Positions 1 through 64,000 of a stretch of DNA of 64,000 bases are shown in pieces (positions within the stretch are counted from its first letter, which is position 1; each line of letters starts with the position of its first letter). The notes below the pieces were generated by a model that searched no databases, had not been told where the DNA came from, and saw only the letters and a program-made list of their open reading frames with translations. The DNA is from Caldichromatium japonicum (GTDB taxonomy: Bacteria > Pseudomonadota > Gammaproteobacteria > Chromatiales > Chromatiaceae), in NCBI RefSeq assembly GCF_011290485.1, contig NZ_CP048029.1:2800501-2864500 (forward strand), read 5' to 3'. A program made the translations under genes and the position numbers.

Positions 1-1128
1 GCAGATGGCGAGTGTCGCTGCATAGCCTGCGTTCTTGGCCTGGTGCAAGGCAGCAAGTGTGTCTGCGGTCTCGCCCGACTGTGAGATGGCAACGAACAGG
101 GTCCCCTCGGGGACCACGGCACGACGATAGCGATATTCGCTCGCCACCTCGACCTGACAGGGCAGACCCGCGAGCGATTCGAGCCAATAGCGCGCAACCA
201 GACCCGCGTGATAGCTCGTCCCGCAGGCGATGATGCGTACCGAACGAATCTGAGGGAACAGGGCTGCTGCCCGATGACCAAAGACCTCGAGCGGGACCCG
301 TTCGCCGCTCAAACGCCCCTCTAGGGTCTCGGCGATGGCGTGGGGCTGTTCAAAGATCTCCTTTTGCATGTAATGCCGATAAGGGCCGCGTTCGATCGTC
401 TCGACCGAAAGCAACGAGGTCTTCATCGGGCGTTCGACCAACTGGCCGCTGCGGTCCCAGATCCATATAGCCTCCCGGCTCAGTTCCGCAAGGTCTCCGT
501 CCTCCAGGAAGATAAAACGATTGGTGACCGGCAGAAGCGCACAGACATCGGAGGCGATGAAAGACTCGCCAAATCCCAGCCCGATGACCAGCGGGCTGCC
601 ATACCGCGCCGCCACCAGGTGATTAGGGTCCTGGGCATCGATCACCCCGAGGGCATAGGCACCGCGCAGCCCTTGGACGGCGGCGCGAACCGCATCGACC
701 AGGGGCAAACCGCGCGCAAGCTCGGCATAGATGGCATGGACGACGACCTCGGTGTCGGTGTCTGAGGTAAAGATATGCCCCTCGGCGCTCAGCCTGGCCC
801 TTAATGCCTCATGGTTCTCGATGACCCCATTATGGACCAGGGCGCAGCGCTCGGCGCTGATATGCGGATGGGCGTTATGCACTGCAGGCTCACCATGGGT
901 CGCCCAGCGGGTATGGGCGATCCCCAGGGTCCCCGGCAAGGGCTCAGCGGCGAGCGCCTCGGCCAGACGCGCCACCTTGCCGAGCACCCGCAGGCGATTG
1001 AGTTGGCCCCCTTCATCGAGCACGGCGATCCCCGCCGAGTCATAGCCGCGATACTCCAGCCGACGCAGACCCTCTAAGAGGATGGCCGCAACCGGTCGCT
1101 GGGCGATGGCACCAACGATCCCACACAT
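1..1128 (-). CDS. glmS: Glutamine--fructose-6-phosphate aminotransferase, N-terminal part (runs off window)
   Basis: GlmS makes glucosamine-6-phosphate from fructose-6-phosphate and glutamine, the first step towards UDP-GlcNAc for peptidoglycan and LPS. The product begins MCGIVGAIAQ; the exposed Cys2 is the nucleophile of class II glutamine amidotransferases. RGYDSAG and the HTRWATHG-type motif follow. The first SIS isomerase domain begins near residue 290, with the sugar-phosphate-binding stretch SQSGETADTLAAL. About 376 residues are visible of roughly 610; the C-terminal half lies beyond base 1. The partner gene glmU lies 13.7 kb away, across an island, although the two are commonly adjacent. 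Confidence 0.97.
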   Translation of the reverse strand, partial: MCGIVGAIAQRPVAAILLEGLRRLEYRGYDSAGIAVLDEGGQLNRLRVLGKVARLAEALAAEPLPGTLGIAHTRWATHGEPAVHNAHPHISAERCALVHNGVIENHEALRARLSAEGHIFTSDTDTEVVVHAIYAELARGLPLVDAVRAAVQGLRGAYALGVIDAQDPNHLVAARYGSPLVIGLGFGESFIASDVCALLPVTNRFIFLEDGDLAELSREAIWIWDRSGQLVERPMKTSLLSVETIERGPYRHYMQKEIFEQPHAIAETLEGRLSGERVPLEVFGHRAAALFPQIRSVRIIACGTSYHAGLVARYWLESLAGLPCQVEVASEYRYRRAVVPEGTLFVAISQSGETADTLAALHQAKNAGYAATLAIC

Positions 1129-1138
1129 GAAACACTCA

Positions 1139-1333
1139 CTGCTCTCAAGAAAGTGCGCAAACAGGCGCACTGTGCTCTTCCTGCCCCGAATGCGGAGCGC
1201 ATTCGTCTCTGACAGGCGTGACTTTCCCGACTACGGCAGAGACCCTCTCTGCTGTAGCTCCGCCGTTACCGGACGGACTCGCCACGGGTAGGGCAGTTGC
1301 GGTTGCCAGCCGTTTGAGATTGAGCGCGGCATT
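1139..1333. repeat. Left 195-base inverted repeat of the island (IS200/IS605-type end)
   Basis: This stretch is nearly identical, in reverse complement, to 14687-14881. It starts with CTGCTCTCAAG only 10 bases upstream of the glmS start codon and covers the last 63 codons of a tnpB-like gene plus its terminal sequence. A few substitutions separate the copies. It forms the left outer boundary of the island between glmU and glmS. Confidence 0.9.
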
Positions 1334-1967
1334 GATGTCCCGATCATGGCGCGTGCCGCATTGAGGACACGTCCATTCCCGATCCTTCAACGCCAACATC
1401 TCATTCTCCCAACCACAGACCGAACACAGGCGGCTGCTCGGATCCCAGCGATCAGCTAAAACCAACCAGACGCCGTAGCGTTTCGCCTTAAGGCCGCTCG
1501 GACATTGGCAATGCGTGCGTGCAGCCTTGCCAACATCGCAGAGGATTTCCTTCGATTCTTCAAGATCGGAAGCCTTGTGCCTTTTGCCAGTCCGGCCCTT
1601 GGCGCAAACCCAGCCCCGACCTTGGCCGCCTCAACCTTGCAGGAAAGGCGTCTGCCTCGAATCCTGAGACAACGAAGCGCAGAGGAGATTCAACAGACTC
1701 GCCATTGGAAAGCCTGGCCGCCGCCTCAACGCCCAGGTCAACACCAGTCGTTTCATGCGCCTGCGATAGAACGCAGCATCGACCACTTCAACCTGAATGG
1801 CGACGAACCTGCGATCCGCAGTACGCGAAACGGTCGCACCAAGAGTCTTGCCATTTCCACTCGGCAAGCGCCCAATTCCAGACACACCGCCCCGTACCGC
1901 AGGCGCAGGTGAAGTAAACCGCCTGCTCAGGCGTCAGACAAAGGGCGATTTTGTGGGTCAGTTGCAT
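1145..1967 (-). pseudogene. tnpB-like gene (IS200/IS605-family accessory nuclease), decayed
   Basis: TnpB proteins are RNA-guided nucleases of IS200/IS605 elements. The remnant starts MQLTHKIALCLTPEQ and reaches WNWALAEW, as in TnpB N-termini. It then jumps straight to the middle beta-strand motif LGATVSRTADRRFVAIQVEV, so roughly 100 or more residues are missing. Frameshifts follow, but GVDLGVEAAARLSNGE and LHARIANVRA are recognisable. The last 106 codons are intact and carry the C4 zinc ribbon (CSVC...CPQC) and HDRDINAALNLKR. The frame is clearly broken. No tnpA transposase gene is visible beside it. Confidence 0.9.
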
Positions 1968-2067
1968 GGCTTACTCGTTGGTGTTCTGTCGAACGCCAAA
2001 CAATTTCGCTAGATTCATGAGCTAATCAGATTCAATCATGATCACTCATGACTCACCCCCTTTCTTA

Positions 2068-3036
2068 TTGATAAGAAACACATGCTTTTGAAATTGAGTG
2101 AGCTGTCCTGATGTCGTGGGCATGGAAAGACGAGACATGAGATTGCTGTCGTTTGCGGCGCGCGAAGGGGCCCAAGGGCTCAAGGAAAGGTGGGTGAGAA
2201 GCGGGCGCTGTTGGCGGAGCAGGACGCCCAGATACGCAAGCTCATGTGCGACGGGACACCGGATGAGCTGAAGCTGCCGTTTGCGCTGTGGAGCCGGCAG
2301 GCGGTGCGGCAGTTGATCCTCGACCGTTTTGGCATCGAGCTCAGGCCGCAGGGGGAAGGCAAGTACTTGGCGCGCTGGGGATTGACGCCCCAGAAACCGA
2401 TTCGGCGCGCCTATGAGCAAAGCCCGCCGGCGGGCAAGACGTGGCTTGAGGAGACCTACCCGGACATTGCCCGGCGCGCCAAGGCCGAGGGCGCCGAAAT
2501 CCACTGGGGCGATGAAACGGGGCTGCGCTCGGACGAGGTGCGCGGGCGCTCTTATGCGCCGGCGATCAAGACGCCCGAGATTCGCGTCACGCACCGTCGC
2601 GAAGGCCTGTCGGTGATCTCGACGCTGACCAACCGCGGCAAGGTGCGTCGGAAGGCGTTCGCGGGGGCGATGAACGCCGACATCCTGATCGACTTCATGA
2701 AGCGGCTCGTCAAGGACGCCAGGGGCAAGAAGATCTTCCTCATCCTCGACAACCTGCGCGTGCATCACACCAAGCCGGTCAAGGCCTGGCTGGCTGCATG
2801 CGCCAATCAAATCGAGGCCTCCTCCCTCCCCTCCTACAGCCCAGCACTGAACCCCAACGAGATGCTCAAGGCCACCATCACCGCGCAGGCGCCCTCCCGC
2901 GCCAAGGGCGATCTGAAGAAGGCGACCGTCAGCCACCTGCGCCGCCTTCTCAATTCCCCCCAACGCATCATGCGCTACTTCCAGCATCCCAAGCTCCATG
3001 ATGCCACGTAATACAAGTTCATTGGTTTCGGATCAA
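2068..3036 (+). mobile_element. IS630-family element, copy 1
   Basis: Imperfect terminal inverted repeats begin TTGATAAGAAAC on the left and, read inward from the right, TTGATCCGAAAC. Both ends are flanked by TA (2066-2067 and 3037-3038), as expected for IS630/Tc1-type insertion at TA. The element is 969 bases, nearly identical to 13689-14685 and in the same orientation. It is shorter because of a small extra deletion near the transposase start. Its left neighbour is the region upstream of the tnpB remnant; its right neighbour is the truncated RCC1-like gene. Confidence 0.92.
2190..3011 (+). pseudogene. IS630-family transposase, N-terminally truncated
   Basis: The 273-residue product begins at GTG and carries the DDE triad of IS630 transposases: Asp in HWGDETGLRS, Asp in LILDNLRVHH, and Glu in the YSPALNPNE block. 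The N-terminal helix-turn-helix of full-length relatives (about 340 residues) is missing. Upstream, an out-of-frame stretch reading MERRDMRLLSFAARE looks like the original N-terminus, joined by a deletion to the linker before RGRRK. The catalytic domain looks intact, but the protein probably cannot bind element ends normally, so I treat it as a defective gene. Confidence 0.8.
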
Positions 3037-3038
3037 TA

Positions 3039-3984
3039 GATCGCTTATCCCCAAGCTGGCCATACCAGTTGTTGCCCCACAAGGCGAGTTGTCCATCAGC
3101 CAGTTGCGCCAGTCTATGCAGGCTGCCTAAGCGCACGGCAGTTGCCTGGTACTCAGGAGGACCGATGGTGACCCGCACCGGTGCAGCGCTGGGCAGGAGG
3201 CTGCCATTGCCGAGTTGACCATAGTCATTGTTGCGGCCCCAGGCCCACAGGCTGCCGTCTTCGGTATAGGCCACGACATGCCATTCATTGGCATTGATCC
3301 CTTTGACCCTAAACTCACTTAAAGCGGTCACCTTGACCGGCACAGTCTCGATATCCGTAGCGGCACCGAGACCAAGCTGCCCCTCCCTGTTATTGCCCCA
3401 GACCCATAGCTGACCGTCGCTGGTGATCGCAAAGCTTTCCGCATAGTCGGCCGCGGCGGCGGTGACATTGGATAAACGGCTGACCTGCACGGGGACCCCC
3501 GACCACTCCCCCCCAGCCCTTGCGCCCATTGCCAAAGCGCCCATAGTCACCTAGGCCCCATACCTAAAGCGTCCCATCCGAGCGCACCGCCAGGCTATGA
3601 AACTGACCGGTCGCAATCGCCGCCACACCCGTTAGATTCATCACTTGAACAGGTAGGGGACGATCGGTTTTGGGTCCCGTCACCGAGTACACCCCACTCA
3701 TTTTGACCCCAGCCCCAAACCGTACCGTCGGCGCGCAAGGCCAATGTATGATTGGCCCGGGCAGCGATCGCGACGACATCGGTCAGACCCTTGACCCGAA
3801 CCGGCAGGCCGCTGAATAGACCTGCCCCTGACTGACCAGTGCCGAGCTGACCAAAGGTGTTATCGCCCCAGGCATACACCGTCCCATCGCTATGGGGCGC
3901 CACCGAGTGTTTCTCACCGGCCGCAAGCTGGGGGGTAACGGCCTCAGACACGGCCGACCCCAGCTCTAGACCAGTGAGCAGCAT
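3039..3984 (-). pseudogene. RCC1-repeat (seven-bladed propeller) protein, broken
   Basis: RCC1 blades are evident: SDGTVYAWGDNTFGQLGTG, ADGTVWGWGQNEWG, RSDGTL, SDGQLWVWGNNREGQLGLG, EDGSLWAWGRNNDYGQLGNG and DGQLALWGNNWYGQLG. A hydrophobic N-terminus (LLCIGMLLTGLELGSAVSEA) suggests export. The reading frame shifts after NEWGV, a TAG replaces the expected Trp codon after SDGTL (stop at 3564), and another frameshift precedes VPVQVSRLSNV. The 3' end is cut by the IS630 element at 3037. Bacterial RCC1 proteins are often secreted or surface-associated; the original role is unknown. Confidence 0.85.
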
Positions 3985-4170
3985 GCCTATGCATAACAGG
4001 CGGGATAAGATGGAGGCTGATATCAGCTCTAACCCCTACGGCTAATGAGGAAGGCACTTGTAAATATAGTCCAGTCCTTACCGGCTACCGCGCCGGAAGC
4101 AAGATGCGATCAGCGGGGGCTGGTGATGCCCTGCGTTTATCACACCGTTTCTAGATGACAGGACGCCCCC

Positions 4171-7100
4171 TTGAACATCGGTATCCAGATGCAGATGGCA
4201 CCTCCTCAGTCTCTATCCCCCGAGATCCTAATCCCGGTCTTCAACGCCTATGAGTCGGTCAAACGCTGTGTGCACAGCGTGCTGCGCTATACGCCGATCG
4301 ATTGCCCCATCCGCATCCTCGATGATGCCAGCACCGATCTGCGCCTCTTGGCTTGGCTCGATGAGTTGGAACTCAAGGAGCCGCGGGTTAGGCTGGAGCG
4401 GGCGGATGAAAACCTGGGCTTTGTCGGCAATGTCAACCGGGGGCTGGCAACGGCCCAGGGTGATGTCATCGTCCTAAACTCAGATACCCTGGTAACCCCC
4501 AGCTGGGTCGAGCGATTGGTCGAGTGCGCCGCAAGCGACCCGCAAATCGGCATCGTCTGTCCGCTTTCAAACAATGCGACCATCCTCTCGGTCCCTCTGA
4601 TGAATGGGGATAATCCCATCCCCGATGGGCTGACGGTCGACCGTTTCGCAGCCCTGATCGCCGCACACAGTGCCCGCCGCTACCCGCGTCTGCCGGTAGC
4701 GGTGGGCTTTTGTATGTTGATCCGGCGAGCGGTGATCGATCGTCTCGGCCTTTTGCATCGCGCCTATCACCGCGGCTATGGCGAGGAATGCGACTATTCA
4801 TTGCGTGCCTGGGAGGCGGGATTTGCGGTGGCCTGTTGCGATGAGGCATTCGTTTATCACCAGAGCGAACAAAGCTTCGGCGCCGTCTTAGGCATGACCG
4901 AGATCAAGCAGCGCAACGAGGCGGTCCTCTTGAGCCGCTGGCCCTTTTATCATCACCTGATCCGCCGCTTTTGTCAGCTCAATCCGTTGCGCGATGTCCA
5001 AGAACGGATCCTAACCGGCCTGGCAGAGGCCCGCGGCGACCGCGCGCCCCATGTCCTCTACGTCATCCATGCCTATCACAGCCTAGGCGGCACCGAGCTG
5101 CATTCGCGCGCGCTCATGGAGGGTCTGGCCGACGAGTATCGGATGACCCTGGTCTTTCCCGACGAGACCGACCCCTATCGCGATCTTCAGTGTATCGAGG
5201 AGGATGGACGCCTGCGGGTATTGGCCTATCAACGCGCCCTGATCGAGGGGGGGCCGCGGCTGTTTGGTCAGGTCATGAGCCTGCGCAACCCGGCCGTCGA
5301 GTCAAGCCTTGCCCGGCTGATCGCCGGCGGTGCGATCAAGCTGGTCCATTTTCAGCATCTCCTGGGCTGGGGGAGCCTGGAGCTTCCGGTGATCGCGCGC
5401 CGTCTAGGGGCGGCGGTGGTCTTAAGCTTGCATGATTATTTCTTATTCTGTCCTGTATTTGACATGCTCCGGCCCAAAGGCGAGCCCTGCGGCAGGCCAT
5501 GCGTTGATCCCGACGACCCAGGGTGTCTGGATTGCTTGAGACAACAGGCTTCGATCGATGAGGATGAATGGCGTCCCTTCCTGCACGCGCGTCGCCAAGG
5601 GCTGTTGGCGATCTTCGAGGCCGCCGATGCGATCATCGCCCCCTCGCGTTTTGTCTTGCAGCGCTTTATCCGCGCCTATGGCGAGGCGCTGGCGTCCAAG
5701 GTGCGGTTCATCCCCCATGGCCTGCCTGATCTGGGATCGCCCCTGCCGCCCAAACGCGCCCAGCGTTTTCGAATCGGTGTCTTTGCCAATCTGACCCGCC
5801 GTAAGGGCGCTGAGCGCCTGCTGGAGACCCTGGCGCTCCTTCAACGGCGGCGGGATCTAGAGGTCCTGCACTTTGGCGGCGTTGAGCCGGTCTATAAGGA
5901 CGCCCTGGTGGCAGCAGGTGTGGGGCTCAGGGGGGTCTATCGGCATCAGGACCTCAGGCGTCTCGTCGCTGAGGTGGATCTCGCCCTGGTCCCCTCGGTC
6001 TATGAGGAGACCTTTTGTTTGACGATCGCCGAGCTTCAGGCACTCGGGGTGCCGGTCTTGACCTTTGCGGTCGGCGCCATCCCCGAGCGAATTGCCGATG
6101 GGATCACAGGGTTCTTGGTCGATGAACCCAGCGCCAAGGCCTTGGCGGCGCGCATCGAGGAGCTCATCGCCATACCTGAATTGGTGCAGCAGGTCCGCGC
6201 CTCTTTGCGTCAACAGCGCTACAGGCGGCTCGATGAAAACCGGCAGGACTATGCCGCCTTGTATGAGCAGTTGCTGGGGGAAGTGGCGGGACGGCCAAGC
6301 GTCCCCTTGGAGAGGGTGATCGCTGAGCTGGAGGAGCAGGGGGCCATCGTTGAGATGTCAGCCGCCCTGCCCGAATCCTTCATGCCGGGGTGGTGGATCA
6401 GGCGAGAGGGGCACCTGCGCAAGGGTCCGCTCGCCAAAACGTCGGTCCCTTCCCTGTCTCCTGCCGCCTATGGCTCAGGCGAAGAGCGGCGCTGGATTGT
6501 GCTTGTGGGGGGTGAGGAATCGCCCTGTGGTCTGCAAAGACAGACAAGCGCCGGTCTAGACCTGTTGCTGGTCATCCTGGAGGTCGAGGAGGATCCTGAC
6601 GCCTTGGCCAGGACCTTAGACTCACTCAGAACGGGATGGGCAGGCAGGCTGCGTATCCTGATCATCAGCCCTCCAGTCTCTGCCTCCGCGGAGGGGAGGG
6701 AAGGGACCCAGCCTGCGGCCTACATTGAGCCATCCTCCTCCCAGACATTCTCCTCCCAGAGGGCAGGGCGCGATCTCGCCTGCACCTGGCTGCGGCTCAG
6801 CCCCAGACAATCGGCGGTGCGCCTGATCAATCGCTGGATCGCCGCACAGACAGGCGATTGGATCGGCTGGATGAAAGCTGGTGACCAGCTTCACCCCTCT
6901 GCTCTTTATCTAATCGCCGACTGGAGCAACCGCCATCCACACTGGCAGTTCATCTATACCGATGAGGATCGGATCGCCGAGGACGGTCGGCGTTATCAGC
7001 TGTGTTTTAAACCAGACTTTGACCTGGATCTGTTGCGCTCCCAGGCTTATCTCGGCGATCTCTGTCTGATCAGACGCGAGGTCTTTTTGACATGCGCTGG

Positions 7101-9249
7101 CCTGACGCCAGCGCTTGAGGTGGCCCAACTTGATCTGTGTTTAAAGGTCGTCGATGCCTATGGCGAAGCAGCCATCGGGCACATCCCGCAGGTCCTTTAT
7201 CATCGCGCCGATTGGCGTCCTTACCGGCCCCCTGACTTTGAGTCGATCAGCAAGGTCATTGCCTCGCACTTTAAACGGCGTGCTCTGCGCGCCCTGATTC
7301 GCCCGACCTCGTTCGCTGGGATCTATTGGGTCGATTATCCCCGAAACCCCAAAAACCAGACGGCGCTGGTGATCCTCACCTGCGGGGATACCCAGGCGGT
7401 TGCTGACCTGATCCAGTCGGTCCAGCCGTCCATCGATGCCAAAGAGGTCCTAGTCCTCGATTTCAAACGCCAGGGGAGCGCTGGGCGCCCTCGATGGCCG
7501 GATCCTCACTGCCGCTGGCAAGGCGCTGAGGGTCCGCTCGCCCGTTCGCTCAACCGCGCCATCCGCCGCCTGCGATCGGAGCGGGTGCTGGTCATGCATG
7601 ATGGCCTGCGCGCCCGGCCCAATTCGGCGCTCTCCATCCTACTCGGCCTGATCGATCGGCCAGAGGTCGCCTTGGTCGGACCCTGTCTCCTGGACCCACA
7701 GGGGCGCATCCTCCAGGCCTATCCGCTCCTCGGCTTTTGGCCCCTCGGCGCCCTGGGCCAGGTGCATCGCGGTCACAGCCTGGCTGAGACCGGCGGCCCT
7801 CTCAATCGCCATCTCTGTGTCCAGCGTTGTGCGACGGTCTCGGATCAGGCATTTATGCTGTGGCGGCCTGCCTTCCTCCAGGCAGGTGGATTTGCCGAGG
7901 AAAACTTTGCAAATGCCTGGTGGTTGCTCGATCTGGGGTTGCGACTAGGCCAACTGGGCTATCGGGCCCTTTGGGCCCCGCATGCTACCCTGTTTGCAAG
8001 CGCAACCGGCAGTTTTCAGGGTTATCGCCGACGACTGCTCAAGGATCTGAGGATCGCTGAAGAGACCGCGCGGCTCTATGGGCGCTGGCTGCCGCAACTT
8101 GCCCGCGATCCGGCCTATCATCCCCATTTGAGCCTGCGTCGCTTCGATGCCCGACCTGAGACCGAGATCCGCCTCAGCTGGGATCCAGAGCGCTGTCTTC
8201 TCCCGCGGTTCCTTGGTTTTCCAGGCGATCTGACAGCCAGCGGTCATTATCGGGTGATCGATCCCCTCTCGGCCTTGCATACCCATGGCCTGGCCTGTGT
8301 CACTTGGATCGATCCAGACCCCGGGATCCGCCCGCCGAGCGTTGTCGAGCTCGAACGCCTGCAGCCGGATGTCCTGCTTTTACATAATGCACTCCATGAC
8401 CGACACCTACAGGCCCTTGAGCTGTATCGGCATTACAACAGGGCCAGGCTGGTCTTTACCCTCGATGACCTGATCACTGATCTTCCCCCCTGGAACCCCT
8501 TTAGGCAGACCAATTACCCAGATCTCGATCGCCGCTTAACCCGCGCGCTTGGCCTCTGCGACCGGCTGCTGGTCAGCACCCCGCTGCTTGCCGAGTTTTA
8601 TGGCAGCCGGCATGCGGATATCCGGGTGGTGCCGAATCGTTTAACCCGCACACGCTGGCAGGGCCTGGCCGATCTCGCCGAGTCGATGCGAGAGTTCGGG
8701 TGTCGGCCGCGGATCGGCTGGGCGGGTGCGGGGCAGCACCTGGGTGATCTCGAGTGGCTGCTGCCGGTCGTCGAGGCCCTGGCCAGGGAGGCCGATTGGT
8801 GTTTTTTCGGCATGTGTCCAGATGAACTCAGGCCCTATGCCGCCCAGGTCCTGCCGATGGTCGATTTTGCCGATTATCCAAAGACCCTCGCTCGGCTAGG
8901 GCTTGATGTTGCAATCGCCCCCCTGGCGTTGCATGATTTCAACCGCTGCAAAAGTCCGCTTAAGATCCTAGAATATGGCGCGCTCGGTCTACCGGTGATC
9001 TGCACCGATATCGAGCCCTATCGCGAGGCACCAGTCGAACGCCTGCCCAATCAGCCCGACCTCTGGATCGAGGCCCTGCGCGCACGCCTAGCCGATCGAG
9101 AGTCGGCCCGTCAGGAAGGCAGGCGGCTTAGACACTGGGTCGAGTCCGGCTGGATGCTAGAGGATTCTCTCGAAACCTGGATCGAGGGGTTGTCGTTTTT
9201 GGGCAACAAGCCGCCAGACACGTTTTCATCAGCACAGGGGGGAGAGTAA
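4171..9249 (+). CDS. Giant multi-module glycosyltransferase (GT2-GT4-GT2-GT2-GT4 layout)
   Basis: This 1692-residue protein has no signal peptide and is probably cytoplasmic. Residues about 17-270 form a GT2 module (ILIPVFNAYESVKRC, LNSDT as the DxD-like site, GYGEECDYSLRAWE). Residues 293-705 form a GT4 module (HAYHSLGGTELHSRAL; PSVYEETFCLTIAELQALG as the donor-site motif). Residues 797-1050 are a second, divergent GT2 (YTDEDRI, KPDFDLDLL). Residues 1062-1310 resemble a third GT2-like part, and 1345-1690 a GT4-like module (LDDL, SPLKILEYGALGLPVI). The TTG start has AGGA 9 bases upstream; an ATG at 4189 lacks one. The next gene starts 2 bases after the stop. It probably builds a multi-sugar chain; donor and acceptor are unknown. 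Confidence 0.85.
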   Translation: MNIGIQMQMAPPQSLSPEILIPVFNAYESVKRCVHSVLRYTPIDCPIRILDDASTDLRLLAWLDELELKEPRVRLERADENLGFVGNVNRGLATAQGDVIVLNSDTLVTPSWVERLVECAASDPQIGIVCPLSNNATILSVPLMNGDNPIPDGLTVDRFAALIAAHSARRYPRLPVAVGFCMLIRRAVIDRLGLLHRAYHRGYGEECDYSLRAWEAGFAVACCDEAFVYHQSEQSFGAVLGMTEIKQRNEAVLLSRWPFYHHLIRRFCQLNPLRDVQERILTGLAEARGDRAPHVLYVIHAYHSLGGTELHSRALMEGLADEYRMTLVFPDETDPYRDLQCIEEDGRLRVLAYQRALIEGGPRLFGQVMSLRNPAVESSLARLIAGGAIKLVHFQHLLGWGSLELPVIARRLGAAVVLSLHDYFLFCPVFDMLRPKGEPCGRPCVDPDDPGCLDCLRQQASIDEDEWRPFLHARRQGLLAIFEAADAIIAPSRFVLQRFIRAYGEALASKVRFIPHGLPDLGSPLPPKRAQRFRIGVFANLTRRKGAERLLETLALLQRRRDLEVLHFGGVEPVYKDALVAAGVGLRGVYRHQDLRRLVAEVDLALVPSVYEETFCLTIAELQALGVPVLTFAVGAIPERIADGITGFLVDEPSAKALAARIEELIAIPELVQQVRASLRQQRYRRLDENRQDYAALYEQLLGEVAGRPSVPLERVIAELEEQGAIVEMSAALPESFMPGWWIRREGHLRKGPLAKTSVPSLSPAAYGSGEERRWIVLVGGEESPCGLQRQTSAGLDLLLVILEVEEDPDALARTLDSLRTGWAGRLRILIISPPVSASAEGREGTQPAAYIEPSSSQTFSSQRAGRDLACTWLRLSPRQSAVRLINRWIAAQTGDWIGWMKAGDQLHPSALYLIADWSNRHPHWQFIYTDEDRIAEDGRRYQLCFKPDFDLDLLRSQAYLGDLCLIRREVFLTCAGLTPALEVAQLDLCLKVVDAYGEAAIGHIPQVLYHRADWRPYRPPDFESISKVIASHFKRRALRALIRPTSFAGIYWVDYPRNPKNQTALVILTCGDTQAVADLIQSVQPSIDAKEVLVLDFKRQGSAGRPRWPDPHCRWQGAEGPLARSLNRAIRRLRSERVLVMHDGLRARPNSALSILLGLIDRPEVALVGPCLLDPQGRILQAYPLLGFWPLGALGQVHRGHSLAETGGPLNRHLCVQRCATVSDQAFMLWRPAFLQAGGFAEENFANAWWLLDLGLRLGQLGYRALWAPHATLFASATGSFQGYRRRLLKDLRIAEETARLYGRWLPQLARDPAYHPHLSLRRFDARPETEIRLSWDPERCLLPRFLGFPGDLTASGHYRVIDPLSALHTHGLACVTWIDPDPGIRPPSVVELERLQPDVLLLHNALHDRHLQALELYRHYNRARLVFTLDDLITDLPPWNPFRQTNYPDLDRRLTRALGLCDRLLVSTPLLAEFYGSRHADIRVVPNRLTRTRWQGLADLAESMREFGCRPRIGWAGAGQHLGDLEWLLPVVEALAREADWCFFGMCPDELRPYAAQVLPMVDFADYPKTLARLGLDVAIAPLALHDFNRCKSPLKILEYGALGLPVICTDIEPYREAPVERLPNQPDLWIEALRARLADRESARQEGRRLRHWVESGWMLEDSLETWIEGLSFLGNKPPDTFSSAQGGE

Positions 9250-9251
9250 CC

Positions 9252-10700
9252 ATGAGTCGGATCAAGGCACCTCAGGCCGCGGTCAGTGCGGCCATCCTCG
9301 GGATGGCCTGTTATGGTCAGGGGACGGAGTCAAACGCAGATGCAGTGCTTGTGCCAGGTAGACAATTGTTCGCCGCTGTCAGTAATACAGCAGCGCCGCT
9401 GGCAACGAGCACAGCGCCGGATGAATCCACGGTCCTTGCCAGTGGCGCGGCCCTCGATCAGGCAGCGGCCTCGACCAGCAATACCAATACCCAAGGGGTG
9501 GCGGGGACATTGTTCCACGCCTGCCACAGCGGTGCCAATGTGGGAACCGTTTTCCAGAGCGACTGCGATCTCTTGCTCAGGGGCGCGACGCAAGACCCTG
9601 CGGGGGTCGCCCAGGCCCTGAGCGTCCTGACCCCAGATCAAGTCTTGGCCCCGCGCAACGAGTCGGTCCAGCAGGTCAGCGCCGGGTTGGGTGTGGTCTC
9701 CATGCGACTGGAGGGACTGCGCTCAGCAGCCCGCGATCAGGTCTCGGTGACATCATTGGCCGCTCAGATGTTGCGCCAGGCCACTGGCGGCGGTGCGAGC
9801 GCGGACCTTGACCTGGGTCGCGGCGGCCTCTTTTTTAATCTCAAATATCTCGACACCGAACAGGATCGCAACCGCTATACCTCGGGCTATGATCAGGATG
9901 GCCTGCGCCTGACCCTGGGTGCGGATTACCGGGTCCAGGACAATCTCATCCTGGGTCTATTTGCAAACTACGCCTCGGCCGATACCAGCTATTGGCTCAA
10001 CAAGGGCGGGATGGATACCACGACCTGGGGCCTGGGGCTCTATGGGACCTATTACTGGGACAATGGGTCATTCATCGAGGGCTCGCTCGGCTATGACACC
10101 CATGACTATGATCTGACCCGCCGGCTCGATTACAGCATTGTGGTCGACGGGGTGAGGACCCAGGTCAGACAGCTGGCGATATCCGACCCCGATGGCCGGA
10201 CCTTCTATGCCAGCCTCGGCGGCGGTTACAACCTCGATGTCCAGGCATTCACCTTAATGCCGAGCCTAAAGTTCAACTATCTGCGCAACCATCTAGATTC
10301 CTATCACGAGCGCATCTCTGATCCGAGCGCACCGGGTGGAGGCATGGGGCTCGCCTTTGATTCGCAGACCTATGAATCCTTCACCTCGCGTTTGGGATTT
10401 ACCATCGCCCGCGCCTTTAGTTCAGGGGTCGGCGTTTGGGTCCCGCAGCTGAGCCTCGATTGGGTCCATGAGTTCTCAGCAGACCAAAAGCAGCTGGCCG
10501 CGCGCTTCGTCAATGACCTAAGCGCAACACCGCTGGCCCTCACCACCTCCAGTCCAGACCGCAATTATTTTGACCTGGGAATTGGTCTGGCCGGTCAGTT
10601 CGCCCAGGGCCGTTCGGCATTTATCTCGATCAATAAGCTCTTGGGCTACGAGGATATCGAGCACTACAGCATCACTGGCGGGGTGCGGATGGAGTTTTAA
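9252..10700 (+). CDS. Autotransporter-type outer-membrane beta-barrel protein
   Basis: The 482-residue product has an N-terminal hydrophobic stretch (AAVSAAILGMACYG) that may be a signal peptide. A short Ala/Ser/Thr-rich region of about 150 residues follows, with a Cys pair around CHSGANVGTVFQSDC. A helical linker (LSVLTPDQVLAPRNESVQQV) leads into about 280 residues of alternating aromatic beta-strands ending GGVRMEF, the terminal Phe typical of outer-membrane barrels. This matches the autotransporter barrel family with an unusually short passenger. It starts 2 bases after the giant glycosyltransferase stop, so the two are probably co-translated. The short passenger could be the glycan acceptor, or the protein may be a porin-like component; both ideas are inference. 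Confidence 0.85.
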   Translation: MSRIKAPQAAVSAAILGMACYGQGTESNADAVLVPGRQLFAAVSNTAAPLATSTAPDESTVLASGAALDQAAASTSNTNTQGVAGTLFHACHSGANVGTVFQSDCDLLLRGATQDPAGVAQALSVLTPDQVLAPRNESVQQVSAGLGVVSMRLEGLRSAARDQVSVTSLAAQMLRQATGGGASADLDLGRGGLFFNLKYLDTEQDRNRYTSGYDQDGLRLTLGADYRVQDNLILGLFANYASADTSYWLNKGGMDTTTWGLGLYGTYYWDNGSFIEGSLGYDTHDYDLTRRLDYSIVVDGVRTQVRQLAISDPDGRTFYASLGGGYNLDVQAFTLMPSLKFNYLRNHLDSYHERISDPSAPGGGMGLAFDSQTYESFTSRLGFTIARAFSSGVGVWVPQLSLDWVHEFSADQKQLAARFVNDLSATPLALTTSSPDRNYFDLGIGLAGQFAQGRSAFISINKLLGYEDIEHYSITGGVRMEF

Positions 10701-10726
10701 GGGGCGCGCGCAGTCGCCTGAGGTCT

Positions 10727-10754
10727 CCTAGGGTATGCAGGGGCGTACCCTAGG
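10727..10754. terminator. Hairpin between convergent genes
   Basis: CCTAGGGTA and TACCCTAGG form a perfect 9-base stem around a 10-base loop. It sits between the barrel gene and the convergent radical SAM gene. There is no clear T-run on either side, so it is only a candidate bidirectional transcription end. Confidence 0.5.
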
Positions 10755-10777
10755 GGGCCGGTGCGCCTACCCCCAGC

Positions 10778-13528
10778 TCAATCCATACCGCGGATGGCGG
10801 CGATCAATCCTTGCAATCGCGCCATGATCTTGGGGGTGCGCTGGCGGCGGCTTTGAATGGCTGTAGGGTCCCAGCTCCAAGACGAGTCTGCCGGGAGCAG
10901 GCCGATCTCTCCCAAGACCCGCCGCGCCTCGGACTCGGGATCAGCGGCCAGTCTTTCATAGATGACCCGGCTAGGCCTGATCCCATAGAGCGCAAACAGG
11001 CTGTGCAATTGGCGTTGGGCAAAGGTCAGCAGCTCAAGCCTGCGGATGAGATCCACTGGGGTCAGCTCAGCCAACACCCTTTCTAGCAGATCAGGGGGAT
11101 AGGCACCCGACCAACAACCGGTGCGCTCAGCCACCAGATAGGACATCGCCTGGGCGAGAAGGTCTTGGCGTTCGATCCAGATAAACCGGACCCTCGGCCA
11201 GTGGTGGGGGATGACCCCGATACGCCACAGGAAAAAGAGCTGATCCCAGCTCAGTTTGACCGCAAACCTGGGACCGAGCTCGGTCTTCAGATGCAGAAGA
11301 TAGTCAGATAGATCCTGGAGCCCTAGACGCTCACAGGTCTTGATGAGATGCTCGCCTGTAAAGGCCTCCTCGGCGCGATTGATCAGGCCGCTAGCGGCAA
11401 GTGATTTGGCTAGGAGGTTTGAGCCGCTGCGATTGGTGAAAGCGATCACGACCACCAGCTCAGGGGGCTCTTCAAGGGCAGGCGGTCGAGGCCCAGGGCG
11501 GTCACCAAGGGGGCGGGCAAAATGACGCAGGATCAGGCGCTCATGGATCCCCGGTTCATAGTCAAGCAAAAAGGGCAAGGGCTTAAGTGGTAAGGGCGCT
11601 TGTCCTGCTCCCCCAAGATCTTGCTGGGCAGCGTCCCTCAGCCCCTGCACCTGTCCAGGGAGAGGTTGGGCGCAGGCCCCTTGCAGCGGAAGACGTCCCA
11701 GCAGCCAATCGGTATCGGCCAGATAGACCGCGATGGAACGGGATGTCGGCAGTTCCCTCGACGCGAATTGAAAGGCGTGGTAGCCATCTCCCTTGCCGGC
11801 CTGGACGAGGTCAGCGCGGAAGGCATCAGCGCGCAGGCGCCGCCAAGGTTGACCATCGACCCGCACCTCAACCCACAGGTGGAGGTCTGGCGCGCGCGGC
11901 GACCAGATCCAGCCGTGCAGGGTGCCGTCGATGATCCCATCGAGATGACCCTCGATGAGATCCGATGGGGGCTCGGTGTGCAGTTGCCTGATCTCGGCCA
12001 GCAGGGCCCTGTAGGCCTCAGGTGCATTGGCGCGCCAACGTTCGACGATCTGCCGATTCGTCAGTCTCTCGGTGGGGAGGGAAACCGAAAGCTGAAGACC
12101 CTGAGAGGCCGCCAACCAGTCCCGGTACTGGGCCAATTGGTCAGGGAGGTTCTGTTGGCGCGGCCCATAGCCCTCTCGCAGACAGTATGCGCACAGGGCC
12201 TGCGGGTACCTTTGATCCAGGATCCCGGTGCGGATCGACTGAAATGGTTGGCCCTGCCAAAGCTGCTTGGCATCGATCTCACCGAGCTGACCCACTGAGG
12301 GCCCTGCGTCATGGGCAAAGCAGCAGGGCTTGGTATGACCGCTGCGTCGGACATAGAGGGTCTTGAAGGGCTCGAGACAATAAAAGGGCTCAGGGCCGGG
12401 ATAGGGGGCAAAGGCCAAGACCGTCTCTAGCGCCTCGGGCGCAAGCCGCCCGGTATCGAGCCGGGTCTCGGTCGCATGTCCAGGCGGCGGGCGGTGCGGC
12501 TGAAGTCGGCGGGCGGCGCTGGGGAGCTCAGCAAGCGGCAGGGTCGCCGAGACATCGCCGCGCGCCGCGCGCCAACTGGACTCATCGGCCACTGCGGTCT
12601 GGCGGTATTGGTCGGTCGAGAGGATGAGCCCATGCGCCTGCGCCCGGCGTTCGGCCTCTTCCAGGATCGGCGCATCGATCCAGGGTCTGAAGATCGCCCG
12701 ATGGCCGGCCAGTTCCTTGGTGGTCTCAAAGGTCTGAAGCGCCTTGAGATGAATGATCTCAACCCCGCAGTCGGCCATGAGGTCAACGAACCGAGGAAGA
12801 TCTCTGACCTGGTGTTCAAAGGCAATCGAATTGACCTCGATACGCGGATAGCGCCGGTTGAACGCGCGTTTATACTCGGTAAGCCGCCGGATGCCCGCAA
12901 GCACCCGATCAAACCGTCCTCCGAGATAGACCGACTCATATGCCTCAGCGCTCACCCCCGAGATGCTCAGGGTGACGCTAAAGACCCAGTTTTCCACGAG
13001 GAGCTCGCAGAACTGCTCATCGAGATGCATGCCGTTCGTGAAAAAATCGATCAGGACCCGATAGGTGCTCAGCTGCTTGATGAGCCCGATAAAATCCGGA
13101 TGCAGGGTCGGTTCGCCGTAGCCGAAACAATGGACGCTGATCACCTGCGGCAGGATCGGCTCAAGGCTCGGCCATAGCCGCTCGAGGTCGATGAAGCCGC
13201 GCTCTTGCTCCTTGATCGAGAATAGCCGGCTGGGGCTTAGACCCGAGAAGGTCGGGCACATGGCGCACTTGAGGTCACAGACATTACTGACCTCGAGGAA
13301 GAGCTCTGCTGGGGCCTCGGGCGGCGGGCCACCCTGAGACCAGGCCGAAAGACGCGCGATCGCCTCCAGACGCTGGGGCCACCAATCAAGCCCCGCAGGG
13401 AGATCGCCGTTGGTGGGGTGAGCAGCTGGTGACCCGTTGGTGTCTGTAAGGCTGGGGGCCTCTTTGAAGGGGGTAGGGGGCTCAGCGGTCATGGGGGGGA
13501 TGCCTGGATGAGTAACAGGTTGATGCAA
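10778..13528 (-). CDS. Radical SAM/SPASM enzyme fused to a beta domain and an Stf0-type sulfotransferase
   Basis: The product has 916 residues. Residues 75-330 form a radical SAM domain with the CX3CX2C cluster motif at Cys84, Cys88 and Cys91 and a GGEP-like GYGEP at 136-140. Residues 380-455 look like a SPASM domain with Cys384, Cys402, Cys403, Cys446 and Cys449 for an auxiliary cluster. Residues 524-618 hold a small beta domain with the GWIWSPRAPDL and VDGQPWRRL pattern seen appended to large glycan-modifying enzymes. Residues 690-880 resemble Stf0 sulfotransferases: TNRSGSNLL as the PAPS 5'-phosphosulfate loop and ERQDLLAQAMSY as the 3'-phosphate site. It is convergent with the glycosyltransferase/barrel pair. 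SPASM proteins commonly modify peptides; here the substrate is unknown. Confidence 0.87.
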   Translation of the reverse strand: MHQPVTHPGIPPMTAEPPTPFKEAPSLTDTNGSPAAHPTNGDLPAGLDWWPQRLEAIARLSAWSQGGPPPEAPAELFLEVSNVCDLKCAMCPTFSGLSPSRLFSIKEQERGFIDLERLWPSLEPILPQVISVHCFGYGEPTLHPDFIGLIKQLSTYRVLIDFFTNGMHLDEQFCELLVENWVFSVTLSISGVSAEAYESVYLGGRFDRVLAGIRRLTEYKRAFNRRYPRIEVNSIAFEHQVRDLPRFVDLMADCGVEIIHLKALQTFETTKELAGHRAIFRPWIDAPILEEAERRAQAHGLILSTDQYRQTAVADESSWRAARGDVSATLPLAELPSAARRLQPHRPPPGHATETRLDTGRLAPEALETVLAFAPYPGPEPFYCLEPFKTLYVRRSGHTKPCCFAHDAGPSVGQLGEIDAKQLWQGQPFQSIRTGILDQRYPQALCAYCLREGYGPRQQNLPDQLAQYRDWLAASQGLQLSVSLPTERLTNRQIVERWRANAPEAYRALLAEIRQLHTEPPSDLIEGHLDGIIDGTLHGWIWSPRAPDLHLWVEVRVDGQPWRRLRADAFRADLVQAGKGDGYHAFQFASRELPTSRSIAVYLADTDWLLGRLPLQGACAQPLPGQVQGLRDAAQQDLGGAGQAPLPLKPLPFLLDYEPGIHERLILRHFARPLGDRPGPRPPALEEPPELVVVIAFTNRSGSNLLAKSLAASGLINRAEEAFTGEHLIKTCERLGLQDLSDYLLHLKTELGPRFAVKLSWDQLFFLWRIGVIPHHWPRVRFIWIERQDLLAQAMSYLVAERTGCWSGAYPPDLLERVLAELTPVDLIRRLELLTFAQRQLHSLFALYGIRPSRVIYERLAADPESEARRVLGEIGLLPADSSWSWDPTAIQSRRQRTPKIMARLQGLIAAIRGMD

Positions 13529-13688
13529 TGGCTAGGCGATCCTTGGATCATGGTAAGGCCATCCCAACCTTAAGGCCACTAATGGATCAAGGGGCGAGGG
13601 ATCATCGGCTTGCGAGTGGGGCAATGATGCAGTCTCTTTCTGCACAGATTTCGGTCAGAGGCGCTCGTCTGAGGCAGCATGTTTTTTA

Positions 13689-14685
13689 TTGATAAGAAAC
13701 ACATGCTTTTGAAATTAAGTAAGCTGTCTAATTATAGTGGGCATGGAAAGATTATAGTGGGCATGGAAAGACGAGACATGAGATTGCTGTCGTTTGCGGC
13801 GCGCGAAGGGGCCCAAGGGCAAGCGGGGTAGGCGCAAGGTGGGTGAGAAGCGGGCGCTGTTGGCGGAGCAGGACGCCCAGATACGCAAGCTCATGTGCGA
13901 CGGGACACCGGATGAGCTGAAGCTGCCGTTTGCGCTGTGGAGCCGGCAGGCGGTGCGGCAGTTGATCCTCGACCGTTTTGGCATCGAGCTCAGGCCGCAG
14001 GGGGAGGGCAAGTACTTGGCGCACTGGGGATTGACGCCCCAGAAACCGATTCGGCGCGCCTATGAGCAAAGCCCGCCGGCGATCAAGACGTGGCTTGAGG
14101 AGACCTACCCGGACATTGCCCAGCGCGCCAAGGCCGAGGGCGCCGAAATCCACTGGGGCGATGAAACGGGGCTGCGCTCGGGCGAGGTGCGCGGGCGCTC
14201 TTATGCGCCGGCGATCAAGACCTCCGAGATTCGCGTCACGCACCGTCGCGAAGGCCTGTCGGTGATCTCGACGCTGACCAACCGCGGCAAGGTGCGTCGG
14301 AAGGTGTTCGCGGGGGCGATGAACGCCGACATCCTGATCGACTTCATGAAGCGGCTCGTCAAGGACGCCAGGGGCAAGAAGATCTTCCTCATCCTCGACA
14401 ACCTGCGCGTGCATCACACCAAGCCAGTCAAGGCCTGGCTGGCTGCATGCGCCAATCAAATCGAGGCCTCCTCCCTCCCCCCCTACAGCCCGGCACTGAA
14501 CCCCAACGAGATGCTCAAGGCCACCATCACCGCGCAGGCGCCCTCCCGCGCCAAGGGCGATCTGAAGAAGGCGACCGTCAGCCACCTGCGCCGCCTTCTC
14601 AATTCCCCCCAACGCATCATGCGCTACTTCCAGCATCCCAAGCTCCATGATGCCGCGTAATACAAGTTCATTGGTTTCGGATCAA
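13689..14685 (+). mobile_element. IS630-family element, copy 2
   Basis: This 997-base element has the same terminal inverted repeats as copy 1 and TA on both sides (13687-13688 and 14686-14687). Near its left end a segment of about 20 bases (ATTATAGTGGGCATGGAAAG) is tandemly duplicated. On the right it abuts a tnpB C-terminal fragment; no tnpB sequence is present on its left. It therefore does not sit in a simple insertion. It is a direct repeat of 2068-3036. Confidence 0.92.
13794..14660 (+). pseudogene. IS630-family transposase, N-terminally truncated (copy 2)
   Basis: The 288-residue frame opens at TTG with the linker GPKGKRGRRK and then follows copy 1 closely, including the DDE residues in HWGDETG, LDNLRVHH and SPALNPNE. 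A handful of residues differ from copy 1 (for example PPAIKTW for PPAGKTW and QRAKAEG for RRAKAEG). It lacks the same N-terminal DNA-binding region as copy 1, so both copies appear to derive from one already deleted element. Movement would need an intact transposase elsewhere, as judged from domain content only. Confidence 0.8.
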
Positions 14686-14686
14686 T

Positions 14687-14875
14687 AATGCCGCGCTCAA
14701 CCTCAAACAGCTGGCAACCGCAACTGCCCTACCCGGGGCGAGTCCGTCCGGTAACGGCGGCGCTACAGCAGAGAGGGTCTCTGCCGTAGTCGGGAAAGTC
14801 ACGCCTGTCAGAGACGAATGCGCTCCGCATTCGGGGCAGGAAGAGAACAGTGCGCCTGTTTGCGCACTGTCTTGA
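14687..14875 (+). pseudogene. tnpB-like C-terminal fragment
   Basis: The 63 codons reading NAALNLKQLATATALPG through to VCALS and a stop match the C-terminus of the tnpB remnant at 1145, on the opposite strand. The fragment begins directly at the TA flanking IS630 copy 2. The rest of the gene is not on the far side of that element. Confidence 0.88.
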
Positions 14876-14881
14876 GAGCAG
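14687..14881. repeat. Right 195-base inverted repeat of the island
   Basis: This is the reverse complement of 1139-1333 with a few substitutions, including CTTGAGAGCAG at its outer edge. It stops 4 bases short of the glmU stop codon at 14886-14888, so both island edges are the same element end facing outward. Confidence 0.9.
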
Positions 14882-14885
14882 GGAC

Positions 14886-16250
14886 CTATTCCCTCTTCAA
14901 TGGCCGCCTCCACCCCTCGACCGTTACCTGACGCGCCCGGGCAAGCGTCAGGCGGTCGGGGGGGACATCGCGGGTGATCACTGAGCCTGCACCGATAGTG
15001 GCATAAGCCCCAATCCTGACTGGGGCCACTAAGGCGGTATTCGAACCGATGAATGCCCCATCCTCGATACAGGTCGGATGTTTGTTGACCCCATCATAGT
15101 TGCAGGTGATAGTCCCAGCGCCGATATTGACACCGAGACCGATCTCGGCATCGCCCAGATAGCTTAAATGATTGGCCTTGCTCCCCTGAGCGATGCGGCT
15201 CTTTTTGACCTCGACAAAGTTGCCGATGTGGACCGCATCGGCAAGTTCGGTCTCTGGACGAATCCGGGCAAAGGGACCGATCCGCACCTGGCTACCGACC
15301 CTTGCCCCTTCGATCACCGAATGGGACAACACCTCGCTATCAGCCCCGATCGTACAGTTCTTAAGCAAACAATAGGGGCCGATCCGCACCCCTGAGGCCA
15401 GGTGCACCTCGCCCTCGATGATGACGTCGATATCGATAAAGACATCGGGCGCAGCGATGAGTCGCCCGCGCAGATCAAAGCGATCGGGATCGGCGAGGGT
15501 CACCCCCGAGCGCATCAACGCCTCGGCCTGCCCGCGCTGATAGATGCGTTCGAGCTCGGCCAGTTGCTGCCGGTCATTGACCCCGAGGATCTCGTGGATG
15601 CCCTGCGGCTGGGTGGTGGCGATCGGAATGCCCGCCTGCGCTGCCAGGGCAATGATGTCGGTGAGGTAATATTCGCCCTGGGCATTGTCATCGCCGATCT
15701 GAGCCAGCCAGCCCTCTAGATGCCGGCGCTCGGCCACCAAAAGGCCGGTATTGACCTCACGGATTTGGCGTTCTGCCTCATCCGCATCCCGCTCCTCCAC
15801 CACCCGCAGCACCCGCCCCTGTTGATCGCGCACCACCCGCCCATAGCCGGCTGGGTCAACAAGCTCAGCGGTCAAAAGGGCTAAGGGTGTCTCCTCGGCA
15901 AGCGCAAGCAATGCCTTGAGCGTCTCGGCCTGGATCAAGGGCACATCGCCATAGAGCACCACGACCTGATCCAGGCCGTGGAGCACGGGCAGGGCCTGCA
16001 TGACGGCATTTCCAGTGCCGCGCTGTTCGGCCTGTTCCACCCAGAGACAATCTGGATCAGGAAAGGCGGCGCGGACCTGCTCGCCGCCATGTCCGTAGAC
16101 GATGATCAGGCGCAGGGGATTGAGCGCACGCGCGGTCTCCAAGACATGGGCAAGCAGGGGGCGCCCGGCCAAGGGGTGTAAGACCTTGGGTAAACACGAA
16201 CGCATGCGTTTGCCCAGACCGGCGGCGAGGATCACAACACCTGTGTTCAT
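14886..16250 (-). CDS. glmU: Bifunctional UDP-N-acetylglucosamine pyrophosphorylase / glucosamine-1-phosphate acetyltransferase
   Basis: GlmU acetylates glucosamine-1-phosphate and couples it to UTP, giving UDP-GlcNAc. The N-terminal uridyltransferase has VVILAAGLGKRMRS with the signature Lys/Arg loop, LYGDVPL and EVNTG. The C-terminal left-handed beta-helix shows hexapeptide repeats (IGNFVEVKKSRI, NIGAGTITCNYDGVNKH, FIGSNTALVAPV). The length of 454 residues is normal. The ATG at 16250 is preferred over the in-frame TTG at 16262, because the TTGGAG around that TTG is the ribosome-binding site. It lies downstream of atpC, separated by a terminator. Confidence 0.97.
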   Translation of the reverse strand: MNTGVVILAAGLGKRMRSCLPKVLHPLAGRPLLAHVLETARALNPLRLIIVYGHGGEQVRAAFPDPDCLWVEQAEQRGTGNAVMQALPVLHGLDQVVVLYGDVPLIQAETLKALLALAEETPLALLTAELVDPAGYGRVVRDQQGRVLRVVEERDADEAERQIREVNTGLLVAERRHLEGWLAQIGDDNAQGEYYLTDIIALAAQAGIPIATTQPQGIHEILGVNDRQQLAELERIYQRGQAEALMRSGVTLADPDRFDLRGRLIAAPDVFIDIDVIIEGEVHLASGVRIGPYCLLKNCTIGADSEVLSHSVIEGARVGSQVRIGPFARIRPETELADAVHIGNFVEVKKSRIAQGSKANHLSYLGDAEIGLGVNIGAGTITCNYDGVNKHPTCIEDGAFIGSNTALVAPVRIGAYATIGAGSVITRDVPPDRLTLARARQVTVEGWRRPLKRE

Positions 16251-16261
16251 CAGGCACTCCA

Positions 16262-16290
16262 AGAAAAACGCCCCGGTTAGGCGGGGCGTT
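16262..16290 (-). terminator. Rho-independent terminator after atpC
   Basis: On the minus strand AACGCCCCG and CGGGGCGTT form a 9-base stem around a 6-base loop, followed by a T-run. It would end the ATP synthase transcript just before glmU. It overlaps the region upstream of the glmU start, so glmU may depend on read-through or on its own promoter. Confidence 0.85.
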
Positions 16291-16318
16291 AGACAAGGCT
16301 TGTTTAACGAAGGCAGGC

Positions 16319-16744
16319 TTAGGCCCGTTTCATCTTGCGCAGTCGCTCGATGGCGCGAAGCTGTGCCACCGCCTCGGCAAGCTCCGCCTGGGCCTTGGCA
16401 TATTCGAACTCGGCCTTTCGACCTGCAAGCGCATCCTCGGCCCGCCGCTTGGCCTCGAGCGCCGCGGCCTCGTCGAGATCGCGGGCGCGGATCGCCGTGT
16501 CGGCCAGGATAGTGACGACATGCGGTTGGACCTCGATCATGCCGCCAGAGACATAAAAGTGCTCCTGCTCACCCTGCTCATTCTCGACCCGTACATCGCC
16601 CGGACGCAGCCGGCTGATGAAGGCGGTATGCCGCGGCGCGATACCGACTTCGCCGAGCTCGGCGCTCGCATAGACCATGGTGGCAGGTCCAGAATAGATG
16701 GTGCCCTCGGCGCTGACGATATCGACACGGATGGTCATAGCCAT
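16319..16744 (-). CDS. atpC: F1Fo ATP synthase epsilon subunit
   Basis: The 141-residue product has the N-terminal beta-sandwich ([27 protein letters not shown]) and the C-terminal helical hairpin rich in Ala, Arg and Glu. Epsilon couples gamma to the c-ring and restrains ATP hydrolysis. It is the last gene of the atp operon, 11 bases after atpD, and is followed by a terminator. Confidence 0.96.
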
Positions 16745-16755
16745 GGGATGAGCCC

Positions 16756-18204
<1,449 letters not shown>

Positions 18205-19068
18205 TCAGACTGCCGCAGCGCCGCCGACGATCTCGGAGATCTCCTGGGTGATGGCTGCCTGGCGCGCCTTGTTATATACGAGCTGAAGCTCTTTGATCAG
18301 GTTGCCGGCATTATCCGAAGCGGCTTTCATCGCCACCATGCGCGCTGCTTGCTCGCAAGCGCCATTCTCGACCACTGCTTGATAGACCAGCGATTCGATA
18401 TAGCGCGTCAGTAAGGTATCCAAGACCGTCTTGGCATCGGGTTCATAGATATAGTCCCAATGATAGGGCAGCGCCTCGCGTTCCCTCGCGACGATGGGGA
18501 CCAGTTGGCGGATCGTAGGGCGCTGGGTCATGGTATTCACGAATTCGTTATAAACCACATAGAGCGCATCGATCTCGCCGGCTTCAAAGGCGTCGAGCAT
18601 GACCTTGACCGGTCCGACCAGGTCCTCGGGATGCGGCTGATCACCGAGATGACTGACTTGGGCGTTGACCTCGCCGCCAAAACGCCTAAAAAAGGCGAGT
18701 CCTTTAGCGCCGATGGTGCAAAAGACCGGCTCGATGCCCGCCGCCCGTTGTTCCTTCAGCTCAGACACCAGACGGCGAAAGAGGTTGTTGTTCAGCCCCC
18801 CGCACAGCCCACGGTCGGATGACACTAGGATATAGCCCACCCGCTTGCGCGGACGCTCCTGCGCCATGAACGAGTGTCGATACTCGGGTGTGGCATGGGC
18901 CAGATGATTGATCACCTGGAGCATCTTTTCGGCATAGGGCCGGGAGGCCGCCATCCGGTCCTGGGCCTTGCGCATCTTGGAGGCCGCGACCATCTGCATG
19001 GCCTTGGTGATCTTCTGCGTGCTCTTGATGCTTGCGATCTTGGTGCGGATTTCTTTGGCGCCTGCCAT
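18205..19068 (-). CDS. atpG: F1Fo ATP synthase gamma subunit
   Basis: The 287-residue product starts [24 protein letters not shown], the conserved N-terminal helix of gamma, and contains [13 protein letters not shown]. It ends with the C-terminal helix [28 protein letters not shown]. Gamma is the rotating shaft inside the alpha3beta3 ring. The gap to atpA upstream is 134 bases and contains repeated Cys-free GC-rich motifs of the AGCTGGCCGCTGGCGGCT type, which could fold. Confidence 0.97.
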
Positions 19069-19202
19069 CTATCGCTCCCAGCCTTCAGCGTCCAGCCGCC
19101 AACCTCTTAGCAGACAGGCAAGCGGTTTCGATCGCGATCGGTACCCAGTTGCCAGCCGTTGTGCCTATCGCCCTTGGCTGGAAGCTGGCCGCTGGCGGCT
19201 AT

Positions 19203-20744
19203 TTACCAGGTGTTGTTGGCCTTAAAGTCCTTGATCGCGGCGTGCAAGGCCAGGGCGATCTCGTCGTTGTAATCGCCGGTTGCATCGATCTTGGCCAGAA
19301 GATCGGCATGCGCAGACTTCATATAGGTCTGGAGCGCACGCTCGAAGTCGACAACCTTCTTGACATCCACATCGTCAAGATAGCCCTCATTGGCTGCAAA
19401 CAATGAGACCGCCATCTGGGCCACGCTCATCGGCGAATACTGGGTCTGCTTCATCAGCTCAGTGACCCGCTCGCCGCGTTGCAGTTGTCTGCGGGTCGCC
19501 TCATCGAGATCTGAGGCAAACTGGGAGAAGGCCGCCAACTCACGGTACTGGGCGAGCGCCAGACGGATACCGCCGCCTAGCTTCTTCATGATCTTGGTCT
19601 GGGCCGCGCCGCCGACGCGCGAGACCGACAGACCGGCATTGATCGCTGGACGGATACCGGCATTGAACAGGTTGGTCTCCAAGAAGATCTGACCATCGGT
19701 GATCGAGATCACATTGGTCGGCACGAAGGCCGAGACGTCACCCGCCTGGGTCTCGATGATGGGCAGGGCCGTCAAGGAACCGCTCTTGCCCTTGACCTTG
19801 CCTCCCGTGATCTTTTCGACATACTCGGCATTGACCCGCGCCGCGCGTTCCAGAAGACGTGAGTGCAAATAGAAGATATCGCCCGGATAGGCCTCGCGTC
19901 CCGGTGGGCGGCGCAGCAAGAGCGAGACCTGGCGATAGGCCCAGGCCTGCTTGGTGAGATCGTCATAGACGATCAGTGCATCCTCGCCCTTGTCGCGGAA
20001 ATACTCACCCATGGTGCAGCCGGCATAGGGGGCGATGAACTGCATCGCCGCCGAATCAGCGGCAGGGGCCGAGACCACGATGGTATGCTCCATCGCGCCA
20101 TGTTCTTCGAGCTTGCGCACAATGGCGGCCACCGACGAGTTCTTCTGACCCACGGCGACATAGATACATTTAACGCCGGTACCCTTTTGATTGATGATGG
20201 TATCGATCGCGACGGCGGTCTTACCGGTCTGCCGGTCGCCGATGATCAGCTCGCGCTGGCCACGACCGATGGGCACCATGGTATCGATGGCCTTTAGCCC
20301 CGTCTGGAGCGGCTGATCGACCGATTTGCGGGTGATGACGCCCGGCGCCACCTTCTCGATCGGCAAAGTCCCCGCGGCATCGATCGGACCCTTGCCATCG
20401 ATCGGGCGACCGAGGGCGTCGACGACGCGCCCCAACAGCCCCTCGCCTACCGGGACCTCGAGAACCCGCCCGGTGCAGCGCACCCAGTCACCCTCGGACA
20501 GATGCGTATAGTCGCCGAGGACGACCGCGCCGACCGAATCGCGCTCCAGGTTCAAGGCCAGGCCATAGGTGTTGCCTGGGAACTCGAGCATCTCATAGTA
20601 CTTGGCCTCAGAGAGCCCGTGGATGCGCACGATCCCGTCGGTCAGACTGACGATCTTTCCCTCGGTGCGGGCCTCGGTGTGAAGCTCAAATTGCTCGATC
20701 TTCTGCTTGATGAGATCGCTGATCTCGGATGGATTGAGTTGCAT
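19203..20744 (-). CDS. atpA: F1Fo ATP synthase alpha subunit
   Basis: The 513-residue product starts [20 protein letters not shown] and carries the Walker A motif [15 protein letters not shown], the [29 protein letters not shown] block and the conserved C-terminal [11 protein letters not shown]. Alpha forms the non-catalytic nucleotide sites of F1. It begins 15 bases after atpH. Confidence 0.98.
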
Positions 20745-20759
20745 GGCGGTATCCAGTTC

Positions 20760-21299
20760 TCAGAATTGCAGGGCGTGGGCCAGTTGCTTGATCCTGCCGC
20801 GCACAGAGTGATCGATGACCAGGTCGCCGGAATGGACCTCGATCCCACCTAATAGCCCCTCATCGATCTCGACAGTCAGGTCGACCTGGGCCCCTAAGCG
20901 CCGCGCTAGGGCCGCAGACAAGGACTCGCGTTGCATATCGTCGAGGGCAAAGGCCGTGCGCACCAGGACTTGGCGCACCCCTTGGTCGGCGATTTGCTGC
21001 TCTTCGAAGAGGCGAGCGATCTCAGGGATGGCAGCCAGCCGCCCTTTGGCGGCGAGTAGGCGCACCAGATTGGCTGGACCGGCAAATAATGCGTCGCGGC
21101 CAAGATCGAGCAGCAGCTCGCCGAGCCGCTCGCGCGGCACGGTTGGATTGTTGATCTGGACAGCGAGCTGCGGGTCTGAGGCGAAGGCGGCCAGAAGACC
21201 CAAGGCGGCTGACCAGTCATCGACTCGACCGGTCTCCTTGGCATATTCAAAGGCCGCCTTGGCATAGGGGCGCGCGATGGTGGTGAGTTCTCCGGCCAT
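20760..21299 (-). CDS. atpH: F1Fo ATP synthase delta subunit
   Basis: The product of about 179 residues starts MAGELTTIARPYAKAAFEYA, the usual delta N-terminus (IARPYAKAAFE). The C-terminal part contains VEIDEGLLGGIEVHSGDLVIDHSVRGRI, matching the conserved delta motif. Delta ties the b-stalk to the top of F1. The ATG at 21299 is chosen; a GTG at 21308 directly after atpF would add three residues. Confidence 0.95.
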   Translation of the reverse strand: MAGELTTIARPYAKAAFEYAKETGRVDDWSAALGLLAAFASDPQLAVQINNPTVPRERLGELLLDLGRDALFAGPANLVRLLAAKGRLAAIPEIARLFEEQQIADQGVRQVLVRTAFALDDMQRESLSAALARRLGAQVDLTVEIDEGLLGGIEVHSGDLVIDHSVRGRIKQLAHALQF

Positions 21300-21308
21300 A
21301 GTCTTCAC

Positions 21309-21779
21309 TTAGAGCTGTTTGGCAAAGTCCTCGACGAGTGCACGATGAGCCGCCAGATCGATCTCTTTTTTCAAGATCTTCTCGGCAGCGGCGATGGCCA
21401 GCATTGCGACCTTTTCACGCAGCTCTTCGCGCGCCCGATTGGTCTCGCGCTCGATCTCAGCACGGGCAGCCGTCAACAGACGTTCGCCCTCGGCGCGCGC
21501 CTCAGACTTGGCCTCGTCGATGATCTCGGCGGCGCGCTTCTGGGCCTGGCCCACAATCTCGGCCGCATTAGCCTTGGCCTCGCGGATCAACTCCAAAGCG
21601 CGCTGCTCGCCGAGAGCCCGTTCCTGATGACCGCGTTCCGCAGCCGCAAGACCCTCGGCGATCTTGGCCTTGCGCTCGGCCAGCGCCTTGACGATGGGCG
21701 GCCAGATATAGCGCATGCAGAACCAGACGAACACCGCAAAGGTGATCATCTGGGCAAAAAGCGTCAGATTGATGTTCAT
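21309..21779 (-). CDS. atpF: F1Fo ATP synthase b subunit
   Basis: The product has 156 residues, the normal length for a single b-type stalk subunit. One N-terminal membrane helix (LTLFAQMITFAVFVWFCMRY, then IWPPI) is followed by a long charged helix (ALAERKAKIAEGLAAAERG through LRELVEDFAKQL-like end) that dimerises as the peripheral stalk. There is only one b gene, with no b-prime copy beside it. Confidence 0.96.
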   Translation of the reverse strand: MNINLTLFAQMITFAVFVWFCMRYIWPPIVKALAERKAKIAEGLAAAERGHQERALGEQRALELIREAKANAAEIVGQAQKRAAEIIDEAKSEARAEGERLLTAARAEIERETNRAREELREKVAMLAIAAAEKILKKEIDLAAHRALVEDFAKQL

Positions 21780-21848
21780 GGCGTTGCCTTCAGACCTCGT
21801 TGGGACGAACCCAGGCCAGGGTCTTACACGAAGACCCGGCTGTATCCT

Positions 21849-22115
<267 letters not shown>

Positions 22116-22190
22116 TTAAACGACAAAGACAAGGGTTGTGGTGAAAACGGATGTTTTGGACCGATCGTGAGGCCGTACCTATGCCCTGCC

Positions 22191-23066
<876 letters not shown>

Positions 23067-23073
23067 TCATCTC

Positions 23074-23451
23074 TCAACTACGGATTCGATTGCTCTGGAC
23101 AGTGATCAGGGTCGGGACCACCTGAACCAGGACATAGGCAACGAACACAGACAGTATATTCAAGTCACTATACAGGACCACCGCCGCGCCGAAGAGCGCG
23201 AGGACCAGGACGATCTTGACGAGCTCTGCACGATAAAAACGCGCAACCAACCGCCCACGCGCCTGGGCGCGGTACGCGCGAAAGATCCAGGCGGCCACCA
23301 GTATATTTGCCAGCCAGCAAGTTCCCGCCCCGATGAGGACTGAGATCGCAACTGGACTGCCGAACGGCAGGGTGATACCGATCAGGATCAAGCCGAAGAT
23401 GGCCTGAAGGCCGAGGAACCGTTCGACTTGATGCGCGTTCGGCTGTTGCAT
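23074..23451 (-). CDS. atpI: ATP synthase accessory protein I
   Basis: The 125-residue product has four predicted membrane helices (LQAIFGLILIGITLPF, VAISVLIGAGTCWLANILVAAW, ELVKIVLVLALFGAAVVLY, ILSVFVAYVLVQVVPTL). AtpI is the small first gene of many atp operons and helps c-ring assembly. It lies 10 bases upstream of atpB. Confidence 0.92.
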   Translation of the reverse strand: MQQPNAHQVERFLGLQAIFGLILIGITLPFGSPVAISVLIGAGTCWLANILVAAWIFRAYRAQARGRLVARFYRAELVKIVLVLALFGAAVVLYSDLNILSVFVAYVLVQVVPTLITVQSNRIRS

Positions 23452-23526
23452 CAGAGCAACGTGAGTGTATCTCTACTCACAATCTAGAAAATTATAAATA
23501 GATACGAATAGAGGGTCAACGCTAGG

Positions 23527-24465
23527 CTAACGGATGCGGGCCAGGATGCCATCGAGCTCATCCAGACTCTCATAGACGATCACCAAAGAACCCTTGCCGT
23601 TACGCCGATGGCGGATCTGGACCCGAGCCCCGAGCCGCTCGGCAAGGTCGATCTGGAGCCGGCGGATATCGGGATCTTCCTGGGAGACTGCGACCGTCTC
23701 GCTGGATCCAGCTTGCTGCAATCGGCGTACCAGGCGCTCTGTTGCCCGCACTGAGAGGCCAGCGGCAGCGACCTGCTGGGCGACCTGAGTCTGAAGTGTA
23801 TCCTTGAGCCCGAGCAGGGCGCGGGCATGACCCATCTCGATCTGTCCCGACGCAAGCAAGCCCTTGACCTCGGGGTTGAGATCCAACAGGCGCAAGGCAT
23901 TGGTGACCGCCGTGCGCGATCGGCCCACCGCCTCGGCGACCTCCTGATGGGTGAGCGCAAACTCAGAGACCAGTCGCGCCAGCGCCTCAGCCTCTTCCAA
24001 GGGATTCAAGGCAGCGCGCTGGATGTTCTCGATCAAGGCGATCGCTAGGGCCGTGCGCTCATCGACAGCGCGCACGACGGCTGGGATCTCGGAGAGCCCC
24101 GCTTGCTGGGCTGCGCGCCAGCGCCGCTCGCCGGCGATGATCTCATAGCGCACACCTGTCGCCGTCGGTTCAGCAAGGGGGCGCACCACGATCGGCTGGA
24201 GTACGCCCTGGGCACGGATGGAATCGGCAAGTTCAGTAAGCGCCTCTGGGTCGAAATGACGCCGCGGTTGGTAGCGCCCGCGCTGGATATGCTCCAGCGG
24301 GATGGGGCGTACGAGATCGTGGTGAGCAGCAGAGGCATGGGGGACGGCGGACTGATCGTCAGGGTCAGTGCGGGCGAGTGGTACCCGGGCAGCGCCCAGA
24401 AGTGCATCCAGGCCGCGTCCCAGGCCGCGGCGGCGGATCGGACCCTTGGGTTCAGTCGTATCCAT
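23527..24465 (-). CDS. parB: Chromosome partitioning protein ParB
   Basis: The 312-residue ParB binds parS sites and spreads as a CTP-dependent clamp. It has the N-terminal RRGLGRGLDALLG, then IPLEHIQRGRYQPRRHFD, the CTPase motif GERRWRAAQQAGL, and ENIQRAALNPLEEAEAL. A helix-turn-helix follows (LTHQEVAEAVGRSRTAVTN), and a C-terminal dimerisation segment ends the protein. It lies 12 bases after parA. The parA-parB pair next to rsmG and the atp operon is typical of the replication-origin neighbourhood. Confidence 0.96.
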   Translation of the reverse strand: MDTTEPKGPIRRRGLGRGLDALLGAARVPLARTDPDDQSAVPHASAAHHDLVRPIPLEHIQRGRYQPRRHFDPEALTELADSIRAQGVLQPIVVRPLAEPTATGVRYEIIAGERRWRAAQQAGLSEIPAVVRAVDERTALAIALIENIQRAALNPLEEAEALARLVSEFALTHQEVAEAVGRSRTAVTNALRLLDLNPEVKGLLASGQIEMGHARALLGLKDTLQTQVAQQVAAAGLSVRATERLVRRLQQAGSSETVAVSQEDPDIRRLQIDLAERLGARVQIRHRRNGKGSLVIVYESLDELDGILARIR

Positions 24466-24477
24466 CGGGGTTGTTGG

Positions 24478-25266
24478 TTAGGCCGCCTGACAGCGTTTGT
24501 CATGCCGGCGCAAGACCTCGCTGGCCAGCGCCAGATAGGCAAGCGCCCCGCGCGATTGCGGGTCATAGGTCAGGACGGACTGACCGTGGCTGGGCGCCTC
24601 AGCCACACGGACATTGCGCGGGATGATGGTGTGATAGACCTGATCCTTGAAATGGGCGACGAGCTGGGTAGAGACCTGGTTGGCGAGATTATTGCGCGGG
24701 TCATACATGGTACGCAGGATACCGGCGATATATAGGCCAGGGTTACGGCTCTCGCGCACCTGCTCGATGGTTTCGAGCAAGGCCGATAGACCCTCGAGCG
24801 CATAGTACTCACACTGGATCGGGATCAGCACAGCATGGGCCGCCACCAAGGCATTGAGGGTCAGCATATTCAGCGAGGGCGGGCAGTCGATGATAACCAG
24901 CTCATAGGCTGCGACCACATTGCTCAAGAGTCGGCTGAGGCGCCGCTCGCGCTCGGGAAGTTCCAGCAGCCCGACCTCGGCGGCGGTCAAATCCGCATTG
25001 GCCGGCAAGAGGTCAAAACCTGGTGCGGGCTCGGTCACACGCTGAAGGCATTCAGCGAAGGGGACGTCGTTGAGGAGCAGGTCGCAGGTCGTCTGGGCCA
25101 GGCCGTATTTGTCGATCCCGCAGCCCATGGTGGCATTGCCCTGGGGGTCTAGGTCGATCAGGAGCAGGCGCCGACGCAGATAGGCCAAGGCCGCGGCCAG
25201 ATTGACCGCAGTCGTGGTCTTGCCGACACCGCCCTTCTGATTGGCGATCGCGATAACAGTGGCCAT
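24478..25266 (-). CDS. parA: Chromosome partitioning ATPase ParA (Soj)
   Basis: The 262-residue protein has the deviant Walker A motif KGGVGKTTTAVNLA, the Walker A' LLIDLDPQGNATMG and the Walker B VIIDCPPSL. It works with ParB to segregate the origin region. The length fits chromosomal Soj-type ParA, without the N-terminal DNA-binding domain of plasmid types. It begins 7 bases after rsmG. Confidence 0.97.
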   Translation of the reverse strand: MATVIAIANQKGGVGKTTTAVNLAAALAYLRRRLLLIDLDPQGNATMGCGIDKYGLAQTTCDLLLNDVPFAECLQRVTEPAPGFDLLPANADLTAAEVGLLELPERERRLSRLLSNVVAAYELVIIDCPPSLNMLTLNALVAAHAVLIPIQCEYYALEGLSALLETIEQVRESRNPGLYIAGILRTMYDPRNNLANQVSTQLVAHFKDQVYHTIIPRNVRVAEAPSHGQSVLTYDPQSRGALAYLALASEVLRRHDKRCQAA

Positions 25267-25273
25267 GCCCGAA

Positions 25274-25930
25274 TCAAGCGCTCCGGAGTTCGATCAAATG
25301 GCGCGGCGCATCCAAAAAGGGGATCCGTAGCGGATGGATGAACGGTCTATATCCTGCCTGGGCCAGCTCATCCACAGAGGGGTCCAAGCGGGCCTTCATG
25401 AGCAACAAACGACCGGCTGAGGCCATGAGATCAGCATTGAAGACACCCAGAATGGCCTCGGCTGCCACCGCGCGGCTGATTATGGTACTGAATTTTTGCC
25501 CTGTTCGATATGTCTCGATGCGCGCATGGACGGCTTCGACATTGACAAGACCCAGCTCAAGCGCCGCCTGACGCACGAAACGGATCTTTTTGCCGTTGCT
25601 ATCAAGGAGCCAAAAGTGCCATTGCGGCAGTACGATGGCGAGCGGCAGGCCCGGCAGCCCAGGGCCCGTGCCCACATCGAGTACCGTCTCGCCGGCGATA
25701 AAGGGCGCAACCGCTAGGCTATCGAGCAGATGGCGGGCGACCATCTCGAACGGGTCGCGTACCGCTGTGAGGTTATACGCCTGGTTCCAGCGCACGAGCA
25801 GCCTGAGCAGATCGATCAGACACGCGCGCTGTCCGTCTGTAGCCGGCAGGCGCAGCACCGCCAAGCCGACCGACAAACGATCCTCGATCAACTGCCAATC
25901 CGGTTTAGGCGGGGTGCTGGTCTTTTTCAT
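25274..25930 (-). CDS. rsmG: 16S rRNA (guanine527-N7)-methyltransferase RsmG
   Basis: The 218-residue product carries the SAM-binding motif VLDVGTGPGLPGLPLAIVLP and the RWNQAYNLTAVRDP block of the GidB/RsmG family. It methylates G527 of 16S rRNA. It leads the rsmG-parA-parB group. The mnmG gene that often precedes it is not in the next 2 kb. Confidence 0.95.
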   Translation of the reverse strand: MKKTSTPPKPDWQLIEDRLSVGLAVLRLPATDGQRACLIDLLRLLVRWNQAYNLTAVRDPFEMVARHLLDSLAVAPFIAGETVLDVGTGPGLPGLPLAIVLPQWHFWLLDSNGKKIRFVRQAALELGLVNVEAVHARIETYRTGQKFSTIISRAVAAEAILGVFNADLMASAGRLLLMKARLDPSVDELAQAGYRPFIHPLRIPFLDAPRHLIELRSA

Positions 25931-26013
25931 CGACGGTCGTGGATAGGCGCAGTCGAGCGTTCAAGGGGGCTCAGGAGTCGGGCCAACGCGCTTGGGAAAC
26001 ACGGATTCATTCG

Positions 26014-26085
26014 TCACCCTGGCGAAGGCTGGGGTCCAGATGATTGACTTGTATGGATTCCGGCTGACGCTGGAATCACGAGAAC
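26014..26085. repeat. Dispersed extragenic palindromic-type repeat
   Basis: The stretch CGTCACCCTGGCGAAGGC followed some 30 bases later by GGATTCCGGCTGACGCTGGAAT resembles the common proteobacterial repeat built on GGAATCCAG-type palindromes. Related pieces occur near 31170 (TCTGGAGTAAGCCGGAATCC) and 62110 (GGATTCCGGATTTCGCCGGAA). All lie between genes. It fills most of the rsmG to amidotransferase gap. Confidence 0.55.
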
Positions 26086-26147
26086 CGATATGTTCAGCGT
26101 TTCCCTTAAAGCAGAGGATGGGCTCTATCACCCAAGGAATAGCGAAC

Positions 26148-27932
26148 TTATCCCCGTGCATCGACATGCCGCTGCAGCCACAGCTCCAGGAGCGCCAAAT
26201 GCCAAAGCTTATTGCCCTGGATGCGGGTGTGGTGCATGTCGGGGGCGGCGAGGAGTTGGTCGAGATACTCGCGGCGATAGAGGCCCCGCCGCCGGCAGGC
26301 GGTCGAGGTGAGCACCTCGCGCATCATCTCCAAAAAGGGCCCGCGGACATATTTTAAGGCTGGCATGGGGAAATAGCCCTTGGGCCGGTCGATGACGGCA
26401 TCCGGCAGCAGACCGCGGGCGATGGCCTTGAGCGGATATTTGCCGCCCTGCTGCAGTCTCCAGTCGGGCGGACAGCGGGCAGCGAGCTCGACTAGCTCGT
26501 GATCCAAAAAGGGCACCCGCGCCTCCAGACCCCAGGCCATGGTCATATTGTCCACCCGCTTGACCGGATCATCGACGATCAAGGCGGTGACATCCAACCG
26601 TAGCACGGCATCCATGAAGGTCTCGGCGCCTGGTTCGGCCAGGCGTTCGGCGACCCAGGGTGAAGTATGGTCTTCGCCGGCAAAGGGGACGGCGATCATG
26701 CGCCGATATTCGGCATGATCGCGGTCGAAATAGTGCTTGGCAAAGCGTTCGAGGGGCGTGCCCTGGCTCTCGGCCAGCATGCGCAGATACCAGAAATAAC
26801 CGCCAAAGACCTCGTCGGCCCCCTGGCCCGATTGCACCACCTTGATCGCCTGCGCAACCCGTTCGGCGAGCAGATAAAAGGCCACTGCATCTTGGCCGAA
26901 CATGGGTTCGGCCATGACATCGATCGCCTCGGGCAGACGCGCCAGGACCTGATCGTTGGGAACCAAGAACCTGGTGTGGTGGGTGTCATAGCGCTCGACC
27001 ACTAGGTCCGAATAGGCAAACTCGCTGCCTGCCTCCTCGGGGGTATCCTCAAACCCTACCGAGAAGGTGCGTAGGTCCGAAACCCCCGCCTCGGCGAGCA
27101 GCGCCACCAAGAGGCTCGAATCCAGCCCCCCCGAGAGCAGCACCCCCACGGGGACATCCGCCACTTCGCCATACAGGCGCACGACCTCGCGCAGCTTGCC
27201 ATGAAGCGCCTCGAGCCATTCGGCCTCAGACAGGGGCTGGTCGGGGCGGGTGGCCATAAGCTGCCAGTATCTCTGCTCAGTTTGCCGCCCATCCTGCTCG
27301 ATCAGGAGCCAGTATCCAGGGGCGAGCTTGCGCACGCCCTGGAGGATGGTGCGCGGGGCGGGCACCACTGCATGCAGGGTAAAGATCTGATGCAGGGCGA
27401 TGGGGTCGATGCGGGTATCGATCCCGCCGGCAGCAAGCAGGGCCTGGGGGGTCGAGGCAAAGCGAAAGGCATCTCGCTGTGCCGACCAATATAACGGCTT
27501 GATACCAAAGCGGTCGCGGGCCAAAAACAAGGCGCGACGGTTGGCATCCCACAGCCCGAAGGCAAACATCCCGCGCAGCCGCTGGACGCAATCCGTTCCC
27601 CAGGCATGCCAGGCCTTGAGGATGACCTCGCCGTCACCGGCAGAAAAGAACCTGTAGCCCTGTCCCTCCAGCTCATGCCGCAGGGCGCGATAGTTATAGA
27701 TCGTGCCGTTGAAGACCAGGGCTAGCCCCAGCTCGGGATCAACGAGCGGTTGGTTTGAGTGCACCGACAGATCGATGATCGCCAGGCGCCGGTGACCCAG
27801 GCCCAAGGGCCCATCGCTATAGCTTCCCCCGTGATCCGGTCCGCGCCGGGCAAGTTCCTTCATCATCCGCCCGACCGCCTCAAGGTCGGCCGGCGCCCCA
27901 TCGCAGCGCAATTCTCCGCAGATTCCGCACAT
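26148..27932 (-). CDS. Asparagine-synthase-family glutamine amidotransferase, probably N-acetylglutaminylglutamine amide-forming type
   Basis: The 594-residue protein starts MCGICGELRCDGAP, with Cys2 as glutaminase nucleophile. LVFNGTIYNYRALRHEL and GDGEVILKAWHAWG follow. The synthase half carries the pyrophosphate loop LSGGLDSSLLVALL and the block VVQSGQGADEVFGGY. MAEPMFGQDAVAFYLL and DPVKRVDNMTMAWGLEARVPFLD resemble the subfamily that forms N-acetylglutaminylglutamine amide, an osmolyte, more than housekeeping AsnB. The acetyltransferase partner usually found with that subfamily is not adjacent, so plain asparagine synthetase remains possible. Confidence 0.75.
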   Translation of the reverse strand: MCGICGELRCDGAPADLEAVGRMMKELARRGPDHGGSYSDGPLGLGHRRLAIIDLSVHSNQPLVDPELGLALVFNGTIYNYRALRHELEGQGYRFFSAGDGEVILKAWHAWGTDCVQRLRGMFAFGLWDANRRALFLARDRFGIKPLYWSAQRDAFRFASTPQALLAAGGIDTRIDPIALHQIFTLHAVVPAPRTILQGVRKLAPGYWLLIEQDGRQTEQRYWQLMATRPDQPLSEAEWLEALHGKLREVVRLYGEVADVPVGVLLSGGLDSSLLVALLAEAGVSDLRTFSVGFEDTPEEAGSEFAYSDLVVERYDTHHTRFLVPNDQVLARLPEAIDVMAEPMFGQDAVAFYLLAERVAQAIKVVQSGQGADEVFGGYFWYLRMLAESQGTPLERFAKHYFDRDHAEYRRMIAVPFAGEDHTSPWVAERLAEPGAETFMDAVLRLDVTALIVDDPVKRVDNMTMAWGLEARVPFLDHELVELAARCPPDWRLQQGGKYPLKAIARGLLPDAVIDRPKGYFPMPALKYVRGPFLEMMREVLTSTACRRRGLYRREYLDQLLAAPDMHHTRIQGNKLWHLALLELWLQRHVDARG

Positions 27933-27957
27933 CGCAGTCCTATCTCCGCCCCGCGTC

Positions 27958-27989
27958 TTGCCTAGAGTACTTGCCTAGATTTGCCTAGA
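27958..27989. repeat. Three direct copies of TTGCCTAGA
   Basis: The 9-base motif TTGCCTAGA occurs at 27958-27966, 27971-27979 and 27981-27989, between the divergent amidotransferase gene and sodB. Spacings are 13 and 10 bases, start to start. Such close direct repeats could bind a regulator or come from slippage; neither is shown. Confidence 0.6.
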
Positions 27990-28104
27990 GTAGTTGTAAA
28001 AAGCCGCCGGTGACCGCATCCTGCCAGTGCCTTTGTACGGGCTGCCGGTATCGATCCGGGTCAGCTATTCAGATCCCACGTCATCTACGCAGGAGAACCT
28101 GAGC

Positions 28105-28686
28105 ATGATCCATGAATTGCCCCCCTTGCCCTATGACCGCACCGCGTTGGAGCCGGTGCTGTCCGCCGAGACCATCGACTATCACTATGGCAAGCATCAT
28201 CAGGCCTATGTCAATAACCTCAACAACCTGATCCCGGGCACCGAGTTCGCCGAGCTGCCGCTCGAGGAGATCATCCTCAAGGCATCCGGCCCGATCTTTA
28301 ACAATGCCGCCCAGGTCTGGAACCATACCTTTTATTGGAACTGCCTGTCGCCGGCAGGAGGCGGGGCGCCGAGTGGCGAGCTCGCATCAGCCATCGATGC
28401 CAAGTTCGGTTCGTTTGAGGAATTCAAGAAGCAATTCAATCAGGCCGCCGCAGGCAACTTCGGCTCGGGGTGGACCTGGTTGGTCAAGAATCCGGACGGC
28501 TCGCTCGAGATCCTCAACACTTCAAACGCCGGCACCCCGATGACTCTGGGCAAAAAGGCCCTGTTGACGGTCGATGTCTGGGAGCATGCCTATTACATCG
28601 ACTATCGCAACGCCCGCCCGAGCTATCTCGAGCGTATCTGGGAGAAGATCAACTGGCCCTTTGTGGCGGTCAATTATGCGGCCTGA
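28105..28686 (+). CDS. sodB: Superoxide dismutase [Fe]
   Basis: This 193-residue enzyme converts superoxide to oxygen and hydrogen peroxide. Metal ligands are recognisable: His in [12 protein letters not shown], His in [11 protein letters not shown], and Asp/His in [20 protein letters not shown] and [10 protein letters not shown] favour the iron type. The ATG at 28105 follows AGGAG at 28091; upstream codons are in frame but not conserved. A strong terminator follows the gene. Its presence shows exposure to oxygen in an otherwise anaerobe-like gene set. Confidence 0.95.
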
Positions 28687-28761
28687 TGCCGGCTGATCCG
28701 CAACCGCCTGCCTTGTCAAGCAGGCAGGGCTTGCACTATATTCAATATTCGCCTTATACCC

Positions 28762-28800
28762 AAGGCGGTTGTCCCAGCGGGAAACCGCCTTTTTTATTTT
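28762..28800 (+). terminator. Rho-independent terminator after sodB
   Basis: AAGGCGGTT and AACCGCCTT form a 9-base stem around a 12-base loop, followed by TTTTTATTTT. It lies 75 bases after the sodB stop and just before argD. Confidence 0.88.
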
Positions 28801-28822
28801 GCTTGATCGGGGTCGATGCGCT

Positions 28823-30040
28823 ATGAGCGAACCCTTGATGGCCACTTATCACCGCCTGCCGGTTACCTTTGCCCGCGGCGAAGGGATCTGGCTCTGGGAT
28901 ACCGAGGGCCGCCGGTATCTGGATGCACTCGCGGGGGTTGCCGTCTGCGGTCTGGGACATGCCCATCCGGCGGTCACAGCGGCAGTATGCGAACAGGCGG
29001 GGCAACTGCTCCATACCTCGAACCTCTATCGCATCGCTGAACAGGAGCGGCTCGCCGCCTTATTGACCCAGGCAAGCGGCATGGAGCGTGCCTTTTTTGC
29101 CAATTCGGGCGCCGAGGCCAATGAGGCCGCCATCAAGCTGGCCCGGCTCTATGCCCACCGGCGTGGAATCGAAAATCCAGGTATCCTGGTCGCTGAACAC
29201 AGCTTTCATGGCCGCACCCTGGCGACCCTATCGGCCACTGGCAACCGCAAGGTCCAGGCCGGTTTCGAGCCCTTGGTCCAGGGCTTTGTCCGCGTACCCT
29301 ATGATGACCTGGAGGCGATTGAGACAGCAGCCGCCAACCGCTCCAACATCGTCGCTGTATTGATCGAACCGCTCCAGGGCGAAGGCGGTATCCGTCTCCC
29401 CGCCGCAGACTATCTACCCAGACTGCGGGCCCTCTGCGATCGGCATCAGTGGCTCCTGATGCTTGACGAGGTCCAGACCGGCATGGGGCGCACGGGTCGT
29501 CTGTTTGCCTTCGAGCATACTGGCATCCAGCCCGATGTCCTGACCCTAGCCAAGGGTCTAGGCAATGGATTGCCGATCGGGGCCTGTCTAGCGCGCGGTC
29601 CGGCGGCTGAGCTCTTTACCCCCGGATCGCATGGCTCGACTTTCGGCGGCAACCCCTTGGTCTGCCGCGTGGCACGGGCGGTCATCGAAACCATCCAGGC
29701 CGAGCGCTTAGCCGAAAACGCCGCAACCCAGGGCCACTATCTACTCGACTCATTGCGCACGGCGCTTGCTCAGTTCCCAGGTGTGGTCGAGATACGCGGC
29801 AGAGGGCTCATGGTCGGGATCGAGCTCGATCGGCCCTGTGGGGCACTGGTGCAGGAGGCGCTAGCCGCGGGTCTGTTGATCAATGTCACCGCCGAGCGGG
29901 TGATTCGCCTCTTGCCACCGCTCATCATCACGCGTGACCAGGTCGATCTGCTGGTCGGTGCGCTCGCCGAGCTGATCCGGGGTTTTCTAGCCCAGGAAGA
30001 CACCGAACTCAGGCCCAAACAGTCCGGCGCGGCACTATGA
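28823..30040 (+). CDS. argD: Acetylornithine aminotransferase
   Basis: This PLP enzyme makes N-acetylornithine from the semialdehyde in arginine synthesis and can also serve lysine synthesis. The 405-residue product has NSGAEANEAAIKLAR, HSFHGRTLATLSATGN, LIEPLQGEGGI, LLMLDEVQTGMGRTG and the Schiff-base lysine in LAKGLGNGLPIGA. The ATG at 28823 begins MSEPLMATYHRLPVTF, matching family N-termini. argF follows 72 bases downstream in the same direction, forming an arginine pair. Confidence 0.94.
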   Translation: MSEPLMATYHRLPVTFARGEGIWLWDTEGRRYLDALAGVAVCGLGHAHPAVTAAVCEQAGQLLHTSNLYRIAEQERLAALLTQASGMERAFFANSGAEANEAAIKLARLYAHRRGIENPGILVAEHSFHGRTLATLSATGNRKVQAGFEPLVQGFVRVPYDDLEAIETAAANRSNIVAVLIEPLQGEGGIRLPAADYLPRLRALCDRHQWLLMLDEVQTGMGRTGRLFAFEHTGIQPDVLTLAKGLGNGLPIGACLARGPAAELFTPGSHGSTFGGNPLVCRVARAVIETIQAERLAENAATQGHYLLDSLRTALAQFPGVVEIRGRGLMVGIELDRPCGALVQEALAAGLLINVTAERVIRLLPPLIITRDQVDLLVGALAELIRGFLAQEDTELRPKQSGAAL

Positions 30041-30112
30041 TCCGCGAGTGCATATGCAGCCCCTGCCCCATCCAGACGCCAGTTATTCTGATTCACCCTC
30101 AACTCAGTCACC

Positions 30113-31033
30113 ATGACCTCCCATCAGACAGCATGCCGGCATCTGCTCTCACTGCGCGACCTCACCTTGGATGAGGCGCGCGCCCTGATCGCCCGAGCCA
30201 TCGAGCTTAAACGCATGCAGACCGCGGGTCAGGCATTCAGACCGCTCGTCGGCAAGACGCTGGCGATGATCTTCGAGAAGTCATCGACCCGCACCCGGGT
30301 CTCGTTTGAGGTCGGCATGGCCCAGCTCGGCGGTCACGCACTCTTTCTTTCACCGCGCGACACCCAGCTCGGGCGCGGCGAGCCGATCGAGGATAGTGCC
30401 CGCGTCATCTCACGGATGGTCGATGCGGTCATGATCCGTACCTTTGAGCAACAGACCGTCGAGCGCTTCGCCGCCCATTCGCGGGTCCCTGTCATCAATG
30501 GGCTCACCGACCGCTATCACCCCTGCCAGGTGCTCGCCGATCTTCAGACCTTCTACGAACACCGCGGCGAGATCCAGGGCAAGCGAGTGGCCTGGGTGGG
30601 GGATGGCAATAATATGTGTCAGACCTTCATGGAGGCAGCCTTGCTTTTTGAGTTTGAGCTCTGCGTCGCCTGTCCCGAGGGATTCGAGCCGGATGCCGAG
30701 CTCATCGCCGCCTGCGGCGACCGCTGCCGAATCCTACGCGACCCCCGGGAGGCCGTGCAGGGTGCCCATCTGATCGCAACCGACGTCTGGGCGAGCATGG
30801 GCCAAGAAGAGGACCTTGATCGGCGGCGAGCGGCCTTTGCCCCCTATCAGGTCACAGATGCGCTCATGGATCTCGCCGATCCCTCGGCAATCTTTATGCA
30901 CTGCCTACCGGCACACCGTGGCGAAGAGGTGACAGATTCAATCATCGATGGTCCGCGCTCGGTCGTCTGGGACGAGGCCGAAAACCGGCTGCATCTGCAA
31001 AAGGCCCTGCTTGAGTTCCTGATCCCGCATTAA
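30113..31033 (+). CDS. argF: Ornithine carbamoyltransferase
   Basis: This 306-residue enzyme forms citrulline from ornithine and carbamoyl phosphate. The carbamoyl-phosphate loop [12 protein letters not shown], the [14 protein letters not shown] block and the ornithine-site [13 protein letters not shown] are all present. It sits just after argD. Confidence 0.96.
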
Positions 31034-31523
31034 CCATCTTGCGCCGTTCTTTCAGCCGAACCCCTTTGCACCGCCCTATTCCTGCGCTTGGCCGTTTCGG
31101 TGAGTCACCTGATCCAGGAAGCACCGAAGAGACCGTTAGCCATCATTTCAGGGCAAGCCAACCCCCTCATTCTGGAGTAAGCCGGAATCCATCCCATCCG
31201 CCAGTGTTATCTTTTCGGATCGACGCCCTTTTTTGACTTCGCGCCGGTCAATTTGCCGCAACAGTCTCAACCGGCGGCAGGGTATCCCTGCAAGGGTTGG
31301 GCGAGATGGTAGAGACACTACGTCAACCGTACAAACCGGTCTGGCAGCAAGCAGCCAGCAGCAAGGAAGGCGGAGACTGCCCCCAGCCCTCCTCTGGGCG
31401 AAGACACCGCCAGGGCTGTAAGCAGGAGGTTTCTGCATCGTTTAGATGCGGCGTTATACTCTCTCCATCCCTGTCAACAGCGCCGGCAGCACGCCAGCGC
31501 CTCGCTAAAGGTCCCTGTTCGCC
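31034..31523. other. 490-base intergenic region between argF and ilvD
   Basis: I see no convincing gene here. It contains a partial dispersed palindromic repeat near 31170-31190, a palindrome GCAGGG-TAT-CCCTGC near 31275, an inverted repeat GCATC-GTTTA-GATGC near 31436, and a TATACT hexamer at 31455 that could be a -10 box for ilvD although no good -35 is apparent. Confidence 0.5.
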
Positions 31524-33365
31524 ATGCCCGAATATCGTTCGAGAACCACCACCCAGGGTCGCAACATGGCCGGTGCCCGCGCGCTGTGGCGCGCAACTGG
31601 ACTGACCGATGAAGACTTCCAAAAGCCCATCATCGCCATCGCCAATTCATACACCCAGTTTGTCCCCGGTCATGTCCATCTGAAGGACCTGGGGCAGTTG
31701 GTGGCAACCGCCATCGCCGAGGCGGGCGGGGTGGCGCGCGAGTTCAATACCATCGCGATCGACGACGGGATCGCCATGGGACACGCAGGGATGCTCTATT
31801 CGCTCCCTTCGCGCGAGCTCATCGCCGACTCGGTCGAATATATGGTCAATGCCCATTGTGCCGACGCCTTGGTGTGTCTCTCCAATTGCGACAAGATCAC
31901 GCCTGGGATGCTGATGGCCGCGCTGCGCCTCAATATCCCGACGGTCTTTGTCTCCGGCGGGCCGATGGAGGCGGGCAAGGTCAGGCGCGGTGAGACCGAG
32001 CTCAAGCTCGACCTCATCGATGCGATGGTGGCCGCCGCCAATCCCAACGAGAGCGACGAGTTGGTCGCGGCCCTCGAGCGCTCGGCCTGCCCTACCTGTG
32101 GTTCATGCTCTGGGCTCTTTACCGCCAATTCGATGAATTCACTGGTCGAGGCCCTGGGCCTGGCGTTGCCGGGCAATGGGACCTTGGTCGCGACCCATGC
32201 GCGCCGGCGCGAACTGTTTTTGGAAGCAGGTCGCCTGATCGTGGATCTGGCCCGCAGATATTATGAGCAGGGCGATGAGCGGGTCCTGCCGCGTTCGATC
32301 GCAAGCTTTCAGGCCTTCGAGAACGCCATGAGCCTGGACATCGCCATGGGTGGATCGACCAATACGGTGTTGCATCTCTTGGCTGCGGCGCATGAGGCCG
32401 CGGTCCCATTCGGCATGGCTGATATCGACCGTCTAAGTCGCAAGGTCCCCAACCTCTGCAAGGTCGCCCCCTCCAGCCAGTATCACATGGAAGACGTCCA
32501 TCGCGCCGGCGGGATCATGGCGATCCTGAGTGAACTCGAGCACGCTGGGCTCCTCCATACCGAGGTGCCGACCGTCCATAGCCCGACCCTCGGCGAGGCC
32601 ATCGCTCACTGGGATGTGCGCCGAAGCAATGATCCTAAAGCCCAGCAGCGGTTTCGCGCTGCACCCGGCGGCATCCCCACCCAGGTGCCGTTCAGCCAGG
32701 AGACCGAATGGGCGCTCGACCTCGACCGGGCAAACGGCTGTATCCGCGCTTACGAACATGCCTATAGCCAAGACGGGGGGCTTGCGGTCCTCTATGGCAA
32801 CCTCGCTGCAGAGGGCTGTATCGTCAAGACTGCAGGCGTGGATCCGGCGCTTTTGACCTTTCGCGGTCCGGCAAGGATCTTTGAAAGCCAAGAGGAGGCA
32901 GTGGACGGCATCCTCAACGACCGCGTGCAGCCAGGCGAGGTGGTGGTCATCCGTTATGAAGGACCCAAGGGGGGGCCGGGGATGCAGGAGATGCTCTACC
33001 CCACGAGCTATCTCAAGTCCAAGGGCCTGGGTAAGCTCTGTGCCCTGGTCACCGACGGGCGCTTTTCGGGCGGGACCTCGGGGCTGTCCATCGGTCATGT
33101 CTCGCCCGAGGCCGCGGCAGGGGGGGTGATCGCCCTAGTCGAGGAGGGGGATCTGATCGAGATCGATATCCCCAACCGCCGTATCGAGCTTTTGGTGAGC
33201 GAGGACGAGCTCAACCGCCGCCGCCAGGTGATGGAGACGCGCGGTCACCATGCCTGGAAACCTCTGACCCGTCAGCGCCAGGTCTCGCAAGCGCTCAGGG
33301 CCTATGCCGCATTCACCACCAGCGCCGCGCAAGGGGCGGTGCGCGATCTGACACGATTCAGCTAG
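31524..33365 (+). CDS. ilvD: Dihydroxy-acid dehydratase
   Basis: This 613-residue iron-sulfur enzyme makes the 2-oxo acids of valine and isoleucine synthesis. Cluster cysteines lie in [11 protein letters not shown] and [17 protein letters not shown]. The family signatures [16 protein letters not shown] and [23 protein letters not shown] are intact. Length is normal. moaB follows 10 bases later, so ilvD may share a transcript with the molybdopterin genes. Confidence 0.96.
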
Positions 33366-33375
33366 GTGAACATCT

Positions 33376-33906
33376 ATGTCTGGACATTCCGCTCAGCAAG
33401 CGTTCCAACCGCTGAATCTGGCGATACTCACCGTCTCGGACAGCCGCGATGAGACGACCGATCGCTCGGGCCAGTTATTGATCGAGTCAGCGCAGGCGGC
33501 AGGTCATCGGGTGGTGGCGCGCGAGATCGTCCCCGATGACCGCTACCGCTTGCGCGCCGTCTTTTCGCGCTGGATCGCCGACCCTGAGATCGCGGCGATC
33601 ATCAGCACCGGCGGGACGGGGATCACTGGACGCGACTGTACCCCAGAGGCCGTGCTACCCCTGCTCGATAAGGAGCTGCCTGGATTCGGCGAACTCTTTC
33701 GCAGCCTCTCATTCACTGAGATCGGGACCTCCACCATCCAGTCGCGGGCGCTCGCAGGGATCGCCAATGCCACCCTGATCTTTTGTCTGCCGGGCTCAAC
33801 GGGGGCCTGTCGCACTGCTTGGGAGCGGATCCTCAAGCCCCAGCTCGACAGCCGCACCCAACCTTGCAACTTCGTTCAACTTCTGCCGCGATTGCGCGAG
33901 TCATGA
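33376..33906 (+). CDS. moaB: Molybdenum cofactor protein MoaB (molybdopterin adenylyltransferase-like)
   Basis: The 176-residue protein has the MoaB/Mog fold motifs ILTVSDSRDETTDRSG, IISTGGTGITGRDCTPEAV and LPGSTGACRTAWE. MoaB/MogA proteins adenylylate molybdopterin before metal insertion. Its TGA overlaps the ATG of moeA by four bases (ATGA), a sign of translational coupling. Confidence 0.93.
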   Translation: MSGHSAQQAFQPLNLAILTVSDSRDETTDRSGQLLIESAQAAGHRVVAREIVPDDRYRLRAVFSRWIADPEIAAIISTGGTGITGRDCTPEAVLPLLDKELPGFGELFRSLSFTEIGTSTIQSRALAGIANATLIFCLPGSTGACRTAWERILKPQLDSRTQPCNFVQLLPRLRES

Positions 33907-35141
33907 GCCAGACCTCCTGCACCAGTAAACCCAAGGCCCTGACCCTGGATCAGGCCGTCGCCCGGCTGATCCAGGCTGTTCAGCCGCTCACCGAGACCGA
34001 AACGGTCGCCTTGGCCGATGCGCTCGGTCGCGTCCTGGCCGAGCCCGTGAGGAGCGCTATCGACGTACCCCCTTGGGATAACAGTGCCATGGACGGCTAT
34101 ACCATCCGGATCTCTGACCTTGCCGCAAGCGGTGGGTGTCTGCCGATCGCCCAGCGCATCCCCGCCGGACACATGGGCGAGCCGCTCGCACTGGGGACGG
34201 CGGCGCGGATATTCACTGGCGCACCCATCCCCGATGGCGCGGATACCGTGGTCATCCAAGAGGTCTGTCGCGAATCTGCGGGCGAGGTCCAGATCCCGCT
34301 GGACATCCAGGTTGGCGCCAATATCCGCCGCCGCGGCGAGGATATCCGCGAGGGCAGCACGGTGCTCGCCGCGGGGACGCGCCTTTCCCCTCAGCACCTG
34401 GGGCTTGCGGCCTCGATCGGGTGCAGCGCCCTGCAGGTCTATCGCCGCCTGCGGGTCGCGATCCTGACCACCGGTGATGAGATCGTTGAGCCCGGGGTCC
34501 CCTTACAGCAGGGCCAGATCTATAACTCGAACTGGTATCTCTTGGCCGGGCTCTTGCGTCACTGGGGGTGCGAGGTTTTGGATCTCGGGATTGTGCACGA
34601 TGACCTGGGGGCAACGGTTGCCGCCTTAAACCAAGCATCGAAGGCGGATCTCATCATCGCCAGCGGCGGGGCCTCGGTCGGCGACAAGGATCACCTCAGA
34701 CCTGCGGTCGAGCAGCTCGGCCAGCTCGAGTTCAGCGAGATTAGGATCCGCCCGGGCAAGCCGGTAGCCTTTGGTCGGGTTGGCCAAACGCCCATCCTCG
34801 GCTGCCCAGGCAATCCTGTCTCGCTCTTTGTGACCGCGCTCCTTTTCGCCCGCCCCCTGATCCGACGATTGCAGGGGATCGATCCCGATCATCCACCGCG
34901 TCTGTTGCCGGTGCGCGCGGCCTTCGATTGGCCCAAGCCCGATCGCCGGATGGAGTTTCATCGCGCGCGCCTGGTTCGTTTGGAAGACGGCGAGCTGGGT
35001 GTAGAAGTCTATCCCAGCCGCTCGTCAGCGGTGCTCTCCTCGGTCGTCTGGGCCGATGGGTTCGTCCAGCTCGAGCCCGAGCGAGTCTTGCAACGCGGCG
35101 ATCGGGTCGAGTTCTTGCCCTTTTCCGAACTTTTGAGTTGA
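33903..35141 (+). CDS. moeA: Molybdopterin molybdenumtransferase MoeA
   Basis: The 412-residue protein starts MSQTSCTSKPKALTLDQAVARL. It has VPPWDNSAMDGYTIR with the conserved Asp, GAPIPDGADTVV, ILTTGDEIVEPG, ASGGASVGDKDHLRPA and GCPGNPVSLFVTALLF. MoeA inserts molybdate into adenylylated molybdopterin made by MoaB/MogA-type enzymes. It sits between moaB and moaD. Confidence 0.95.
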   Translation: MSQTSCTSKPKALTLDQAVARLIQAVQPLTETETVALADALGRVLAEPVRSAIDVPPWDNSAMDGYTIRISDLAASGGCLPIAQRIPAGHMGEPLALGTAARIFTGAPIPDGADTVVIQEVCRESAGEVQIPLDIQVGANIRRRGEDIREGSTVLAAGTRLSPQHLGLAASIGCSALQVYRRLRVAILTTGDEIVEPGVPLQQGQIYNSNWYLLAGLLRHWGCEVLDLGIVHDDLGATVAALNQASKADLIIASGGASVGDKDHLRPAVEQLGQLEFSEIRIRPGKPVAFGRVGQTPILGCPGNPVSLFVTALLFARPLIRRLQGIDPDHPPRLLPVRAAFDWPKPDRRMEFHRARLVRLEDGELGVEVYPSRSSAVLSSVVWADGFVQLEPERVLQRGDRVEFLPFSELLS

Positions 35142-35151
35142 GTGTAAGGCC

Positions 35152-35406
35152 ATGATCTGGGTCCGCTATTTCGCCAGCCTGCGCGAGCGCCTCGGGGTCT
35201 CCGAGGAACATCTCGATTGGTATGAGGAGCTCGGCACTGTCAGCGCCCTGCGTGCCTCCCTGTGCGGACGCGGCGGCGTCTGGGCCGATTCCCTGGCCCC
35301 CGACCAGCAGGTCCTCTGCGCCGTCAATCAAGAGCTCTCCCCGCCAGGGGCCCAGGTGCGCGATGGCGATGAGGTCGCATTCTTTCCGCCGGTGACAGGT
35401 GGCTAG
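35152..35406 (+). CDS. moaD: Molybdopterin synthase sulfur carrier subunit MoaD
   Basis: The 84-residue ubiquitin-like protein begins MIWVRYFASLRERLG and ends FFPPVTGG. The C-terminal Gly-Gly is thiocarboxylated to supply sulfur for the dithiolene. A moaE partner is not visible in this cluster. Confidence 0.93.
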   Translation: MIWVRYFASLRERLGVSEEHLDWYEELGTVSALRASLCGRGGVWADSLAPDQQVLCAVNQELSPPGAQVRDGDEVAFFPPVTGG

Positions 35407-35409
35407 CGC

Positions 35410-35841
35410 ATGGAACCCGATGTACCCCTTGATCCTCCCGAGGATCTGATCGAACCGCCAACCCAGGGCCCTTCCCCTTGGCAGCAACCCTTACCTGCCT
35501 CAGCCACGAAGGGGTTCAAGGGCTGGGGCGATGAGGGCGGCGAGCGCCTGGTGCCCCCGTTGCGGGAGACCGCCAGGCCCCGCGACCCCCTCATTCGCGC
35601 CGCCGAAACCGCCCAGCGGCGCCCTTCCCCGCCGCCGTCGTCCCCGCCGCCGTCCAGAAACGCCAAACAGCTCGTCGCCGAGCTGTTGCGCCAATTGCCC
35701 GAGGATTGCACCATCGAGGAGATCCAGTGGCAGCTCTATGCCCTGGAAAAGGCCCAGCGCGGGCGCGAGGACATCGCCCAGGGGCGCGGTTATCTCAATA
35801 GCGAAGCCAAGCAGCGCCTCGACCGATGGCTGGAGAGCTGA
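35410..35841 (+). CDS. Antitoxin-like protein with a proline-rich N-terminal extension
   Basis: The first 80 or so of 143 residues are low-complexity and rich in Pro, Arg and Ser. The last 60 (AELLRQLPEDCTIEEIQWQL, then YALEKAQRGREDIAQGRG and EAKQRLDRWL) match the pattern of short antitoxins paired with RelE/ParE toxins, which usually read LPEDxTxEDIxYRLYVxxKIxxGLADxxxGR and end KRRLxxWL. The gene starts 4 bases after moaD and overlaps the following toxin-like gene by 16 bases. The extension is atypical. An internal start nearer residue 85 would give a standard antitoxin, but I see no ATG there. Confidence 0.6.
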   Translation: MEPDVPLDPPEDLIEPPTQGPSPWQQPLPASATKGFKGWGDEGGERLVPPLRETARPRDPLIRAAETAQRRPSPPPSSPPPSRNAKQLVAELLRQLPEDCTIEEIQWQLYALEKAQRGREDIAQGRGYLNSEAKQRLDRWLES

Positions 35842-36119
35842 TCTGGTCGCGCACTGCGCTCGATGACCTGGAAGCGCTCGCCACCTTCACCGGCCGCGGC
35901 TCTTGGACCCAGGCGCGGCGTCTGGTCGAGCAGGTTTTGGTAGCCGCCGAACGCCTGTTGGTTCGTGCCGAGTCTCGGTGGGGGCAGATGGAGGACGGCA
36001 TCCGCGCCTGTCGCATCCAGGGCTGGTCGCTGCTCTATGAGCGCCAGGGCCAAGACATCCATCTCCTGGCGATTGTCCAGGCGCCTTTATCATCTACCCC
36101 CGCGCGCAGTGCGCCTTAG
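35826..36119 (+). CDS. RelE/ParE-type toxin-like protein
   Basis: The 97-residue product starts MAGELIWSRTALDDLEALATF and continues with an ARRLVEQVLVAAERLL helix, then GIRACRIQGWSLLYERQGQDIHLLAIVQA. This helix-helix-beta layout, with an Arg-rich strand and a terminal hydrophobic strand, fits the RelE/ParE superfamily, whose members cut ribosome-bound mRNA or block gyrase. It overlaps the upstream antitoxin-like gene, the normal arrangement for such pairs. The C-terminus after the last strand is short and odd (PLSSTPARSAP). The assignment rests on pattern only. Confidence 0.6.
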   Translation: MAGELIWSRTALDDLEALATFTGRGSWTQARRLVEQVLVAAERLLVRAESRWGQMEDGIRACRIQGWSLLYERQGQDIHLLAIVQAPLSSTPARSAP

Positions 36120-36417
36120 CTGTAAGGTGCGCAATGCACACCCTACGCCAGTCTGCCGCACCGTCTGTGTTGGGAGTGTATTTCGAGGGGCAACCGGCCA
36201 ACACGAGCGCATCTTGGGTGTGTCGAATGCGGCTTCGTGGAACAGGCCGAAGCGACTCAAGGGCGGATCAATACTGCGCTTGAGCGCTGGAGGCATCTTT
36301 AGCCTTCAGACTGAAGGGGATGAAAAAGGCCGGGATCGTCCGCCCTCCAAAAAACCAAAGGGTGCCGGTCCGAGGACAGGTTAGGGGGATGGGCATAATG
36401 CTGCCCTTCCCCGCTCA
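36120..36417. other. Intergenic region between toxin-like gene and yjfJ-like gene
   Basis: About 300 bases without a supported gene. It contains GGTGCGCAATGCACACC, a short palindrome-like repeat, near 36126 and a purine-rich stretch around 36310-36360. I see no clear promoter or terminator. Confidence 0.4.
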
Positions 36418-37188
36418 CTATTGTTTGGCCTTGAGTCGCGCTAGACGTTCGCTGGCCGACTGGGCCGGTGCTGGTTCACCGCGGGCGGCGGCGAGCGCTG
36501 CGGCGAGATGCGGATCATCCTGCTCGGGGCGAGTGGGGGCCAACAGTCGGGCCTTGGCACTGGCGGCCTCGGCTTGGGCGCGATCACGCGCTGCCGCCTC
36601 TTGCATAGCCTTGAGTGCGACATTCAAACTGCTGGTTGCCGTACTTAAACCTGCAGCCCGACGTGCGGTCTCGGCCTGACGTTCGGCCTGGAGGCGCTGC
36701 TGAGCGGCGCGTTTCATATCACGCTCGGCCTGCTCCAACTGATGCCGCGCCTCCTTGAGCTTGGCGCCGGCCTCGGTATAGGCCCGCTCCAGCATCGCCA
36801 AAAACTCTTGGGCCTCCTGTGCCTCGCTGCGTTCGCGCTCGACCTCTGGGGTCATCTGTTCGAGCAGGTCAAGGAGGGTATTGAGGCTCTGCTCGAGGGC
36901 AGCGCGCTGACCGGGGTCGGTCTCAGCGGCAATCTGGGATTGCAGGAGCTCGGCAGCAGAAAGGCGCTGGTCGAGCAGCGACTGGATAGCGTCGGCCTCC
37001 TGCCGTTCGCGTTCATAGGCGGCACGCGCCTGGGCGACCTCCACTCCCAGGGCGTCGAGCTCTTCTTCCATGGCGCGCAGTTCTGCCTCGGTCGCACCCT
37101 TGGGGTCCCACCGGACCAGGGCCTCGATCCCTTTCTGGACGGTCTGATCGGTCTTGACCCCAAGGAAGTGGCGGATGAAGTTCAACAT
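36418..37188 (-). CDS. PspA/IM30-like coiled-coil protein (YjfJ-type)
   Basis: The product of about 256 residues starts MLNFIRHFLGVKTDQTVQKG and is almost wholly a charged, Ala/Glu/Arg-rich coiled coil with no membrane segment. The short amphipathic N-terminus before the coil recalls PspA-family membrane-binding proteins. The two upstream genes encode DUF350 and DUF2491 proteins, the same company kept by the PspA-like YjfJ in E. coli, which supports the call. It probably binds the inner membrane in an envelope-stress role. The ATG at 37188 is preferred to an upstream ATG at 37224. Confidence 0.68.
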   Translation of the reverse strand: MLNFIRHFLGVKTDQTVQKGIEALVRWDPKGATEAELRAMEEELDALGVEVAQARAAYERERQEADAIQSLLDQRLSAAELLQSQIAAETDPGQRAALEQSLNTLLDLLEQMTPEVERERSEAQEAQEFLAMLERAYTEAGAKLKEARHQLEQAERDMKRAAQQRLQAERQAETARRAAGLSTATSSLNVALKAMQEAAARDRAQAEAASAKARLLAPTRPEQDDPHLAAALAAARGEPAPAQSASERLARLKAKQ

Positions 37189-37236
37189 GATAGGGCGTTC
37201 CTGAAGGATGAGATGGACAATCAACAGGGCGCGGTT

Positions 37237-37662
37237 CTAGCCGGCCATAGCCCCGGCATTGAGGAGGGCCACGGCTAGTTGCACTCCGGCCAGATGCAAG
37301 GCAGCAGCGCGGTTGTCTGCAGCGATGGCCGCCGGCAGGTCGCGTGCAACTAGGACACACACGCCAAAGGTCAGTAATTGGATCGCTACGGCCACCATCC
37401 CCCAGAGCAGGATGTCGAGCCAAAACTGGCTGGTGGCAAGGGTGACGGCCAAAGGGATGGCCAGCGCGATCCAGGCAGCACCCAGGGTCAGGCCAGCTGC
37501 GAGTGTGCCTTGGCGGATCAGCTCATATTCGCGAAAGGGCGTGAGCTTGGTATACAAGGAGATACCGGCGAGCAATAGGCCGAGAGTAAGTGCCAGGTGC
37601 CACAGCAAGAGGGGCAGACCGCTGGTCAGGGCCTGCCAGAGCGAGGCGAGGGTTTCAGTCAC
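37237..37662 (-). CDS. DUF350 membrane protein (YjfL-type)
   Basis: The 141-residue protein has four predicted membrane helices: LLLWHLALTLGLLLAGISLY, then GLTLGAAWIALAIPLAVTLA, ILLWGMVAVAIQLLTFGVCV, and LHLAGVQLAVALLNAGAM. The EYELIRQGTLAAGLTLGAAW motif is the DUF350 core. DUF350 proteins are small inner-membrane proteins of unknown function, often in a set with DUF2491 and PspA-like proteins. It lies between those two genes here. Confidence 0.8.
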   Translation of the reverse strand: MTETLASLWQALTSGLPLLLWHLALTLGLLLAGISLYTKLTPFREYELIRQGTLAAGLTLGAAWIALAIPLAVTLATSQFWLDILLWGMVAVAIQLLTFGVCVLVARDLPAAIAADNRAAALHLAGVQLAVALLNAGAMAG

Positions 37663-37681
37663 GATCGAAACTCCAGCATGA

Positions 37682-39163
37682 TCAGTTGAGATTGAGGCTG
37701 GCGGGCGAGATGTCGATGCCGACGGTCAGCGACACCCAGGCACCGTTACCTTGTTCGTGAGCGGCGATCCACAGATATTCAAATTGCGGTGCCAGGCTTT
37801 GGGCGCCCGTGGGACGGACATAGAGCATGGCCTGCTGGCGACAGGGCGCCTCGTCTATCGCAGACTCAGTAAACTGGCGCGGCGTCAGACGCTTGGGTCC
37901 GGGTGACCATAAACGCTGATAGCGCACGCCGTCTTTGGTCTCGAACTCAGGCCAGCCGATCAGCCCCTGGTCAGGATCGAGCCAGACGGCCCATTCATCG
38001 GCATCGGCAGGCGCGACCTCGTCGAGATGCGAGAAATAACGGCATTCATCAGGCTGACCGCGCTTGTCCAGGTGGATCTGGATAAAGGCCGTGCCGCCTG
38101 CGACATAGAGCCGCTGCCAGACTTGGCCATCACCTGCGAGCTCGGTCAGGCGCTCGACCTCAACCAGGCCGCCTGTTCCCAGCGAGGGCGGCTGGACCTT
38201 AATCGTCTGACCACCCAGGATAAAGGGCGCCGGATCGAGCGCCAGCAGCATGCCCGGGCGTAGCCAAGTCGGCCGGGGCATCTGTCCGCTAGAGAAAGGC
38301 CGCTGCGTCTTGATGGCGACATCGCCAAAGAAACGCCGCCAAAGTAAGAGGCTGAGGATGGCGGCGAGCAAGAGGCCAAAGAGACCGGTCAGCAAGGCCG
38401 CAAAGGGAAAGGGCGCAGTTGCGGCTGTCCTGCGCTCCGCGAAGTGCGGTGGATAGCTCGGATCGCGGGGTCCGGAGAGGGCCGCCATGCCCGCATCCAA
38501 GGCGGCAAGCTGGCTGGCGACCGCCGGATCGCCTTGGGCGCGTGCCTCCGCCGCGGCGCGCCATTGGCGAAAGCCCGAATCCTCGGCATGATGATAAAAA
38601 AACTCGGTGACACCAGGTTGCGCAAGCCCAGCGAGCAGAATCCAGGGCCAGGCATTCGACCAGTCAAAGGCCGCTGGTAGGCGCGATCTCGCCGGCAGAT
38701 GCTGGCCAGATGCGACCGGTGCAGGATGCGGGGCAGAGAGATCAGCTGGCCATTGGACCGACGGGCGGCGCACGGCTGGGGGGGTGGAAACAGTCGAAGG
38801 TCGGCGAACCCGGGCCTCGCCGGCATCCTGGCCCGGGCGCTCGCGGGCGCGGAAGGCATCGAGCGCTTGGCGAGCAGCCTGGCGGGAGATGGCACGATCG
38901 GCGCTGCTGCCCGCAAGCGATGGGGCCGGCGTCGCGGCGCTTGGGAATGGACGACGATACCCCGCGCTCGTCGAAGCCGTGCGCCCTTGCCCCGGAGAGG
39001 CAGAGGGGGTACGCACCCCCAGCGATGAGCGTACCCCGCCGCTGTTGTCTGTCGGGGCCTTGCCCCAGCCATTGGCGGGCGCGATCAAGGCGATGGCCAA
39101 GACCAAGGACAGGGGCAGCAGGTTCAGACCGGAGCGAGGCGAGAGCATTGATTTGAGCGGCAA
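37682..39163 (-). CDS. DUF2491 protein with exported or membrane-anchored N-terminal extension (YjfK-type)
   Basis: The 493-residue product has an N-terminal hydrophobic segment ([20 protein letters not shown]). About 200 Pro/Ser/Ala-rich residues follow, then a membrane helix ([20 protein letters not shown]). The C-terminal 200 residues contain the DUF2491 pattern: [38 protein letters not shown], and the terminal [20 protein letters not shown] stretch. E. coli YjfK has only the C-terminal domain, so the long front half is an addition. It begins the three-gene minus-strand module. Confidence 0.72.
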
Positions 39164-39279
39164 ATGGGTTTAGGTTCATTCTGAACCCCCGACGGTCACC
39201 TGGCAACCGGCGCCCCTATGATGGATCTGACGGTCAACAGGCTGTCACTGAGGTCGCGTGTTTTACTGGCGAGGGGTCT

Positions 39280-40332
39280 ATGAATACACAACGATTGATC
39301 ACTGCCGCGGCCGGGGCCGAGGACAATACCCTCGAGCAGGCGATCCGTCCGCGCCGTTTGCGCGACTATGTTGGCCAACCGGCGGTCCGCGAACAGATGG
39401 AGATCTTCATCGGCGCAGCGCGGGCGCGCGCTGAGGCGCTCGACCATGTGCTGATCTTCGGACCGCCTGGCCTCGGCAAGACGACGCTCTCGCACATCAT
39501 CGCCCATGAGATGCAGGTCAATCTGCGCCAGACTTCGGGGCCAGTGCTGGAAAAGCCTGGCGATCTAGCCGCATTGCTCACCAACCTAGAGCCGGGCGAT
39601 GTGCTCTTCATCGATGAGATCCATCGCCTAAGCCCAGTGGTCGAGGAGGTCCTCTATCCGGCGATGGAGGATTATCAGCTCGATATCATGATCGGTGAGG
39701 GACCGGCAGCGCGTTCGATCAAGCTGGATCTGCCGCCGTTTACCCTGGTCGGCGCCACTACCCGTGCCGGGCTCTTGACCTCGCCGCTGCGCGACCGCTT
39801 CGGGATCGTCCAGCGGCTCGAATATTACACGGCTGAGGATCTGGCCCAGATCGTCATGCGTTCGGCGCAGATCCTGGGGATCGCAGCGGAACCGGCGGGC
39901 GCCGCCGAGATCGCGCGCCGCGCCCGCGGCACGCCAAGGATCGCCAATCGCCTACTGCGGCGGGTGCGCGACTATGCCCAGGTGCGCGGCGATGGCCGGA
40001 TCACCGCCGCGATCGCCGACCAGGCGCTCACTCTACTTAAGGTCGATGCGCGCGGGCTCGATCATCTCGATCGGCGGCTGTTGTCAACGATCATCGATAA
40101 GTTCGACGGCGGTCCCGTCGGGGTCGAGAGCCTGGCTACCGCCATCGGCGAGGAACGCGGCACCATCGAGGATGTGATCGAGCCCTTTTTGATCCAGCAG
40201 GGGTTCATGATGCGCACCCCGCGCGGGCGGGTGGCTACTGCATTGGCGTATCAGTACCTCGGGCTTCCTGCAAAATCGCTACCCACCTCAGACCTGCTCG
40301 CCCCCTTGGCCGCGGTCGGCAGCCAGCCCTGA
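39280..40332 (+). CDS. ruvB: Holliday junction branch migration helicase RuvB
   Basis: This 350-residue AAA+ motor drives branch migration with RuvA. The Walker A motif is [15 protein letters not shown], Walker B is LFIDEIHRL, and sensor 1 lies in [20 protein letters not shown] winged-helix C-terminus ends the protein. ruvA and ruvC, commonly upstream, are not in this stretch; the divergent DUF2491 gene takes that place. Confidence 0.97.
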
Positions 40333-40448
40333 AGTGTACCTTCAACCCATTTTGTTCTATGGTATAGGCGCCGCGCGCTCGCGCTCGCTGTAGCCGCGGC
40401 TATATCGAGAAGGTGTCCTTCTTACATCAATCATGTTGGAGAAGCGTC

Positions 40449-40628
40449 ATGACCAAGAATATTGGCGGAGGTGACCGGATGGTTCGCTTCATTGCCGGTA
40501 CCTTCCTCGTATTGATCGGCGTGGCCAAGAGCAGCCTGATGGTATGGTTTGGGTTGGCGCTCCTGGCGACGGCTTATCTGCGCACCTGCCCCGCTTATAG
40601 TGTGCTGAACATCGATACCACCCGCTAA
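40449..40628 (+). CDS. Small DUF2892 membrane protein
   Basis: The 59-residue product starts MTKNIGGGDRMVRFIAGTFL and has two membrane helices ending LRTCPAYSVLNIDT. This is the YgaP-like DUF2892 pattern (N-terminal NxGxxDRxxR, C-terminal CPxYxxLxI). The ATG at 40449 follows TTGGAGAAG at 40436-40444. Function is unknown; some relatives are fused to rhodanese domains. Confidence 0.82.
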   Translation: MTKNIGGGDRMVRFIAGTFLVLIGVAKSSLMVWFGLALLATAYLRTCPAYSVLNIDTTR

Positions 40629-40767
40629 CCCCGGTCTGTGGTCTGAGCTTGCCAGGATGCGGCCCTGTGGCCCGTATCCTGGCAAAACCCTCCCGCCTTG
40701 AGGTCTCGAACCCGTTAACCTCCTGGTGCTATCGGCCCCTCACTGCCGCAGGCGCTGAGAAACTGCT

Positions 40768-41910
40768 ATGAAGCTTTGGAAACGCAACCCCGATAAACTG
40801 CCTGCTGAACAGCCAGAGGTCACTGGATCTCCCCTTTCCCCCGCTAGCCCTGCCGAGCAGGTGGCGCTCGATCAAATGGCCTCGATCTTGAGAATCCTCG
40901 GCCAATACGCCTTTGACCTGGATGAGATCAAGGCATCCACCCTCGCCGAACAGATCGAGCGCTGGTGCATCCATATCCTGACCGCTGCGCCTGTGAACCA
41001 GGCCCGCGCTGCGTCCGCCCCGTCGCCGGCGGCGAACCCTGCACGCCGCGATTGGAGCGGTCTGCGCGATTTCGTGACCCGCATGCGCCGCAGCGAACAG
41101 AGCTTTGTCAACCGTCAGATCGTGGTAACCCGACAGGTGATGGGCGAGTTTGTCAAGACCGTCGGGATGGCGCTCGCTGAGGATCAAGAGGAGCAAGTTC
41201 AGGTGATGTCGGTAGTGGAGCGGTTGCGCCAGACCATCGAACAAAACGCCCCCTTGGAGGTCTTAAGCCGCGAGGCACTGGCTGCAGTCGAATCGATCAC
41301 CGAGATCGCGCGCGAGCGTGAACGGCGCAATCAAGCGCTTTTGGCAGAGTTGAACAATCGGCTGCAGAGTCTGCGCGGCGAGCTCGATGAGGCCAGGCGT
41401 GAGTCGGCGATCGATCCCTTGACCCAGGTCGCCAATCGCAAGACATTCGACCGCCAGCTCGAGAGGATCTTTGAGCTCTCCAAGCTCTCGGGCGAACCGG
41501 CCTGTCTGGTCATGGTGGATGCCGATCATTTTAAAATGATCAACGACACCTACGGCCACCCAGCGGGGGATCATGTGCTCAAGGAACTGGCCAAGGCATG
41601 CACCAAAGGCTTTCCGCGCAAAAGCGATGTGGTGGCGCGCTATGGCGGCGAGGAGTTTGCCGTGATCCTGCCGGATACAGCACTCACCCAGGCCCTGCCT
41701 TTGGCCGAGCGCCTGCTCAATACGGTGCGCATCATGCGCATCGAGTATGACGGCCAAGGGATCGACCTGACGGTCTCGATAGGGATCGCCGAGTTACGCG
41801 ATCATGCAACCCCCGAGGAATGGCTGAAGGATGCCGATAGCGCCCTCTACCAGGCCAAAACGGGCGGGCGCGACCAGATCGTGACGGCCACTGTTGTGTC
41901 CGCTCAATGA
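40768..41910 (+). CDS. Diguanylate cyclase (GGDEF domain)
   Basis: The 380-residue protein has a helical N-terminal region of about 200 residues with no membrane segment, then a GGDEF domain ([42 protein letters not shown]). The active-site motif is RYGGEEF. An RxxD inhibitory site (RKSD) lies five residues before it, so product inhibition by c-di-GMP is likely. It should make c-di-GMP from two GTP. Its 3' end overlaps the convergent UPF0114 gene by 7 bases. Confidence 0.92.
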
Positions 41911-42434
41911 CCCTCTGGGGGATGCTCGGCGTGGGTGCGATGTGAGGCAAAGGAGATACGGTCGAGCACACCCATCAGCAGCGCCGAGACCACGAAGGTC
42001 AAATGGATGACTACGTACCAGAGGAGCTTGTCGTTGGGGACGTGAGGGACATTGACAAAGATCTTCAAGAGATGGATCGATGAGATGGCGACGATCGAGG
42101 CCGCCACCTTGAGCTTGAGCGTCCCCGCATCGAGCTTGCCGATCCAATCGAGCTCGTCGCTGCCTTCACGCACATCGATGCGCGAGACGAAGTTCTCATA
42201 GCCCGAGAACATCACCATCACCAGCAGGCTGCCGACGAGCGACAGGTCGATCAAGGCCAAGACCACCAAGACCATGTCCGATTCGGAGATCTCCAGGATG
42301 TGGGAGAACAGGTGATAGAGCTCCTGGAAAAACTTGACGGACAGCGCGATTAGCCCCAAGGACAGCGCTAGATAAACGGGCGCCAGCAGCCAGCGGCTGG
42401 CATATAGCAAACGTTCGATGATGCGTTCGAGCAC
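41904..42434 (-). CDS. UPF0114 (YqhA-type) membrane protein
   Basis: The product of about 176 residues contains [33 protein letters not shown] and [14 protein letters not shown], the UPF0114 signatures, with four predicted membrane helices. Function is unknown. The GTG at 42434 gives the usual family N-terminus and has AGGGGA about 7 bases upstream; an ATG at 42488 would add 18 poorly conserved residues. Confidence 0.85.
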
Positions 42435-42488
42435 CTTGGTTCCCCTGTCACCTAAACGGAAAACACTCGCCGATTGTAGAGAATTCAA

Positions 42489-42789
42489 TCCACTGACCCT
42501 AGCGGATTGGCTTAAACCACCTTTTCATTGCATGTCATAACAGAGATGGCGCAAGCGCATCAGGATGCCACCCGCGATGACAACCTGGAGACAGCATCAT
42601 GCGCTCGTTTGAATCTGTCCTGGCTATGCTGCTGGTCTGTCCTGGTGCGATGATCAATTCTCGGCCGACGATCCCTGGCCCATCCCGCTGCCACCCCAAA
42701 GCCATCCATCCAGGGCTCGAGACCCTTGAGCGTGTCATATCCCGCATAATTATAGGGTCACTCGTGCAACATGCTGGTCGCTGCTGATA
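42489..42789. other. Intergenic region upstream of the UPF0114 gene
   Basis: About 300 bases lying between the UPF0114 gene and an IS481-type transposase relic. I see no gene with family features and no clear regulatory motif. Confidence 0.4.
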
Positions 42790-43166
42790 TCAGTCCTGCA
42801 TGGCCGGCAGGGGCGTTCGAGCGTTGAGGGCGGCCTGGGGCAGATGATGGTTGGAGGGCCAGGCACAGCGCAAGAGAGTGTGCTCCAGATCCTGGCCGCT
42901 GACCAAGTGGTGGCTCCTAAGCCCCTCCTCGCTACGACCGTTGACGCGCTCTACCCTGCCCGTGGTCTGCGCACCCTGCGGGGAGGTGTGCGCCGCAGCA
43001 TGCTGCCAAGCACGGCACCCAACGCAGCGCAGGCGTGCTTGCCTGCCAGCATGCGCTCAGCGGTGGTAATAGACCGCTCGATAAACGCCTTGCCGTTAGC
43101 GGTCTGGATCTTGCGGGGGCGCAGCGGACAGGACTGGATGAGGCCTGATTTGCGCACAGTCGGCAT
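42790..43166 (-). pseudogene. IS481-type transposase remnant (integrase core, C-terminal part)
   Basis: On the minus strand GRVERVNGRSEEGLRSHHLV and NHHLPQAALNARTPLPAM end at a TGA (42790-42792). They correspond to the conserved GMVERFNGR and YNHxLPQxAL blocks that end IS481-type transposases. In another frame just upstream, QTANGKAFIERSITTAERML and ACAALGAVLGSMLRRTPP match the TDNGKEF and RxTPPxTPQ region. The frame is broken near 42985, the catalytic-Asp motif has decayed to TANG, and the N-terminal half is not recognisable. It is a dead relic. Confidence 0.75.
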
Positions 43167-43318
43167 GCAGCAGCGCTTGCAGAACGCTGCGCGCCATCAG
43201 ATCGGCGCATCGGCTCGGTATGAGGCAATCAGCTGGGCGATCTCGCCGACCAGCTCCAGCAGGAGAGCTCGCGCTTTCGGGTCTAAGTCCGGTGAGGCAA
43301 CTCGCCGCCAGGTCGGCG

Positions 43319-43801
43319 CTAGGCGCTGCCCTTCCCTGGCAGGCGCAGATCGGCAAGCCGTTCGAGGGCGCGCACCAAAGGTCTCCAGCGTGGCGGCGGC
43401 TCGAAGGCATCGAGAAAGTTTTTGAGATACAGACCGAGCTCGGTATCACCCGACATACGCAGCCGGCGCTGGAAAAAGAGGGTGTCGGCGTCCTCACGCC
43501 GTGCAGCCAAAAGCAGAAACTCATATAGATCGCCAGCGATGCTGGCGTCAGCGGGGCGAGTGTCGCCATAACCGCGGATACAACCGTTTTCTAGGCCCAG
43601 GCGGTAACGCAGCCCTAGATCCGCAATCTCGATGGCGATCTGCCGGCCTTGAAGAAAATCCAGCTCGCCGGCAGCGATGGCCTCGCGCATCACTTGATTG
43701 AGGATGGCGGCTAGTGCTTGGCTATGCAGGGTCCCAGGGACCAGACGCAGGGGCAGGGTCAGGGGGTATAACACGCGGGGCAGGCTCGGCATCGCGTTCA
43801 T
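43319..43801 (-). CDS. ubiT: UbiT-type accessory factor for O2-independent ubiquinone synthesis (SCP2 domain)
   Basis: The product of about 160 residues carries an SCP2 lipid-binding domain. The diagnostic stretches EFLLLAARREDADTLFFQRR and MSGDTELGLYLKNFLDAFE closely match E. coli UbiT (YhbT). UbiT works with the peptidase-like proteins UbiU and UbiV, which hydroxylate the quinone ring without oxygen. ubiU and ubiV are not next to it here. The ATG at 43801 follows GGAAACGGA; ATG 43792 is an alternative. It fits an organism that makes ubiquinone anaerobically. Confidence 0.82.
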   Translation of the reverse strand: MNAMPSLPRVLYPLTLPLRLVPGTLHSQALAAILNQVMREAIAAGELDFLQGRQIAIEIADLGLRYRLGLENGCIRGYGDTRPADASIAGDLYEFLLLAARREDADTLFFQRRLRMSGDTELGLYLKNFLDAFEPPPRWRPLVRALERLADLRLPGKGSA

Positions 43802-43876
43802 TCCGTTTCCAATCGTTGCACAATAGGCTGCGATTCTCTCCACTCCATCCCTTCGATACAAGCACCGGAGAACCTC

Positions 43877-44788
43877 ATGGCCACCAGTCTGCTCGCACTG
43901 CTCGATGATATCGCCAGCGTCCTGGATGATGTCGCGCTCTTGACCAAGGCCGCGGCCAAAAAGACCTCTGGGGTCGTCGGCGACGATCTGGCCGTCAACG
44001 CCGAACAGGTGAGCGGTATCCGAGCCGAGCGCGAGCTACCCGTGATCTGGGCAGTGGCCAAGGGTTCTGCGATCAACAAAGCGATCCTGGTCCCTCTGGC
44101 ATTGGCGATCAGCGCCTTAGCGCCCTGGGCGGTCCTGCCGCTTTTAGTCCTCGGCGGCTTATATCTCTGTTACGAAGGCGTAGAAAAGCTCGCCCATCAA
44201 TGGGCCCGCCGCACTGCTGCAGGCCAAGGGCAAACAGCCCATGGGGCGGAGGGAATGGCGGTAGGGACGGATGCGGCGGCCTTGGAGCAAGCCAAGATCC
44301 GGGGTGCGATCCGCACCGACTTTGTCCTATCGGCCGAGATCATCGTCATCGCGCTCGGCACGGTCGAACAGGCCGATCTCCTGACCCAGACATTGGTGCT
44401 TTCGATCGTCGCGGTCCTGATGACCCTGGGGGTCTATGGTCTGGTCGCGCTCATCGTCAAGCTCGATGACCTGGGCCTGTATCTAAGCCAGCGCCCCGGC
44501 GCCGGGTGGCATGTCATCGCCCTGCGCAGGCTGGGGCGTGTCTTGCTGCATGGCGCACCCTGGCTGATGAGGGGCCTCTCGGTCGTCGGGACGGGGGCAA
44601 TGTTCTTGGTCGGCGGCAGCATCCTGGCCCATGCCCTACCCCTGCATCATTGGCTTGCAGACCTCGGGCCGGGCTGGGCCGGATTTGCCACCCTATTTAC
44701 CGAGGTCCTGCTCGGTCTTGCAGCCGGGGGCGCCGTGTTCTGGATGTGGCAGCAGGTCGCAGAGCGCATCGGCAGGCCAGGCCACTAG
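43877..44788 (+). CDS. DUF808 (YedI-type) membrane protein
   Basis: The 303-residue product starts MATSLLALLDDIASVLDDVA and continues LTKAAAKKTSGVVGDDLAVN, the DUF808 N-terminal signature. Several membrane helices follow (AILVPLALAISALAPWAVLP, VAVLMTLGVYGLVALIV and others), ending in a helix with LLGLAAGGAVFWMW. It is an inner-membrane protein of unknown function. Its stop lies 6 bases from the convergent dnaJ stop, with a GGGCC-TACA-GGCCC hairpin at the junction. Confidence 0.88.
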   Translation: MATSLLALLDDIASVLDDVALLTKAAAKKTSGVVGDDLAVNAEQVSGIRAERELPVIWAVAKGSAINKAILVPLALAISALAPWAVLPLLVLGGLYLCYEGVEKLAHQWARRTAAGQGQTAHGAEGMAVGTDAAALEQAKIRGAIRTDFVLSAEIIVIALGTVEQADLLTQTLVLSIVAVLMTLGVYGLVALIVKLDDLGLYLSQRPGAGWHVIALRRLGRVLLHGAPWLMRGLSVVGTGAMFLVGGSILAHALPLHHWLADLGPGWAGFATLFTEVLLGLAAGGAVFWMWQQVAERIGRPGH

Positions 44789-44794
44789 GCGGGC

Positions 44795-45940
44795 CTACAG
44801 GCCCATTCGCTCAAAAAAGTTCTTGACCCCGTCGAGCCAGGAGTGGGACTGGGGATTGTGGTGTGACCCACCCTCTTGCAGGCTGGCCTCGAACTGGCGC
44901 AGGAGGTCCTTTTGATGCTCGGTCAGGTTGACGGGTGTCTCGATCACAACCCGGCAGATGAGATCGCCTGGGGTGGTCGCGCGCACCGGTTTGATCCCCT
45001 TGCCGCGGATGCGAAACAACCTGCCGGTCTGGGTGCCGGGCGGGATCTTGAGCACCACTTTGCCATCGAGGGTGGGTACATCAAGCTCGCCGCCGAGCGC
45101 CGCGGTGACGAAACCGATCGGCACCTGACAATAGAGATCGGCACCCTCACGGGTAAAGATGGGGTGCTCCAGGACCTGGATCTGGACATAGAGATCGCCC
45201 GGCAGCCCGCCATGTTCACCTGGCTCGCCCTCACCGGCCAACCGGATGCGGTCGCCGGTATCGACCCCTGCCGGGATCTTGACCGAGAGTGTCTTTTCCT
45301 GCTGGACCCGCCCCCGGCCTCGGCAGTGCGGACAGGGCTCATCGATGAGCAGACCCGTGCCGCGGCACTCAGGGCAGGTCTGTTGGATGGCAAAGAACCC
45401 CTGCTGGATGCGGACCTGACCATGACCACCGCAGGTCGGACAGGTCCGGGGCTTGGTGCCGGCCTTAGCGCCAGAGCCATTGCAGAACTGGCAATCGACC
45501 AGGGTGGGGATACGCAGCTTGACCTCTTTACCCGCGACCGCCTCTTCGAGGGTCAGCGACAGGTCATAGCGTAGATCGGCGCCCCGCTGTGACCGCCGCC
45601 CTCCAGTACGCGCGCCAAAGATATCACCGAAGACATCCCCGAAGATGTCAGAAAACGAGGCCGCGCCTGCAAAGCCCTCCGCTGCCCCGCCGAATCCGCC
45701 GAAGTCACCGGTGCCTTCTACGCCGGCATGACCGAACTGGTCATAGGCGGAACGCTTCTTGGGGTCACTGAGCACGTCATAGGCGAGCTTAATCTCCTTG
45801 AACTTGGCCTCTGCCTCCTTGTCGCCTGGATTGCGGTCAGGGTGGTATTTCATCGCCAGCCGCCGGAAGGACTTTTTGATGTCGGCCTCGCTGGCGTTGC
45901 GTTGGACCCCCAGGATCTCGTAGTAGTCGCGTTTTGCCAT
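44795..45940 (-). CDS. dnaJ: Chaperone DnaJ
   Basis: The 381-residue Hsp40 co-chaperone has an N-terminal J domain ([16 protein letters not shown] with HPD), a Gly/Phe-rich linker ([15 protein letters not shown]), and four CxxCxGxG zinc repeats ([32 protein letters not shown]). Beta-sandwich substrate domains complete it. It stimulates DnaK ATP hydrolysis and delivers clients. It is the last gene of the hrcA-grpE-dnaK-dnaJ run, 165 bases after dnaK. Confidence 0.98.
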
Positions 45941-46105
45941 GGATGGTTGTCGGTCGTCAGCGGCAGAAGCCAGTCTTGCGTTCGTTCATCGCCTGGATCC
46001 TTACCCAGGACTAGCCCTCATGCCCTGACCAGGCTAGACGCCTGAATGGATCGATCCAAGGCCGCCGCCGATGATCCTGCATCCAGCAGCGGCATTCTCT
46101 CCTGT

Positions 46106-48037
46106 TTAACGTTTGTCGTCCTTGACCTCTTCGAACTCGGCATCGACTACGTCGTCATTGGTGCGGCCGCTGCCGCCAGACCCGCTGCCGGCGGAATCGC
46201 CGCCGGTTGCACCCGCGCCGCCCTTGGCATAGAGGCGCTCAGCCATCTTGCCCGAAAGGTCACCCAAGCGTTTGGTGAGGGAGTCGATGCGGGCCTTGTC
46301 CTCGCCCTTCATCGCGGTCTCGAGCTCCTTGATCGCCGACTCGATGGCCTCGCGTTCGCTTGCCTCGACCTGATCGCCAAGCTGTTCCAGGGATTTACGG
46401 GTCGCATGGATCATACTGTCGGCCTGATTGCGCACGACGACCAGCTCATGGAAACGGCGATCCTCCTCGGCATGGGCCTCGGCGTCCTTGATCATGCGCT
46501 GGATCTCCTCCTCGGAGAGACCCGAAGAGGCGCGGATGACGATCGATTGCTCCTTGCCGGTCGCCTTGTCGCGCGCCGAGACATTGAGGATGCCATTGGC
46601 ATCGATGTCGAACTTGACCTCGATCTGGGGCACGCCCCGCGGTGCTGGCGGAATGCCCGTCAGATCGAAGCGGCCAAGCGACTTGTTGTCGGCAGCGCGT
46701 TCACGCTCGCCTTGGAGCACATGGACCGTGACCGCGGTCTGGTTGTCCTCGGCAGTCGAGAAGATCTGACTGGCAGAGGTCGGGATAGTGGTGTTCTTCT
46801 CGATCAGTTTGGTCATGACCCCGCCGAGGGTCTCGATGCCGAGCGACAGGGGCGTGACATCCAGTAACAGGACGTCCTTGACCTCGCCGCCCAGGACACC
46901 TGCCTGGATCGCCGCGCCGATGGCGACCGCCTCGTCGGGATTGACATCCTTGCGCGGCGGCTTGCCGAAGAACTGCTCAACCTTGGCCTGCACCGCTGGC
47001 ATGCGGGTCTGGCCACCGACCAGGATGACCTCGTCGATCTCACCGGCGGTAAGCCCCGCATCCTTGAGGGCGATGCGACAGGGCTCCATGGTGCGCTCGA
47101 TCAGGTCCTCGACCAGGGATTCGAGCTTGGCGCGGGTCAGCTTGACATTGAGATGCTTGGGCCCGGTCTGATCCGCGGTGATATAGGGCAGATTGATATC
47201 GGTCTGCTGGCTGGAGGAGAGCTCGATCTTGGCCTTTTCCGCCGCCTCCTTCAGGCGTTGTAGGGCCAGAGGATCGTTGCGCAGATCGATCCCTTGCTCC
47301 TTCTTGAACTCGGTGACCAGCCAATCGATGATGCGCTTGTCGAAATCCTCGCCACCCAGGAAGGTATCGCCATTGGTCGAAAGGACCTCGAACTGGTGCT
47401 CGCCCTCGACCTCGGCGATCTCGATGATCGAGATGTCGAAGGTCCCACCGCCCAGATCATAGACCGCGATCTTTTGATCGCCGCGTTTTTTGTCCATGCC
47501 ATAGGCCAACGCCGCGGCGGTCGGCTCGTTGATGATACGCTTGACATCTAGCCCAGCGATCCGCCCCGCGTCCTTAGTCGCCTGGCGTTGCGAGTCGTTG
47601 AAATAGGCAGGGACGGTGATCACCGCCTCGGTGACCGGATGACCGAGATAATCCTCGGCAGTCTTCTTCATCTTTTGCAGCACCTTGGCCGAGATCTCCG
47701 GCGGGGCCATCTTTTTGCCGTTGACCTCGACCCAGGCATCGCCATTGTCGGCCCGTACGATCTTGTACGGGACCATGTCGATGTCCTTCTTGACGATGGC
47801 GTCATCAAAACGCCGACCGATCAAGCGTTTGATGGCAAAGAGGGTGTTTTTGGGGTTGGTGACTGCCTGGCGCTTGGCAGCCTGACCGACCAATACCTCA
47901 CCATCGTTGGTAAAGGCAACGATCGAGGGCGTGGTGCGATCGCCTTCGGCGTTTTCGATGACCTTGACATTGCCGCCTTCCATCACGGCCACACATGAGT
48001 TGGTGGTGCCGAGGTCGATACCGATGATTTTTCCCAT
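46106..48037 (-). CDS. dnaK: Chaperone DnaK (Hsp70)
   Basis: The 643-residue Hsp70 starts [20 protein letters not shown]. It has the nucleotide-binding signatures [20 protein letters not shown] and [14 protein letters not shown], the linker [15 protein letters not shown] and the C-terminal tail ending in a [15 protein letters not shown] acidic motif. Length and order between grpE and dnaJ are normal. Confidence 0.99.
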
Positions 48038-48117
48038 AATCCGTCATCTCCTAAAGCTTGCTGTTCAGGGCGCCTATGCGCCGAACTGGGGTTAATTGTG
48101 GGGAGAAGCCACGGCCT

Positions 48118-48807
48118 TCAAGCAGATTCAGCCCCTGGTGCCTGCGAGACGACCACCAGAGCCGGGCGCACCAGGCGTCCGTTGAGGGTATAGCCCTTCT
48201 GGACCACCAGCGCGACGGTATTGGCCGGGAGGTCCTCGCGCGGCTGCATGGACATCGCCTGATGAAACTCGGGATCGAATGGCTGATTGAGCGGATCGAT
48301 CACCCCAACCCCGAATCGTTCCATGACATCGCTAAGCAGCTTGAGGGTCAAGGCGGTGCCTTCGCGCAATTGGTCGATGCTGGCGGTCGCTTCCAGGGCA
48401 GCAGCATACCCCAGCTCCAGGCTGTCGCGGACCCGCAGAAGCTCGCGCACAAAGGCATCGAGCGCAAATTTGTGCGCCTTCTCCAGCTCTTGGGCATGCC
48501 GGCGCTTGATGTTTTCGAGCTCAGCGCGGGCGCGCAGCACCTGGTTGCGGCTCTCCTCGATCTCGGACCGCGCCGCATCTAGCGCCGCGCTGAGCTCAGC
48601 GACCGAAGGCTCGCCCGCTGCACTAGCCGCGTCCCCTATCCCGCTTACGGTCTCCTCTGGCCGAGTCTCGCTCGTCTCTGGCATGGCTGCCGGTGTCTCA
48701 TCGACTGCGAGGGCCTCTCGATAGGCATCCACCGCCTCCCGCCGCGCGGCCTCGCTAATCTGAGCGCCTGGCTCAGTCTGCCGTGATTCCATATTCATCG
48801 ACATCAT
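48118..48807 (-). CDS. grpE: Nucleotide exchange factor GrpE
   Basis: GrpE releases ADP from DnaK. The 229-residue product has a variable N-terminus, a long coiled-coil segment (RSEIEESRNQVLRARAELEN with IKRRHAQELEKAHKFAL) and the C-terminal wing (PEFHQAMSMQPREDLPANTV and VQKGYTLNGRLVRPALVVVS). Several ATGs crowd the start. AGAGG lies 2 bases from the ATG at 48807 but 5 and 11 bases from those at 48804 and 48798, so the true start may be slightly inside. Confidence 0.95.
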   Translation of the reverse strand: MMSMNMESRQTEPGAQISEAARREAVDAYREALAVDETPAAMPETSETRPEETVSGIGDAASAAGEPSVAELSAALDAARSEIEESRNQVLRARAELENIKRRHAQELEKAHKFALDAFVRELLRVRDSLELGYAAALEATASIDQLREGTALTLKLLSDVMERFGVGVIDPLNQPFDPEFHQAMSMQPREDLPANTVALVVQKGYTLNGRLVRPALVVVSQAPGAESA

Positions 48808-48883
48808 GACCTCTGACTTTGAGATAAATCGCCCTTAGTCCTCAACGGGCAGCCTTTGCAGGCCGGCCCTGCATCTTGGACCT

Positions 48884-49969
48884 TCAGTGGCGTAAGGCCG
48901 CTGACAACAGCCGCGCCGTCACATCGACGATCGGGATTACACGCTGATAATCCATGCGCGTCGGTCCGATCACCCCCAATACCCCGACGACCTGATCATC
49001 GACCCGATAGGGTGTGGTCACCAGACTACAATCGCCGAGCAACGAATAGCCGGACTCTTCACCGATAAAGATCTGCATCCCCTCGGCGGCAATACAGCGG
49101 TCCAAGATATGCAGAATCTCACGTTTTTGGGTAAAGGCGTCGAATAACTGCTTGAGCCGGTCCAGGTTGGCCAGTTCGTCGAATTCCATCAGATTGGTTT
49201 GGCCGGCAATATAACAATCATCCTGATCCTCTGCGCTTTCCATGACATCCTGGGCCATGGCAAGGGCACGCCGCATCACCTGATCTATATGCGCATGGGT
49301 GTCCTGGAGCTCCTGGAACAGACGCCGGCGCACCTCCTTGAGGTCCTGACCGGTAAACATCTGGTTGAGATAATTAGCCGTTTGTTCGAGCTGGTTGTGG
49401 CTGAAGCGCCGTTCAGTGGTGATGATCCGATTATGGACCTCCCCTTCGCTTGTGACCAGGATGACGAGCACCCGCGACTCCGACAGCGGCAGCAGTTCGA
49501 TATGGCGGAAGGCATGACGCTCATGACGCGGCAACATCACCACACCCGCGAGATGGGTCAGGCCCGATAATAGATTTGAGGCCTTTTCAATCAATGTCTT
49601 GGGATCAAGGCGGGCATTGAATTGGCTGCGCAAGAAGGCGATATCCTCTTCTGCGGGTGGGTGCACGGTCAAGAGCGTATCGACGAACAGCCGGTAACCG
49701 GCCACAGTCGGCACCCGTCCTGCCGAGGTATGAGGCGAAGCGATCAGACCCAGTTCCTCGAGGTCGGCCATCACGTTGCGCACCGTCGCCGGACTGAGAT
49801 CCAGCCCAGCATCGCGGGCCAGGGTGCGCGATCCAACCGGCTGGCCATCGCGGATATAACGCTCGATCAGTGCCTTGAGAAAATGCAAGGCACGCTCGCT
49901 TACCTGTACCTCGACAGGGGCTTGACCGGTGTTGATAGTGAGGCTTTTGCCAGTCGTCACGTTACGCAA
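48884..49969 (-). CDS. hrcA: Heat-shock repressor HrcA
   Basis: The 361-residue product contains the winged-helix region GQPVGSRTLARDAGLDLSPA followed by TVRNVMADLEELGLI, then PHTSAGRVPTVAGYRLFVD, all HrcA hallmarks. The C-terminal domain ends PTRMDYQRVIPIVDVTARLL. HrcA represses heat-shock genes by binding CIRCE and needs GroE-type chaperones for activity. A perfect CIRCE lies 36 bases upstream of the TTG at 49969. A GTG at 49960 is an equally weak start, so the first residues are uncertain. Confidence 0.95.
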   Translation of the reverse strand: MRNVTTGKSLTINTGQAPVEVQVSERALHFLKALIERYIRDGQPVGSRTLARDAGLDLSPATVRNVMADLEELGLIASPHTSAGRVPTVAGYRLFVDTLLTVHPPAEEDIAFLRSQFNARLDPKTLIEKASNLLSGLTHLAGVVMLPRHERHAFRHIELLPLSESRVLVILVTSEGEVHNRIITTERRFSHNQLEQTANYLNQMFTGQDLKEVRRRLFQELQDTHAHIDQVMRRALAMAQDVMESAEDQDDCYIAGQTNLMEFDELANLDRLKQLFDAFTQKREILHILDRCIAAEGMQIFIGEESGYSLLGDCSLVTTPYRVDDQVVGVLGVIGPTRMDYQRVIPIVDVTARLLSAALRH

Positions 49970-50005
49970 TGGATCAATCGGTTTTGTACGAGCGGCGCTG
50001 TTATT

Positions 50006-50032
50006 TTAGCACTCATCAATCAAGAGTGCTAA
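50006..50032. promoter_or_regulatory. CIRCE operator (HrcA-binding site)
   Basis: TTAGCACTC, a 9-base spacer, then GAGTGCTAA: a perfect match to the CIRCE consensus. It lies between hrcA and the divergent nadK, so it should control the hrcA-grpE-dnaK-dnaJ transcript and may touch nadK expression. Confidence 0.97.
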
Positions 50033-50209
50033 CAATGACTTTAGGGTCTCGCCCCGCCGGTGTCAAGGCCGGATACCGCAGAGGGCTCGATCACCGGCAA
50101 GGCCAAGAGGCGGTCCGGCGCGCCGGTGGAGAACAGTATAAAATTATCTGGCACCGACATCTGGCCTCCTAGCACACCGATCGCTTGCACTATTCTCACC
50201 TGCGCGCCT

Positions 50210-51112
50210 ATGACAAGCTTCAGGACCCTCGGCTTGATCTCGAAACAAGGCGACCCTGAGCGGGTACGCGGGACCTTGACGCGCCTGTATGACTATCTGC
50301 ATCGGCGCGCGCTCGAGGTATTCATCGAAACCGAGACCGCCTCTCTGCTCAAGGCCCCGCTCGGTCAGGCCCGCACCCTGGCGCAGCTAGGCGCCTGCTG
50401 CGACCTGGTCATCCTCATCGGCGGTGACGGGACCCTGCTCCATGCCGCCCGTGCCCTCGCCGTCCATGAAGTACCGATCCTGGGTGTCAATCTCGGGCGC
50501 TTAGGCTTTTTGGTCGATGTCTCGCCGGATGCATTAGAGATGGCGCTCGATGGCATCCTGGCCGGTGAGTTCGATCTGGACCGGCGGGCCATGCTCGCTG
50601 CCCAGATTCGCACTGCCGAGGGGGACGGCGAACCTGAACCTGCGCTCAACGATGTCACCCTGCATAAATGGGGGACAGCTCGAATCATCGAGCTCGAGAT
50701 CTGGATCGATGGACGATTCGTCAGCGCCCAACGCTCCGACGGCCTGATTGTCTCCACCCCGACCGGTTCGACCGCGTATGCCCTTTCAGGTGGCGGGCCT
50801 CTGGTTGACCCCGCCCTGGATGCGATCCTGCTGGTCCCGATCTGTCCGCATGATTTAAGCAACCGCCCTTTGGTGGTACCAGGGCGTTGCGCCATCGAGG
50901 TCCGGGTTTGCGGCGCCGAACGGGGCCATGTCCAGGTCAGTTGCGACGGGCAAAGGGATCTGCAATTGCCGCCGGGCGCCTGGGTACGCATCACTCGCCA
51001 TCCACACTGGGTCCGGCTGATCCATCCCAAGGGGCATGATCATTATCAGATCCTGCGCGCCAAGCTGCATTGGGGTGGCCATCATGCATTGAGACAGGAC
51101 CGGCTATGTTGA
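50210..51112 (+). CDS. nadK: NAD kinase
   Basis: The product of 300 residues phosphorylates NAD to NADP. It has LIGGDGTLLHAAR with the catalytic GGDG, NLGRLGFLVDV, the adenine-site block STPTGSTAYALSGGGPLVDP, and CPHDLSNRPLVVPG. NDVTLHK replaces the more usual NEVVLHR. The ATG at 50210 starts MTSFRTLGLISKQGD, as in homologues. Its stop overlaps the recN start by 7 bases. Confidence 0.95.
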   Translation: MTSFRTLGLISKQGDPERVRGTLTRLYDYLHRRALEVFIETETASLLKAPLGQARTLAQLGACCDLVILIGGDGTLLHAARALAVHEVPILGVNLGRLGFLVDVSPDALEMALDGILAGEFDLDRRAMLAAQIRTAEGDGEPEPALNDVTLHKWGTARIIELEIWIDGRFVSAQRSDGLIVSTPTGSTAYALSGGGPLVDPALDAILLVPICPHDLSNRPLVVPGRCAIEVRVCGAERGHVQVSCDGQRDLQLPPGAWVRITRHPHWVRLIHPKGHDHYQILRAKLHWGGHHALRQDRLC

Positions 51113-52773
51113 CCTATCTTCAGGTTCGGGATCTAGCCATCGTCAGCCAGTTGGAACTCGAATGTCAGGCAGGGATGACCGCTCTGACCGGCGAGACCGG
51201 CGCGGGCAAATCCATCCTGATCCAGGCGCTGGGCCTGGTGCTGGGCGACAAGGCCGAGGCGGATTTGATCCGAGTAGGACGCGAGCGCGCCGAGATCCTC
51301 GCCGAGTTCGCTCTCAAACAGAACCCGCAAGCCCAGGCGTGGCTAGCGGATCAGGGTCTCGATGAGGGCGATCACTGTGTTGTGCGCCGCCTGATCTTGC
51401 GCGAAGGCCGCTCGCGCGCCTTTATCAACGACCGCCCGGTCACAATGACCCAGTTACGCGATCTAGGCAAGCACCTAGTCGATATCCACGGCCAGCACGC
51501 CCATCATCTGCTTCTGCGCGCCGACGCCCAGCGCGATCTGCTCGACGCCTATGGTGGGCATAGCGCATTGACTGCGGCTGTGGCTGCGGCCTTTTGCTCC
51601 TTTCGCGAGTACGATCAACAGCTAAGGGCGCTTGCGTCGGCGAGTGCCGACCGCGCAGCACGCCTGGAGTTTTTGCGCTTCCAGATCTCCGAGCTCGATG
51701 CCTTGGGGCTGACGCCCGAGCTGATCGAGCACCTCGATCAGGAACAGCGCCGACTCAGCCACCTCGAGCGTCTGCAAGAGGTAGTCGGGCGTCTCTTGGT
51801 CTTGCTCGCTGAGGGCGAGCTAACGATCGAAGACCAATTACGCGGCGCTGCCCATGAGCTAGCGGAGCTCAACGCGATCGATCCCAGGCTTGCTGCAACC
51901 CGTGAATTGCTCGATACGGCAACCATCCATGTCAGCGAGGCTGCAAGCGAGCTGCGTCATTATCTCGACGGCCTGGACCTCGACCCGGCGGCACTCGCTA
52001 GGGTCGAGGAGCGTCTGGCCCAGATCCATCACCTAGCCCGCAAATACCGGGTCCGCCCCCAGGAGCTGCCCGCCCTCTTCGAACGCGCGCGCGCTGAACG
52101 ACATGCCATCGAGACCTCGGACCTCAGCCTGGATGAACTGCGCGCACAGCGCGATCTGGCCTGGCAAGATTTCCTGGCGGCGGCCAACCAGCTCACCGAG
52201 GCCAGACGCAGTGCTGCCGAGCGCCTGGCGATCACGGTCACGCGTTCACTCAAACAGCTCGGAATGGAGGGCAGCCAACTGAGCATCCTGCTCGATCCAC
52301 TGCCGCCCGAGCGAGCAGGTATTCATGGTCTGGAACACATCGAGATGCGGGTCACTGCCAACCCCGGCCAACCATTGCTCCCGCTCGCCAAGGTCGCCTC
52401 TGGGGGTGAGCTCTCGCGTATCAGTCTCGCCATCCGGGTAGCGACCGCCGAATGCGGCCAGGTGCCAACGCTGGTCTTCGATGAGGTCGATGTCGGGATC
52501 GGCGGGGCCGTGGCCGAGATTGTCGGGCGACTGCTGCGCAAGCTCGGCGAGGCGCGGCAGATACTCTGTATCACCCATCTCCCCCAGGTCGCCGCCCAGG
52601 CCCATCATCAGCTGCGGGTACGCAAAGAAACCATTGAGGGCCAGACCTTTACCCGCATCGACCCCTTGGATGAACGGGCGCGTATCGACGAGATCGCCCG
52701 CATGCTCGGCGGCACCGAGATCACTGCCCGCACCCGCGATCACGCCATCGAGATGTTGGCTTGGAGGCGCTGA
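51106..52773 (+). CDS. recN: DNA repair protein RecN
   Basis: This SMC-like 555-residue protein acts in double-strand break repair. It has the N-terminal Walker A TGETGAGKSILIQAL, long coiled-coil arms, and the ABC signature VASGGELSRISLAIRVA followed by the Walker B LVFDEVDVGIGG. The ATG at 51106 overlaps the end of nadK, and the pair nadK-recN is common in gammaproteobacteria. Confidence 0.96.
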   Translation: MLTYLQVRDLAIVSQLELECQAGMTALTGETGAGKSILIQALGLVLGDKAEADLIRVGRERAEILAEFALKQNPQAQAWLADQGLDEGDHCVVRRLILREGRSRAFINDRPVTMTQLRDLGKHLVDIHGQHAHHLLLRADAQRDLLDAYGGHSALTAAVAAAFCSFREYDQQLRALASASADRAARLEFLRFQISELDALGLTPELIEHLDQEQRRLSHLERLQEVVGRLLVLLAEGELTIEDQLRGAAHELAELNAIDPRLAATRELLDTATIHVSEAASELRHYLDGLDLDPAALARVEERLAQIHHLARKYRVRPQELPALFERARAERHAIETSDLSLDELRAQRDLAWQDFLAAANQLTEARRSAAERLAITVTRSLKQLGMEGSQLSILLDPLPPERAGIHGLEHIEMRVTANPGQPLLPLAKVASGGELSRISLAIRVATAECGQVPTLVFDEVDVGIGGAVAEIVGRLLRKLGEARQILCITHLPQVAAQAHHQLRVRKETIEGQTFTRIDPLDERARIDEIARMLGGTEITARTRDHAIEMLAWRR

Positions 52774-52950
52774 CAAGAAAGGCTAGACTGAAAGGCATCC
52801 CGCGCGACCTAGAACCTGGACTGATGGATGCCAAGATTGCGCGACGGCTCATCTGTATTGAACTAGGTCGGCACGCGAAGAGAAGACAGATCGCCGCTGA
52901 CAGGCATACAGCCACGACAAAATAAGACAACAAGAGAGGAGGATGATGTC

Positions 52951-53283
52951 ATGCCCTTGACTGCCTCGTTCATCCCCACCGAAGACCGGCTCGATCTCGC
53001 CTTCGATGGCGACCTAGATCTGACGCTGACAGACGAGATGTGTCGGGTCTTTGCCGAGCTACCAGCCAACCTCCAGACCTGTATCCTAGACCTGACCCGT
53101 CTCGAAAGGATCTTTGACTCCGGTCTGGCGCTTCTATGGATGCTCAATGAACGTTTGCAACAGCTTGGCGCTCGAGTGGTGGTCTTAAGCGACCGCCCCG
53201 AGATGCTCGGACGCTTGCTGCATGTCCTGCGTAATGCCTTGGGCATCATCCCTCAGGATGTTGCGCCAATCGGGAGGCATTGA
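52951..53283 (+). CDS. STAS-domain protein (anti-sigma factor antagonist-like)
   Basis: The 110-residue single STAS domain reads FDGDLDLTLTDEM, CILDLTRLERIFDSGLALLW and ARVVVLSDRP. The phospho-acceptor serine expected in such antagonists is in FDSGLALL. It starts MPLTASFIPTEDRLDLAFDG behind GAGAGGAGGATG, a strong ribosome-binding site. No anti-sigma kinase is adjacent; the convergent neighbour is an HD-GYP protein, so the two may share a signalling context. Confidence 0.85.
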   Translation: MPLTASFIPTEDRLDLAFDGDLDLTLTDEMCRVFAELPANLQTCILDLTRLERIFDSGLALLWMLNERLQQLGARVVVLSDRPEMLGRLLHVLRNALGIIPQDVAPIGRH

Positions 53284-53285
53284 GG

Positions 53286-53305
53286 CCGTCTAGCGGCCTA
53301 GACGG
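53286..53305. terminator. Hairpin between convergent STAS and HD-GYP genes
   Basis: CCGTCTAG and CTAGACGG form a perfect 8-base stem around a CGGC tetraloop. It overlaps the stop region of the HD-GYP gene. It lacks a T-run, so intrinsic termination is possible but weakly supported. Confidence 0.5.
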
Positions 53306-54521
53306 GCAGACGCAGGATCTCGTCACAATCGATCCCCCAATGCCCCGGATCCTCGACGCCGAGGATCCGATCCTTGGCCCCGCGTATCTTGAGAGCAAGA
53401 TCCAGATCCTCGACTGGTAAGAACCTCCGCCAGCGGGCGTCCATCACCACCCGGACGATCGGCTCTTGAACGCCCTTCCGTTTGTTCTCCAAGACCACTG
53501 CGAGGCGCTGGCTTTCCAAGCGCACCAGGCTTCCAACTGGATAGACGCCGACACAGCGGATGAAGTGGCGCACCAATTGGGGATCAAGGTGATAGCGGCT
53601 CCATTCCAGGAGCTTGCGCAGCGCCTGATGCGGCTCCATCCCGCGATGATAGACTCGGTCAGATGTGATGGCGTCATAGACATCAACGATCGACGCCATA
53701 CGGCCATAGAAACTGATCGCCTCTCCTATCTTACCCTCGGGATAGCCCGTCCCATCCAAGCGCTCATGATGCTCGGCGGCGACGGCCAATGCCACATCCG
53801 GAAACCCCGGGATGCGCGCCAGGATCTCGCGGCTGTGGACGACATGGCTGCGCATGATGGCAAATTCTTCATCTGTCAGGCGCCCCGGTTTATTGAGGAT
53901 CGCCTCCGGGGTTTTGGTCTTGCCGATGTCGTGGAGCAAGGCCCCGATTCCGATCACCTCGATCACCTCGGGATCAAGCCCCAGTTCGCGGGCGAAGGCC
54001 ACCATCAGCACGGAGACATTGACCGAGTGCTCGAAGGTGTAACGGTCGGCATGCCGGATCCGACCTAAGGCCAAAAGCGCGTTTTGATTGCGAAAGATCG
54101 AGCTTACCAGCTCAGCGATGGTCACGCGTATCTGGTCAATCTGGATCGGCAGGCCCAACCGGGCGTCCTGCATGAGTCTACTGATAAGTTGCAGCACCTC
54201 GCTATGGATCCGCTGCGCCTTGACCCGCTCCTGGGCGAGCGTCTCCGGTTGCAGACAGTCCTGGCCTTCAGCTGCGACCTTGTCGAGCTCGCGTTCAAGG
54301 GCCTCGACCACCTCGCCCTCGCTCGGTGCATCAGGCAAGTCATAGCCCTTATCGGTATCGATATAGACCTCATGCACCCCCAGACGGCGGATGTTCTCGA
54401 TATGGGATGCAGAGCGGATGCGAAAACGGTTGCGCAAGAACCCATGGTCCAACCAACCGCAGTTGAGATCATGGATATACATGCCGATCCGTAAATCGTT
54501 GACGCTGACCTTTTTGATCAT
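53298..54521 (-). CDS. HD-GYP domain protein, probable c-di-GMP phosphodiesterase
   Basis: The product of about 407 residues starts MIKKVSVNDLRIGMYIHDLN, the DUF3391 domain common in front of HD-GYP. The HD-GYP domain has ALLHDIGKTKTPEAILNKPG, AAEHHERLDGTGYPEGK with the GYP motif, and VDVYDAITSDRVYHRGM. Such proteins break c-di-GMP to GMP. Together with the cyclase at 40768, both arms of c-di-GMP metabolism are in the window. The ATG at 54521 is chosen; in-frame codons extend to 54602 without family similarity. Confidence 0.93.
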   Translation of the reverse strand: MIKKVSVNDLRIGMYIHDLNCGWLDHGFLRNRFRIRSASHIENIRRLGVHEVYIDTDKGYDLPDAPSEGEVVEALERELDKVAAEGQDCLQPETLAQERVKAQRIHSEVLQLISRLMQDARLGLPIQIDQIRVTIAELVSSIFRNQNALLALGRIRHADRYTFEHSVNVSVLMVAFARELGLDPEVIEVIGIGALLHDIGKTKTPEAILNKPGRLTDEEFAIMRSHVVHSREILARIPGFPDVALAVAAEHHERLDGTGYPEGKIGEAISFYGRMASIVDVYDAITSDRVYHRGMEPHQALRKLLEWSRYHLDPQLVRHFIRCVGVYPVGSLVRLESQRLAVVLENKRKGVQEPIVRVVMDARWRRFLPVEDLDLALKIRGAKDRILGVEDPGHWGIDCDEILRLPV

Positions 54522-54662
54522 GGCAATGGGGCTAATGGGAATACGCGCGCCGGCCGATAACCTAGATGGATGAAGGATAGGCATGAATGATCTTAGCCGC
54601 AAACTGGCATGGAATATGCCGGATCCTGGCTAGGGTGATAATCGGTGTCGAGGTCAACTGCC

Positions 54663-55043
54663 ATGACCAGCCCAACAAACGAGATGCAGATCCACGACGG
54701 CCTGCGTAACCCGCGCACCTACCGCAGCGCTATGCTCAGCGTTGAGATCCTCCGCGAGGAAAACCAGCGTTACGCAGCCAGCCTGGGGATCAGCCAAAAC
54801 AATGCCTGTCTCGGCTTTCGTCCCGCCTATCTCAACCAGAAAAGCGGCGAATGGGTCCTGTCGCGTTTCCGCGATGGCACACCCGCGCCCATCCATATCC
54901 TCGACGGCCTGCCTGACGCCTGGGTGCGGGCACGCGATGCCCTGGGACATGTCATCGCAGTGGATGCGTCAGTGATCTCGGGCTTTGTGCGCGATGGGCG
55001 CTTCTATACCCGCGAAGAGGCGGCGCGCCAGGCACGCCATTGA
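54663..55043 (+). CDS. Hypothetical protein, 126 residues
   Basis: I do not recognise this protein. It is soluble, with no signal peptide or membrane segment. It contains RNPRTYRSAMLSVEILREEN, GFRPAYLNQKSGEWVLSRF and the end YTREEAARQARH. Codon use resembles the neighbours. It starts MTSPTNEMQIHDGLRNPRTY at 54663. It is convergent with cbbO, with 25 bases between the stops. Confidence 0.65.
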   Translation: MTSPTNEMQIHDGLRNPRTYRSAMLSVEILREENQRYAASLGISQNNACLGFRPAYLNQKSGEWVLSRFRDGTPAPIHILDGLPDAWVRARDALGHVIAVDASVISGFVRDGRFYTREEAARQARH

Positions 55044-55068
55044 TGACGCATCCTAGGCAGGACGGGTC

Positions 55069-57441
55069 TCAGGCAGTCAGGGCGGCAAAGACCGCCGGCA
55101 GACGCTCGGGCAGCCGCTCGACCTGATCGACGATCGCATAGCCGTTCTCGCCAAAGATCCGTGCGACATAACGGTCGGCATGAGGGTCCAGCGTTAGGCA
55201 ATAGGTGTGAATACCCCGCATGCGCAGCTCCTCGACCGCCTTTTTGGTATCCTGACGCAGATACTGGGGATCGCGCTCATCGATATCCGCCGGTTCACCA
55301 TCGGTGATGATCAACAACAGGCGCTTTTGCGCCGGCTGTTGGCCCAAATGCCAACCTGCATGCCGGATCGCCGCCCCCATCCGCGTCGAAAGCCCCCCTT
55401 GCATCCCCGCCAGCCGCGCTTTGGCCTCATCATCATAGGGCCGGTCGAAGTCTTTGAACCGGTAATACTGGACATCATGCCGCCCATCCGAGGCAAAGCC
55501 ATGGATGGCAAAGCGGTCGCCGATCGCTGCGATCGCCCAGGCGAGAAGTCCAGTCGATTCGCGGGTGAGATCCAGGATGCTCGGAGCCTCCTCATAGCCG
55601 GGTTCGCCCTCCTTGACCCCGACCTTTTGCTTGGTCGATTCCGAAAGATCCAGGAGCAACAGGATCGCTAAATCCCGGACATGGCGGGTGATGCGGACAT
55701 TGATCCTGGGGTCGGGCATCATGCCGCGGCGGATATCGATCATGGCGCGGATCGCCGCATCTAGATCGAGCTCCTCCCCCTCCTCGTAGCCGCGCTTACG
55801 GATGACGCCCTGCGGCTGGAGGGCATCGATCAGATAGCGGATGCGGCTGGCGACCGGACGATGCGTGGTCAGGATCGTCTCCATCAGCTCGGGATCGCCG
55901 CGCCCTTGCCGGCGTTCGATCACGGTCACCCAATCCGGACGGTGGAGCTGCACCTGATAGTCCCATTCGGGATAGTGATAAGGATCGGAGACAGGTTCCT
56001 TGCCCTCGAGCTCATTGATGGTGCAGCCCTCTTGATCGAGCCAAAAGGGGGTGGCGAGCACCCAGACCTCCTGTGCATCGTCGCCGGCGAGCTCGCAATC
56101 GACCTCGTTGACCATCTCCATGACGCTGACATAGCGGCGCACCTGATTGGGGCGATCCGGCAGATAGTCACTGCCGCGGGTCAGGAAGAGGTTTTCGTCA
56201 AACTCCCAGATAAAGTCATTATCGTCGCGATAGGGGATCTGCCAGTCCTCGAGTATCCGTAGGCTGGGGAGCTGATACTGCTGGGCAAGGCGTTCGGCAA
56301 ACGCCATCCCCGCCTGCCAACTGAGCTGGTGATCCCCAGGCCGCTCGGCCAAGGCCGACTGAAAGGCAGCGGCGGTCTGCGCGAGCCAGGGATCAGCGTC
56401 GCGATAGCCCGCATCGAGCAGGGCACGCGCGAGGCGCTGCATAAGGTCAACCACAGGATGCGGCGCCGACTCATTGGCCTGGGTCTCAGCAGCGAAGAAC
56501 TGTAACCACAGGCGCTTGAGCCCTGGAAAATCGCGCTCAGCCAGGGCCTCGATGCGCGCATCCTCGAAGAGTCCGATGAACAGGCGCTGAACCGGACTTA
56601 GACCTGCGGCCTCCAGGGGGGCAGTCGTATAGACCAGGTGCGCGGCGCAATGGGCAGCGGCGGCGCGATAGATCTCCGCCCCCTTGATCCCCCGCCAATC
56701 ATCGAAGGCATCGGGCAGATAGATCTGAAACTCGGAGATGAAGGGGCGAAGACCGGTGCGCGTCTCATAGTCACCTGAGGTAGGCCGCAGGAAGAAGGCG
56801 CGGCCCCAGAGCGCGCGTAGATAGAAGTTGAGCCGGCGCTGGGTATCCACGAACAGGGTCCCGCGCCGTTCCTGTTGCAACACCGCGCGCGCTGACTCGG
56901 TCTTGAGCCCGAAATAGGCCGCCTGGCCCTCAAAATCGCGCGCATGTGCCTGCGCGCCCCACAGCGCCCAGCGCCTCAGCCCCCCCAAGGTCAGCTTGGT
57001 GAGTAGCTCGTCCATGTTCTCCATCATCGGGCGCAGACCGCGCGGGGCCTTGGCCGCAAGCTGATGGAGCAGATTGAGATAACCGCGCACGAGTTCGATG
57101 TCGCCGAAACGGCTTGCGGCCAGGGGCAAGGTGCCCATGATCAGGGTCAGGACCGTGCCCGAGGTATGTGAGGCCAGCTTCAACAGTGCCGTGATCACAT
57201 CGGGGACGACGTCCTCGCCCACCTCCTTGGCGACCCCTGGCATCTCCTGGACATAGGTCAAGACCAGGTCGGTGCCGCGATTCAGGTCGCAGAGCGCCCG
57301 AATGCCGCGCAGATAGTTGTCGAGACCACGCGGCGACATCACCCGCGCCGCCTCGTGATAGCTCGACTCAAGCGCTTGCAGATGGCCGGACTCAGGACCA
57401 TCTTTGAGACAGGCCAGATGTTCGGCGAAATCGATACTCAT
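55069..57441 (-). CDS. cbbO: RuBisCO activation protein CbbO (VWA domain)
   Basis: The protein of about 790 residues starts MSIDFAEHLACLKDGPESGH. Its C-terminal von Willebrand A domain has the metal-binding LLLLDLSESTKQ (DxSxS) and LIITDGEPADIDERDP. CbbO pairs with the AAA+ protein CbbQ to strip inhibitory sugar phosphates from form I RuBisCO. It is the last gene of the cbbLSQO set, 32 bases after cbbQ. The ATG at 57441 matches family N-termini better than the upstream ATG at 57465. Confidence 0.93.
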   Translation of the reverse strand: MSIDFAEHLACLKDGPESGHLQALESSYHEAARVMSPRGLDNYLRGIRALCDLNRGTDLVLTYVQEMPGVAKEVGEDVVPDVITALLKLASHTSGTVLTLIMGTLPLAASRFGDIELVRGYLNLLHQLAAKAPRGLRPMMENMDELLTKLTLGGLRRWALWGAQAHARDFEGQAAYFGLKTESARAVLQQERRGTLFVDTQRRLNFYLRALWGRAFFLRPTSGDYETRTGLRPFISEFQIYLPDAFDDWRGIKGAEIYRAAAAHCAAHLVYTTAPLEAAGLSPVQRLFIGLFEDARIEALAERDFPGLKRLWLQFFAAETQANESAPHPVVDLMQRLARALLDAGYRDADPWLAQTAAAFQSALAERPGDHQLSWQAGMAFAERLAQQYQLPSLRILEDWQIPYRDDNDFIWEFDENLFLTRGSDYLPDRPNQVRRYVSVMEMVNEVDCELAGDDAQEVWVLATPFWLDQEGCTINELEGKEPVSDPYHYPEWDYQVQLHRPDWVTVIERRQGRGDPELMETILTTHRPVASRIRYLIDALQPQGVIRKRGYEEGEELDLDAAIRAMIDIRRGMMPDPRINVRITRHVRDLAILLLLDLSESTKQKVGVKEGEPGYEEAPSILDLTRESTGLLAWAIAAIGDRFAIHGFASDGRHDVQYYRFKDFDRPYDDEAKARLAGMQGGLSTRMGAAIRHAGWHLGQQPAQKRLLLIITDGEPADIDERDPQYLRQDTKKAVEELRMRGIHTYCLTLDPHADRYVARIFGENGYAIVDQVERLPERLPAVFAALTA

Positions 57442-57473
57442 GGCTCTCCCTCTAGCATGAGGCAAACCAGACC

Positions 57474-58280
57474 TCAGAGATAGGTATTGACCGCAGCGTC
57501 CAGGGTATCGCGCATATCTGGATCATCGGTCAGCGGACGCACCAGGGCCATCTGAGCCGCGGCACGCGGTTCGACCCCGCGGCTGATGAGCTGGGCGGCA
57601 TAGACCAGAAGGCGCGTGGACATGCCCTCATCGAGTCCGTGGCCTTTGAGGTTGCGGCTGCGGTGGGCGATTTGGACCAGTTTCTCTGCAATCGCATGCT
57701 CGACCCCGCCCTCGTGGGCCACGATCTCGGTCTCGATCTCGGCGCTCGGATAATCGAAATCGATCGCCCCAAAGCGCTGTTTGGTCGACTGTTTGAGGTC
57801 CTTCATCAGGCTTTGATACCTGGGGTTATAGGAGATCACGAGCTGAAAATCGGGGTGGGCATGCACTAGCTCGCCCTTCTTCTCAAGCGGCAGGGTGCGC
57901 CTGTGGTCGGTGAGTGGATGGATGACGACCGTGGTGTCTTGACGCGCCTCGACCACCTCGTCGAGGTAACAGATCGCCCCGAGGCGTGCGGCCACCGTCA
58001 GCGGCCCGTCCTGCCATTTGGTCCCATTGATATCGAGTAGGAAGCGCCCGACCAGGTCGGAAGCGCTCATGTCCTCGTTACAGGCCACGGTGATCAGCGG
58101 CCTGCCGAGCCGCCAGGCCATGTATTCGACGAAACGGGTCTTGCCGCAGCCGGTCGGCCCTTTGAGCATGATCGGCATGCGCACGCCATAGGCGGCCTCG
58201 TAGAGCGCCACCTCTTGGCCAACGGGTCGGTAATAGGGCTCCTGGTCGATCAGATATTGGGTACGGTCAATCTCTGACAT
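57474..58280 (-). CDS. cbbQ: RuBisCO activase AAA+ subunit CbbQ
   Basis: The 268-residue MoxR-type AAA+ ATPase has Walker [15 protein letters not shown] and Walker [33 protein letters not shown] and [14 protein letters not shown] are typical of CbbQ/NirQ. It works with CbbO as an RuBisCO activase. The ATG at 58280 gives [20 protein letters not shown]. It follows cbbS after a terminator-like hairpin. Confidence 0.95.
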
Positions 58281-58323
58281 GGCTGGGCTCTCCTGAATTC
58301 GGGCTAGGATAGCGTCTGCGCTC

Positions 58324-58365
58324 AAAAACAAGGCCCCTTCCCCCTCGATCCGGAAGTAGGGGCCT
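58324..58365 (-). terminator. Attenuator-type terminator between cbbS and cbbQ
   Basis: On the minus strand AGGCCCC and GGGGCCT pair around a 21-base loop and are followed by TGTTTTT. It lies 47 bases after the cbbS stop. A leaky terminator here would give far more cbbLS than cbbQO mRNA, as is often seen in such operons. Confidence 0.7.
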
Positions 58366-58412
58366 GGACCAGGCCGGTGATGCCCTTATCCTCTGGACAA
58401 GGGGCCTAGGGC

Positions 58413-58769
58413 TTAGACCGGCTTGCCGCGGTAGACCACCATCTCGGCGCCCCGCGACTGGGCGTAGTTGTCATAGCCGACCAGACGCACATGGTTGTTT
58501 GGATGCGCCTTATGGCAGGCCTCGACCTCGGCGAGGATGGTCTCGACATTGGTCTCGCCAAACATCGGCAGCTTCCACATATACCAATAGTGATCGAAGG
58601 CGTTCTCCGGTTCAGTGTGTTCGACCGCCGGGTTCCAGCCCTTAGAGACGATATACTCGACCTGCTTGCGGACACGCTCTGCATCCATCGCCGTCAGGTA
58701 GGAGAAGGTCCCGAACTTACGGCTATTCGGGTCCTCGAGGCTTGATTTGTAATCCTGCATTTCGCTCAT
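58413..58769 (-). CDS. cbbS: RuBisCO small subunit, form I
   Basis: The 118-residue product starts [20 protein letters not shown] and has [40 protein letters not shown] and [11 protein letters not shown], standard for proteobacterial form IA small subunits. Eight copies cap the L8 core. It lies 67 bases after cbbL. Confidence 0.97.
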
Positions 58770-58836
58770 GGGTCAAAGGCTCCAAAAGGGTTTCGGGCGA
58801 GATGGGCAAGGTGCCGCCCATCTCCGGCCGTCGCTT

Positions 58837-60255
58837 TTACTTGTGCGCGACGTCGAGCTTGTCCACGACGTCGAACTCGAACTTGATCTCTTTCCAGGTC
58901 TCCATGGCGACCTTGAGTTCGGGCGAGTGCTGGGCCGCGCGGGTGAGGATCTCCTTGCCCTCTTTTTCTACCGGGATCCCCTGGTTGCGCGCCTCGACAC
59001 AGGCCTCCAGGGCGACACGGTTGGCACAGGCGCCGGCCGCATTGCCCCAGGGATGACCCAGGGTGCCGCCGCCGAATTGGAAAACGGCATCATCGCCGAA
59101 GATGCTGAGCAATGCCGGCATGTGCCAGACATGGATACCGCCTGAGGCCACGGCAAAGACCCCTGGCATCGACCCCCAATCCTGATCAAAGAAGATGCCG
59201 CGCGAGCGGTCTTCCTTGATGTATTTCTCGCGGATCAGATCGACCCAGCCGAGCGTTGCCTGACGGTCGCCCTCAAGCTTGCCGACCACGGTCCCCGTGT
59301 GCAGGTGATCGCCGCCCGATAGACGTAAGGCCTTGGCGAGCACCCGGAAATGGATCCCGTGATGCGGGTTGCGGTCGAGCACAGCGTGCATGGCGCGGTG
59401 GATGTGCAGAAGCACCCCGTTCTCGCGGCACCAGCGGGCAAGGCCCGTATTGGCGCAAAAACCGCCGGTCAGATAATCGTGCATGATGATCGGGGCGCCG
59501 ATCTCCTTGGCATATTCAGCGCGCTTATACATCTCCTCGGGCGTCGGGGCGGTGACGTTCAGATAATGCCCCTTGCGCTCGCCGGTCTCGCGCTCGGCCT
59601 TTTCGATTGCCTCCATCACGAAGTCAAACCGCTGCTTCCAGCGCATGAACGGCTGGCTGTTGACGTTCTCGTCGTCCTTGGTGAAGTCCAGCCCGCCGCG
59701 CAGACATTCATAGACCGCCCGGCCATAGTTTTTAGCAGAGAGCCCAAGCTTGGGTTTGATGGTGCAACCCAAGAGCGGGCGCCCGTACTTGTTCATGATG
59801 TCGCGCTCAACCTGGATGCCATGCGGCGGACCATTGCAGGTCATGACATAGGCGATCGGGAAACGCACATCCTCCAGACGCAGGGCGCGCACCGCCTTGA
59901 AGCCGAAGACATTGCCGACCAGCGAGGTAAAGACATTGACGACCGAGCCTTCCTCGAACAGGTCGAGCGGATAGGCAACAAAGGCATAAAAACAAGTATC
60001 GTCGCCGGGCACATCCTCGATGGCATAGGCGCGGCCCTTGTAATGATCGAGGTCGGTCAGTAGATCCGTCCAGACGGTGGTCCAGGTGCCGGTCGACGAC
60101 TCGGCAGCCACCGCAGCAGCGGCCTCTTCGCGCGGCACGCCCGGCTGGGGCGTTACCTTGAAGCAGGCCAGGATATCGGTGTCCTGGGGGGTGTAATTCG
60201 GGTCCCAATAGGTCTCGCGGTATTCTTTGACGCCCGCTTGATAGGTCTTTGCCAT
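58837..60255 (-). CDS. cbbL: RuBisCO large subunit, form I
   Basis: This 472-residue enzyme fixes CO2 onto ribulose bisphosphate. Catalytic Lys167 lies in [20 protein letters not shown]. Lys193, the residue that is carbamylated, with Asp195 and Glu196 for magnesium, is in [13 protein letters not shown]. The loop 6 region is [13 protein letters not shown]. The sequence and the cbbQ/cbbO partners fit form IA. It heads the operon, divergent from cbbR. Confidence 0.99.
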
Positions 60256-60392
60256 AGTTTTATCAGTGCCCTCAGTGCTCGGTTGAGATCTCGTTGGAGG
60301 ATGCGACTGGCGCCATCGCGCTCAGCCTGCAACCTGAAGGGGATTATCGGCCAAAAACCTCATAATGACGACTGATTATTGCTTATGTTATA

Positions 60393-60410
60393 TATAAGTT
60401 ATAACTTATA
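60393..60410. promoter_or_regulatory. Perfect 18-base palindrome in the cbbL-cbbR gap, candidate CbbR operator
   Basis: TATAAGTTATAACTTATA is its own reverse complement and sits in a 205-base AT-rich gap between divergent cbbL and cbbR. It contains T-N11-A and TNA-N7-TNA type spacings expected for LysR/CbbR sites. The surrounding TTATGTTATATATAAG may extend the site. Position relative to both starts fits a shared operator. Confidence 0.7.
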
Positions 60411-60460
60411 ATCAATCGTTCTCCTGATGGCTTGGATAGACCCCATTCCCTCCGCATTCT

Positions 60461-61420
60461 ATGCCCCAGATCCATCTCTCACTGCGCCAACTTCGGGTCT
60501 TTGAGACCGTCGCGCGTCACAGGAGCTATACGCGTGCCGCCGAGGAGCTGCATCTGACCCAGCCGGCTGTCTCCATGCAGATCCGCCAGCTCGAAGACGA
60601 GATCGGCCTGACGCTCTTCGAGCGGCTGGGCAAACAGATGGTCGTCACCGAGGCGGGCAGCGAGATCCTGCATTACACCCGGACGATCAACCAGGCACTA
60701 CGCGAGATGCGCGAGGTTATCGAGGGACTCAAGGGGCTCAGCCGCGGCAGGCTCCATCTCGCGGTGGCCAGCACGGTCAATTATTTCGCCCCCCGCTTGC
60801 TCGCAGTGTTCCAACAGCGTTATCCAGGCATTCAACTGCGGCTGGAGGTGACCAATCGCGAGTCCTTGGTGCAATTGCTCGAGGCCAATGCCATAGATCT
60901 GGTCCTGATGGGGGTGCCGCCCAAGGATGTGGAGGTCGAGGCCGAGCCGTTTATGGAAAACCCCTTGGTGGTGATCGCCCCGCCCGAGCATCCCTTGACC
61001 GCGGCGCGTCAGATCCCGTTATATCGTCTCGCTGAGGAGGTCTTCGTGATGCGCGAAGAGGGCTCGGGGACCCGCCAGGCGATGGAGCGTTTTTTTCGTG
61101 AACGAGGAATTCAGGTCAGACAAGGGATGCAGATGACCCGCAATGAGGCGGTCAAACAGGCGGTGCGCTCGGGCCTGGGGCTGAGTGTAGTCTCCCTGCA
61201 TACCATCGAGCTCGAGATCGAAACTGGCCGATTGGTGGTATTGGACGTCGAGGGCTTTCCCGACCGGCGCCAATGGTATCTGGTCTATCGGCGCGGCAAG
61301 CGGCTGTCGCCGGCGGCGCGCGCCTTTCGCGAGTTCGTCCTGACCGAGGCGGCGGGGATCGCCCAGCCACAGCTGGCAGGTACAAACGCATCCGCTGGAC
61401 AGGACCAGGCCACCTTATGA
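60461..61420 (+). CDS. cbbR: LysR-family regulator CbbR
   Basis: The 319-residue protein has an N-terminal helix-turn-helix (LRQLRVFETVARHRSYTRAA with EELHLTQPAVSMQIRQLED) and a substrate-binding domain (VASTVNYFAPRLLAVFQQRY, LMGVPPKDVEVEAEPF, HPLTAARQI). CbbR activates the Calvin-cycle genes in response to metabolites. It faces away from cbbLSQO across a palindromic gap, the normal arrangement. The ATG at 60461 begins MPQIHLSLRQLRVFE. Confidence 0.94.
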   Translation: MPQIHLSLRQLRVFETVARHRSYTRAAEELHLTQPAVSMQIRQLEDEIGLTLFERLGKQMVVTEAGSEILHYTRTINQALREMREVIEGLKGLSRGRLHLAVASTVNYFAPRLLAVFQQRYPGIQLRLEVTNRESLVQLLEANAIDLVLMGVPPKDVEVEAEPFMENPLVVIAPPEHPLTAARQIPLYRLAEEVFVMREEGSGTRQAMERFFRERGIQVRQGMQMTRNEAVKQAVRSGLGLSVVSLHTIELEIETGRLVVLDVEGFPDRRQWYLVYRRGKRLSPAARAFREFVLTEAAGIAQPQLAGTNASAGQDQATL

Positions 61421-61567
61421 CCCAGGCATCCATCTGTACGGATCAGAATTGCCCTCATCCACTGCGCCTTTCCCTGCCGGCTCAAACCGCTTACCATGCC
61501 TCTCGGCACTTCCCCAATGCCGAAGCTGGGCAGGCCAGGCTTAACCCATCGCGTGGAGCACTACCGA

Positions 61568-62053
61568 ATGATCAAACTGACGACCAATCACGGCGAGATC
61601 CTCATTGAACTCGACCCGGACAAGGCACCCCAGACCTGCGCCAACTTCGAGCAGTATGTCCGCGATGGCCACTATGACGGAACCCTATTCCACCGTGTCA
61701 TCGATGGTTTCATGATCCAGGGCGGTGGCTTAGACCGCGACTTCAACCAAAAACCCACGCGTCCGCCGATCACCAACGAGGCCAACAATGGCCTCAAAAA
61801 CCAAATCGGCACCATTGCCATGGCCCGCACGCCCCACCCGCATTCGGCGACCGCCCAATTTTTCATCAATGTGGCCGACAACGATTTTCTCGACTATCCG
61901 GGGCAAGATGGCTGGGGCTATTGCGTCTTCGGGCGGGTAGTCGGCGGGATGGAGACGGTCGAGGCGATCAAGCAGGTACCGACCGGTCGTCGGGGTGTTC
62001 ATCAGGACGTCCCCTTGGCCGAGGTCGTCATCGAGAAGGCCGAGATCCTCTGA
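61568..62053 (+). CDS. ppiB: Peptidyl-prolyl cis-trans isomerase B (cyclophilin)
   Basis: The 161-residue cytoplasmic cyclophilin has [20 protein letters not shown] with the catalytic Arg, [15 protein letters not shown] and [16 protein letters not shown], and [17 protein letters not shown]. There is no signal peptide. The ATG at 61568 starts [20 protein letters not shown], the family N-terminus. Confidence 0.95.
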
Positions 62054-62110
62054 TCTGCGCCCAAGTCTTTAAGTAAACGCTGACTCTTTGTCATCGCCTC
62101 GCCTTCTCTG

Positions 62111-62130
62111 GATTCCGGATTTCGCCGGAA
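62111..62130. repeat. Short dispersed palindromic repeat
   Basis: GATTCCGGATTTCGCCGGAA contains the inverted pair TTCCGG/CCGGAA. It resembles pieces at 26060 and 31180, and lies between ppiB and mgtE. Confidence 0.45.
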
Positions 62131-62188
62131 CGACGAACGCGGCAGGATTCGGCATTTTCCTCATCCCAAGCGGCAAGGAGGCCGCTCC

Positions 62189-63634
62189 TCACATTAGGAA
62201 CAGGGTGGCCAACCCCAAAAAGATAAAAAATCCGCCCGAGTCGGTCAGGGCCGTGATCATCACCGAGCTGCCCAGCGCCGGATCGCGGCCGAGCTGCTGG
62301 CGGATCATCGGGATCAGGACACCAGCGGTGGCGGCGAGCAAGAGATTCAGGGTCATGGCCGCGGTCATGACCAGGCTGAGCTTCCAGTCATGATACAGCA
62401 ACCAGACGATCGCCCCGATGATCCCGCCCCAGACCAGGCCATTGATAAGGGCAACCCCTAACTCCTTGCCAAGGAGCCGCCACAGGTCCGCTGGCTCAAC
62501 CTGTCCCATCGCAATGGCGCGCACGATCATGGTGATGGTCTGGTTGCCGGCATTGCCGCCGATGCCGGCGACGATCGGCATCAGGGTCGCCAGGGCGACG
62601 AGCTGGGCGATGGTGCCCTCAAATAGGCCGATTACCCTGGAGGCCACAAAGGCGGTTACCAGATTGATCGCCAGCCAGGCCCAACGGTTGCGCACCGCGC
62701 GCATGACAGGGGCAAAGATATCCTCCTCCTCGCGCAGCCCAGCTTGGTTCAAGATCTCGGCGTCCGATTCCTCGCGGATGCGATCGACCATGTCCGCAAC
62801 TGTTAGCCGTGCGATCAGCCGCCCCTCGGCATCGATCACCGGCGCCGAGATCAGGTCATAACGTTCAAAGGTCGCTGCGGCCTCGCTGGCATCATCCTCG
62901 GGATGGAAGGTTAGCAATGACTTGGCCTGCATGACCTCAACGACCAGGCGCTCAGGATCATTGGTCAGCAAGGATTCAAGGGTCAGGATGCCGCGCAGCC
63001 GATCCTCGCGATCGACCACATAGAGCTTGTCAGTATGATCAGGGAGGGTCTCGAACCGGCGCAGGTAGCGCAGCACCACCTCCAAGGCCACGTCCTCACG
63101 GACCTTAACCAGGTCAAAATCCATAAAGGCACCGACCGTATCCTCTGGATAAGACAGGGCGGTGCGCACATGCTCGCGCTCTTCCTGATCTAAGGATTCA
63201 AGGACATCCTCTACGACCTCAGGTGGCAGATCCGGTGCCAGATCCGCGATCTCATCGGCATCCAAGGTCTCGGCAGCGGCACGGATCTCATCCGTATCCA
63301 TGGTCTCGAGCAGGGTCTCGCGGACCGCAGCCGAGACCTCGAGCAGGATCTCACCGTCCTTGTCGGCGCGCACCAGATCCCAGACGACCTGGCGTTGATC
63401 GCGCGGCAAAGCCTCGAGGATGCGCGCGATATCGGCGGAATGCAGGCGATCGAGCTTGCGTTTGATCCAGCCGAGGGTCTGGCGGTGGGTGATCGACTCG
63501 ACCAGATCCTGATGCTGGACCCGTTGTTGGCGATGGATGAGATCCTCGAGCGTCTGCTTGCGGGCAAGCAGCTCGCGGATCTCGCGTAGATGGTGCTGGA
63601 ACTCTTCAGAATCCTGTAATGCCGGCTCAGTCAT
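62189..63634 (-). CDS. mgtE: Magnesium transporter MgtE
   Basis: The 481-residue protein has the N-terminal MgtE helical domain (MTEPALQDSEEFQHHLREIR start; LHSADIARILEALPRDQRQV), two CBS domains (about residues 140-260) and five membrane helices at the C-terminus with PIVAGIGGNAGNQTITMIVR. MgtE is a magnesium-gated magnesium channel. The ATG at 63634 has weak AAGG upstream; an ATG at 63700 overlaps the stop of the upstream gene (TGATG) and would add 22 residues. Confidence 0.92.
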   Translation of the reverse strand: MTEPALQDSEEFQHHLREIRELLARKQTLEDLIHRQQRVQHQDLVESITHRQTLGWIKRKLDRLHSADIARILEALPRDQRQVVWDLVRADKDGEILLEVSAAVRETLLETMDTDEIRAAAETLDADEIADLAPDLPPEVVEDVLESLDQEEREHVRTALSYPEDTVGAFMDFDLVKVREDVALEVVLRYLRRFETLPDHTDKLYVVDREDRLRGILTLESLLTNDPERLVVEVMQAKSLLTFHPEDDASEAAATFERYDLISAPVIDAEGRLIARLTVADMVDRIREESDAEILNQAGLREEEDIFAPVMRAVRNRWAWLAINLVTAFVASRVIGLFEGTIAQLVALATLMPIVAGIGGNAGNQTITMIVRAIAMGQVEPADLWRLLGKELGVALINGLVWGGIIGAIVWLLYHDWKLSLVMTAAMTLNLLLAATAGVLIPMIRQQLGRDPALGSSVMITALTDSGGFFIFLGLATLFLM

Positions 63635-63699
63635 CGGGGTCGCGCCTTGCAAAGATCTGGAGGTACGGATCAGCTCGTCGGGGCCTGTAACATCCACCA

Positions 63700-64000
63700 T
63701 CAGCGGGGGACATAAAAAGGCGCACCACGATAACTCAAAACCGCTCCCTCTTTCAGGATACGTTCGACCCTAAACCCCTCGCGCGTCTCCTCACCCTCGC
63801 GATAGCGTAGCGTATTGATGATCACGAAGCGCCGCGCAGGATCTGGGTCATAGACATGCACGGTCATGAGATAGGCAGGCAGTTCGGCCTGTTGCTCGAG
63901 GGTCAGCCTCAGGCGGGTCGGGTCCTCGGGGATCTTGATGGGTTGGTGGCGCGCGCTGGGTGACGACTGCCCCTGTTGCTCCCGCCGGACCTGCTCTTTG
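63700..64000 (-). CDS. gspB: Type II secretion protein B (GspB-like), C-terminal part
   Basis: The visible 99 residues read KIPEDPTRLRLTLEQQAELP, AYLMTVHVYDPDPARRFVII and NTLRYREGEETREGF, ending GAVLSYRGAPFYVPR. This matches the periplasmic T2SSB domain that ends GspB proteins, which help place the GspD secretin. The N-terminal part with the membrane anchor is beyond base 64000. Its stop overlaps an ATG that could start mgtE. Confidence 0.8.
   Translation of the reverse strand, partial: KEQVRREQQGQSSPSARHQPIKIPEDPTRLRLTLEQQAELPAYLMTVHVYDPDPARRFVIINTLRYREGEETREGFRVERILKEGAVLSYRGAPFYVPR

Follow-up and report, generated by a model that had tools for sequence, protein, structure and literature searches.

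Within the 64,000-nucleotide window of the Caldichromatium japonicum genome (NZ_CP048029.1, positions 2,800,501 to 2,864,500), a giant glycosyltransferase (GT) gene is followed by the gene for an autotransporter-type barrel protein and by a convergent gene for a radical SAM (rSAM)-sulfotransferase fusion (Table 1). Judged from its sequence, the C-terminal core of the GT belongs to a giant flagellin-linked family, and the barrel here occupies the position usually held by flagellin. The adjacency of GT and barrel suggests that the GT decorates the barrel, and we tentatively favor, with somewhat less than even confidence, the explanation that a flagellin-type protein O-glycosyltransferase has been re-targeted to the exported N-terminal segment of the barrel, the fusion finishing the glycan. 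The sequence-only reading of this DNA had also proposed glycosylation directed at the barrel; the usual location of the GT family beside an exported flagellin speaks for that proposal, but the reading had missed the third gene.

Table 1. Features of the cassette and its surroundings, with positions counted from the first nucleotide of the window.
Feature	Position	Strand	Basis and remarks
Broken RCC1-repeat gene	2975..3984	-	ORF, Pfam; intact (974 aa) beside the L089 cassette
Giant glycosyltransferase, 1692 aa	4171-9249	+	ORF; Pfam; TTG start
Module a, GT2, residues 19-240	4225..4890	+	PF00535 E 7e-23; LNSDT motif retained
Module b, GT4, residues 306-690	5086..6240	+	PF13439/PF13692 E 2e-12/4e-22; EX7E at 613-621
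Module c, GT2-like, residues ~780-1056	6508..7338	+	weak PF00535 E 0.02; aligned DED motif at 931
Module d, degenerate GT2, residues ~1060-1300	7348..8070	+	alignment with canonical homologues; DXD lost
Module e, GT4-like, residues ~1345-1680	8203..9210	+	PF13692 E 9e-6; tblastn
Barrel protein, 482 aa, C-terminal Phe (RMEF)	9252..10700	+	ORF; Pfam
Exported variable segment, residues 31-85, candidate acceptor	9342..9506	+	alignments, motif; TVLASG at 9429-9446
Conserved pre-barrel domain, residues 86-160, Cys pair and LTPDQ motif	9507..9731	+	alignments
PF03797 domain of barrel, residues 202-460	9855-10631	+	E 1.9e-49
Radical SAM/SPASM-Stf0 sulfotransferase fusion, 916 aa, convergent	10778..13528	-	PF04055, PF13186, PF09037; motifs CDLKCAMC, RSGS

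Both open reading frames reported earlier were confirmed, the barrel ATG beginning 2 nt past the TAA stop of the GT gene; an in-frame ATG at 4189 may be the true GT start instead. A Pfam scan run module by module gave the layout GT2-GT4-GT2-GT2-GT4-like, which agrees with the earlier count of about five modules except that module d is degenerate. Its PF00535 score (E 0.27) was not significant, compared with 1.6e-24 for the equivalent module of L075 when modules were scanned separately, and in the four aligned orthologues HDG replaces the NND/DDD of relatives and LLD/MLD replaces DVD, so that module d looks dead by alignment. Pfam only weakly supports modules c and e, the PF13692 match of module e lying just below the family cut-off; by tblastn, module e is common to the giant flagellin-linked family. 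Hydropathy predicts a soluble GT, the highest mean over 19 residues being 1.73 (within module b), with no membrane-anchor-like stretch seen.

The Pfam and NCBIfam matches shown for the GT were to GT2 and GT4 families, with no heptosyltransferase family among them, and the proposed likeness to autotransporter heptosyltransferase pairs was not borne out at this level. The bacterial autotransporter heptosyltransferases TibC and AAH are reported to have a single GT-B-like catalytic domain with a four-Cys iron finger, to form a dodecamer and to act on a large passenger (PMC4358343). The cassette resembles TibC/AAH with TibA/AIDA-I in pairing a GT with an autotransporter-barrel protein, here in 6/6 genomes, but its GT has five GT2/GT4 modules and the passenger of its barrel comprises only ~55 residues.

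The c-d-e core of the GT shares 33-42% identity with homologues from the class, and 24 of 30 of these have flagellin nearby, defined as a tblastn match at E<=1e-6 within the fetched stretch of 3-20 kb (for G364 and G426, a pair of adjacent stretches); three of the six flagellin-negative homologues sit on contigs of <=10.6 kb. Of 28 loci measured, 21 have a flagellin gene on the same strand that begins 100-988 nt past module e, and these giant flagellin-upstream GTs are homologous to the cassette core. In a tree from a quick search without bootstraps, the cassette GTs nest as a clade inside a mostly flagellin-linked tree; their nearest relatives (L203 and L204, SH-aLRT 99) lie away from flagellin and adjoin Calx-beta proteins whose N-termini are Ser-rich or signal-like. 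In Pseudomonas syringae, fgt1 and fgt2 upstream of fliC encode flagellin glycosyltransferases, of which Fgt1 adds rhamnose to Ser (PMC3927599), and the cassette is similar in placing a GT gene upstream of an exported protein that is, or here would be, the acceptor. This likeness is one of gene position, and the six cassettes differ in having no flagellin in reach and in that their downstream gene encodes an outer-membrane barrel.

A full-length GT was found in six of the 210 genomes of the order, with the barrel directly downstream on the same strand in all six; the search scored few candidates per genome (2-4), and second copies may be missed. The gaps between GT and barrel are -4, 2, ~33, 38, 42 and 48 nt. 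The 2-nt spacing noted earlier is confirmed here but is not conserved: only two of the six genomes have a gap of this size or an overlap. The fusion is present in the same 6/210 genomes and in no others, and is adjacent to the cassette in five. Since the six genomes form a single clade in both the GT and the barrel tree, few independent events are represented. The outer neighbors of the pair vary, and include glmU, a type VI secretion FHA gene, an rSAM gene, FliW (which adjoins the barrel in Thiospirillum jenense) and a hydrolase (retained with an FGE-domain neighbor in genome G119).

These data bear on the main rival explanation, namely that the GT is the organism's flagellin glycosyltransferase moved from fliC and that the barrel is merely co-transcribed. 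The flagellin-linked core family and the FliW neighbor in T. jenense are in keeping with it, as is the genome of C. japonicum itself, which carries flagellin and FliD at ~1.951 Mb (L273) and gave no second GT at E<=1e-30 among the 4 of 21 candidates scored. It is nevertheless unlikely, given that the barrel adjoins the GT in 6/6 genomes while flagellin was found in 0/6 within the 20-30 kb examined, and that the cassette GTs group in a clade of their own, with no flagellin neighbors beside its nearest sisters either.

The GT and the fusion could alternatively make a sulfated surface glycan, either a lipopolysaccharide side chain or an exopolysaccharide, with the barrel exporting it, anchoring it or being unrelated. 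Dual-domain polysaccharide synthases such as K4 chondroitin polymerase, which was the best PDB profile match of the GT core, and heparosan synthase share its tandem GT-A modules, but the similarity is at the level of the GT2 fold and module d of the cassette GT has no DXD. A model covering residues 700-1692 of the GT, built from four aligned sequences, had a mean pLDDT of 43.5, with values of 60-80 only in parts of c and d, and the best Foldseek matches of this low-confidence c-d-e model were polysaccharide synthases, which lends weak support only. In T. jenense, the fusion shares a contig with two giant GT paralogues and a sugar gene run that, judged by the first residues of its products, is nonulosonic-acid-like. 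Against a surface glycan of this kind, which we judge quite unlikely, no flippase (Wzx), polymerase (Wzy) or ABC exporter was recognized among the annotated neighbors adjoining the cassette, and the GT family adjoins flagellin, a protein.

The second gene encodes an autotransporter-type barrel, as reported earlier: it is the sole PF03797 match in the genome, and it also matches TIGR01414 above its cut-off. The C-terminal PF03797 barrel and terminal aromatic residue are those of a type Va autotransporter, but in place of a folded functional passenger ~55 variable residues precede the pre-barrel domain. Where a Sec signal peptide would lie, the N-terminus is basic and then Ala-rich (best 19-residue hydropathy 1.07), and that of the T. 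jenense orthologue is more clearly signal-like. A structure model (alignment of 3; mean pLDDT 31) was unusable, a PHROGs search gave no match, and a plasmid tblastn was uninformative (123 records, all <60% identity, none covering 80%).

The short Ser/Thr-rich passenger that had been placed at residues 30-150 shrank on alignment. Ser and Thr make up 13 of 55 positions (24%) in residues 31-85, but residues 86-160 have 15%, equal to the barrel domain, and form a conserved domain common to barrels from genomes without the GT; most of the proposed acceptor segment is thus shared with GT-free barrels. Ser/Thr enrichment was dropped as proof of an acceptor, since the segment values of GT-linked barrels (20-30%) overlap those of GT-free relatives (4-35%), the two closest of which have 24% and 33% across the equivalent of residues 32-85. 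A [ST]xxASG motif is present in 6/6 GT-linked barrels, and its A63-S64 in 0/16 GT-free barrels, but the NTN part of the motif also occurs in the closest GT-free barrels.

Barrels of this family occur in 73 genomes. The check proposed earlier, whether GT and barrel always co-occur, came out positive from the side of the GT, all six full-length GTs having a barrel, but 67/73 barrel genomes lack a full-length GT. An alpha/beta-hydrolase co-occurs with the barrel in 60 of the 73 (22.9 expected) and VipB in 52 (27.8 expected), with Fisher p-values that take no account of genome kinship; the barrel lies <=10 kb from the hydrolase in 38 of the 60 genomes having both, as measured from gene starts only and with some short VipB fragments omitted. 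Short-passenger PF03797 barrels encoded close to type VI secretion loci in this bacterial family share the barrel, the pre-barrel domain and, in the closest, NTN, but have a hydrolase nearby instead of a GT or rSAM fusion. The barrels of G076 and G105, for example, have 49% identity to the cassette barrel, with a homologous pre-barrel domain. We found no published description of this type VI secretion-barrel-hydrolase link in the open-licence literature.

These associations, together with the single clade of GT-linked barrels (90/87) and the neighbors kept in G119, are consistent with the barrel being a hydrolase or type VI secretion accessory beside which the GT landed once, the pair then being co-inherited and its link historical. 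This appears distinctly improbable, because GT and barrel have moved jointly to another site (glmU) and have been retained in the absence of VipB, which is missing from five of the six GT genomes, whereas a chance neighbor would be expected to separate. Type VI secretion in C. japonicum itself was rejected as an explanation of the barrel, as its genome gave no VipB match.

In the re-targeting that we favor, the GT would be a cytoplasmic, multi-module member of the giant flagellin-linked family whose acceptor has changed. It would assemble a short oligosaccharide in the cytoplasm on Ser/Thr of barrel residues ~31-85, with the [ST]xxASG motif as the best candidate site; the fusion would modify, and probably sulfate, the glycan or the segment, and the barrel would then insert into the outer membrane, keeping the decorated segment at the surface. 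The fullest form of this proposal, a three-gene system in which a short peptide exposed by a minimal autotransporter barrel receives a sulfated oligosaccharide built by an acceptor-switched GT and the fusion, is rather doubtful. No published description of the GT-barrel-rSAM set was found in the open-licence literature.

If correct, the cassette would present a surface glycan on a protein almost without a passenger of its own, would stand beside the autotransporter heptosyltransferases as a multi-sugar alternative, and would give the radical SAM-sulfotransferase fusion a candidate function. A second acceptor switch within this enzyme family would then be represented by the sister enzymes encoded next to Ser-rich Calx-beta proteins, and a giant protein GT family paired with its acceptor by neighborhood would have passed from flagellin to exported proteins unrelated to it, so that comparison of the cassettes would reveal what defines the acceptor. 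Finally, the tracking of the barrel family with alpha/beta-hydrolase and type VI secretion loci provides a testable context for an otherwise unannotated barrel.

A full-length copy of the giant five-module glycosyltransferase (GT) was found in six of the 210 genomes of the order searched for co-occurrence (the window's own, G000, and G146, G147, G073, G119 and G019; that of G073 is split by a frameshift). In all six the next gene downstream, in the same orientation, encodes the autotransporter-type barrel, which answers in the affirmative whether the enzyme always comes with the barrel, as the sequence-only reading had asked. The gap between the two genes is 2 nt in the window, 38 nt in Thiospirillum jenense, 42 nt in G073, 48 nt in G147, about 33 nt in G119, where the barrel start is uncertain, and -4 nt at L089, which we take to be the G146 locus. 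A full-length radical SAM (rSAM)-Stf0 sulfotransferase fusion is present in the same six of 210 genomes, carries the CxxxCxxC and RSGS motifs in each, and adjoins the GT-barrel pair in five, being on a separate contig in T. jenense. Identity to the window drops in step across G146, G147, G073, G119 and G019 for the GT (71, 68, 63-70, 58 and 51%), the barrel (77, 65, 66, 58 and 48%) and the fusion (70, 63, 62, 56 and 52%). A pattern-led contig scan of 84,980 species gave two full-length relatives among 80 of 144 loci: L089, from an uncultured Chromatiaceae MAG, and L090, from T. jenense DSM 216. The rSAM half alone (~400-440 residues) was matched in seven further genomes of the 210; these shorter relatives, with the sulfotransferase part unmatched, occur in other contexts (L084, L180-L182).

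Coordinates of features in the window (G000:C1:2800501-2864500; genome of 2.99 Mb in one contig) and at related loci
Feature	Locus	Position	Strand	Remark
Inverted arms	window	1136-1343 and 14677-14884		208 nt, 95%; enclose the whole cassette
RCC1-repeat gene	window	2975-3984		fragmented, beside IS copy
GT ORF	window	4171-9249	+	1692 aa; TTG start, in-frame ATG at 4189
Barrel ORF	window	9252-10700		482 aa; starts 2 nt after GT stop
GT	L062 (G073)	7270-12262		frame broken in a six-G run close to residue 675
FliW gene (PF02623)	L090 (T. jenense)	16471-16896		directly downstream of barrel
Sister GT	L203	134-6761 (locus)		adjoins Calx-beta protein
Sister GT	L204	9503-19739 (locus)		adjoins Calx-beta protein

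The L089 locus runs from the atp genes through glmU, an RCC1-repeat gene (- strand), GT, barrel and fusion (- strand) to one more gene, presumably glmS from its first residues. glmU also adjoins the GT in G073 and G147 (Pfam assigns glmU-type domains both in the window and in G073), and comparison with L089 shows the window cassette to be inverted with respect to glmU. Immediately inside the inverted arms are two direct IS630-like copies. The RCC1-repeat gene of L089 is intact (974 aa, with DUF4214 and an InlB-type domain). The pair occupies sites different from glmU in G119, with a hydrolase and an FGE-domain gene close by, and in T. jenense, with a type VI secretion FHA gene upstream. FliW, a flagellin-assembly gene, stands in T. 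jenense beside a flagellin-type GT pair. Contig C24 of T. jenense (L077, L085, L086) holds a run of sugar-biosynthesis-like genes and two giant GT paralogues, with the fusion further along; the sugar genes are named from their first residues only.

PF03797 spans residues 202-460 of the barrel protein, its sole match in the genome. Alignment with 11 homologues, followed by a set of six GT-linked and 16 GT-free barrels, modified the earlier description of residues 30-150 as a short Ser/Thr-rich passenger: residues 31-85 are indeed variable, with 13 Ser/Thr of 55, but residues 86-160, with a Cys pair and an LTPDQ motif, make up a conserved pre-barrel domain also found in GT-free barrels. In the equivalent of 32-85, Ser/Thr account for 20-30% of residues in GT-linked barrels and for 4-35% in those without a GT, the two closest of which have 24% and 33%; this overlap leaves richness by itself no signature. 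At the alignment level the signature motif of GT-linked barrels is [ST]xxASG, present in 6/6, with an A-S pair at that site in 0/16 GT-free barrels; since the six form one clade (90/87), it may reflect descent rather than selection.

The barrel itself (E<=1e-10) occurs in 73 of the 210 genomes, 67 of which lack the GT. It coincides with an alpha/beta-hydrolase with a lipoprotein-like start (66/210) in 60 genomes against 22.9 expected, and with VipB, a type VI secretion marker (80/210), in 52 against 27.8 expected, with p-values that ignore the relatedness of the genomes (example loci L064, L065, L066, L067, L070 and L189). Barrel and hydrolase share a contig in 42 of the 60 genomes and lie within 10 kb in 38; barrel and VipB share one in 32 of the 52 and lie within 50 kb in 30. 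Neighbours include ClpV, VgrG, DotU, FHA and kinase-FGE genes, and the family is possibly an accessory outer-membrane module of hydrolase/type VI secretion loci. The window's genome has the hydrolase at 1.473 Mb and no match to VipB.

Scanned piecewise, the GT retains the proposed layout of about five modules, with a = GT2, b = GT4 and e = GT4-like, but c is a weak and d a non-significant GT2 match. Module d is probably not catalytic, to judge from its sequence: in four aligned orthologues (window, L089, L090, L062) its first motif is HDG versus NND/DDD in 5/6 other homologues, and its second LLD/MLD versus DVD/DID in 6/6. The broken frame in G073 may be sequencing error, decay or phase variation. 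The suggested likeness to autotransporter heptosyltransferases was not borne out; the GT falls outside that family (BAHT), because no heptosyltransferase domain is among the matches listed.

The core (modules c-d-e) leads instead to flagellin. At E<=1e-80, 31 of 369 genomes of the class had a GT match, one being the window's own; around the other 30, a flagellin query (identified by PF00669) found flagellin by tblastn near 24, and not at L203, L204, L208, L214, L225 or L231, of which L214, L225 and L231 are on contigs no longer than 10.6 kb. Of 28 loci measured (25 with flagellin, including in-family L075, and three without; L203, L204 and L231 omitted), 21 have a same-strand flagellin gene that begins 100-988 nt beyond module e. 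In one genome of the class (G364, L201) a relative of 1771 aa with five modules lies directly upstream of flagellin; in-family core relatives lie beside flagellin in G012, not so in G084, and on a 3.4-kb contig in G043. The six cassette GTs group as a single clade (SH-aLRT 100) among flagellin-linked GTs in a tree built from 45 core regions, where L203 and L204 are their nearest sisters (SH-aLRT 99). These sisters adjoin exported-looking Calx-beta proteins with a common NNDSF-type N-terminal motif, that of L203 having Ser-rich AGSSGD repeats; both proteins are candidate acceptors for enzymes of this family.

The main rival reading is that flagellin is still the acceptor: flagellin and FliD are encoded at about 1.951 Mb in the window's genome, where the 4 of 21 candidates scored included no further match to the GT at E<=1e-30. 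The cassette GTs, with a homologous core, would work like the enzymes of flagellin glycosyltransferase-acceptor pairs, yet the usual neighbour is missing, flagellin being found in 0/6 cassettes within the 20-30 kb examined and FliW in T. jenense only. Gene position and GT ancestry make the barrel segment the likeliest acceptor. We propose tentatively, with confidence just short of even, that the GT would glycosylate the barrel's exported segment in the cytoplasm, ahead of export (on location see also PMC3402453), and that the fusion would modify the glycan or the segment.

Follow-up and report, generated by a model that had tools for sequence, protein, structure and literature searches.

A single protein chain encoded in the genome of Caldichromatium japonicum joins a Twitch-type radical SAM enzyme to a GW-type beta domain and an Stf0-type sulfotransferase. 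The gene lies on the minus strand of the 64,000-nt stretch of DNA analysed here (hereinafter the window), and Pfam, AlphaFold and Foldseek agree on the three parts in the order claimed for them in the original prediction. Every one of these domains is already known. Their union, which places radical chemistry and sulfation on one chain, is undescribed in the literature searched; that search, whose coverage left out most subscription journals, returned no described enzyme with this order. We propose, with moderate confidence, that the protein is bifunctional and acts in the cytoplasm, altering a surface glycan by radical chemistry and also sulfating it.

Domain architecture and predicted active sites

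The open reading frame gives 916 residues when counted from a TTG codon. In P0012, a relative with 71% identity, the start codon is an ATG that lines up with the one at 13492 (M13), so a 904-residue product beginning at 13492 is likelier. Pfam matches above the gathering scores were obtained for Radical_SAM (PF04055; 3e-14) and SPASM (residues 384-449; 4e-6) in the N-terminal half, and for Stf0 Sulphotransf (residues 780-879; 2e-11) and Sulfotransfer_3 (5e-6) in the C-terminal half. With five sequences AlphaFold gave a poor model (pLDDT 53), and one built on a 30-sequence alignment was used instead. Its mean pLDDT is 84; the radical SAM/Twitch, seven-stranded beta and sulfotransferase regions are well defined, and confidence is low in residues 1-41 and 618-658. 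Because the stand-alone Stf0 rows of the alignment were misplaced in their own N-terminal half, the placement of the domains relative to one another is not readable from it.

Table 1. Positions in the window of the fusion gene, its parts and the adjoining genes
Feature	Position	Strand	Basis
Radical SAM/Twitch - GW beta domain - Stf0 fusion	10778..13528	-	Pfam, alignment, AlphaFold, Foldseek
CX3CX2C, C84/C88/C91	13256..13279	-	sequence; invariant in fusions and clade relatives
Radical SAM core, Pfam residues 79-219	12872..13294	-	Pfam; pLDDT about 80-98
GYGEP SAM-site motif, residues 136-140, inside the radical SAM core		-	
Twitch domain, C384-X12-G-X4-C402 C403 ... C446-X2-C449	12182..12379	-	Pfam, alignments, motif definition in PMC6231123
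GW-type beta domain, residues 526-614, seven strands	11687..11953	-	model; also on a GT2/GT4 protein
Linker between radical and sulfotransferase halves, residues 618-658	11555..11677	-	pLDDT below 50; length differs among relatives
Stf0-type sulfotransferase domain, residues 690-912	10793..11461	-	Pfam, local alignment, model, Foldseek
5'-PSB loop NRSGSNLL (R700)	11411..11434	-	aligned to 1TEX QRSGSTLL; invariant
E721, candidate catalytic base, ExF stretch aligned to Stf0 QEFF	11366..11368	-	alignments
3'-phosphate-binding motif R787...S796	11141..11170	-	alignments; motif role in PMC11625862
1692-aa multi-domain glycosyltransferase (GT2, GT4, further GT-like regions)	4171..9249	+	Pfam; co-occurs with fusion
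482-aa autotransporter-type beta-barrel protein	9252..10700	+	2 bp after glycosyltransferase; convergent with fusion gene

The N-terminal half belongs to the radical SAM superfamily by its Pfam match, its fold and the anticipated CX3CX2C motif, whose three cysteines are the predicted ligands of the SAM-cleaving [4Fe-4S] cluster. The further prediction of SPASM-type cysteines was half right. The SPASM motif is defined as CX9-15GX4C-gap-CX2CX5CX3C-gap-C (PMC6231123), which supplies seven cysteines and two auxiliary clusters. The fusion protein has the part shared with Twitch enzymes, namely CX12GX4CC and CX2C, but CX5CX3C-gap-C is absent, and inspection of the sequence found no cysteine between residues 449 and 619. 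The cysteine count thus rules out a full SPASM domain and leads us to expect a single auxiliary cluster, the number typical of Twitch enzymes, in which the SPASM domain is truncated. The five cluster-type cysteines beside CX3CX2C (C384, C402, C403, C446 and C449) are conserved in every aligned member of the radical SAM clade, and all eight cysteines are invariant in the aligned fusions and radical SAM relatives (eleven clade members). The radical half holds the motifs needed for SAM cleavage.

The nearest structures to the radical half found by Foldseek include the sugar and cyclitol enzymes DesII, BlsE and BtrN and the peptide-acting SuiB and SkfB; PqqE and MoaA were matched as well. BlsE and DesII (7VOB, 8HZV) rank at the top by fold, and BlsE is also the best match in a sequence search of the PDB (E 1.5e-6). 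The substrates of these two radical SAM enzymes are nucleotide-linked sugars. Unlike the fusion protein, both are stand-alone enzymes with no sulfotransferase, and their reactions differ. BtrN, the Twitch radical SAM dehydrogenase of the butirosin pathway (4M7T; Foldseek E 1e-5), shares the CX3CX2C core and the single auxiliary Twitch cluster, but it has neither a GW nor a sulfotransferase domain, acts on a free aminocyclitol and is only 14% identical over the structural match. A defence role was rejected; the radical SAM core gives weak viperin-like matches only (27 bits), and its neighbours give none.

The predicted GW beta domain is real, with seven strands in the model, and a GT2/GT4 protein from another locus (L036, residues 72-158) carries it too, at its N-terminus.

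The sulfotransferase fold expected at residues 690-880 was recovered by both the domain search and Foldseek. The structural match to Stf0 trehalose 2-sulfotransferase (1TEX, PF09037) has an E of 1e-5 and a TMt of 0.61, and a local alignment to the same protein spans both PAPS motifs. The fusion domain has the Stf0 fold, the RSGS PSB loop, the 3'-phosphate motif with its serine and a glutamate at the candidate base position, and can be classed as an Stf0 sulfotransferase. Stf0 itself is a stand-alone enzyme. The fusion domain scores only 36.7 bits (37 when rounded) against the 400-bit cut-off of the trehalose 2-sulfotransferase equivalog (NF047724), and it falls outside that family. E721 is invariant and aligns near the Stf0 base; by analogy with Glu36 of Stf0, it is a candidate catalytic base. 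Both PAPS motifs are present and invariant, as RSGSNLL (R700) and RxDLLAQ..S (S796), and the sulfotransferase half thereby keeps the PSB arginine and the 3'-phosphate serine described for sulfotransferases (PMC11625862). The window genome encodes an APS kinase, so PAPS can be made in it, and the fusion protein holds its only Stf0 domain.

Recurrence of the fusion and of its gene neighbours

A listing of proteins with the same domain order, as the original prediction had suggested, covered 210 genomes from the taxonomic order and found the full architecture in six of them, distributed over three genera (four in the genus of the window and one in each of two others). Since all six encode one chain, the fusion is neither a chance product nor a misassembly, and an assembly or frameshift artefact is ruled out. 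The motifs of both catalytic halves are all kept in the six orthologues, down to about 50% identity. An Stf0 domain of any kind is present in 12 of the 210 genomes, half of which have it as this fusion; in a class-wide sample, it is present in 5 of 369 genomes and is fused to this radical SAM enzyme in the window genome only. Broad profile searches of the phylum and class found no further members of the radical SAM clade, which is therefore rare in the samples searched.

The fusion gene keeps company with the glycosyltransferase and barrel genes. Among 209 genomes searched, with only two candidates per genome scored after a first look, those with a full-length glycosyltransferase orthologue are precisely the six that bear the fusion, and the barrel partner has the same distribution. 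All three genes lie together in five genomes, and in the sixth (G026) the fusion gene and the glycosyltransferase-barrel pair lie on separate contigs; in G005, the glycosyltransferase is read in two frames that overlap. A naive calculation puts the chance of such an overlap between genomes at 9e-12, a figure that ignores kinship, four of the six genomes being of one genus. Because shared ancestry leaves about three independent cases, we treat the co-occurrence as good, not overwhelming, evidence. It makes a role shared with the neighbouring glycosyltransferase likely, in line with the earlier suggestion that neighbouring genes make the substrate.

Sulfotransferases are coupled to this radical SAM clade repeatedly, as a C-terminal Stf0 domain in Chromatiaceae, as an N-terminal Sulfotransfer_1 domain or as the product of a neighbouring gene. 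Specifically, four Thiotrichales proteins from three genomes have an N-terminal Sulfotransfer_1 domain, one or two radical SAM/Twitch units and a C-terminal Methyltransf_24 domain, and two of the four have Methyltransf_11 too. These proteins and the Stf0 fusions fall in separate supported groups of the radical SAM tree and carry different sulfotransferase families at opposite ends, so that two independent origins of the fusion are likely. Glycosyltransferase genes adjoin one of the Thiotrichales fusions (L091). In another Chromatiaceae genus (L058), genes for a glycosyltransferase, a Sulfotransfer_3 protein and the radical SAM enzyme follow one another on the same strand with gaps of 126 and 2 bp, and this glycosyltransferase shares 30% identity with the N-terminal part of its counterpart in the window. 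In L055 and L094, from the same genus as L058, Sulfotransfer_1 genes lie within about 4 kb of the separate radical SAM gene. A match to PF03567 in the gene convergent to the radical SAM gene in L057 was left out of the firm evidence, being below the cut-off (18.6 against 22) and having a PDB match that was not significant. Alphaproteobacterial relatives carry another, unassigned C-terminal region in place of the sulfotransferase, and no sulfotransferase was recognised near the clade members of L025, a prophage, and L031.

Among described pairings, the swf operon of a sponge symbiont (PMC3908369) comes nearest; in it, sulfotransferase and radical SAM genes share one operon. Unlike the fusion, the reductase-sulfotransferase SwfB and the B12-type radical SAM enzyme SwfC are encoded by separate genes, and they belong to a polyketide pathway.

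Several further arrangements of radical SAM genes were observed. A gene of the same clade lies between GDSL-domain and endolysin genes in an Ochrobactrum prophage (L073:5616-7046 and L025:9980-11410). Several tandem, distantly related radical SAM genes stand beside epimerase and dehydrogenase genes in the genus of the window (L032 and L033). One Thiotrichales genome (L092:5173-14440) encodes two nearby proteins with radical SAM/Twitch and Methyltransf_24 domains, one of which adds Sulfotransfer_1 and Methyltransf_11.

Proposed function and alternatives

In the order of steps that we infer, the N-terminal half would act first, abstracting a hydrogen atom from a sugar-like substrate by means of SAM and its [4Fe-4S] cluster. 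The single Twitch cluster would probably accept the electron, giving a BtrN-like two-electron oxidation, and the Stf0 half would then sulfate a hydroxyl on the same glycan, with PAPS as donor. The GW beta domain may hold the glycan or tie the enzyme to the glycosyltransferase. The acceptor would most likely be built by the neighbouring multi-domain glycosyltransferase, and the barrel protein may display the glycan or be exported together with it. Our best guess of a two-electron sugar oxidation is made by analogy with the role of electron acceptor proposed for the Twitch cluster of BtrN (PMC9012708), and other radical reactions are possible. If one glycan is indeed the substrate of both halves, this would point to modified sulfated sugars of a new class in these sulfur bacteria.

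The wider comparison permits a more tentative suggestion, which we regard as possible rather than probable: that Twitch radical SAM enzymes coupled to sulfotransferases form a family whose product is a radical-modified sulfated sugar not seen before. The radical step would make or remodel the position that the fused sulfotransferase then sulfates, and the fusion would have arisen two or more times, with sulfotransferases of different families. The recurrent fusions provide a concrete set of proteins for testing sulfotransferase-coupled radical chemistry.

The original prediction named a surface glycan or peptide as the substrate. Comparative evidence favours the glycan, and the model, which has no N-terminal RiPP recognition element (RRE), a domain that binds a leader peptide, speaks against the peptide. 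Instead of such a domain, it has disordered residues 1-41 and a single helix (residues 50-63) before the radical SAM barrel. Some RiPP radical SAM maturases do without an RRE, so its absence from the model lowers, and does not exclude, the likelihood of a RiPP maturase role.

A protein substrate in a broader sense is unlikely, and several observations nevertheless point to it. Both halves would act on the barrel passenger or another secreted protein, which the large glycosyltransferase would glycosylate in the cytoplasm, in the manner of TibC with autotransporters. Only 2 bp separate the barrel gene from the glycosyltransferase gene before it, and the two stay paired even at a different location; passenger residues 26-85 are enriched in serine and threonine (23%, against about 15% in the rest) and in alanine (25%); and SuiB and SkfB are near structural matches. 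There is precedent for autotransporters in the BAHT/TibC heptosyltransferase systems (PMC4358343), in which a glycosyltransferase gene likewise stands beside an autotransporter-type barrel gene. The likeness is one of gene adjacency, no radical SAM or sulfotransferase component is described for those systems, and the glycosyltransferase of the window is much larger and multi-domain. Evidence against this reading, besides the missing RRE-like domain, is that the passenger is short, with its first 60 residues variable among relatives, and that elsewhere the radical SAM clade pairs with sulfotransferases, methyltransferases and glycosyltransferases where this barrel was not seen nearby.

We consider it improbable that the halves are two separate enzymes joined for co-expression, each with its own small-molecule substrate, such as a nucleotide sugar for the radical half and a glycolipid for the sulfotransferase half. 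Independent fusions and neighbourhoods with different sulfotransferase families point to a shared pathway. The low-confidence linker of variable length would suit separate enzymes, as would the use of nucleotide sugars by DesII and BlsE and the existence of clade members with no sulfotransferase.

Very improbably, the radical half is a maturase of metallocofactors or of the anaerobic sulfatase type, with an incidental link to the sulfotransferase: the metalloenzyme maturase families TIGR04317 and TIGR04311 are its best NCBIfam matches and a Sulfatase-fold gene adjoins one relative (L056), but the scores are far below the cut-offs (82 against 380 and 77 against 400; 20 against 349 for the anaerobic sulfatase maturase family TIGR03942), the second of the two auxiliary sites of that maturase is absent, and the sulfatase-fold neighbour occurs in that relative only.

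Boundaries of the gene block

The glycosyltransferase-barrel-fusion block lies between a glmS-like gene (1-1170) and glmU (14886-16262); it adjoins glmU in L028 and L029 and a glmS-like gene in L027. Two IS copies with a DDE_3/HTH_33 transposase flank it in the same orientation (2046-3011 and 13752-14660, or 2190-3011 and 13794-14660 by narrower limits; 98% alike over 300 nt). A composite transposon was ruled out by L028 and L029, in which the glycosyltransferase gene adjoins glmU with no IS gene between them, and the copies therefore look like later insertions. A 208-nt inverted repeat, 95% alike, links the start region of glmS (1136-1343) with the stretch just after glmU (14677-14884) and may be the trace of an earlier rearrangement. 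At 2975-3984 of the window, an RCC1-repeat gene is present as two pieces; the gene is longer in the close relative L021 (19261-22185, on the same contig as G003), where it has a DUF4214 domain, and the window copy, beside an IS copy, appears broken.
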